A stretch of 33,927 nucleotides of DNA from Syntrophobacterales bacterium (GTDB lineage: Bacteria; Desulfobacterota; Desulfobaccia; Desulfobaccales; 0-14-0-80-60-11): contig JAGVAH010000126.1 of NCBI GenBank assembly GCA_020060385.1, positions 1-33,927 on the forward strand, given 5' to 3'. This document shows, piece by piece, positions 1 through 33,927 of the stretch. The notes below the pieces were generated by a model. The model saw only the letters and a list, made by a program, of their open reading frames with translations, was not told the origin of the DNA and ran no database searches. The translations under genes and the position numbers were made by a program. Positions within the stretch are counted from its first letter, which is position 1. The number at the start of each line of letters is the position of its first letter.

Positions 1-385
1 CGCCCGAGCCCGAACCGAAGTACCCGATCAGGCCCGGCTGGCTGAGGATGATCCTGGCCGCACGATAGACCTTCGCGGCCGAGGGATTGCCGGATGTATC
101 CGTGAAGTTCGCGATCGTGAACCCTTCGTTCATGATCGCATCCATCGACATCATCGACCCGCCGCCGCCTGCGCCATGGAAGCCGCCGGCATGAAAACTG
201 CCGCCGCCGAAGCCGCCGCCGAAGCCGCCGCCGCCATGGAAACCGCCGAAGCCACCGCCGCCATGGAAGCCGCCGAAGCCGCCACCGCGGAAGGCTCGGG
301 CTTCCAGGGGAAGGAGAGGGAGGGCTGCGATCAAGGCAACGCCTAAGATAATCGCCAGAAATATGTTAGCTCTATGCAGTCTCAT
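1..385 (-). CDS. Gly/His-rich exported protein (C-terminus beyond window)
   Basis: Only the first 128 codons are in the window. The protein starts with a clear signal peptide (basic MRLHR, a hydrophobic stretch, cleavage near an A-R-A site around residue 36). A low-complexity region of GGFGGFHGGG-type repeats covers roughly residues 38-75, followed by a more ordinary segment with several Met and Asp residues. The ATG overlaps the TGA of the upstream DUF2092 gene (ATGA), so the two are probably translationally coupled. The repeated GCC/GCC-rich DNA at 170-300 is this coding repeat and not a CRISPR or satellite. Function is unknown; a surface or periplasmic location is inferred from the signal peptide only. 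Confidence 0.75.
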   Translation of the reverse strand, partial: MRLHRANIFLAIILGVALIAALPLLPLEARAFRGGGFGGFHGGGGFGGFHGGGGFGGGFGGGSFHAGGFHGAGGGGSMMSMDAIMNEGFTIANFTDTSGNPSAAKVYRAARIILSQPGLIGYFGSGSG

Positions 386-1257
386 GACTTATCTCCCTTT
401 TTCGTCTTCTTCTTAGGAGCCGCTTTCTTTTGCGCTGCAGCCGCCTCCTTCAATGACACGAACGTGGCTTTCACCGCTTTATTGGGCGGGATAAAGACAA
501 ACAGGCTGTCGCTGAACTGAGGAGCCAGGTTCCAATCCGTAAGGTAAGCGGTCCACTGGGGCGAGGCAGGCAGATTCTTCTGATTAATGATTAGCTTACG
601 GATCAGGGGTTTATCGCCAGCATCGACCCAGATCTGCCAATGGATGTCGTCCCGGTCGAAGGCCAGGTGATGGCATTTGACCCCCCGCACCACGCCCTCC
701 CCTACATAGAGGGCGTGTTTCTGGCCCTTGGTCATAACGGCAAAAGCGTTGTCATAACTTAAGTCGGCCAGCGCCACAGTCAGGCCATACTCTTTGTGGG
801 CCTGGTCCAGGGCCTTGTCGATGGTGGCTGGTGCCGCCATGACGGCATAGGCGTTCTTGGGCCGATCATAGAGAGTGATGGTCTTGCCGTCATAGAAGAA
901 CTGCTTGTTTTCGGTATCGCCCTGAGCATTGATCCGGAGCTTGTCCGGACGTTGCACAAAGGCCTCCAGGTCAAAGGCAAACTGGAGTTTTTTACCTCCG
1001 GTGTACACCCGGTCATCGGTAACCTCGGCCTTGAAAGAGAAATTCTCGGCGGACTTGAGAAGGTCACAGGCCTGCTGCAGGATTTTCTCCGGCTGGGGGG
1101 CTGTGGCTTTCTGTTTGGCGGGCGGGGGCGCCTTGGGTTTGCCCTTTTCGGCACTCCACCCCGAAGAAGTAAGCAGCGAGAGGCAGAGCAAAAAAGCCAG
1201 CCAGGCACTGAGGCGACGACCCATGGAGAAGAGATGTATTCTGGTTAATTTTTGCAT
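382..1257 (-). CDS. DUF2092 family periplasmic protein
   Basis: 291 aa. The N-terminus is a signal peptide (basic MQKLTRIHLFSMGRR, hydrophobic core to about residue 35, then a Lys/Pro/Ala-rich linker). The body (about 55-265) matches the DUF2092 pattern: a helical start, 'FSFKAEV', 'RPDKLRI', 'FFYDGKTITLYD', a 'YDNAF' segment, 'CHHLAFDRDDIHWQIWVD' and 'PLIRKLIIN'. The family resembles LolA/LolB-like beta-sheet carriers, so binding of a lipid or hydrophobic ligand is possible but unproven. The C-terminus is a basic Ala/Lys tail. The gene precedes a Gly-rich exported protein with an overlapping stop/start; I recall this pairing from other genomes. Family assignment is fairly sure, function unknown. 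Confidence 0.8.
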   Translation of the reverse strand: MQKLTRIHLFSMGRRLSAWLAFLLCLSLLTSSGWSAEKGKPKAPPPAKQKATAPQPEKILQQACDLLKSAENFSFKAEVTDDRVYTGGKKLQFAFDLEAFVQRPDKLRINAQGDTENKQFFYDGKTITLYDRPKNAYAVMAAPATIDKALDQAHKEYGLTVALADLSYDNAFAVMTKGQKHALYVGEGVVRGVKCHHLAFDRDDIHWQIWVDAGDKPLIRKLIINQKNLPASPQWTAYLTDWNLAPQFSDSLFVFIPPNKAVKATFVSLKEAAAAQKKAAPKKKTKKGDKS

Positions 1258-1309
1258 AGTTACCTCCAGGGTTTAAAAAGGTTTATCAAGCTAAAACTCT
1301 TGGGGCTAC

Positions 1310-1339
1310 GCCGCCCTGGCTGATGAATATCAGGGCGGC
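1310..1339 (-). terminator. 9-bp GC hairpin, possible weak terminator
   Basis: Arms GCCGCCCTG and CAGGGCGGC pair perfectly around a 12-nt loop in the gap between the beta-barrel gene and the DUF2092 gene. No U-tract follows directly on either strand, so a terminator role is uncertain. It could equally be an mRNA-stabilising stem. Confidence 0.25.
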
Positions 1340-1452
1340 CAGCAGGGCCAGTACGGGGAGGGGACGCGGCTCCGTGTACGGTTTGTTATAAATGGGCGCA
1401 GGTTCACAACCCTTTATCTGAACGTTGTCACGCCAGAACACTGTTTCAAGCT

Positions 1453-2388
1453 CTAAAAAGCAAACACCGCCCCCATGATGGGCCCGTGAAACCAGCCGTC
1501 AACGGAGATAAAATCCTGGCTGGCTGACTCAAAGCGGGCGCGGTAGCCAGCGTAGGCATAGATATTTTTGTGTATCTTATAGCCGAAAGAGAGTTCCATG
1601 TCGCTGTCCAGGTTGTTGTCGGCAGCGAAGCCAAAGCCCCCCACCGTGCCCCTAAAGGTAATCACCACTTTGGGGGTTAGCCAGAGGCCGATACGCATCC
1701 CCAGCATCGGCTCGATATAATATCGTTCAAACTTGCTGATGAAGGACCCTCCCGCAGTTACCGTCTGTATAGGCCCGACCAGGGTAGCGTTCAAGTTCAG
1801 CTTTAGATACTGGCTGTAAGCATTGAAGCGGCCTCCCCCCAGCACCTCGAAAGACAGGATCGGTAAGGGTTTGTTGGCGCTAAGATTTACCGTCCCCAAC
1901 AAATAGCGGGGTCCGAAGTCCACATTCCCGGCTCGGACGATATATTTCAGGTCTCCGTTCAGAAGCAGCGTGGCGGGAATGTTCAGCCGCCGGCTCAGGT
2001 CGATGGTTTTCCCGGGGCTGTCGCTGACATTGCCGCCGAGATAAATAAAATAACTATCGATAAAGAAGCCCCACTTGCCTTTCCAGACCTCGAACCGGCC
2101 CATACCGCCGATGGCGCTGCTGAACAATTTGGGGATCATGTCCCACCAGCCTTGGTCGACCGAAATGGTTTGGTTCAAGATGGTGGTATTAACATTCATC
2201 CCTGGAACCCACAGGTAAGGGGCAAAAAAGAATTGCCATTGGTCCTGCTTGTGGATGGGGAGACGGTCATCCTCCTTGGTTTTTGCAGCCGCCCCCGGAG
2301 GAGTGCCTGTCCCCTCTGCGGCATATCCCGGGTAAGACACGCACCCGAGCATCAAGATAACCATAATGGCTGGCCCCAGTCTCTTCAT
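1453..2388 (-). CDS. Outer-membrane beta-barrel protein
   Basis: 311 aa with a signal peptide ending near 'SYPGYA-AEG' (a Cys in 'MLGC' also gives a poor lipobox alternative). After a short polar linker the chain has alternating hydrophobic/polar strands rich in aromatic residues ('WQFFFAPYLWVPGMN', 'GKWGFFIDSYFIYLGG', 'YYIEPMLGMRIGLW', 'IYAYAGYRARFES'). It ends in Phe (GAVFAF), the C-terminal signature of BAM-inserted outer-membrane barrels. Similar exported proteins are annotated only as 'outer membrane protein' or 'hypothetical exported'. About ten to twelve strands fit the length. Substrate is unknown. The gene stands alone, followed by a 195-nt gap. Confidence 0.7.
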   Translation of the reverse strand: MKRLGPAIMVILMLGCVSYPGYAAEGTGTPPGAAAKTKEDDRLPIHKQDQWQFFFAPYLWVPGMNVNTTILNQTISVDQGWWDMIPKLFSSAIGGMGRFEVWKGKWGFFIDSYFIYLGGNVSDSPGKTIDLSRRLNIPATLLLNGDLKYIVRAGNVDFGPRYLLGTVNLSANKPLPILSFEVLGGGRFNAYSQYLKLNLNATLVGPIQTVTAGGSFISKFERYYIEPMLGMRIGLWLTPKVVITFRGTVGGFGFAADNNLDSDMELSFGYKIHKNIYAYAGYRARFESASQDFISVDGWFHGPIMGAVFAF

Positions 2389-2474
2389 GGTTTCCCCCTT
2401 TGCCTTCTTTAGGACCGGTCTGTTCTGAGTCGCCCGACCCGTGAGTAAAGTGAGCCAGTTTCCCTAGACCCTGG

Positions 2475-2501
2475 CCGCGCTCGGGATATGAGCGCGGCCT
2501 G
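2475..2501 (-). terminator. Strong hairpin after the duplicated exported-protein gene
   Basis: Perfect 10-bp stem GGCCGCGCTC/GAGCGCGGCC with a 7-nt loop, lying 12 nt past the stop codon at 2513 on the minus strand. There is no U-run after the stem, so it is an L-shaped or U-less terminator candidate, or a 3' stabiliser. Confidence 0.5.
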
Positions 2502-2512
2502 ACCCTTTCTCA

Positions 2513-3085
2513 TTACTTCGTATTCGCCAGGACGATGGTCTCACCTTGCAGGAACAACTTGGCGCCGGCAGCCATGGTATTCTGGCCAGTGTTAATGACC
2601 TGGTTCCCCTGGGCGAATTTCTCGGTGGCGCCCGCAACTTGAGCCACCTTGTTGTTCATCGTCACCCCCTTGGCAATCATATCCGACCCGTCTCTAGTCA
2701 TATGAAAGCCGTCCACCATCATTTTTAAGCCCTTTCCGGCTACACTGGGGTTTGTCAGGTTATTCACGAAGGTTTTTTCACCCTGGGCAAACAAAGTGGC
2801 GCCCTGCGTGGCCGTATTCCGGCCATCCTGGATAACCTTGTTACCCTGGACCATCTTGTCCTGGAAACCCATTTGCACGGCCACCAGGTCGTTCATCTCC
2901 TTGCCCTTAATGACCATGCGCTGGCCGTCATTGTACTGTTTCCAGCCGTCTTCCATCATCTTGTGGGCGTCCTTCATCCATTGGGCTTTCTGAGCCAGGG
3001 CTAGGGATGAGAGCACCATTAACGCAAGGGCCCCCATAACCAACATAAATGCTACCTTTGCCAACCTGCTTTGCCGATTTTTCAT
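2513..3085 (-). CDS. Exported protein with internal duplication
   Basis: 190 aa with a signal peptide (basic 'MKNRQSRLAK', hydrophobic core 11-30, cleavage near 'ALA-QKA'). The mature part is two copies of a module of about 65 residues (roughly 40-104 and 119-183). The copies share the order D-G, 'RDG/NDG', 'MVIKGKEMN/MIAKGVTMN', 'VQGNKVI/AQGNQVI', 'GRNT/GQNT', 'GATLFAQGE/GAKLFLQGE'. No metal-binding or catalytic motif is evident. The repeat is Met- and Gly-rich and predicted helical. I do not recognise the family. The gene has its own leader and a strong hairpin after it, so it is probably monocistronic. Confidence 0.7.
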   Translation of the reverse strand: MKNRQSRLAKVAFMLVMGALALMVLSSLALAQKAQWMKDAHKMMEDGWKQYNDGQRMVIKGKEMNDLVAVQMGFQDKMVQGNKVIQDGRNTATQGATLFAQGEKTFVNNLTNPSVAGKGLKMMVDGFHMTRDGSDMIAKGVTMNNKVAQVAGATEKFAQGNQVINTGQNTMAAGAKLFLQGETIVLANTK

Positions 3086-3204
3086 AATACCTCCATGATT
3101 ATGATGTTACTGCTCCAGCCGCAGCGTGGAGCTTACGCGCTGCTTTGCAATTTCTGTCGATGCCACCTTCAGGAATTAACTGTTGCCTGACATGGTAACG
3201 GCTT

Positions 3205-3486
3205 TCAACCGGGAGATGGTTCCTCATCCAGATATTGCCGGACTTCCTGCTCCAGTTCCTGGAGAAGTTCGGCGTAGGATTGACACAAGGTCTGAGCTTC
3301 CTCAGACGCGGCCTGCCGCCAGTATTGCCACGCGGTCAGGCAGTCCCGGTAATCCTCGCAAAGGGACTGAAAAGAAGGACTCTGTTGAAAAAGCTCCCGG
3401 ATCCTTGCTGTGGCCTCAGGAAACTTTTCCAACACTGGTGTCAAGGCAGCTTCGGCAGTAGCATTCTTCCTTTTGACAGGGTCCAT
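3205..3486 (-). CDS. Small acidic helical protein, function unknown
   Basis: 93 aa from the ATG at 3486. A GTG three bases upstream is possible, but GAGGGG at 3493-3498 is correctly spaced (6 nt) only for the ATG. The protein is almost entirely helical and acidic, with no signal peptide. It contains 'RIRELFQQSPSFQSLCEDYRDC', reminiscent of the small YdcH-like 'FxxLxxEY' helical hairpin proteins, then 'AWQYW' and a Glu/Gln-rich helix. Two ORFs on the other strand overlap it but have no ribosome-binding site and no recognisable protein character. It is divergent from the TolB/TPR gene, sharing the regulatory gap at 3490-3650. Confidence 0.55.
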   Translation of the reverse strand: MDPVKRKNATAEAALTPVLEKFPEATARIRELFQQSPSFQSLCEDYRDCLTAWQYWRQAASEEAQTLCQSYAELLQELEQEVRQYLDEEPSPG

Positions 3487-3552
3487 CACGTTCCCCTCGG
3501 AGGGATCGGACTTCAGTAGGCTTTAGCTAACCCATTCGCTAAACCTTTAAAA

Positions 3553-3573
3553 GTAACGTTACGGTAACGTAAC
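3553..3573. promoter_or_regulatory. GTAACGT direct-repeat operator candidate
   Basis: Two GTAACGT units start at 3553 and 3564, exactly 11 bp (one helical turn) apart. The first is part of the perfect palindrome GTAACGTTAC, and GTTAC-G-GTAAC forms a second dyad at 3558-3568. It lies in the 165-bp gap between divergent genes, upstream of a TATAAT. This spacing is typical of a transcription-factor site; the factor is unknown. Confidence 0.45.
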
Positions 3574-3623
3574 AGTTCTTTACACCCCGAATAGTTTCTG
3601 GTATCGTAGGTATATTCATAGCT

Positions 3624-3629
3624 TATAAT
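3624..3629 (+). promoter_or_regulatory. TATAAT -10 candidate for the TolB/TPR gene
   Basis: A perfect TATAAT lies 22 nt before the chosen ATG (3652), leaving a short leader with AGGAG at 3640-3644. No good -35 is present 16-18 nt upstream, so activation at the GTAACGT repeats about 50 bp upstream may be needed. Confidence 0.3.
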
Positions 3630-3651
3630 GCTCTTTTCCAGGAGTTGCCCC

Positions 3652-5289
3652 ATGGCTGCCGAAGGTAGCAATCAACCTCCTCCCCATTTCGGCACCAATC
3701 CCAGTCCCAGGGCGGAGGCCATCCGGCAGCACCTGGAAAAAATCCTGGCCAGTCTCCAGTTTGTCAACTCCCCAAATCTGCAAAACTTTCTTCGATTTAT
3801 CGTGGAAAAGACCCTGGCCGGCGAGTCCGCCGACATCAAAGGTTACACCGTGGCTACCCATGTGCTGGGGAGGAAGGTGGACTTTGACCCGAACCTGGAC
3901 CCCATCGTCCGGATTCAGGCAGGCAGGCTGCGCCGGGCCCTGGAGCAGTACTACCGGGTGCAGGGGAAGAGCGATGTGGTGATCATCGATGTGCCCAAGG
4001 GCTCTTATGTACCCGTGTTCCGCGCGGTTTCTGGGCAGCAGGGGGCAGGCCTCGTTATTCCCGAGGTTCGCCGGGAGTCAATTCTTTCGCTCCCCTCAGG
4101 TCCGTCGGTGGCGGTTATGCCCTTGCTCAACCTGACGGGCGACCATAAACAGGAGTATTTTACCGAGGGCCTGGCTGAAGAATTGACCAGTGAACTGGCC
4201 CGCTACCAGGAGTTGCGGGTCATCGCCTATCACTCCACCCGTCGGTGGAAGGGGATGAAGATAGACCCCCGGGCCGCGGGCGAGGACCTGGGGGTGCGTT
4301 TTCTGGTGGAGGGCAGTATCCGTAAGGATGCCAAAACCGTGAAGATTGACCTCCACGTGGTGGATACCCAAAACGGCATGCGGGTCTGGGGGGAGCAATA
4401 CCAAAGCGAGCTGAAGGCTACCACCCTCATAGCTTTGCAAGAAAACATTGCCCGGCAAGTAGCGGCAAAAATCGGCAGTGAATATGGCATCATCCCCCAA
4501 ACCCTGTTTAAGGAGTCCCGCAATAAGCCTCCTGAATCGCTGGAAACGTATGAGGCATTCCTGCGGCATTATTACTATGTCACAGTCTTAACCCCAGAGG
4601 CCTTCATCCATACTTTCCGAGTTTTGGAAGAGGCCGTAGCTCGAGAACCGGAATCCGGTCTCTCTTGGTCCTTGCTGGCAGATCTCTATTGCCATAACTA
4701 CACTTTACAACTGTTTCCTCTGGAAACTCCCCTGGAAAGGGCTCTGGATTTTGCCAAAAAAGGGGTGTTCTTGGAGCCGTTAAACCAGTTGGGACGGGTC
4801 GTCCTGACTACTTGTTATTTCCATTCCCATGAGAAAGAATTATTTTTACAAGAAGCAGAGAAGGCCATGGCCCTCAACCCTAACTCCCCCGCCATCATAG
4901 GCTATATCGGTTGGCTTTTGGCTTTATGCGGGGAATGGGAGCGTGGCTTGGACATCTTGCAGCAGGGTATCAGGTTGAACCCCCATTACCCGGGCTGGTT
5001 CCATTTAGCGCCATATTTAAATCTTTATCGCCAGGAAAGGTATGTGGAAGCATATCGGGAGGCTCAACAATTTCAAATGCCCCAACTCTTTTGGGACCCG
5101 CTCATGCGGGCCGCGGCCTTGGGCCGATTGGGAAGAGAGCAGGAAGGAGCCCAGGCGTTGGCAGAGTTGATCCACCTCCGGCCGGATTTTCCCGCCGCCG
5201 CCCCTTTCCTCATCAGCTGCTATGCCAAATTCCCCTACCTGATTAAGAGTCTTCTGGAGGGCTTGCGTCTGGCAGGCCTCAAGACCTGA
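3652..5289 (+). CDS. TolB-like domain TPR protein, probable regulator
   Basis: 545 aa from the ATG at 3652, chosen because AGGAG sits 7 nt upstream; the in-frame ATG at 3628 overlaps the TATAAT and has no ribosome-binding site. Residues about 25-125 are a conserved N-terminal module ('FVNSPNLQNFLRFIVEKTLAG', 'DPIVRIQAGRLRRALEQYY', 'VPKGSYVPVF') found in proteobacterial TPR/cyclase-type proteins. Residues about 151-285 are a TolB-like/FlgO-like domain ('VAVMPLLNLTGD', 'FTEGLAEELTSELAR', 'FLVEGSIRKD', 'VDTQNGMRVWGEQY'). From about 297 to 530 there are TPR-type helical repeats. No membrane segment or cyclase domain is present, so it is cytosolic. These proteins are thought to sense and scaffold; the target is unknown. 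It converges on the cytochrome pseudogene with only 46 nt between. Confidence 0.7.
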   Translation: MAAEGSNQPPPHFGTNPSPRAEAIRQHLEKILASLQFVNSPNLQNFLRFIVEKTLAGESADIKGYTVATHVLGRKVDFDPNLDPIVRIQAGRLRRALEQYYRVQGKSDVVIIDVPKGSYVPVFRAVSGQQGAGLVIPEVRRESILSLPSGPSVAVMPLLNLTGDHKQEYFTEGLAEELTSELARYQELRVIAYHSTRRWKGMKIDPRAAGEDLGVRFLVEGSIRKDAKTVKIDLHVVDTQNGMRVWGEQYQSELKATTLIALQENIARQVAAKIGSEYGIIPQTLFKESRNKPPESLETYEAFLRHYYYVTVLTPEAFIHTFRVLEEAVAREPESGLSWSLLADLYCHNYTLQLFPLETPLERALDFAKKGVFLEPLNQLGRVVLTTCYFHSHEKELFLQEAEKAMALNPNSPAIIGYIGWLLALCGEWERGLDILQQGIRLNPHYPGWFHLAPYLNLYRQERYVEAYREAQQFQMPQLFWDPLMRAAALGRLGREQEGAQALAELIHLRPDFPAAAPFLISCYAKFPYLIKSLLEGLRLAGLKT

Positions 5290-5335
5290 TGGAGAAATCG
5301 AAGCCCGAAAAGGGTAGACTCTGACTCCCCCCTCT

Positions 5336-7759
5336 TTACCGCTTGCCGGGGTGGTCATTTTTTGGAGGTTGCCGGTTGGACACGTTCTGAAGCATTGCTG
5401 CTACCCGGGCCAGATCCTGGGGTGGTAAATTCCCCCTTTGGAGAACCTGGCGAAGCATTGTTTCTGCCTGGGCTTGCTTGCCTTGCTGCAGATAAATTTC
5501 AGCCAACAAAAGATGCCCGTCCACAAAGCCGGGCTGCTGCCTGAGCAAATCTTTCAAAGTCGACGCTGCATTCTTAAAGTCTCCCTGCTCTTTCTGATAG
5601 AAGGCCAGGGTATAGGCGTACCTGGGCTCCCGGAGGTTGAGGGCTACGGCCCGGCGGCACCAGGACAAGGCCTCCTGCGGCCGGTCTTTTATAGTGAGGA
5701 TGCAGAGATTATAAGCTGCCGGCGCCATCTTGGGATCTAGTCTGAAGGCCTCCTTAAGGTTTTGCTCCGCCTCTTTGCCCCGGTTTTGCTCAGCCTGAAG
5801 CAGACCCAGGTTAAAGTGGGCCGCGGCATTATCCGGGGCGATTTTAATGGCTTTTTCGAGAAACCTCTCTACCTGTCCCTTCTCACCTGCATGAGAGTAG
5901 GCCAGGGCGGCGTTGACCATAACCAAGGCTGCGCCGGGTTCGATCTTGAGTGCAGTATTGTATGAGGCCAATGCTTCCTTGACCTCCCCTCGGTGCAGAT
6001 AATAATTTCCCAGATTGTAATGCGAGCTCCACTGATCTGGCCGTGCTGTTAAAGAAGCCAGGTTCCCAGCGGTGGCCTGTTGGACCCGCGCTACGTCCTC
6101 AGCTTTGAACCAGCCTGATGGGTAAGAAGCCAGAGAGGCCGCGGCCCTGACTCGCACCAGCCGGTAGCTATCTCTGGTGGCTGCCACCAGGGCCTGAAAG
6201 CTTTCCTGGCTCGGTCTAACCGCCAGAGCTTTCGCGGCTGCGCCCCGTACCAAGGGCGAGGGGTCCTGGATGGCTTTCAATAGAGCGGGAAGTAACTGCA
6301 CATCCGGAGCGGACATCGTCAGGCGGATAAGAGAGGTGGCAAAGATTTCGTCCCGCTTTGGGTTCGTACAATAGTCCAGCATCTCTTGTAGCTTCCGCCA
6401 GTTGCGCTTTCTGGCCACATCAATGAAACCGGCCCGCTGAAGGAGCGGGGCCTGGTAGTCCCGGCTCCACCACTGGCGCACATTCTGGTCGGCCCAGGTG
6501 CGTCCTTGTCCTTATGGCAGAGATTGCAGGCATTGGGGGAGCCGAAATGCAGGGTTGCGGCCGGCGCCGGCGGCAGCATGGAGTGGTCGCTCCGGTTCAT
6601 GCGGGCAAACGCGGTCATGGGCATATGGCAAGAGATGCACTTGGTGGGAATTCCCGGCTTGTCCGCCGGATGATGGATGTGCTCCGCCGCCTTGGCCACC
6701 CGCTCGGCATGGCAGGGGAGGCAGGCCTCGTTGGCCTTGGCCTCGTCTTTAAAGCGGTAGCGATCACTGGAAGTGTGGCACTTGATGCAGTCGAGTTTTC
6801 CCGATTTGACGCAGGGACTCATAAGCCAGGTAGTGTAGGTGTAGTTCCCCCCTAGATCCCGGCCGTCGGGATAGTAGTCCGGGTTTTCAAGGGCCACCAG
6901 GTCAAAGAGGTCGAAAAACCGGTCCCCGGGCGGAAAAGCCGTGGTGAGGGGAGACACTTTGGCATGACAGGAGCCGCAGGAGGCGTTGTGTTGCTCAGGG
7001 GTGAACTTTTTTACGCTGACGATCTTGAGATCCGGGGGCAACTGGCCCTTGGGCGCAGCCTGCATCACTTTGTTGTGCTCCTCGGAGGAGCCGTGGCAGG
7101 TTTCACAGTTGATGCCCGGCTCCGCCCAGGTGGTGTGGTAGGAGTCGGTCCTCAGGTCATAATTGCTGCTGAGCTGGCTAACGTGGCAGTTGAAGCAGGC
7201 GGTGTTAAATGTGTAGGGCTATTCCTTCCAGTTGATCGGCTTCTCAGGCTGGCTGGAGCCGAAGTGGCGCACGCCGCTGGCCGCAGTGTCACTTCACTGT
7301 TTGGTGCGTACGTCATAGGCCACCGGCAGGGTCTGGAGGCGCCCCCGCTTTAAAGGGGTTAGAAAATAATAGACATTCTTAGCGCCCAGGGCGTGGAGGA
7401 TGGTTTTTTTTCTTTTTACCTTTGGGGTCGGTTTCCAGGACTCAGCCAGCCTTGGGGCCGATGTCCACCCGATACCGCATCTTGCCGATCACCAAGTCTT
7501 TCTACTGAGGGGTCAGGTGGGCCCGGGCGAGTTTCGAGGTGTAAGGATGCATGGCCAGCCCATGCCGGGAGGTGGACCAAAGCCGGTAGAATTTCCCGTG
7601 ACATTCGATGCAGCTCTTGGAGCCGGCATACAGGGAAAGCTCCTGGGAATGTGCCAAGCTTGCCGGCTTTCCTTGAGATGCAGCCAGGCCGGAAGTACAA
7701 ACCATCACCGCTGTGGCCGCTAATGCCGCCCCCACAGTTGACCTGAGAAGCCTTGGGAT
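5336..7759 (-). pseudogene. Decayed octaheme cytochrome c with HEAT/TPR tail
   Basis: Read across its breaks, this is one protein: a signal peptide, eight CXXCH haem sites (CIECH, CFNCH, CETCH, CGSCH, CIKCH, CLPCH, CISCH, CNLCH), then HEAT-like repeats and TPRs to the C-terminus. This is a known periplasmic multihaem-TPR architecture in anaerobes. Lesions, in reading order: a probable start loss (ATC at 7757-7759 where an ATG would sit 9 nt after GGGGAGG), TAG at 7502-7504, TGA at 7442-7444 (Trp expected), a frameshift in the A-rich run near 7403-7412, TGA at 7294-7296 (Trp expected), TAG at 7219-7221 (Trp expected) and a 1-nt deletion near 6498 between 'KDKDAP' and 'ADQNVRQWW'. The longest open remnants are 5336-6481 and 6319-7068. 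Six lesions make sequencing error an unlikely explanation. Confidence 0.85.
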
Positions 7760-8069
7760 TTAGAGTTGCCTCCCCAATGATTCTAACAGGGTTAACGTCA
7801 GATAGGAAAGAAATCAAAAAGCCTTTGGCGGTGGCAAGCGCTACCTGAAAGAGTTGAATCAACCAGGGAGTAGTACCGCCATTGCCAAATCCTTCTCTGA
7901 CGTGAACCTCTCGGCATGTCTCCCTTCAATCGACCAGCTTCAGGATCGTTATCTCCTATGTGCAAAGTCAAGTTGGCCATGGCAGAAACTTAGCTAAATT
8001 ACTCATAAAATTGTAATTTTCTCTATATATCAGCATCTCGCTGATGCCATCAAAAACCGGAGGTGGGGC
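7760..8069. other. Gene-free spacer between two pseudogenes
   Basis: No convincing gene. It holds the GGGGAGG ribosome-binding remnant of the cytochrome gene (7769-7775), an AT-rich stretch at 7990-8030, and a small dyad ATCAGC-N5-GCTGAT at 8029-8045 just before the integrase ribosome-binding site, possibly an operator of the recombinase. Confidence 0.5.
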
Positions 8070-8905
8070 ATGAAGGTTTCCAAGGCCGTCAATTTGTTCC
8101 TGGATTATCACAAGATGAACTCCAAAAAAAATACGCTCAGGGCCTATGGCTCGCTCTTGGCCAAATTCGGGGCCCTTTTTCCTGACCGAGAGCTGGATTC
8201 TATATCCTCAGAATAGGTACTTTCCTTTCTAAGCAGCATCCACGATTCTGCAAACAGCTCACCAAGCACACCCGCTACGCCTATCTCAAGGCCCTCTTTA
8301 ACTTCATTCGCAAAAATCTGAACGTTCAGCTCCAAAATCCCTGTGACACCCCCATGCTGAAGAAGCTCTTTCGACCTGGAAAGCTGGCCCAATGGCAAAT
8401 CCATGATAAGGAGGTCATTGACGAGATCATTTTCCGAACCACCAAGTTGCGCAACCGCCTCATGCTGGAGCTCATGGCCCGGGGTGGTATGAGGGTGGGC
8501 GAAGTTTTAACGCTTGCCGCCGTGGATGTGGATGATCAGAAGCTAACCATCGGGAATCCCAAAAGCGGGAAAAGTTCAGAAGTGGTCTTCATCCCTAAGA
8601 AGCTAGCCGACCGGTTGAAGGATTACCTCAAGGCCAATGGGGCTGAAGGAAACCAGAGAATTTTTCCCATCACCTATACCGCCGCCCGGGTCATGGTCAA
8701 AAAGGCCGGTGCCCTGGTCGGAGTTCATCTCAGACCTCACGATCTTAGACGCCATGCGGCCACCTACGCTTCAAGACCAGGGGTACCAGTAGAGATCGTC
8801 AGCAAGGTCATCCTGAGGCACGCCAATCTCTCCACCACCCAGCGGTATCTGGGCAAGGTCAGCGATGTGGAAGCAGTGAGGTGGATGGAGAATTTGTACG
8901 GGTAA
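8070..8905 (+). pseudogene. Tyrosine recombinase/integrase, interrupted
   Basis: Start ATG at 8070, 5 nt after GGAGGT. The first 48 codons ('KAVNLFLDYHKMNSKKNTLRAYGSLLAKF') are a SAM-like core-binding domain and stop at TAG 8214-8216. The same protein resumes in another frame about 10-15 codons later ('LTKHTRYAYLKALFNFIRKN') and runs intact to 8905. The catalytic domain keeps the Arg box ('GMRVGEVLTL'), 'HDLRRHAATYA', 'LRHANLSTTQRYLG' with the nucleophilic Tyr, so only the N-terminal third is broken (one stop plus one frameshift). An internal ATG at 8354 could in principle give a 183-aa catalytic fragment lacking the arm/core-binding half. It is probably a relic of an integrated element. Confidence 0.8.
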
Positions 8906-8918
8906 TGACCAGCAATCA

Positions 8919-8944
8919 GGGCGAGGCCGAGATAGACCTCGCCC
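8919..8944 (+). terminator. Hairpin after the integrase
   Basis: Perfect 8-bp stem GGGCGAGG/CCTCGCCC with a 10-nt loop, 13 nt past the integrase stop. No U-run follows. It is a plausible U-less terminator and could serve the convergent glgP transcript as well. Confidence 0.4.
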
Positions 8945-9108
8945 GCATGAAGTGTATCGATATCTCACGAATAGCTTAAATTTTCTGCAGTCTGATAAGT
9001 TTCGGATCAGTTGACAGCGTGCCCTCTTGATTAGGGGTATAAATAAGGCGCTCATAGTTGGTTTCGTTTTCGGTAGAGAGCAGGTTCGGGTCTTCCTGCA
9101 GGCCAGAC

Positions 9109-11568
9109 TTACCCCAACAGCTTGATCTTCCAGATATGCTGGCAGTATTCCCGGATGGCCCGGTCCGAGGAGAACTTGCCCATACGGGCAACGTTAAGGA
9201 TGGACATGCGGGTCCAGCGCTTATCATCCCTGAATATGCGCCCTACTTCCTCTTGCCGGTCCACATAAGAACGATAATCAGCCAGCACCAGGTATTCATC
9301 TTGGCCGAAAAGCGAGTTCACCAGCGGCCGGAACAGGTCCCGGTCGCCGTGGGAGAAGAATCCCGAGCTGATCAAGTCCAGGGCTTCCTTTAATTCACCA
9401 TCGTCCTGATAATAATTCCAGGGAGAGTAGCCCCCGGTCTTCAGGCTTTGGACCTCCTGAGCGGTGAGCCCGAAGAGGAAGAAGTTTTCTGGCCCCACTT
9501 CTTCCCTAATCTCCACGTTGGCCCCGTCCAGGGTGCCGATGGTGAGCGCCCCGTTCATGGCGAACTTCATGTTGCTCGTGCCGGAGGCCTCCTTGCCTGC
9601 AGTGGAGATCTGCTCCGAGAGATCGGCCGCGGGGTAAACTAGTTGGCCGTTTTTCACGTTGAAATTCGGAAAGAACACCACCTTGAGGCGATCGTTAAGG
9701 TCCTGGTCGTGATTCACCACTTGAGCCACCGAGTTGATGAGCTTGATGATCAGCTTGGCCATGAAGTAGCCAGGCGCAGCCTTGCCCCCGAAGATAAAGG
9801 TCCGGGGCGCTATCTCCAGCGACGGGCGATGCTTCAGACGGTTATAAAGGGTGATTATATGCAGCACGTTCAGGTGCTGCCGCTTGTATTCGTGCAGCCG
9901 CTTCACCTGAATATCAAAGAGGCTGGCCGGATTGACAATGATGCCGGTGCGCTTCTTGATGGCCGCGGCCAGGGCCTTTTTGTTGGCGAGCTTGACTGCC
10001 CGCCAGTCCCGTTGAAACTCCGAGTCCCCGGCGAATTCCTCCAGACGCCGCAGTTCCTCTAAGTTCTTGATCCAGGCCGGGCCGATTGTGCGGGTAATAA
10101 GCCCGGTCAGGGAGGGGTTACTCAATACCATAAAGCGCCTGGGGGTTACTCCGTTGGTCACGGTGAGGAACTTCTCTGGCCACAGGTCAGAAAAGTCCTT
10201 GAGCACTGTCTGCTTCAGGAGTTCGGTATGCAGGTCAGCCACCCCGTTGATGGCATGGGTGCCCAAGCAGGCCAGGTGGGCCATGCGCACGGATTTGTCC
10301 CCGTTTTCGTCAATCAGGGACAGCCGCTGCAAACGGTCATCATCCAGGGGATACTTGAGACGCACCTCATCTAGGAAACGCCGGTTGATTTCATAGATGA
10401 TTTCCAGATGACGGGGCAGGTATTCGGCAAAAAGTGCGAGCGGCCAGGTCTCCAGGGCTTCCGGCAGCAGGGTGTGATTGGTGTAGGCCAGAGTCTTTCT
10501 GGTAATCTCCCAGGCCTCCTCCCAGGGGATTAGAAATTTGTCCACCAGGAGCCGCATCAACTCCGCCACGGCTATGGCTGGATGGGTGTCATTAAGCTGG
10601 ATTGCAAAGCTCTCATGAAAGCTGTCCAGGCTTTTTCCCCTCAATAAGTGAATGCGGATCATATCCTGCAGCGAGCAGGAAACGAAGAAGTGTTGCTGCC
10701 CAAATCTGAGCCTTTTACCCACTTCAGGCTCGTCATTGGGGTAGAGTACCTTCGTGACATTCTCCGAATAAACCTTTTCCTGAACCGCGCCATAGTAGTC
10801 ACCCAGATTGAAGTCGGCAAAATCGAAAGACTCCACCGCTTCCGCCACCCATAAGCGCAGAAGGTTGGACCGGCGGTTGCGGTAGCCGGGCACCAAATAG
10901 TCGTGTGCCTTCCCCTTCGCTACTCGGCCCGGGATCCAGCGCCGCCGCTGGTGGCCTTCGAGGTCATTGTAGGTTTCGACAAATCCTCTCCAGCCCACTT
11001 GATAGGCGATCTCCGCACGGCTCAATTCCCAGGGATTGCCCAGTTCCAGCCATTTGTCTGTACTCTCCACCTGCCAGCCATCCCGGATTTCCTGGTCGAA
11101 GATGCCGAATTCGTAGCGGATGCCGTAACCGATGGCCGGCACTTCCAGGGTGGCCAGGGAGTCTATATAACAAGCGGCCAGTCGTCCCAGGCCGCCGTTT
11201 CCCAGGCCGGGCTCTCCTTCCTGCTCCAGGAGTTCTTCCAAGGTGAACCCGTGTTGGGCCACGGCCTCCCGGACCTGCTCCCAAATGCCCAGATTGAAGA
11301 TGCTGTTGCCCAGTTGCGGCCCGATCAAAAACTCGGCGGAGAGATAGCTCACCACCTTGACGTCTTGGCGGATGGCCTTCAGGGTCTGCACCCAGTTATG
11401 CAGCAACCTGTCCCGCACCGTGTAGGCCAGGGCCATGTACCAATCGTTTTTACTGGCTAATTCGGGAAGCCGCCCTTGGACATAATGAAGGTTGTCCAGG
11501 ATCGCTTGGGCCAGGATCTCCGGACTGGTTCCCGTGCGGATGTTCTCTTCCTCTGGAGGATTTTTCAT
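9109..11568 (-). CDS. glgP: Glycogen/starch phosphorylase
   Basis: 819 aa, the usual length of bacterial glycogen phosphorylases (GT35). It releases glucose-1-phosphate from alpha-1,4-glucans using PLP. Visible signatures: 'NWVQTLKAI', 'SAEFLIGPQLGNS', 'GNGGLGRLAACYIDS', 'QLNDTHPAIAVAELMR', 'YTNHTLLPEALE', 'VTNGVTPRRF', and the PLP motif 'EASGTSNMKFAMNGALTIG' with the Schiff-base Lys at about residue 668, followed by 'TLDGANVEI'. The C-terminus is complete. It lies 35 nt after fba on the same strand, so a common operon links glycogen breakdown to the lower glycolytic/gluconeogenic step. The ATG has AGGGAA 5 nt upstream. Confidence 0.97.
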   Translation of the reverse strand: MKNPPEEENIRTGTSPEILAQAILDNLHYVQGRLPELASKNDWYMALAYTVRDRLLHNWVQTLKAIRQDVKVVSYLSAEFLIGPQLGNSIFNLGIWEQVREAVAQHGFTLEELLEQEGEPGLGNGGLGRLAACYIDSLATLEVPAIGYGIRYEFGIFDQEIRDGWQVESTDKWLELGNPWELSRAEIAYQVGWRGFVETYNDLEGHQRRRWIPGRVAKGKAHDYLVPGYRNRRSNLLRLWVAEAVESFDFADFNLGDYYGAVQEKVYSENVTKVLYPNDEPEVGKRLRFGQQHFFVSCSLQDMIRIHLLRGKSLDSFHESFAIQLNDTHPAIAVAELMRLLVDKFLIPWEEAWEITRKTLAYTNHTLLPEALETWPLALFAEYLPRHLEIIYEINRRFLDEVRLKYPLDDDRLQRLSLIDENGDKSVRMAHLACLGTHAINGVADLHTELLKQTVLKDFSDLWPEKFLTVTNGVTPRRFMVLSNPSLTGLITRTIGPAWIKNLEELRRLEEFAGDSEFQRDWRAVKLANKKALAAAIKKRTGIIVNPASLFDIQVKRLHEYKRQHLNVLHIITLYNRLKHRPSLEIAPRTFIFGGKAAPGYFMAKLIIKLINSVAQVVNHDQDLNDRLKVVFFPNFNVKNGQLVYPAADLSEQISTAGKEASGTSNMKFAMNGALTIGTLDGANVEIREEVGPENFFLFGLTAQEVQSLKTGGYSPWNYYQDDGELKEALDLISSGFFSHGDRDLFRPLVNSLFGQDEYLVLADYRSYVDRQEEVGRIFRDDKRWTRMSILNVARMGKFSSDRAIREYCQHIWKIKLLG

Positions 11569-11603
11569 ATGTCTTCCCTGGCGCTACCTTTCTGTTAAAA
11601 GTT

Positions 11604-12581
11604 TCAGGCTTTCCCGGCGCTCATGAGCACCTGCTCATTCTTATATTTAACCATCTTAATCAGCTCATCCCGGGCTGGGCCGAGATATTTGCGGGGGTCG
11701 AACTCCCCCGGTTTTTCGCCAAAGACCTTCCGGAGCATCGCTGTCATGGCCAGGCGGCCATCGCTGTCGATATTGATTTTACAGACCGCAGAGCGGGCAG
11801 CCCGGCGTAACTGCTCTTCGGAGATGCCCACCGCCTCCTCCATTTGACCGCCGAAGCGGTTGATCAAGTCCACGTATTCGGGCATGACCGAGGACGCGCC
11901 GTGGAGCACGATGGGAAATCCCGGCAGGCGCTCTTCGATTTCCTCCAGGATGTCGAACCGCAGGGGCGGCGGCTCCTCACCGGGCTTCACCTTGAACTTG
12001 AAGGCTCCGTGGGAGGTGCCGATGGAGATGGCCAGTGAATCCACCCCGGTCTTTTGCACAAATTCCTCCACTTCCTCGGGCTTGGTGTAATGGGACGCCG
12101 CGGCGGAGACCTCGTCCTCGACTCCGGCCAACACTCCCAATTCCCCTTCCACGGTGACGTCCCGTTCATGGGCGTAGTCCACCACCTGGCGGGTGAGGCG
12201 GACGTTTTCCGCAAAGGAATGGTGGGAGCCGTCGATCATCACGGAGGAGAAGCCCGAGTTGATGCAGGATTGGGCCAGATCCAAAGTATCGCCGTGATCC
12301 AGGTGCAAGGCGATTGGGATACGAGCGCCCAGGACCGCCATCATCTCCACGGCCCCCTGGACCAGACGGGGCACCATGGCCTCGTGCATGTATTTCCGGG
12401 CGCTGCCGGAACATTGTAGAATTACGGGGGATTTCGATTGGATGCAGCCGAGGACGATGGCTTCGAGCTGCTCCAGATTGTTAAAATTATAGGCCGGCAC
12501 CGCATAACGCCCGCCCATGGCCCTCTGGAACATCTCTCGGGTATTTACCAACCCGAGTTCTTTATAATGAAATTGAGGCAT
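11604..12581 (-). CDS. fba: Class II fructose-1,6-bisphosphate aldolase
   Basis: 325 aa, zinc-dependent aldolase of class II. It interconverts fructose-1,6-bisphosphate with dihydroxyacetone phosphate and glyceraldehyde-3-phosphate. Key sites: 'PAYNFNNLEQ' (about 29-38), the catalytic Asp and first zinc His in 'HLDHGDT' (Asp95, His96), 'SVMIDGSHHSF', 'VEGELG' (Glu147), His191 in 'GTSHGAFK', His227 in 'VLHGASS', and 'KINIDSDGR' in the phosphate-binding region. A GGGGG-type ribosome-binding site precedes the ATG by 7 nt. It is the first gene of the fba-glgP pair. All catalytic and metal ligands are present, so activity is expected. Confidence 0.96.
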   Translation of the reverse strand: MPQFHYKELGLVNTREMFQRAMGGRYAVPAYNFNNLEQLEAIVLGCIQSKSPVILQCSGSARKYMHEAMVPRLVQGAVEMMAVLGARIPIALHLDHGDTLDLAQSCINSGFSSVMIDGSHHSFAENVRLTRQVVDYAHERDVTVEGELGVLAGVEDEVSAAASHYTKPEEVEEFVQKTGVDSLAISIGTSHGAFKFKVKPGEEPPPLRFDILEEIEERLPGFPIVLHGASSVMPEYVDLINRFGGQMEEAVGISEEQLRRAARSAVCKINIDSDGRLAMTAMLRKVFGEKPGEFDPRKYLGPARDELIKMVKYKNEQVLMSAGKA

Positions 12582-12680
12582 TAGCCAACCCCCAAGGTTA
12601 AGGGTTAAGGAAAAGGTGCCGCTCCGGCAACTAAAGGGCCCTCCCAGCTTGAACCTCCACTTCCATGAAATACCCAGTGG

Positions 12681-13057
12681 TTAAGAGTAACCAGAGGGGC
12701 GGCTGACGCTACCGCCGGGCCTGCCACCGCCACTGAAGCTGGTCCGGAAAGCTGCACTGGCCCGCCGAAAATTCTGGCTCAGCAGGTGGCCCCGCTGCCT
12801 GGCGGCATTTCCCCAATTCGATTGATTACGTAAAAACCTGCGCCGGGAAACACAGATGGGCGGGTCGCAGGCGTGAGCTGCCCCAGAATGCATCCTTGAC
12901 CGCCAAAGGGCGGAAATTGAAGTCGAAGGTGATCAACTCCGTCAGCTTCCCTACCTCGGCACTCTGGTTACTCTCCAGTAGAGCCTTTTCTGCTGGGTTG
13001 GCAGGCAGAATATAACATGAGTCCCTATGTGGGAAAAAGCCAAATCTTCTCAGTCAA
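12681..13057 (-). pseudogene. Possible decayed gene with Gly/Ser-rich C-terminus
   Basis: On the minus strand two frames carry protein-like sequence end to end. Upstream there is 'CYILPANPAEKALLES...LTELITFDFNFRPLAVKD', which runs into a stop. In another frame there is 'NWGNAARQRGHLLSQNFRRA' followed by 'SGGGRPGGSVSRPSGYS', the kind of tail seen in exported low-complexity proteins. A frameshift near 12890 would join them. No start codon or ribosome-binding site is recognisable. I cannot name the family; chance open frames remain possible. Confidence 0.3.
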
Positions 13058-14002
13058 AATGGCCTAAAAAAGGGGCATCTCCAGCCTTATAATCATCTTC
13101 ACCTCTTACAAGACTTGGAAATTGAATGAATAGCTGATTGCCACTAATGCAACTTATCATTAGGGAGGAAAAAATTGCAGATATAGTCCGGCTATCGAAA
13201 GAAGTTCCTCTTGGAGAGAAGAGCGCAGGAGAGGCGAGCTATAGGAAGATTTGCTCGGGGTAGGAGATCTATTAAGAATTACTGATGCGGCTGCGTAATA
13301 CCCCGGAAACCTTAAACACCAAAACTTTACGAGACCGAAGCATTAGTCTTTCCCTGGTTTGAGGATTTCGCCCCCGGCGCTCCCTCTTTTGTCTCTCCGA
13401 AAACTTTTCAAACCCGCTAACGAGTAAATCTTCACCCCGTGGCAGGCTGTCCTTCACAATCTCCAAGAGCCTGGTCCACTATCTGCCGGGATTATTGCTT
13501 ATCAAATGACCATCTGCATCTGGAGGTGGGTGTTGGGCTTATCCTTGGTGAGCGCTATACCCCCCTATTTGCAATGTCGAGCATTCTAACGCCCAATTTG
13601 CGAGCTGGTATTCGATAACCTTCCAATGGTCAGGGAATATATCAGATTTTACAAGAGAAATTAGTTACGGAATAGGGATGGGGTTTGATATTTTCTTAGT
13701 TGGTGTTAAAAGGGGAGGAGGGTAGGGGGCTGGAGTGGGGGTGGCGAAGATTTTAAAATTACCTCTGAGGGTCTATCGTCGGTTTTCTAAGGGGATAATC
13801 CAAGGTCAATTAAATGAAAATATAAATAATAAAATAGAGGTCCGTGTTAGAATCGAACAACCGGCTACTGTTGAAGTGTTTTTGAAATAAAAAGTGTAAT
13901 TTGTGTGCTCCGAAATATGCTGAAATGTCCTTAGATGGCCTCTAATGGCTTGGGGTTAGTCGCCATGCAAGGGAAAAAGCCAATAAAATCAATGGAATCA
14001 TG
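13058..14002. other. Largely non-coding AT-rich spacer
   Basis: Apart from the IHF-alpha remnant nothing certain is seen. A 38-codon plus-strand frame at 13147-13263 ('MQLIIREEKIADIVRLSKE') resembles the first residues of a GNAT acetyltransferase but ends at once. From about 13520 to 14000 the sequence is AT-rich with short A/T runs, stops in all frames and no convincing hairpins or promoters. Confidence 0.5.
13272..13510 (-). pseudogene. ihfA: IHF alpha-subunit remnant
   Basis: The last 64 codons read as the IHF-alpha C-terminal two-thirds: 'EIVKDSLPRGEDLLVSGFEKF', 'RQKRERRGRNPQT', 'LRSRKVLVFKVSGVLRSRIS'. The RRGRNPQT beta-arm with the DNA-intercalating Pro and the 'FKxSGVLR' C-terminus are diagnostic. 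Upstream, 'SRQIVDQ' continues the first-helix region in a different frame (shift near 13470) and TAA at 13492-13494 interrupts it (GAA expected). The N-terminal helix cannot be found. The usually invariant Gly of 'GFGKF' is Glu. It is therefore a pseudogene, probably a paralogue from a lost mobile element because ihfA is normally needed and intact elsewhere in such genomes. Confidence 0.7.
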
Positions 14003-14023
14003 CAAATCCCGCCTTCGGCACCA
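14003..14023 (+). other. 3' end of tRNA-Leu (att-like fragment)
   Basis: The last 21 nt of a tRNA-Leu in correct geometry: half T-loop CAAAT, T-stem strand CCCGC, acceptor strand CTTCGGC, discriminator A, then CCA. Bacterial tRNA-Leu begins GCCGAAG and ends CTTCGGC-ACCA, which matches. The 5' part of the tRNA is absent. A tRNA 3' end cut at the T-loop is the usual attachment-site duplicate left by a tyrosine integrase. A shorter copy, TTCGGCACCA, recurs at 14186-14195. Confidence 0.65.
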
Positions 14024-14060
14024 TTATTAATAAACAAATCAAAAAGTTATCATAAGTTAC

Positions 14061-14088
14061 AACCATATAAACTACTTCTGATATGGTT
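14061..14088. repeat. 8-bp inverted repeat
   Basis: AACCATAT and ATATGGTT pair perfectly around 12 nt, 37 bp after the tRNA-Leu fragment. A second imperfect stem (GCAACCCC/GGGGTTTGC, 14093-14113) follows. They may be core or arm sites of the former integrative element, or a decayed terminator. Confidence 0.3.
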
Positions 14089-14662
14089 ATTTGCAACCCC
14101 GAAGAGGGGTTTGCTGCTTAATTTATATAGTAATTATAACATGTTAAGATTGTGAAGTCTCGCCTTTAAGGAATCGAAGCCAATATTCGGCACCAGCAGC
14201 TAATTAAATGGCGAAATTCCAGGGATTCCTGCGTTTTTATGCATTCAGAATTTTATCGCAGGGGCCCATTAGTTGCGCCCACCTTCCGTGCAACCTAATA
14301 GCCATCTGGGGTGCAACTGATTTGTTACTATTTGCACGGCCTATTCTCCCACTACCGATAGAGTATGCCCCGGCTTGCTTTCGAATGCCGCACAGTCTGG
14401 ACCAAGTCCCTTTTCCCTTCTTGCGGTATCCAATGGCCATAGATCAACAGTCATGGAAATGGAGTGGTGTGGCTGCAGATCCGGAGCCAAGGGTAGAGAT
14501 CGATCTGTTGACACCGGTATGCCAGTTAGGTCCCCCTATTTACCAGAAGACAGCTAAGGGTCATGGCCGCGGAAATGGACACCACTCAGTAGGAGTTGAT
14601 GCCAATCGCCTTGAAGGATTTATTCAAAAAGCACGGAAAGCCGCCGATTGCGTAGAGGCTAC

Positions 14663-14693
14663 TATCACAATATAACCTGGTTATATTGTGATA
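14663..14693. repeat. 31-bp near-perfect palindrome
   Basis: Arms TATCACAATATAACC and GGTTATATTGTGATA are exact reverse complements separated by a single T. The surrounding sequence is otherwise non-repetitive and no gene clearly starts or ends here. Such a long perfect palindrome suggests a dimeric-protein operator, a cruciform, or the fused ends of a lost element. It lies about 200 bp outside the 3' end of the group II intron. Confidence 0.75.
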
Positions 14694-14926
14694 TCTAAAA
14701 GCACACACACCACCCCTCCAGCATTCGTGATTACCCCTCACTCCGCATTCACGCATCATTGCCTGGCATCACAGTCTTTTTTTGCTCAAAACTCAATTAA
14801 CAGTCGTCTAAGAGGTGATCAGAAAGGTTTGAGATGCAAATATGATCTCCAACCGGAAAGGTCAATTTTTGGTATTTATGCGGCGCAGTCGAGTAGCGCG
14901 GGGGATTGCACCCCCGCGCCCTCCCA

Positions 14927-14960
14927 AAACCGGACATGAATCTCTCGATTCATCCGGCTC
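14927..14960 (-). ncRNA. Group II intron domain V
   Basis: A 34-nt catalytic hairpin starting GAGCC (carrying the AGC triad) and ending in CCGGTTT, with GGATGAAT/ATTCATGTCC arms closed by a GAGA-type tetraloop region. Length and shape match bacterial domain V. It begins immediately after the maturase TAG (14963-14961). Confidence 0.85.
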
Positions 14961-16403
14961 CTATCGACCAGCCGCAAGATCGGAGGCCAGTTGCCAATGC
15001 GAGAACAGTGCCGGCTGTTGGCGTTTGGTACACCAGAATCAATGCCCTGCCTTCCGGGGACGGCCAGGTAATCTCTTGTATTTCCACATGGCCCAGCTTT
15101 GCAGCGAGCGATTGAATTGGTCTGCTAAGCCATAAAAGGCAGACTTATAGTAGCTGTCATAGTAGTTAATCCAGCCACGGATGACTGGGTTAAACATGCG
15201 GGATAGGTCCAGGAGATTCTCGTCGCTTATACCAAATCGCAATCTAACGCCAACTTTCTTATAGGGGCGAACCTTGTGCTCGCCCGCCCGCACAGGGCGA
15301 ATACAAGATTCGCCCCTACAGTTCAATGTCTTTTGATTGCGAAATGGTATTAGCCGGTGCAGGCGCCAGCCCCGGATGACACTCCGCATGGAGTTGGCCG
15401 CCTTTTTGCTCACTGCCGGCAGGAAGCTGACAAACACCCTACCCAGACGGCTTTTGGCTCCCCGGGGCCGAAAGCCAAACCCCAGGAAATCAAACCGCAC
15501 GTTTGGATGACTGCCTGTCCGATCACTGTCTTGGCAGTAAACAATCTTGGTCCTCTCTGGATGGAGTTCCAGCTTGCACTGGGCCAGTCGCCTGGCCACG
15601 ACAGTTTTCAGCCAAAGCGCCTGTCTCTCGCTCTGGCTATGCACGATGATGTCGTCAGCGTACCGCTCGAAAAGGATGGCCGGATAATTCCGGTGCATTC
15701 AGAGACCGAAGGCATAATGCAAGAAGAGGTTGGCCAACAGAGGGCTGACAACCCCACCCTGAGGGGTGTCCTGCTCCCGAGCCATCAGAGTGCCATCCGA
15801 TAATTGCGCAGGGGTTTTCAACCACCGCTCGATATACAAGATGATCCATCGACACTCGGTATGTTTACGCACCGCCCGCATCAAGAGAGCATGATCCAGG
15901 TTGTCAAAGAAGCCTTTGATGTCCAGATCCAGCACCCAGTCGCTGCGCCAGCATCGCTGCCGGGCGAGACCAACTGCCTGAATCGCGGACCTGCCAGGCC
16001 GGTACCCGTAAGAGTCCTGATGAAAGTGAGGCTCCACCAGGGGCTCCAGGTACATCTTGACTACCATCTGGGCTATCCGGTCGGTTACCGTGGGGATGCC
16101 CAGCACCCGCCTCCCACCATCACTCTTCGGTATCTCTACCGTTCTTACCGGTGGCGGGAAATAACTCCCGGATGACATCCGGTTCCAGAGTCTGTAGAGG
16201 TTATTAGACCTGTACCTCCCGAACTCCGCAATGGATTTCCCATCCACGCCCGCAGCACCCTGGTTTGCCTTTACCCGCTGGTAAGCCTCCCAAACCACTC
16301 GCTTGGAAATACCAAACGGCCTTGCCTTATTCAATGGCTCCTCCCATTGCTGGTTGACCATCAAATAAAGCTGATCGACACAACCCCTTCGCTCCATCCC
16401 CAT
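14961..16403 (-). pseudogene. ltrA: Group II intron reverse transcriptase/maturase, broken
   Basis: N-terminal half 15699-16403: RT0-RT4 blocks such as 'AGVDGKSIAEF', 'YFPPPVRTVEIPKSDGG', 'LGIPTVTDRIAQMVVK', 'DSYGYRPGRSA', 'LDLDIKGFFDNLDH', 'TPQGGVVSPLLANLFLHY'. A TGA at 15699-15701 (Trp expected) interrupts the frame, which resumes at once with the catalytic 'FERYADD', 'LELHPERTKIVY', 'FDFLGF' and the maturase X domain ('MFNPVIRGWINYYDSYYKSA'). About 40 residues in the thumb region come from the MITE-like insertion. A frameshift near 15045 moves the end ('QPALFSHWQL') to another frame, closing at TAG 14963-14961. There is no HNH endonuclease domain. Three lesions make it non-functional. Confidence 0.85.
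15229..15350. mobile_element. 122-bp MITE-like palindromic insertion
   Basis: Outer terminal inverted repeats are 16 bp with two mismatches (ATACCAAATCGCAATC at the left; reverse complement of GATTGCGAAATGGTAT at the right). Inside are nested arms TAGGGGCGAA...TTCGCCCCTA and GGGCGA-type stems around CCCGCCCGCACAGGGCG. The whole element folds into one long hairpin and encodes nothing. It interrupts the thumb region of the intron maturase but keeps the frame, adding about 40 residues ('RNQKTLNCRGESC...'). Similar 'TAGGGGCGAAnCTTGTATTCGCCC' elements are, to my recollection, scattered in several environmental bacterial genomes. Confidence 0.75.
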
Positions 16404-16951
16404 TACGGGACTTCTTCGCTACTACGGGTTGTTCCGCCCCTGTGCCCCGCCTTGATACTCTCACTCTCATGAGTCCCCCACTTGAGTTTCTCCCTTGACA
16501 TCGGGACGACAGGTTCCCACGTTCCGCACGAGAACCTGGACCAGGTTCTCGCCACCTTTATGCCGGACGCCGCTCAAGCAGTGAGCAGGTTCCCCTTGAG
16601 CTAATCTTGGCGTCTATTTAGCCACCAGTTTCGACGTCACCTTTAACTTTTCGACACCTCATCAGCGGTTCGCTTGTGCTCCTCTCCCTGATCCTCACCT
16701 GCCATGGTCTCCAGCCATGACTTATCCTCAACGCTCACCACCCCGGCTCTTAACCAGAGCAGTTTAAGGCGGTTTGGGGCCTGCTCCTGCAAGCCGGCTC
16801 CGAGGGGCCTTCCCTCATCTCTCGCACAGTTGCGTACGCTTTCATATATGATGCAAGCGAACTCGTGGCGCACTATAGAGCAGTTATCGTATTGGAGCTT
16901 GTTGCCTATTAGCAGAAACTATTTAATGTTAATTCATTTTCAAGGAATCAA

Positions 16952-17596
16952 TTACAGACCCTTGCCTGTAGATTGGATGGCCCGTTCCATTTCCTCCTCC
17001 AGGGCAGGTGGTAAGCCTTCGATTTTGACCTTAATGAAGCTCCGGACTATAGTGGAGATGGCTTCATCTGTGTCTAAACCCCGGGCTATCAGGTATTCTG
17101 CCTCCTCGGCAGCGATTTTGCCCACCGCGGCTTCAGGGGACATATCCGCCCTGGCTACCTGGCCTTCCAGTTCGGCGATGGCATAGATGATCCCGGTAGG
17201 CGACAAGATAAGCCCACGGCATTCCAGGTGGGCCTCGATTTCGGGGGCTTGGCCGATGAGGTGGCCGCGGCTGAGGCATTTGCCGCCCACAGTGAGGCTG
17301 CGGGCGATGACATCGGCCCGGGTCCGGGGGGCCTGAAGGATCACCCGGCCGCCGATATCCAGTTCAGAACCAGGATAGGCGAACAGGATGGAGTTGAGGC
17401 GGCTCACGGCCCCCGGTCCGGCCAGAGTCACCGTGGGATAGGTTTGTGCCGTCTTCACCGGCTTGAGGAAGATGCAGTTAGAAATAAAGGTGCCACCCTC
17501 CTCGCCCCAGACCCCTGTGCGGGACCGGACATGGACGTCTTCCCAGTAGGCGAATTCCAGCCTGATGGATAATTCGGTCCCCAACCCGCCGGACAC
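16952..17596 (-). pseudogene. 5'-truncated SufB/SufD-like Fe-S assembly protein
   Basis: 214 codons from a GTG match only the C-terminal two-thirds of the compact SufBD family: 'WEDVHVRSRTGVWGEEGGTFISN', 'YPTVTLAGPGAVSRLNSILFAYPGSELDIGGRVIL', 'KCLSRGHLIGQAPEIEAHLECRGLIL', 'MSPEAAVGKIAAEEAEYLIARGL' and 'IVRSFIKVKIEGLP'. A TGA lies three codons before the GTG. Remnant-like sequence ('AHPRCCQLEGM') continues in another frame upstream, so a frameshift near 17590 and loss of the first 130-150 residues are likely. No SufC ATPase, the obligatory partner, is in the window. The usual His of 'HNW' is missing ('EFAYW'). A short functional protein cannot be excluded but looks unlikely. Confidence 0.7.
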
Positions 17597-17765
17597 ATGC
17601 CTTCAAGTTGGCAGCAACGAGGGTGGGCTTGTATTGGAATAGCGGTCTCCTTGGCCGCCAGTCTGCCGGGGATGTTATAAGGCTCTAGGCTTTTTAGTCC
17701 AGGACGCTCATCTTCATTACGATTGGAATGGCGGTTAGGCGCTGTGGACTGCCCGGCAAGGCCTT

Positions 17766-18692
17766 TCAGTTTATGAAAAGTTGAGTGCTAAGGTAGCGTT
17801 CGCCGGTGCTGGGGAGGATGGCCACGATGAGTTTGTCCCGGTTTTCGGGGCGGTGGGCCAGGCTGAGCGCGGCGAAGACCGCGGCCCCGGAGGAGATGCC
17901 GCAGAGGATGCCTTCCTCCTTGGCCACTGCTCTGCCGGTTTCCAGGGCGTCTTGGTCAGCAACGGTGATGACTTCGTCGACGATCTCCCGGTTCAACACC
18001 CGGGGGATGAACCCCGCGCCAATACCCTGAATCAAGTGGGGGCCTGGGGGGCCGCCGGAGAGCACCGGGGAGGCCGCGGGTTCCACGGCCACGGCCTGAA
18101 AGGCGGGTTTCCGGGCCTTGATCACTTCCGCCACCCCGGTGATGGTGCCCCCTGTGCCCACCCCGGCCACCAGGATATCCACCTTACCGTCGGTGTCCCG
18201 CCAAATCTCCTCCGCGGTGGTGCGCCGGTGGATCTCGGGATTGGCCGGGTTGCTGAACTGATCGGGCATATAGGCGCCTGGAGTCCCGGCCACGATTTCT
18301 CTGGCTCTGTTTACTGCGCCGGTCATGCCCTGGCTTCCCGGAGTCAAGATCAGCTCGGCCCCCAAGTGCTTCAGGAGCTTGCGCCTTTCTATGCTCATGG
18401 TCTCCGGCATAGTGAGAAGGAGGCGGTAGCCCCGGGCCGCGCAGGTGAAGGCCAGGGCAATGCCGGTGTTGCCGCTGGTGGGCTCCACAATCAGGGCGCC
18501 GGGGCGGATCAGGCCCCTGGCTTCGGCTGCCAGCAGCATGGCCGGGCCGATGCGGTCTTTTACGCTTCCCAAGGGGTTCAAGGATTCCAGTTTTGCCAGA
18601 ACCGTGGCCCCTAACCCTTTGGTGAGGGAATTGAGGCGAACCAGAGGGGTGGCGCCCACTATGTCGATAACTTGGGAAAAGACGCGGCTCAT
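17766..18692 (-). CDS. cysK: O-acetylserine sulfhydrylase (cysteine synthase A)
   Basis: 308 aa, fold-type II PLP enzyme joining O-acetylserine and sulfide to cysteine. PLP Lys45 sits in '[10 protein letters not shown]', the substrate loop 'TSGNTG' at 72-77, the phosphate-binding 'GTGGTITG' at 179-186 and Ser267 in 'GISSGAA'. The C-terminal 'RYLSTQLF' is typical of CysK. The ATG lies 3 nt after the serine acetyltransferase stop (TGA-ATC-ATG), so the two are translationally coupled and made together. In this sulfide-rich metabolism it would be the direct route from sulfide to cysteine. All key residues are intact. Confidence 0.96.
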
Positions 18693-18695
18693 GAT

Positions 18696-19688
18696 TCACT
18701 TATCCCGGGTTTTGCCCCGGGCTCCTTTGGCATGGTTGCTTCGGAAAATCAATTCAGGCTTTTTCAGAAAAACCTTGGTGTCCGGGGGCACTGACTCGGT
18801 GAGCCAGACGTTGCCGCCGATGACGGCCCGGGCGCCGATCACCGTCTTCCCTCCGAGAATGGTGGCCCCTGAATAAATGATGACGTCGTCTTCCACCGTG
18901 GGATGGCGTTTCCGGCTCCGCAGGGATTCCACCTGGTCCGGCGGCAGGGACAGGGCCCCCAGGGTCACCCCCTGGTAGAGCCGTACCCGGCAGCCGATCT
19001 CCGCGGTCTCACCGATCACCACCCCGGTGCCGTGGTCGATAAAAAAGCTCTCGCCGATCCGGGCCCCGGGATGGATGTCGATTCCAGTCCGGCTGTGGGC
19101 ATGCTCCGTCATGATGCGGGGAATAAGGGGCACGCCTTGTCGGAAAAGCTGGTGGGCTGCCCGGTAGACCGTGACCGCGAAGAGACCGGGGTAGCTGAAA
19201 ATAACCTCGTCGAAGCTTTTGGCCGCGGGGTCCCCTTGGTAAGCAGCCTTTACGTCTGTGGCCAGGACGGTTCTGAGGCGGGGCAGGGAGCGCAGGAAAC
19301 GCACAGCTTCCTCCTGGCCTTTTTCTTGGCAGTGGATGCAGGGCAGACCGTGTCGCAGACACTCGTGGCGAAAGGCAAGGGTTATTTGTCGGGAGAGCTC
19401 CTCGAAAAAGGCCACCGCCTCCTGGCCCAAATAGAAGCTTAAATTCACGGCATCCACCCGTGCGTGGCTGAAATAGCCGGGGTAGAGGAGGCGAAAGATC
19501 CCGTTGATAAGGGCGATCACCGCCTCCCGGGAGGGAATGGGCTCCGGCCCCACATGGGCAAAGCAGTCCTGGTTTAGGCAAGACTCCATCAACTCTCGGA
19601 CGACCCCGGGGATCTCTTCCCGGTAGGTTTGGCCAGTCTTTACTTCGACTTTGCACTGCTCCAATTTCTGATGCGCTGTGGCTTCCAT
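18696..19688 (-). CDS. cysE: Serine O-acetyltransferase (EpsC type)
   Basis: 330 aa from the ATG at 19688, giving 'MEATAHQKLEQCKVEV'. The open frame extends 52 codons further up, but that part is AT-rich promoter sequence, so I reject it. An AAGGAG lies 11 nt upstream, a slightly long spacing. An N-terminal helical SATase domain ('DPAAKSFDEVIFSYPG', catalytic Asp153) is followed by a left-handed beta-helix of hexapeptide repeats from about 200, with catalytic His198 and His219 ('EHAHSRTGIDIHPGARIG', 'FIDHGTGVVIGET'). The length and CIHC-containing insert fit the longer EpsC-like form. It makes O-acetylserine for the coupled cysK. It is divergent from the DUF39 gene. Confidence 0.93.
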   Translation of the reverse strand: MEATAHQKLEQCKVEVKTGQTYREEIPGVVRELMESCLNQDCFAHVGPEPIPSREAVIALINGIFRLLYPGYFSHARVDAVNLSFYLGQEAVAFFEELSRQITLAFRHECLRHGLPCIHCQEKGQEEAVRFLRSLPRLRTVLATDVKAAYQGDPAAKSFDEVIFSYPGLFAVTVYRAAHQLFRQGVPLIPRIMTEHAHSRTGIDIHPGARIGESFFIDHGTGVVIGETAEIGCRVRLYQGVTLGALSLPPDQVESLRSRKRHPTVEDDVIIYSGATILGGKTVIGARAVIGGNVWLTESVPPDTKVFLKKPELIFRSNHAKGARGKTRDK

Positions 19689-19760
19689 GACTGTCTGAAC
19701 TCCTTGGGACTCTCCTGACAGGGCGAAATCCTGGCAAAAATTAGCTGGAAATAAATTTGT

Positions 19761-19802
19761 TTGATAATATAGCAAAATACTATATATAATGATAATAGTC
19801 AA
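19761..19802. promoter_or_regulatory. Overlapping divergent promoters with dyad (cysE / DUF39)
   Basis: Plus strand: TTGATA (19761-19766), 18 nt, TATAAT (19785-19790), directed to the DUF39 gene. Minus strand: TTGACT (19802-19797), 17 nt, TATTTT, directed to cysE. Between them is the dyad TATAG-N7-CTATA (19768-19784), positioned where a bound dimer would block both promoters. The minus strand carries GCTATATTAT, similar to GCTATATATAT upstream of the TusA/NifS/Rrf2 operon. An Rrf2-type regulator is therefore an attractive but unproven candidate. Confidence 0.5.
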
Positions 19803-19925
19803 CTCCCTAATATTTTTAAACGCGTGTTCCCAAGATATGTTCATTGAACCGGGATTTTTAAGGGGGCGGCAGAAGCGACTTGCCCGGGAGCGCCTGCTAA
19901 GATTAACCGCCTAAGGAGTTTCGTC

Positions 19926-21149
19926 ATGACCAGGACCATTCAGGAGATCAACGAGAAGATCAAGCAGGGCCGGGCTGTGGTCTGCACTGCCGAAGAGATC
20001 ATCCAGGTGGTGAAAGAAAAAGGGGTAAGACAGGCCGCGGCTACGGTGGACGTAGTGACCACCGGCACTTTTGCCCCCATGTGCTCTTCCGGAGCCTACT
20101 TCAACGTGGGCCACGCTCTTCCCAGGATGAAGATGGGCGGGGGCAGAGTCACCCTGAACGAGGTTCCCGCTTATGCCGGCTTTGCCGCGGTGGACATCCT
20201 CATGGGTGCCACCGCCATTCCTGATGACGATCCCCGGAATAAGGTCTTTCCCGGCAAATTCGCTTACGGCGGGGGCCACGTCATCGAAGACCTGGTGGCG
20301 GGCAAAGACGTGCGCCTCACCGCCCAAGCTTACGGCACCGACTGCTACCCCCGGAAGACCCTGGATACCTGGATCCGCCTGGCGGACCTGAACGAAGCGG
20401 TGCTTTTCAACATGCGGAACGCGTATCAAAATTACAACGTGGCGGTGAACCTCTCGGATAAAGTCATCTACACTTACATGGGCGTGCTCCAGCCCCGGAT
20501 GCGCAACGCCAATTACTGCACCGCGGGCCAGTTGAGCCCCCTCCTGAACGACCCCTACTACCGCACTATAGGGGTGGGCACCCGCATTTTTCTGGGGGAC
20601 GGGGAGGGTTTCGTGGTGAGCCACGGCACCCAGCACAACCCCGGGGTGCGCCGCTCCGAAAAGGGGCTGCCCCAGGTGCCGGCTGGCACCCTGGCGGTCA
20701 CCGGGGATTTGAAAAAAATGAGCCCCAGGTGGCTCCGGGGGGCCTCGTTCACCGGTTATGGGGTCACCCTGACCTTGGGCCTGGGGATTCCCATCCCCAT
20801 TTTGGACGAAGAGACCTTGGAATTCGCCGCGGTCACCGACGCCGAGATCACCGCGCCGGTGGTGGATTATAGCGCGGCCTATCCCCACGGCAAGCCGGAG
20901 ATCCTGGGAGAAGTTACGGTGGCCCAGCTTAAATCCGGGGAAATCTCGGTTAACGGCAAAAGAGTGGTCACCGCGGGGCTCTCTTCCTATGCCCGGGCCC
21001 GGGAGGTGGCGCTCATCCTGAAGTCCTGGATCGAAGCCGGGACCTTTTTCCTCACCGAACCCGTGGCTCCGCTACCCTCCGCTGATTCCGGGTATAAGTT
21101 CAAGCTCCTCCCGGAACGTCCCTGGGATGGTTTGCAGGAGGCCGTTTGA
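19926..21149 (+). CDS. L-aspartate semialdehyde sulfurtransferase (DUF39)
   Basis: 407 aa of the DUF39 homocysteine-biosynthesis family (COG1900). In anaerobes it converts aspartate semialdehyde and a sulfide-derived persulfide into homocysteine, without O-acylhomoserine. Hallmarks: 'VDVVTTGTFAPMCSSGAYFN' with Cys53, 'GGGRVTLNEVPAYAG', 'AYGTDCYPRKT' with Cys140, 'YTYMGVLQPRMRNANYCTAGQLSP', and the C-terminal 'SSYARAREVALILKSWI'. The two conserved cysteines are the residues expected to carry the persulfide and thiol chemistry. AAGGAG precedes the ATG. Its ferredoxin partner follows 60 nt downstream, the same pairing as described for Methanosarcina. It is divergent from cysE-cysK, placing cysteine and homocysteine synthesis around one regulatory region. 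Confidence 0.93.
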   Translation: MTRTIQEINEKIKQGRAVVCTAEEIIQVVKEKGVRQAAATVDVVTTGTFAPMCSSGAYFNVGHALPRMKMGGGRVTLNEVPAYAGFAAVDILMGATAIPDDDPRNKVFPGKFAYGGGHVIEDLVAGKDVRLTAQAYGTDCYPRKTLDTWIRLADLNEAVLFNMRNAYQNYNVAVNLSDKVIYTYMGVLQPRMRNANYCTAGQLSPLLNDPYYRTIGVGTRIFLGDGEGFVVSHGTQHNPGVRRSEKGLPQVPAGTLAVTGDLKKMSPRWLRGASFTGYGVTLTLGLGIPIPILDEETLEFAAVTDAEITAPVVDYSAAYPHGKPEILGEVTVAQLKSGEISVNGKRVVTAGLSSYARAREVALILKSWIEAGTFFLTEPVAPLPSADSGYKFKLLPERPWDGLQEAV

Positions 21150-21209
21150 TGCGGTTTCCGGTCTTCGGTCTGCGAAAAAGAACTTTGTGCTGCTGAGAAG
21201 GATAAGGTC

Positions 21210-21623
21210 ATGGCAAAAAAGAAAGTGGTGCTCAACTTCCCGCCTCATCTCATTGATCAACCCGTTACCTATCGGCTGATCACCGAGCAGGGAGTTAGGG
21301 TCAACATTCTGCGGGCCCGTATCACTCCCAAGGAATGGGGGAATATGGTAGTGGAGCTGAATGGGAAAAAGGCCAGGCTTGAGGACGGTCTGGCTTTCCT
21401 CAGGGAGTTGGGGGTGGAGGTGGAGCACCTGGCGGAAGAGGTCAAGTGGCGGGAAGAACTTTGCATCCACTGCACAGCCTGCCTGGCTCCCTGCCCCACC
21501 AAGGCCCTGTACGTGGAACGGCCAAACATGACGGTGGGCTTTGATAGGGAGAAATGTATCGCCTGCGAGCTCTGCCTGAACGTCTGCCCATACGGAGCCG
21601 TGGAGATCGCCATCGAGCAATGA
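21210..21623 (+). CDS. NIL-domain 2[4Fe-4S] ferredoxin for homocysteine synthesis
   Basis: 137 aa. Residues about 5-78 form a NIL domain ('KKVVLNFPPHLIDQPVTYRL', 'VNILRARITP', 'GLAFLRELGVEVEHL'). It is followed by a bacterial-type ferredoxin with two CX2CX2CX3C-P motifs: Cys85, 88, 91, 95 and Cys116, 119, 122, 126. This exact fusion partners DUF39 proteins in methanogens and sulfate reducers, where it is thought to donate electrons that reduce the enzyme disulfide. It shares an operon with the DUF39 gene and is followed by a perfect hairpin. Confidence 0.92.
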   Translation: MAKKKVVLNFPPHLIDQPVTYRLITEQGVRVNILRARITPKEWGNMVVELNGKKARLEDGLAFLRELGVEVEHLAEEVKWREELCIHCTACLAPCPTKALYVERPNMTVGFDREKCIACELCLNVCPYGAVEIAIEQ

Positions 21624-21656
21624 ATCTATCTTGCAGTCAAAAAGAAAATAATCCTT

Positions 21657-21681
21657 AGAGGCGAACCTGAGGTTCGCCTCT
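21657..21681 (+). terminator. Perfect 11-bp hairpin after the NIL ferredoxin
   Basis: AGAGGCGAACC / GGTTCGCCTCT with a TGA loop, 34 nt past the stop. No U-tract on the plus strand; on the minus strand a T-rich stretch follows the stem. The GGCGAACC/GGTTCGCC core resembles the inner arms of the MITE at 15229-15350, so it could also be a short repeat-derived terminator. Confidence 0.6.
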
Positions 21682-21824
21682 GAATGGCGGTTAACAATTC
21701 AGGTTGCCCCTGCTTCCTTCGAGGAAGAGGGATGGCTCCGTTTGGAGCAAAATTCTTGGTCCTACCTGTGGGGGCTTGTCCTCCATGCTTCTTTATTAAC
21801 CCTCTCCTTCGGTTCCCGTTTCTT

Positions 21825-21902
21825 AAAAAATTTTTTGAGCCGGTTCTTGACTTTCAGGATGCAGGTGTTACATACTATACAATAGCTATATATATTGCAT
21901 AG
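21825..21902 (+). promoter_or_regulatory. Promoter/operator of the TusA-NifS-Rrf2-Hdr operon
   Basis: An A6T6 tract (21825-21836) sits just upstream of a TTGACT -35 (21847-21852); the -10 is weak (CATACT or TACTAT, 21871-21878). Overlapping it is the inverted repeat CTATACAATA / TATTGCATAG (21875-21884 and 21893-21902; one mismatch, 8-nt spacer). This is where an autoregulating Rrf2 repressor would be expected. The preceding 21682-21824 contains nothing else I recognise. Confidence 0.5.
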
Positions 21903-21920
21903 GTAGGCTGGAGGTTGGCG

Positions 21921-22175
21921 ATGAGATTCTTAACCGATTGTAAGGCTGATGCCTCGGCGGATTTGGTCTACCGGGTCTGTCCCATGCATCTGCTGGAGCC
22001 GGCCGATTATCTTAGGGATATGCAGGCAGGCCAAGTGCTGGAGATCATTACCGACTATGACGGCGCGCTGGAGGATATCCCGGCTTGGTGCGCCAAGCAC
22101 GGCCAGGAATTCGTGGGCGTCTGCGAGGATGAGGACGAGGACCACTACAGGCTTTACATTAAAAAGGTCCATTGA
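21921..22175 (+). CDS. TusA/SirA-like sulfur carrier
   Basis: 84 aa from the ATG at 21921 (GGAGG at 21910-21914, 6 nt spacing; the upstream in-frame TTG touches the ribosome-binding site). TusA fold: the sulfur-accepting Cys20 in 'VCPMHLLEP' (canonical CPxP, here CPMH), 'AGQVLEIITDYDGALEDIPAWCAKHGQEF', and the final strand 'DHYRLYIKK'. A second Cys57 in 'AWC' is common in the family. TusA proteins relay persulfide sulfur between cysteine desulfurases and acceptors. As the first gene of the operon, overlapping the NifS-like frame start region, it is likely to exchange sulfur with the NifS-like or IscU-like product. Confidence 0.85.
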   Translation: MRFLTDCKADASADLVYRVCPMHLLEPADYLRDMQAGQVLEIITDYDGALEDIPAWCAKHGQEFVGVCEDEDEDHYRLYIKKVH

Positions 22176-22183
22176 GGGAAATC

Positions 22184-23371
22184 ATGAAAAGGATATATCT
22201 GGATCAGGCCGCAGCCGCGCCGGTGAGGCCCGAAGTGCTGGAAACCATGCTCCCTTATTTTCAGGAGCGCTTCGGCAACCCTTCCGCGGTCTACGACCTG
22301 GGGACCCAGGTCAAGGACAGCATTGAGGAACACCGGGCCCGAGTGGCTACCCTCATCGGCGCCCGTCGCCATAATATAATTTTCACCTCTTGCGGGGCCG
22401 AAGCCAACAATCTGGCCATCAAAGGCGCAGCCCTGGCCCATCTGAAGCAGGGGCGGCATCTCATCGTCTCTGCCATCGAGCACCATTCGGTGCTCAATGC
22501 CGCCCGTTTCCTGGAAAAATTCCACGACTTCGAAGTGACCTTTCTCCCGGTCAACCGCTACGGCCAGGTGGAGCCGGAAAGGCTCCGTAAGGCCCTCACC
22601 CCGTCCACGGTGCTGGTCTCCATCCAACACGCCAGCAACGAAATCGGCACGGTGCAGCATATTCCGGAACTGGCGGCCTTGTGCCGGGAGCAGGGCGTGA
22701 TTTTTCACACCGACGCGGTGGCCACTGCCGGCAGTATTCCCCTAGAGGTCCAGGAGATGGGCGTGGATCTTCTCACCCTGTCAGGTCCGGCTCTGGGCGC
22801 GGCCAAGGGCACCGGCGCTCTTTATTTCCGGCCCCAGCTACGGTTGGTGCCCCAGATTCACAGCGGCATCCAGGAAAACGGCCGCCGGGGGGGCACCGAA
22901 AACGTGCCGGGCATCGTCGGCTTGGGGGTCGCGGCGGAATTGGCCAAGGGCGAGTTGGCAGAGAGGGCTCGTCATTTAAAATCCTTGCGGGACCATCTGG
23001 TGAGGGGCGTTCTGGAGCGGATTCCGGCGGTCATTCATACCGGGCACCCGGAAGAGCGCCTGCCGGGGCATGCCAGTTTCTGCTTCGAGGGACTGGAAGG
23101 GGAGGCTCTGATCTTTCTGCTGAACTCCCGGGGCATCTACGCCAACACCGGCTCCGCCTGCGCTTCCAAAGCCCTGAAGGTATCGCCCACCCTCTGCGCC
23201 ATTGGCCTGTCCCCGGAGGTGGCCCAGGGGTCCATCGTCTTTACTTTTGGCCTGAGTAACCTTAAGGAGGAAGTGGACTACGTTCTGAGGGAATTACCCC
23301 AGGCGGTGGAGAGGCTTAGATCGTTTTCCCCGGTGTGGCGCAAGAAAATGGCGGCCGCATCAGGAGGCTGA
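22184..23371 (+). CDS. NifS/IscS-like protein lacking the PLP lysine
   Basis: 395 aa from the ATG at 22184 (GAGGGA upstream). The overall fold is a class V aminotransferase/cysteine desulfurase: 'YLDQAAAAPVRPEVLE', 'FGNPSAVYDLG', 'AEANNLAIKGA', stacking His100 in 'IEHHSVLN', 'ASNEIGTVQ', Asp177 in 'HTDAV', 'RRGGTENVPG', and the persulfide Cys326 in 'NTGSACAS'. The Schiff-base motif, normally 'SxHKxxGPKG', reads 'SGPALGAAKG': His and the catalytic Lys are Pro202-Ala203. The Gln that contacts PLP (HTDAVQ) is Ala180, and the usual 'RFSLGR' near the end is 'VFTFGL'. Cysteine desulfuration by the standard mechanism is therefore not expected. A non-catalytic persulfide carrier or scaffold role is my inference. 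No frameshift or decay is seen. Confidence 0.85.
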   Translation: MKRIYLDQAAAAPVRPEVLETMLPYFQERFGNPSAVYDLGTQVKDSIEEHRARVATLIGARRHNIIFTSCGAEANNLAIKGAALAHLKQGRHLIVSAIEHHSVLNAARFLEKFHDFEVTFLPVNRYGQVEPERLRKALTPSTVLVSIQHASNEIGTVQHIPELAALCREQGVIFHTDAVATAGSIPLEVQEMGVDLLTLSGPALGAAKGTGALYFRPQLRLVPQIHSGIQENGRRGGTENVPGIVGLGVAAELAKGELAERARHLKSLRDHLVRGVLERIPAVIHTGHPEERLPGHASFCFEGLEGEALIFLLNSRGIYANTGSACASKALKVSPTLCAIGLSPEVAQGSIVFTFGLSNLKEEVDYVLRELPQAVERLRSFSPVWRKKMAAASGG

Positions 23372-23373
23372 AT

Positions 23374-23814
23374 ATGAAGTTGACCACCAGAAGCCGTTAC
23401 GGCACCAGATTGTTGCTGGACATGGCCCAGCATTATAACCAGGGCCCCATCCAGTTGGGGGACATTGCCAGGCGCCAGGGCATCTCTGTGAAGTACTTGG
23501 AGCAGATCATTATCCCCTTGAAGAAGGCCAGTTTCATCCAAAGCGTGCGGGGGCCAAAGGGGGGTCATGTTTTGGCCAGGCCGCCGGCCGAGATTACCGT
23601 GGCCGAGATCGTCGCTCTCCTGGAGGATGGCGTCAGCTTGGTGGATTGCACAGAGAATGCCGAAGTATGCGGCCGGGCAGACACCTGCCCCACCCGCCTG
23701 ATTTGGAAAAAGGCCTCCCAGGCTATGTTCAATACCCTGGAGGCCTTCACCCTGGCCGATCTGGTGGAGATGGCCTGGACCAACGAAAATAAGGAGCTTG
23801 TTCATGTACTCTGA
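23374..23814 (+). CDS. Rrf2-family transcriptional regulator, Fe-S type
   Basis: 146 aa, start ATG at 23374 with AGGAGG 6 nt upstream; the longer frame from 23335 overlaps nifS-like coding sequence and is rejected. N-terminal winged helix: 'KLTTRSRYGTRLLLDMAQH', 'IARRQGISVKYLEQIIIPLKKA', wing 'SVRGPKGGHVLARPPAEITVAEIV'. Three cysteines Cys92, Cys99, Cys105 in the 'DCTENAEVCGRADTC' loop are the IscR/NsrR-type cluster ligands (spacing CX6CX5C). It therefore probably senses Fe-S or sulfur status. Placed between the NifS-like and IscU-like genes with 2-nt and overlapping junctions, it is an IscR-equivalent and presumably controls this operon through the dyad at 21875-21902. Confidence 0.9.
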   Translation: MKLTTRSRYGTRLLLDMAQHYNQGPIQLGDIARRQGISVKYLEQIIIPLKKASFIQSVRGPKGGHVLARPPAEITVAEIVALLEDGVSLVDCTENAEVCGRADTCPTRLIWKKASQAMFNTLEAFTLADLVEMAWTNENKELVHVL

Positions 23815-24193
23815 GACGGTTATGGAGCATTTCGGCAATCCCCGGAACACCGGGGTTATCGAGGACGCTGACGGTGTCGGTGAGGTGGGCAACCCCCAGT
23901 GCGGCGATATGATGACCTTTTATATCAAGGTCAAAGACGACACCATCGAAGAGGTCAAGTTTCAAACCTTTGGCTGCGTGGCGGCCATCGCCGTCTCCAG
24001 CATGGTCAGCGAGATGGCTAAGGGCAAAAGGCTGGCGGTAGCCCAAAAAATCACCAAAAAGGCGGTGGCCGAGGCCCTGGGCGGCCTGCCCCCCCAGAAG
24101 ATGCACTGCTCCAACCTGGGAGCCGACGCCCTGGCCCTGGCCATCAAGGATTATCAGGAAAAGAAGAAAGGCGCCGTCCTTTCGGTGGCCTAA
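23804..24193 (+). CDS. IscU/NifU-type Fe-S scaffold
   Basis: 129 aa from the ATG at 23804 (AAGGAG 7 nt upstream), overlapping the Rrf2 stop by 11 nt. IscU-like N-terminal NifU domain: 'YSETVMEHFGNPRNTGVIEDADGVGEVGNPQCGD' with Cys33 and Asp35, 'FQTFGCVAAIAVSSM' with Cys58, and 'KMHCSNLGADAL' with Cys102. All three cluster cysteines and the labilising Asp are conserved. It lacks the NifU ferredoxin and thioredoxin-like domains. It assembles [2Fe-2S]/[4Fe-4S] clusters on transferred sulfur. Here the only encoded desulfurase-like partner has lost its PLP lysine, which raises the question of the sulfur source. Confidence 0.92.
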   Translation: MYSETVMEHFGNPRNTGVIEDADGVGEVGNPQCGDMMTFYIKVKDDTIEEVKFQTFGCVAAIAVSSMVSEMAKGKRLAVAQKITKKAVAEALGGLPPQKMHCSNLGADALALAIKDYQEKKKGAVLSVA

Positions 24194-24215
24194 AAATTAG
24201 GAAGGTAGATTAGAC

Positions 24216-24812
24216 ATGTATACCGCTCAACCCCTCAGACAAGACGTGGTGACCCCGGATTTGGGAAAGATCGGCAAACCCGGCCCTTCCCTGGCCGCGG
24301 AGGTCAGAGAACAAAGCGGCACCGATTTCTACCGCTGTTACCAGTGCCGGAGTTGCGGCAACGGTTGCCCCTTTGTGCAGGCCATGGACTATACCCCCAA
24401 CCAGGTGCTGCGTCTGGTGCAGTTCGGCATGCGCCAGGAAGTGCTCACCTGTAAAACCATCTGGGTCTGCGTGGGCTGCCACACCTGCTCCAGCCAATGC
24501 CCCATGAGCATTGACATCGCTGCGGTCATGGACACGCTGCGCCTTATGGCAGTGGAAGAAGGCGTGGCCATCGGCAAACCCAATATCATTGATTTTCACG
24601 AAGAAGTGCTCAGGTCCCTGGAAAAATACGGCCGGGCCCACAAGCTGGGAATCATGCTGGGTTATAAACGGCAGACGGGCCGCTGGCTGAAGGATTTGGA
24701 CGTAGGCCTGAAGATGTTGGCCAAGCGCAAATTGGACCTCATTCCTTCCCGGGTCAGGGACGTGAAAGAGATCACCGAGCTATTTCAATGTTACTGGAGG
24801 GAAACGGCATGA
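24216..24812 (+). CDS. hdrC: Heterodisulfide reductase subunit C-like ferredoxin
   Basis: 198 aa. Two CX2CX2CX3CP motifs: Cys41, 44, 47, 51 ('CYQCRSCGNGCP') and Cys85, 88, 91, 95 ('CVGCHTCSSQCP'). Spacing and the helical C-terminus match HdrC, the electron-carrying partner of HdrB. The next gene starts inside its stop codon (ATGA), so HdrC and HdrB are made 1:1. No HdrA flavoprotein is in the window, so the pair must receive electrons from elsewhere or work with a distant HdrA. The preceding intergenic gap is only 22 nt, which keeps it in the TusA/IscU operon. Confidence 0.88.
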   Translation: MYTAQPLRQDVVTPDLGKIGKPGPSLAAEVREQSGTDFYRCYQCRSCGNGCPFVQAMDYTPNQVLRLVQFGMRQEVLTCKTIWVCVGCHTCSSQCPMSIDIAAVMDTLRLMAVEEGVAIGKPNIIDFHEEVLRSLEKYGRAHKLGIMLGYKRQTGRWLKDLDVGLKMLAKRKLDLIPSRVRDVKEITELFQCYWRETA

Positions 24813-25666
24813 GCGACCTGCGGCTCCAGGATTTCTCTTATTTCCCGGGTTGCTCCCTGGCCACCACCGCCGGGGAGAGCAACCGGTCGATGATGCAGGC
24901 GGCCCGGATTTTGGGCCTTAACTTGATCGAACTTCAGGATTGGAACTGCTGCGGTTCCTCCTCGGCCCAGACCATGTGTAAAAACCTGAGCCTGGCCATG
25001 GCGGCCCGGAACCTGTCGCTGGCCCCGCCGGGGAGGCCCCTGGTGGCCATGTGTCCCCGGTGCCTGCACTACTTGCGTTCAACCCAGAAATGTCTAAAAA
25101 GCGATCCGGAGACCAGGGAGGCCCTGGAAGAAAAATGGGGGAGGCCCATATACACGGATCTGGAGATCATCCACTTCATGGAGGTTCTGTCCCGCTATGG
25201 CCTGGACCGCCTTAAGGCCAACGCCCGGCGCAGTCTGAAAGGCCTGAGGTATGTGCCTTATTACGGTTGCACCCTCTTTCGACCGCCCCGGCTGGCGAAG
25301 GAAAGATACTTCCAGGGCGAAATGGAAAACATCCTGGGGGCCCTGGGGGCCCAGGCCGTGCCTGACGCCCTCAGTTACCGCTGTTGCGGCTCCTTTCTCT
25401 CGGCCACCGATCCGGAGATCGTCACTCCCCTGGTCCAGGAAATTATCGGCAGCGCCGCGGCCGCCAAGGCCGACTGTTTGGTCACCGCCTGCGCCATGTG
25501 CCAGCTCAACCTGGAGATGCGCAATACCAGCAGGGCTAAAATTCCCATTTTCCATTTCTCGGAAATCCTGGCCCTGGCTTTGGGAGCCGAAGATTACGAG
25601 GAGTGGTTTGTCAGGCATCTGGTGGACCCGCGGCTGGTGATCCGGAAACTGGCCCAGGCTGCTTGA
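24809..25666 (+). CDS. hdrB: Heterodisulfide reductase subunit B-like protein
   Basis: 285 aa from the ATG at 24809 (GGAGG 8 nt upstream). Two complete CCG domains: Cys15, Cys47-48, Cys82, Cys85 and Cys154, Cys192-193, Cys228, Cys231, the ligand set of the two non-cubane [4Fe-4S] clusters in HdrB ('WNCCGS', 'MCPRC', 'YYGCTLF', 'YRCCGS', 'TACAMC'). HdrB reduces disulfides or related sulfur substrates. Beside TusA, a NifS-like protein and IscU, the substrate may be a protein or small-molecule disulfide/persulfide. It is the last gene of the operon; an 80-nt gap without an obvious terminator follows. Confidence 0.9.
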   Translation: MSDLRLQDFSYFPGCSLATTAGESNRSMMQAARILGLNLIELQDWNCCGSSSAQTMCKNLSLAMAARNLSLAPPGRPLVAMCPRCLHYLRSTQKCLKSDPETREALEEKWGRPIYTDLEIIHFMEVLSRYGLDRLKANARRSLKGLRYVPYYGCTLFRPPRLAKERYFQGEMENILGALGAQAVPDALSYRCCGSFLSATDPEIVTPLVQEIIGSAAAAKADCLVTACAMCQLNLEMRNTSRAKIPIFHFSEILALALGAEDYEEWFVRHLVDPRLVIRKLAQAA

Positions 25667-25746
25667 GAATTTGTTACGACCTGATTATTATATGAGTTAA
25701 AGAATAGCGCTTGAGGTCTTTAAGGGCGGGGTCCCAACGCTTGGTT

Positions 25747-26739
25747 ATGGGTAATAAAAAAGATACCGCTCACCAAAAATTGCAGGGGCGAATCGGCAGG
25801 GTCCTGGCCGTCTGTATCGCGGCCTTGCTGGTCCTGGGCGCTGTCGGCTGTGGCGCTGACCCGGAGCAGGTCACGGTGGACTTTTCCAAGACCGTGCCGG
25901 TGGCTCGACCCTCACCTCATACTGGGGGGGCGGACGTCCTCCGGGGCGCGGTGGCGGCCATGATCTCCCCCCGGGAGACATTTATCCACTACCGGCAACT
26001 CCTGGACTATCTGGCCCGCAAAGCGGGAAAAGACCTAGAATTTGTCCAGCGTAAGACCTATGAGGAGATCAATGAGCTTTTGGGGAAAGGGGAGATCGAC
26101 CTGGCGTTCATCTGTTCGGGCCCCTATGCCTCCAAGAAAGACCGTTATGGCTTCGTGCCCCTGGCTGTCCCGGAGGTCCAGGGTAGCACCTCCTACCAGG
26201 CGTACTTGATTGTTAACCGGAACAGTCCCTGCCAAAAGCTGCAGGACCTTAAGGGTCAAACCTTTGCCTTCACCGATCCTGATTCCAACACCGGCAGGTT
26301 GGTTCCCACCTTCTGGCTGGCGGAGCTGCACCAGCGGCCGGAGACCTTTTTCCGGCAAATAACCTATACTTATAGCCATGACAACTCTATCCTGGCGGTG
26401 GCCCGGGGCCTAGTGGCGGCCGCGGCCGTGGACGGGCTGATATGGGAATATTATCAGGCCACCAACCCCGTTTTTACCTCCAAGACCAGGATCATCAAAA
26501 AGTCTGATCTCTATGGCATTCCCCCTCTGGTGGTTTCCCGCCACCTACCCCCGGCGGAGCGGAAACAATTGGAGAAAACCCTCCTCACCATGCACGAGGA
26601 CCCTGAAGGCAAGCAAATCCTGGCCGGGCTCCTGATTGATCGCTTCCTCCCCCTTAAAGAAGAGTGGTATGAGCCCATCCGCTCCATGCACCGGCGCGTG
26701 AGCCACCTCAAGGAATCGCCCCATGCTCCCCAGCCTTAA
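25747..26739 (+). CDS. PhnD-like periplasmic binding lipoprotein
   Basis: 330 aa from the ATG at 25747; this start gives a proper lipoprotein signal (MGNKKD..., hydrophobic core, lipobox 'GAVGC' with Cys35). The body is a PhnD/SsuA/ThiY-like solute-binding fold: 'LRGAVAAMISPRETFIHYRQLLDYLARKAGKDLEFVQRKTYEEI', 'GEIDLAFICSGPYAS', 'YQAYLIVNR', 'DLKGQTFAFTDPDSNTGRLVPTFWL', 'VARGLVAAAAVDGLIWEYY'. No ABC permease or ATPase is nearby. Instead its end overlaps the start of a membrane-bound sigma-54 activator by 17 nt. It more likely acts as a periplasmic ligand sensor than as a transporter component. The ligand (an oxyanion such as phosphonate, phosphite or a sulfur oxyanion) cannot be told from sequence. 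Confidence 0.85.
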   Translation: MGNKKDTAHQKLQGRIGRVLAVCIAALLVLGAVGCGADPEQVTVDFSKTVPVARPSPHTGGADVLRGAVAAMISPRETFIHYRQLLDYLARKAGKDLEFVQRKTYEEINELLGKGEIDLAFICSGPYASKKDRYGFVPLAVPEVQGSTSYQAYLIVNRNSPCQKLQDLKGQTFAFTDPDSNTGRLVPTFWLAELHQRPETFFRQITYTYSHDNSILAVARGLVAAAAVDGLIWEYYQATNPVFTSKTRIIKKSDLYGIPPLVVSRHLPPAERKQLEKTLLTMHEDPEGKQILAGLLIDRFLPLKEEWYEPIRSMHRRVSHLKESPHAPQP

Positions 26740-28909
26740 AAGTAAGCTTCTGGCCAGCATTTCCGCCATTGTCATCATTACCGGCCTGGCCCTGGCCGGC
26801 ATCGTCACCCAGAGATACAGCGGCGCCTTGCGCCAAGAGATGATGGGCCAGTCGGCGAACCTGGCGCATAGCATCGCCCTGGACGCCGCGGACCGGATTC
26901 TCATTAACGATCTGGTGGGACTTCAGAAGATGCTGGATCAGCAGCGCCTCATTCATCCGACCCTGGCCTATTTGTTTATCCTCAAAGACGGTCGGGTTTT
27001 GGCCCACACCTTCGACCAGGGCGTTCCCGCCGGCCTCCTGGAAGTCAACCAGCCGGTCTCCCCGGTCCAACCCGGATTTCGCCGGGTCGTCGCTCAAAAG
27101 GGTGACCATTACCTGGATACCGCCCTGCCTATCTTTGAAGGCAAAGCGGGAACCTTGCGCCTGGGATTTTCGGAAAGCCGCTACCGGAGTCAATTGCTCA
27201 AGCTCTGGGGGGAGATCGGTTTAATAACCTTGGGACTCCTGGTATTGGCATTATTAGGCGGTCTTTTATTTGTGCGGCGCATCACCAGACCATTAGCGGC
27301 GCTGGTGGCAGCCACTCAGGAGATTGACCGGGGAGAGCCCAATATCCGGGTGGAAGTGAAGGGCAAGGATGAAATTGCTACTCTTTCGGCCTCCTTCAAC
27401 CAGATGGTGGCTCGCCAGGAAGAATACACCAGACGTCTGGAAGAGCAGACCCTGGAACTGGAAAGGGCTTACGGACAGGCCCGGACCGCCTGCCAGATAG
27501 TGCAGGAGGTAGGAGCTCTTTACACCCTGAAGGAGATGGGCGCCTTCTTGCTGCAAAAGCTGCGGGCAACCCTTAATTGTCCTCACATTGCCCTGATGGT
27601 CCTCAATGCCTCACAGGATACGGTCTTTGTGGTGTCCGATGGGGAAGGGGTGACCGTGTTAAAAGATCCCCTGGTGGTCCAGGCGGCCCGGGCGGCGCTG
27701 AAGGGTTTAACCAGCGGCAGTCTGCCCCGGGAACTGGCTCAGATACTACCGGCCATCACCCCTAATTTGTCCACTCCCGAGAAACAGGCCCTCATTACCT
27801 TTACAGACAACCATATCCGGGGTGCAGCGGTTATCCCCTGCCCGGACTGCCTCCACGGTAACTCGGAACAGATTCAGTGGGTGGGGCTGGTTCTGAAGCA
27901 GAACGCCGGGGCCTTGGCCAGGGCCATTTTGCACGAAGAAGAGATGGGCAGCCTCAAAGGCCGGGTAGAGGCCCAGGCCGGCTTTGGCGAAATCATCGGC
28001 AAAGACCCCAAGATGCAGATGGTGTATAAGCTCATCGAAGACGTGGCCTCCTCCGACGCCACCGTCCTCATTCAGGGGGAAAGCGGCACCGGCAAGGAAC
28101 TGGTGGCCCGGGCCGTCCATCACTTAAGCCCGCGCCGGGCCAAGCCCTTTGTGGTGATCAACTGTTCGGCCTACCCTGCCACTTTGCTGGAAAGCGAACT
28201 TTTCGGACACGAAAAGGGGGCTTTTACCGGGGCGACGCGGCAAAAGCCGGGACGCTTTGAGCAGGCCAACGGCGGTACGGTCTTCCTGGACGAGATCGGG
28301 GAAATCCCGCCAACGGCTCAGATTAAATTGCTGCGAGTATTACAGACCCGCAAGTTCGAGCGGGTGGGGGGAGAAAAGACCCTGACTGTGGACTTACGCG
28401 TCCTGGCGGCCACCAACAAGGACTTGATGCAGGAGGTGGAGAAGGGCAATTTCCGGGAGGACCTCTTCTATCGCCTCAACGTCATACCCCTTAACCTGCC
28501 GCCTCTGAAGGACCGCAGAAACGACATCCCCCTGCTGGCCCTCCACTTTCTCAGGCGTTTCGCGATGGAGCGGGGCAAGGGCCTCCGGGAGATCGGCTCC
28601 GGAGCCATGCGCCTCCTGCTGGATTACCCCTGGCCGGGCAACGTCAGGGAACTGGAGAATTCCATTGAACATGGCGTGGTCCTGGCCAAGGGCAGCCAAT
28701 TGGAGGCCTGGGATTTGCCTTCGGCCCTCCATCATCCTTCTTCAATCGGCCCCCCCACTATGGCTGATCAGGAGCTTAATCTGCTGTTGAATATTTTGGA
28801 AGAATGCGGCTGGAATAAGAAGCTGGCGGCCCAGCGCCTGGGAATCAGCCGCAGCACGGTGTACGCCATCCTCAAGAGGCATAACATCTCCAAACCTACG
28901 ACTCACTAA
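26723..28909 (+). CDS. Membrane-anchored sigma-54 transcriptional activator
   Basis: 728 aa. TM1 about 10-29, a periplasmic Cache-like domain about 30-160, TM2 about 163-185, HAMP 186-240, a coiled coil, a GAF domain about 255-405, AAA+ 423-660 and a Fis-type HTH 687-722. AAA+ motifs are complete: Walker A 'GESGTGKE' 452-459, sigma-54-contacting 'GAFTGA' 499-504, Walker B 'GGTVFLDE' 517-524, 'WPGNVREL' 637-644. There is no kinase or receiver domain. Signal input and promoter activation are thus on one polypeptide. The GAF carries an isolated 'CPDC' pair (Cys373, Cys376) that could bind metal or sense redox. It is co-transcribed with the PhnD-like sensor. The sigma-54 promoter at 29200, 290 bp downstream, is the obvious target. 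Confidence 0.9.
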
Positions 28910-28967
28910 TGCGCCCCACAGGAATTAAGCCCCCGCCACAGGTATCTCGTGTCCAACCCGCAGGATT

Positions 28968-28986
28968 GTGTCTTAATTTCAGACAC
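28968..28986. promoter_or_regulatory. Candidate upstream activator site (UAS)
   Basis: Inverted repeat GTGTCT-N7-AGACAC about 215 bp upstream of the sigma-54 promoter; a further GTGTC lies at 28950-28954. This distance and dyad form suit binding of a Fis-type activator that loops to the promoter. It could alternatively be a 3' hairpin of the activator gene. Confidence 0.4.
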
Positions 28987-29048
28987 GGGTAATCATTCAA
29001 AATTATTGTTAAATAGTTATTGTGTATGAACCGTGTAGGTGTTATCTC

Positions 29049-29074
29049 CCGGCCGCAAATTGCCGGCATTTTAA
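29049..29074 (+). terminator. Weak hairpin with T-run
   Basis: CCGGC / GCCGG with an 8-nt loop, followed by CATTTT. A five-pair stem is short; it may end the activator transcript. The surrounding 29000-29200 is AT-rich without any gene, the usual setting for DNA bending between UAS and promoter. Confidence 0.3.
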
Positions 29075-29199
29075 AACTTATTGAAATTATAATTACTTCC
29101 GTAACCAGCCACGCAAGCTTTTAATTTCCCCCGGGAAGCATTAACCCCACCCTCCTTAAATTACTAAAAATTACCAATAATTAATAGTACTTATGTAAA

Positions 29200-29214
29200 T
29201 GGCATAAACCTTGC
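29200..29214 (+). promoter_or_regulatory. Sigma-54 (-24/-12) promoter
   Basis: TGGCAT-N5-TTGC with GG at 29201-29202 and GC at 29213-29214, exactly 10 nt between, matching the TGGCAY-N5-TTGCW consensus except the last base. It lies 38 nt before the pseudo-receiver start and would transcribe the SQR/CISM operon. A sigma-54 activator is encoded immediately upstream. Confidence 0.8.
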
Positions 29215-29251
29215 CGTTTATTCTATCCAAAGTTCTGGGTAGGGCAAGGTG

Positions 29252-29644
29252 ATGAAAAAACCAGGGGTGCTGGTGGTGGCGGACGCTAAGGGACTTGGCC
29301 GTAGAGTCCGTTCCCTGGTGCAAGAACTGGATTACATGGCCACCCGTATCAGTTCCTTGAAAGACTTGGAGCGGGAGCTGCAAAAGGATTGCGAGGTCGC
29401 GGTGATCCTGGACCTGGATACCGTGCCGGTGACCCCCCAGTTTCTCAGGGGCTTGAGAAAGGCGCACCCCCAACTGCACCTATTGGGGGTTTCTGAGCTG
29501 TCGTATCACCCCGGATTAGAAGAAGTTATCGGCTCCCATCTCCTGGCCTGTTTGGTGGAGCCCCTGGATGTGGAGGAACTTTGTTTCTGGTTAAAAAGCA
29601 TCGGTGAACACCTGGCCAACCCGGAGAAGGGGGCCGAAGGGTAA
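29252..29644 (+). CDS. Receiver-like (pseudo-receiver) domain protein
   Basis: 130 aa from the ATG at 29252 (AGGG 7 nt upstream). CheY-like alternation: 'KPGVLVVADAKG', 'AVILDLDTVPVTPQFLRGLRKAHPQLHLLGVSEL', 'GSHLLACLVEPLDVEELCFWLKSI'. The phospho-acceptor Asp54 is kept, but the acidic pair is reduced to Ala10-Asp11 and the invariant beta-5 Lys is Glu103. Normal phosphorylation switching is thus doubtful. It has no output domain. It is the first gene behind the sigma-54 promoter, 40 nt before the SQR-like gene; it may be a protein-interaction adaptor or a regulator of operon activity. Confidence 0.7.
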   Translation: MKKPGVLVVADAKGLGRRVRSLVQELDYMATRISSLKDLERELQKDCEVAVILDLDTVPVTPQFLRGLRKAHPQLHLLGVSELSYHPGLEEVIGSHLLACLVEPLDVEELCFWLKSIGEHLANPEKGAEG

Positions 29645-29684
29645 GCCGCTTAAGTCTCAGAAAACTATCAGGGAGGGTCTGGGA

Positions 29685-30959
29685 ATGAAGAAACTGGTTA
29701 TTTTGGGGCATGGGACGGGCGGCACCATCATCGCCACCAAGATGCGCCAAAAACTGCCTGAATCCAAATGGGCGATCACTGTCATCGACCGTGATTGGCA
29801 ACACCATTACCAGCCGGGGTGGCTCTTCATTCCCTTCGGCATCTATACCAAGGAGGACTGCATCAAACCCAGGACTAAGTTTGTCCCTCCCGGGGTCAAC
29901 TTCGTACTGGATGACATCGTTGCCATCGATCCGGAGAAAAAAGAGGTCAAAACCAAACGGGAGACGTTTTCCTACGACTTCCTGGTGATCGCCACCGGCT
30001 GCCGCATCGTCCCCGAAGAAGTGGAAGGCCTGATCGACGGCTGGGGCCAAGACATCCACAATTTCTATACCCTGGAAGGCGCGCTGGCCCTTCATGAGAA
30101 GATGAAATACTTCGATAAGGGCCGGGTGGTGGTGAACATCGCCGAACTGCCCTTCAAGTGCCCGGTGGCTCCCCTGGAATATGCCTTCATGTCGGATTGG
30201 TTTTTCGGCGTCAACGGCGTCCGGGACAAGATTGAAATAGAGCTGGTGACGCCGCTTTCCGCGGCTTTTACCAAACCGGTGGCCGCGGAAGTTCTGGGGA
30301 ATATTTGCCAGGAAAAGAACATCAAGGTGACGCCCAACTTCCAGTTAGCCCAGGTGGATGCGGAGAAAAAGGTCATCAAGTCCTACGGCGGCGACGAAGT
30401 CCCCTATGACCTCCTAGTCTCCATCCCCCCCAACTTCGGGGCCCAATGCCTCATCGACAGCGGTATGGGCGACCCCATGGGTTACATGGACACCGATCAT
30501 TTTACCCTGAAGGCCAAGAATTACGAGGCCATCTATGTCATCGGCGACGCGGCCAACGTCCCCACCTCCAAGGCCGGGGCCGTGGCCCATTACGAGGCCG
30601 ACGTGGTGGCGGACAACCTGATGCGGGAGATCGACGGGCAGCCGCCCCGGCCGGACTATGACGGCCATGCCACCTGAATGGTGGTCACCGGTTACGAGAA
30701 GGGGTCCCTTCTCGACTTTAACTACAAAATCGAGCCGCTGCCGGGCAAATTCCCCTTCCCGGGCATCGGTCCCCTGGATCTCCTGGGGGTCAGTTTCTCC
30801 AACTACGTGGGCAAGATGATGTTCCGCTGGGTCTATTACAACCTGATGCTTAAAGGGAGCCACCTGCCCCTGGAGTCCCAGTTTGTCCTGGCGGGGAAGG
30901 TGCGGGGCATCCTTTCGCCGGATATTGAAATGCCCCTCCGGCAAAGGAGGCGGCCATGA
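29685..30959 (+). CDS. sqr: Sulfide:quinone oxidoreductase-like flavoprotein, probable selenoprotein
   Basis: 424 aa including TGA codon 331 (30675-30677) read as selenocysteine; start ATG at 29685, 7 nt after GGGAGGG. FAD-binding 'KLVILGHGTGGTIIATKM', 'YDFLVIATGCRIVPEEVEGL' (Cys106), 'AELPFKCPVAPLEYAFMSDWFF' (Cys159), 'LVTPLSAAFTKPVAAEVLG', 'YVIGDAANVPTSKAGAVAHYEADVVADN'. In SQRs the motif 'YDGHANC' carries the third redox Cys; here it reads YDGHAT-TGA. The protein then continues in the same frame with the family C-terminus ('LDFNYKIEPLPGKFPFPGIGPL', an amphipathic membrane-binding helix). A SECIS-like hairpin follows the TGA. Truncation at the TGA would remove the membrane anchor and the cysteine. 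It would oxidise sulfide to polysulfide with quinone, or run in reverse. A nonsense mutation is the alternative. Confidence 0.85.
30695..30714 (+). promoter_or_regulatory. Bacterial SECIS-like hairpin in the SQR-like gene
   Basis: Arms CGAGAAGG and CCTTCTCG are perfectly complementary with the apical loop GGTC. The stem begins 17 nt, and the loop 25 nt, after the TGA. This meets the known description of bacterial SECIS elements: a stem-loop immediately downstream of UGA with a short G-containing (GGU) loop at 16-37 nt, bound by SelB. The hairpin is inside coding sequence, as required. Confidence 0.7.
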
Positions 30960-31819
30960 GTGGAGAGGAGCAAATCCTGGCGCGTCTGGCCAGAATGGAA
31001 GAGAAGCTGGATCGAGTCGCAGACTTCGAGGAGCAGTGGGGCAAATTCGGCCAAACCTTGGAAAGCCTGAGCGATCTGGGCCGGGACCTGTCTCTCTTGA
31101 TGGGCCCCGGCGCCAGTCTGCTCACCGAAGAACTGGCTGAAGTGGAGACGGGGTTCCAATTGGAGGACGTCCTCTATCTGGCAAAAAGGCTCCTCTTGAG
31201 TTTCCGGCATATTGCCAGGTCCCTGGAGCAAATGGAGAACCTCATCGACTGGTGGCGGGACATGGAGCCTCTCCTGAAGATTGCGGTCCCCCATCTGGTG
31301 GACAAGCTGGACGACCTGGAGCAGAAGGGCATCTTCCGCGTCAACTCGGCCATCCTCAATATGTACGCCAAGCTCGCTTCGGCTTATACCCCCGAGGATG
31401 TGGAAGTTATCGGCGACGGCTTCGTACGCATGCACGGCATCGTCAGGAAGTTCGCCGATCCCGTGGTCATCCAATCCATCGAGGCCGTGGTGGATATGTA
31501 CGCCAAACTCGCCTCGGTCTATACGCCTGAGGACATCGCCTCCATCGGCGACGGGTTCGTGCGCATGCATGGCATCGTCAAGAAATTTGGGGATCCAAAG
31601 GTGGTGGATTTTCTCGACCGTCTTACGGACGTACCGGCCGTGGTGAACCTGGACGGGGCACAGCCGGTGAGCCCGTTTGGCATGCCGTTCCGCATGCTGA
31701 GCAAAGAATGCAAGCAGGGATTGGGAGTGGCCCTGGAACTGACCCGGGCCCTGGGTAGCGTTAAGTCCGGTAACGGCCGGGCCCAGTCCCCAGCCGCAGA
31801 TCAACCTGCGAAACGATAG
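30956..31819 (+). CDS. DUF1641 protein, SQR partner
   Basis: 287 aa, ATGA overlap with the SQR-like stop and GGAGG 6 nt upstream. It is all-helical, with an N-terminal coiled coil ('ILARLARMEEKLDRV'), then the DUF1641-type segment 'LAKRLLLSFRHIARSLEQMENLIDWWRDMEPLLKIAVPHLVDKLDDLEQKGIF'. DUF1641 genes sit beside SQR and formate dehydrogenase genes in other genomes, and the stop/start coupling supports a 1:1 partner. Residues 136-170 ('MYAKLAS-YTPED...IGDGFVRMHGIV-KF-DP') are repeated at 181-214, also visible at DNA level as a 135-bp tandem duplication. There are no membrane segments or cofactor motifs. It is probably an accessory/assembly or docking subunit. Confidence 0.8.
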   Translation: MSGEEQILARLARMEEKLDRVADFEEQWGKFGQTLESLSDLGRDLSLLMGPGASLLTEELAEVETGFQLEDVLYLAKRLLLSFRHIARSLEQMENLIDWWRDMEPLLKIAVPHLVDKLDDLEQKGIFRVNSAILNMYAKLASAYTPEDVEVIGDGFVRMHGIVRKFADPVVIQSIEAVVDMYAKLASVYTPEDIASIGDGFVRMHGIVKKFGDPKVVDFLDRLTDVPAVVNLDGAQPVSPFGMPFRMLSKECKQGLGVALELTRALGSVKSGNGRAQSPAADQPAKR

Positions 31820-31875
31820 CTTGGGACTTCGCCTTTTGGAGCTGGGGGAACAGCGATTAGTAAAAGGAGGATGTT

Positions 31876-32637
31876 ATGGCGCTGGCAGCAAAGGAATTAC
31901 CCCAAGAAGACGCCCTGGTTCGAATGCAACGGGATTTGAAGCGGGCTTTGCAGAAAAAACCCCAGGACATTAAATGGGGCATGGTCATCGACATCGCCAA
32001 GTGCATCGGCTGCCATGCCTGCACCATCGCCTGCGTCGCGGAAAACAAACTGCCACCGGGGGTGGTGTACCGGGTGGTCCTGGAGGAGGAGGTGGGCCAT
32101 TACCCCGCAGTAAGCCGGCGTTTCGTCCCCCGGCCCTGCCTCCATTGCCAGAACCCCCCATGCACCAAGGCCTGTCCGGTCACCGCCACCTGGAAAACTG
32201 CCCAAGGGGTAGTGATCGTGGACTACAACCGCTGCATCGGCTGCCGCTACTGCCTGGTGGCCTGTCCCTACAGCGCCCGGACCTCGGATTTTGCGGAGTG
32301 GTATACCGGGGGGACGCCGGACCTGGGGGGAAAACTGGTGGGCCGCAAGGCCGCGGCCAACGGCTACGAAGCGCACCCGGCCGCGGAATACGGCCAGAAG
32401 TGGCCGGAGCGCGATCATGACTCGCCGGTGGGCAACGCCCGCAAATGCCACTTCTGCCTGCACCGTCTGAAGGTGGGCATGCTGCCGGCCTGCACCACCA
32501 CTTGCATCGGCCGGGCCACTATCTTCGGAGACCGCAGCGATCCCCAAAGCCTGGTGTACGAAATGATTGGCTCCCCCCGGGTTTTCCGGTTGAAGGAAGA
32601 ATTGGGGACGCTGCCCGCTGTTTATTATCTGAAGTAA
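31876..32637 (+). CDS. PsrB/SreB-like four-cluster Fe-S subunit
   Basis: 253 aa. Four ferredoxin clusters of the CISM electron-transfer type: Cys43, 46, 49, 53; Cys88, 91, 96, 100; Cys120, 123, 126, 130; Cys191, 194, 206, 210 ('CIGCHAC', '[14 protein letters not shown]', 'CIGCRYC', 'CHFCLHRL...CTTTC'). No signal peptide. This subunit links a catalytic molybdopterin subunit to the membrane NrfD-like protein. GGAGG precedes the ATG. The gene is followed 15 nt later by the NrfD gene, forming a Psr/Sre/Ttr-like module. Substrate is probably a sulfur compound (polysulfide, thiosulfate, tetrathionate), inferred from the SQR neighbour. Confidence 0.92.
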
Positions 32638-32652
32638 GAGAGGGAGAATCTC

Positions 32653-33885
32653 ATGCTCAATGAAAGACACTTTAGATACATCATCATCCTGGCTGTCTGC
32701 GGCCTGATCATCGGCACCTGGGGCATGGGAGCCCGGCTGCTCTACGGCCACAAGTACATGGATTACGGCTCTTTCGTGCCCTGGGGCCTCTGGGTCGCAT
32801 TCGACCTGTTTTTCCTGGGTTTGACGGCCGGAGCTTATATCGTCACCGTCCTGGTCTATGGTTTCCGGGTCAAACTCTTCGCGGCCCTGGGTCCTCTGTC
32901 CGTTTTTGCCCTGTTGGTCACGCTCCTGTGCGAGGGGATCATCATCTCCCTGGACCTGGGCCACCCCTTAAGGATTTACCGGTTTTTACTCACTCCGAAT
33001 TTCGGCTCCATGCTTTTCTGGCTGGTGGCTTTCATCGTGGCCATGTGGGCCATTTACCTGCCCACCTTTTATCTGCTGCTGCGGGAGCAGCTCGTTGTCT
33101 GGTCCCGGGATGAAAAGAGGCCGGGGCAAAAATTCTTCCGGTTTCTGGTGGGAGGCCGAACCGCTTATGGCGAGGAAGACCGGGCCCGGGATCACCGGCG
33201 GGTGCGCGTTCTATCCTACATCAGCATGCCCATAGGCTTGTTATTCTTCGGGATGCACGGCGCTCTCTTCGCGATTCTGTTAAACCGGCCTTTGTGGAAC
33301 GGGGCCATGACCCCCTTCCTTTTCATTATGGCCGCTTTGCTTTCCGGCGGCGCTTTGATCACCTTCCTGACCTATCTCTTCCACCCCCGGGATGACCTGG
33401 TGCAACCCCTGGGACGGATTGTTCTCGGTTTGCTGGCGACCTTTCTCTTTCTGGAGGCCTTGCAGTTCTTCGTGGGCTACCAGTCCCAGGTTCCCAACTT
33501 CGTCACCAGCTTGAACCTCATCGCCTTCGGGCCCTTCTGGTGGGCCTTTTGGATCTTGCACCTGCTCATCGGCAGCGCCATCCCCATGTATATCCTGATT
33601 ACTCAGCCCCGCAACACCCGGGCGGTGGCCTGGGCCTGTTTTCTGGTATTAATTACGTTTTTCGCAGTTCGCCTGAATTATCTGATCCCCGACCTGGCGG
33701 TGTACAAGCTGGAAGGTTTGCAAAATACCTTTTACTCCCACCGGTTACGCACGGATTACGTGCCCAACATCAATGAATGGCTGGTGAGCATCTGGGTTTT
33801 GTCTTTGGGTTTACTGACCTTCTTCCTGGGTATGCGCTGGCTGCCGGTGGAAGCCGCCGGAATTGAGGAGGAAGAACATGTCTAA
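32653..33885 (+). CDS. NrfD/PsrC-like quinone-interacting membrane subunit
   Basis: 410 aa, about nine to ten membrane helices, for example 'YIIILAVCGLIIGTWGMGARLL', 'LFAALGPLSVFALLVTLLCEGIIISLDLG', 'LFWLVAFIVAMWAIYLPTFYLLL', 'MTPFLFIMAALLSGGALITFLTYL', 'IVLGLLATFLFLEALQFFVG', 'FWWAFWILHLLIGSAIPMYILI', 'INEWLVSIWVLSLGLLTFFLG'. 'VPWGLWVAFDLFFLGLTAGAYI', 'EGIIISLDLGHPLRIYRF' and 'TPNFGSML' are NrfD-family sites near the quinone pocket. It exchanges electrons between menaquinone and the PsrB-like subunit. Its end overlaps the start of the next gene by 8 nt. Confidence 0.92.
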   Translation: MLNERHFRYIIILAVCGLIIGTWGMGARLLYGHKYMDYGSFVPWGLWVAFDLFFLGLTAGAYIVTVLVYGFRVKLFAALGPLSVFALLVTLLCEGIIISLDLGHPLRIYRFLLTPNFGSMLFWLVAFIVAMWAIYLPTFYLLLREQLVVWSRDEKRPGQKFFRFLVGGRTAYGEEDRARDHRRVRVLSYISMPIGLLFFGMHGALFAILLNRPLWNGAMTPFLFIMAALLSGGALITFLTYLFHPRDDLVQPLGRIVLGLLATFLFLEALQFFVGYQSQVPNFVTSLNLIAFGPFWWAFWILHLLIGSAIPMYILITQPRNTRAVAWACFLVLITFFAVRLNYLIPDLAVYKLEGLQNTFYSHRLRTDYVPNINEWLVSIWVLSLGLLTFFLGMRWLPVEAAGIEEEEHV

Positions 33886-33927
33886 GAAGAAATGTAAAGG
33901 TCTTGAGGAACTCCAGGAAATCTTCGA
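33878..33927 (+). CDS. Start of next operon gene (truncated by window)
   Basis: ATG at 33878 overlaps the NrfD-like stop, with GAGGAGGAAG just upstream. Only 'MSKKKCKGLEELQEIF' is visible. By operon position it should be the catalytic molybdopterin subunit (PsrA/SreA-like) of the complex, but the fragment itself does not show this, and no twin-arginine motif is seen in these 16 residues. Confidence 0.6.
   Translation, partial: MSKKKCKGLEELQEIF

Follow-up and report, generated by a model that had tools for sequence, protein, structure and literature searches.

A single in-frame TGA in a gene for a sulfide:quinone oxidoreductase (SQR) is almost certainly decoded as selenocysteine (Sec), at residue 331 of the product. 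The gene occupies positions 29685 to 30959 on the forward strand of the 33,927-nucleotide stretch of Syntrophobacterales DNA analyzed here (the window). We hold with high confidence that it encodes an FAD-dependent SQR of the type III selenoprotein subtype, in which UGA 331 would be decoded via SelB and a downstream hairpin and in which Cys159 and Sec331 would form the redox pair. An earlier note on this DNA, made from the sequence alone, knew of no described SQR-type selenoprotein; the type is in fact not new and was catalogued in 2025-2026. The model NF049943 carries the name “type III sulfide quinone reductase, selenoprotein subtype,” and Table 1 of a 2026 review lists the type III SQR as a selenoprotein with motif HxxU, crediting it to the deep-Sep study, PMC12013277 (PMC13188914). 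That study reports the Desulfosediminicola protein under the name NAD(P)/FAD-dependent oxidoreductase and notes further homologues with TGA elsewhere (PMC12013277); Desulfosediminicola belongs to Desulfobulbales, as do the organisms named in the study. Within our partial coverage of the literature, which comprised papers without their supplements, we found no report of the window's clade or of its hairpin. The additions made here are modest: a separate Sec lineage with its own selenocysteine insertion signal (SECIS), and evidence of later reversion to Cys.

Decoding of the in-frame TGA

The type III-like SQR frame is preceded by a ribosome-binding site (AGGGAGGG, 29670 to 29677, forward strand, read directly) 7 nt ahead of ATG 29685, and its stop TGA (30957 to 30959) overlaps ATG 30956 of the next gene as ATGA, for a product of 424 amino acids counting Sec331. 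The good ribosome-binding site and the abutting next gene had both been described in the earlier note, and its placement of the one internal TGA, at 30675 to 30677 in an otherwise continuous SQR-like frame, was correct to the base. Across 16 genomes of the window's family, 18 genes carry that TGA at residue 331, aligned with Cys in other homologues. Beyond it, seven homologue comparisons gave dN/dS of about 0 to 0.11, indicating that the sequence past the UGA is coding and under purifying selection.

A nonsense mutation followed by a dead downstream part would account for the TGA itself, and a reverse transcriptase gene in the same window (15039 to 16403) is also split by TGA. Given that so many genes share the SQR codon, that selection persists past it, that the frame has no other lesion, and that the operon overlap is intact, we consider a pseudogene extremely improbable; the further lesions that the earlier note named as the mark of decay were not found. 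Alternatively, the UGA could terminate translation as a regulated stop, yielding a 330-residue protein plus a reinitiated C-terminal piece of 93 residues, and ATG 30678 does directly follow the TGA in the window gene. However, that codon is CTG or ATT in other Sec copies, Cys homologues are read without a break, and termination would delete a residue invariant in 177 homologues, all of which makes such a stop very unlikely.

The Sec reading is matched by the machinery of the genome, which is 4.15 Mb in size and 99.95% complete. The search for sel genes that the earlier note had proposed recovered the whole set: selA and selB above cut-off, selC as a tRNA-Sec(UCA) gene (anticodon TCA), and a selD (L230, G000:C115 8447-9361) that itself carries an in-frame Sec TGA (AAGUASKIPPG). 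An apparent second tRNA-Sec gene was rejected; the two matches are identical and both end contigs, with a 98-nt overlap, and so most likely represent one gene. Among the genomes tested, 39 of 41 have selA, and it is present in every Sec-SQR genome except one that is 81% complete. A change of code or a suppressor by which UGA is read as Trp or Cys would likewise leave the codon open in frame, but UGA ordinarily terminates genes here, the SQR gene itself among them, and homologues have Cys rather than Trp at the position; with the Sec machinery complete, we give this option next to no credence.

The remaining element needed for Sec, a bacterial SECIS hairpin, lies at 30695 to 30714 (forward strand). 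Its arms, CGAGAAGG (30695 to 30702) and CCTTCTCG (30707 to 30714), pair perfectly over 8 bp around a GGTC loop (30703 to 30706), exactly as the earlier note had it, and since the hairpin starts 17 nt past the TGA, the loop lies 25 nt past it. Constraints quoted for such elements in the 2026 review are a loop 16 to 37 nt past the UGA, a stem of 4 to 16 bp, a loop of 3 to 9 nt with an early G, and a minimum free energy of -7.5 kcal/mol or lower (PMC13188914); the window hairpin falls within all four (25 nt, 8 bp, a 4-nt GGUC loop, and -12.6 kcal/mol). The homologue comparison suggested in the earlier note, of Cys and TGA forms together with the hairpin, came out in favor of Sec: the 20-nt hairpin is letter-identical in 18/18 Sec genes of the family, with fold energies from -12.6 to -15.2 kcal/mol, is lacking in the family's Cys paralogues (about -4 to -6 kcal/mol), and is disrupted in nearly all Cys copies.

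Conservation at the level of codons points the same way. When the 229 degenerate codons with an invariant amino acid were compared, codons 337 to 343, seven codons that are exactly those of the hairpin, formed the only run of at least three silent-frozen codons in the SQR gene, against a frozen fraction of 6.8% among 219 other amino-acid-invariant codons. With the TGA recurring across genomes and the hairpin codons frozen, the combination is far beyond chance. A search of the hairpin region against Rfam returned no matching family, and a 63-nt fold was not more stable than its shuffles (z -0.9); the SECIS signal is the local hairpin and its conservation, not the wider 63-nt fold. The features expected of a bacterial selenoprotein gene, UGA/Cys pairing, a SECIS hairpin, and selA, selB, selC, and selD, are all in place, and together with the intact frame and the downstream selection they bear out the proposal of Sec at 331.

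Enzyme family and redox pair

Assignment to the SQRs rests on sequence family, alignment to human SQOR, and fold. The protein matches NCBIfam NF049943 over its whole length (668 bits against a cut-off of 525) and resembles that subtype in having Sec in HxxU and a Thermodesulfobacteriota host. Because NF049943 scores Sec and Cys forms alike, and many Cys-only SQRs exceed its cut-off (e.g., L040 4830-6077 and L081 4001-5221), its score or name alone is no proof of Sec. The nearest solved relative is human mitochondrial SQOR (E 1e-50; identity 28%). It is also the best fold match (TM 0.85) to a structure model whose mean pLDDT is 86.9, and other SQRs and NDH-2 rank behind it.

In the alignment to human SQOR, Cys159 (codon at 30159 to 30161, forward strand) and residue 331 fall on chain residues 161 and 339, which by an offset of 40 would correspond to Cys201 and Cys379; the human enzyme thus differs in having Cys, not Sec, at the latter position. 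The earlier note had counted Cys106 as a third redox cysteine, but just 124 of 177 homologues have it. Cys159 and residue 331, in contrast, do not vary in this set, and the conserved pair predicted to be redox active is Cys159 with Sec or Cys at 331. The same note had placed the TGA at the redox cysteine of a “GHANC” motif; the conserved Cys column holds, and the motif of the window's clade is instead DGHATU.

The human enzyme has a trisulfide bridge between Cys201 and Cys379; Cys201 adjoins FAD, and the outer sulfur on Cys379 goes to an acceptor (PMC12510033). Sec331, being aligned with this sulfur-passing cysteine, is most likely on the sulfur-transfer side. We infer Sec insertion itself, the selenium-sulfur chemistry, and the quinone identity as follows. 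SelB bound to the GGUC-loop hairpin would bring Sec-tRNA(UCA) to UGA codon 331 during synthesis of a probably membrane-associated protein. By homology with the human enzyme, Cys159 would face the flavin, and Sec331, in place of the exposed Cys379, would take the sulfide sulfur as a persulfide and pass it to an acceptor; FADH2 would then give its electrons to (mena)quinone. Sec would here occupy the sulfur-transferring position of an SQR, where the human form relies on an unusual trisulfide.

Three SQR copies occur in the window genome: the window gene (contig C4, Sec), a second Sec copy at 80% identity (C140), and a Cys copy at 68% identity (C48). The Cys paralogue is like the window gene in length, in motif (DGHSTC), and in having a DUF1641 gene next to it, but has TGC at the site and no hairpin. 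Since a single genome combines Sec and Cys copies (two and one, respectively), how Sec affects sulfide oxidation can be tested directly.

Origins and probable loss of Sec among SQRs

A search of 258 genomes in the order of a Desulfobulbaceae MAG (L113) yielded 36 distinct Desulfobulbales Sec SQR genes, in which the motif reads DGHA(L/V)U and the GGCTTCGGGAAAGCC core is invariant. Unlike the window gene, they have the hairpin AGGCTT-CGGGA-AAGCCT with its loop 17 nt past the UGA, and they branch elsewhere in the tree. When the 20 residues around the Sec/Cys site were masked, the two Sec groups lay in separate clades among Cys lineages. Two origins are ahead by 28 log-likelihood units and by starred branches, and the AU test does not reject a single clade of both groups (p 0.115); two Cys-to-Sec conversions are therefore favored, not proven, by these results and the unlike hairpins. 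As a separate observation, one Desulfobulbales genome carries SQRs in tandem, a Cys form followed directly by a Sec form (L192, G500:C9 47941-51275).

Four Cys sequences, from Desulforhabdus sp. TSK, two Desulfobacca-type genomes, and G019 (a member of the window's family), nest within the window's Sec clade, which suggests Sec-to-Cys reversion. Monophyly of Sec in this clade was rejected at p 0.022, for a Cys group that was named after the first tree had been seen. The genomes of the nested group retain tRNA-Sec, and the Desulforhabdus gene has a hairpin one silent change away from the SECIS (-9.8 kcal/mol), for which a codon test of a fossil hairpin (6/7 codons, P 0.15) was not significant alone. 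Reversion in the window's lineage is likely, not proven, on this sequence evidence. As a full history, we lean slightly toward two changes of the active-site Cys to Sec, one in the window's lineage and one in Desulfobulbales, with a separate SECIS for each, and then, in the window's lineage, a return to Cys in Desulforhabdus, Desulfobacca, and G019, with the Sec machinery kept and a near-intact fossil hairpin in Desulforhabdus. The 2026 review describes Sec-to-Cys changes as rare and known mainly from FdhA and SelD (PMC13188914). The SQR tree may provide a natural gain-and-loss series for Sec.

Genes around the SQR

The gene overlapping the SQR stop encodes a DUF1641-type partner (30956 to 31819, forward strand); by tblastn, every Sec or Cys locus checked has a homologue of it after the SQR gene. 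Pfam DUF1641 scores above its cut-off in the C140 and C48 partners and below it in the window partner, which also has an apparent internal duplication at 31386 to 31640 (AKLASxYTPEDxxxIGDGFVRMHGIVxKFxDP, twice) that those two partners lack. Next on the forward strand are genes for a DsrO/TtrB-like 4Fe-4S protein (31876 to 32637) and an NrfD-like membrane quinone-interacting subunit (32653 to 33885; PF03916, E 1e-29). We infer the functional link of this pair to the SQR from position alone, because the pair is found in just some relatives; the DUF1641-type, Fe-S, and NrfD-like products may all act with the SQR.

Upstream of the SQR gene, a sulfur-handling neighborhood at 19926 to 25666 comprises HcyBio (homocysteine biosynthesis), NIL-ferredoxin, TusA (21921 to 22175), cysteine desulfurase, Rrf2, IscU, and HdrC-/HdrB-like genes. 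Inspection by eye of the other TGA-containing frames in the window gave no further clear selenoprotein candidate. Among them, the reverse transcriptase (RVT_1) frame, on the reverse strand, has its TGA between FLHYAFGL and MHRNYPAI and, unlike the SQR gene, resembles a decayed group II intron.
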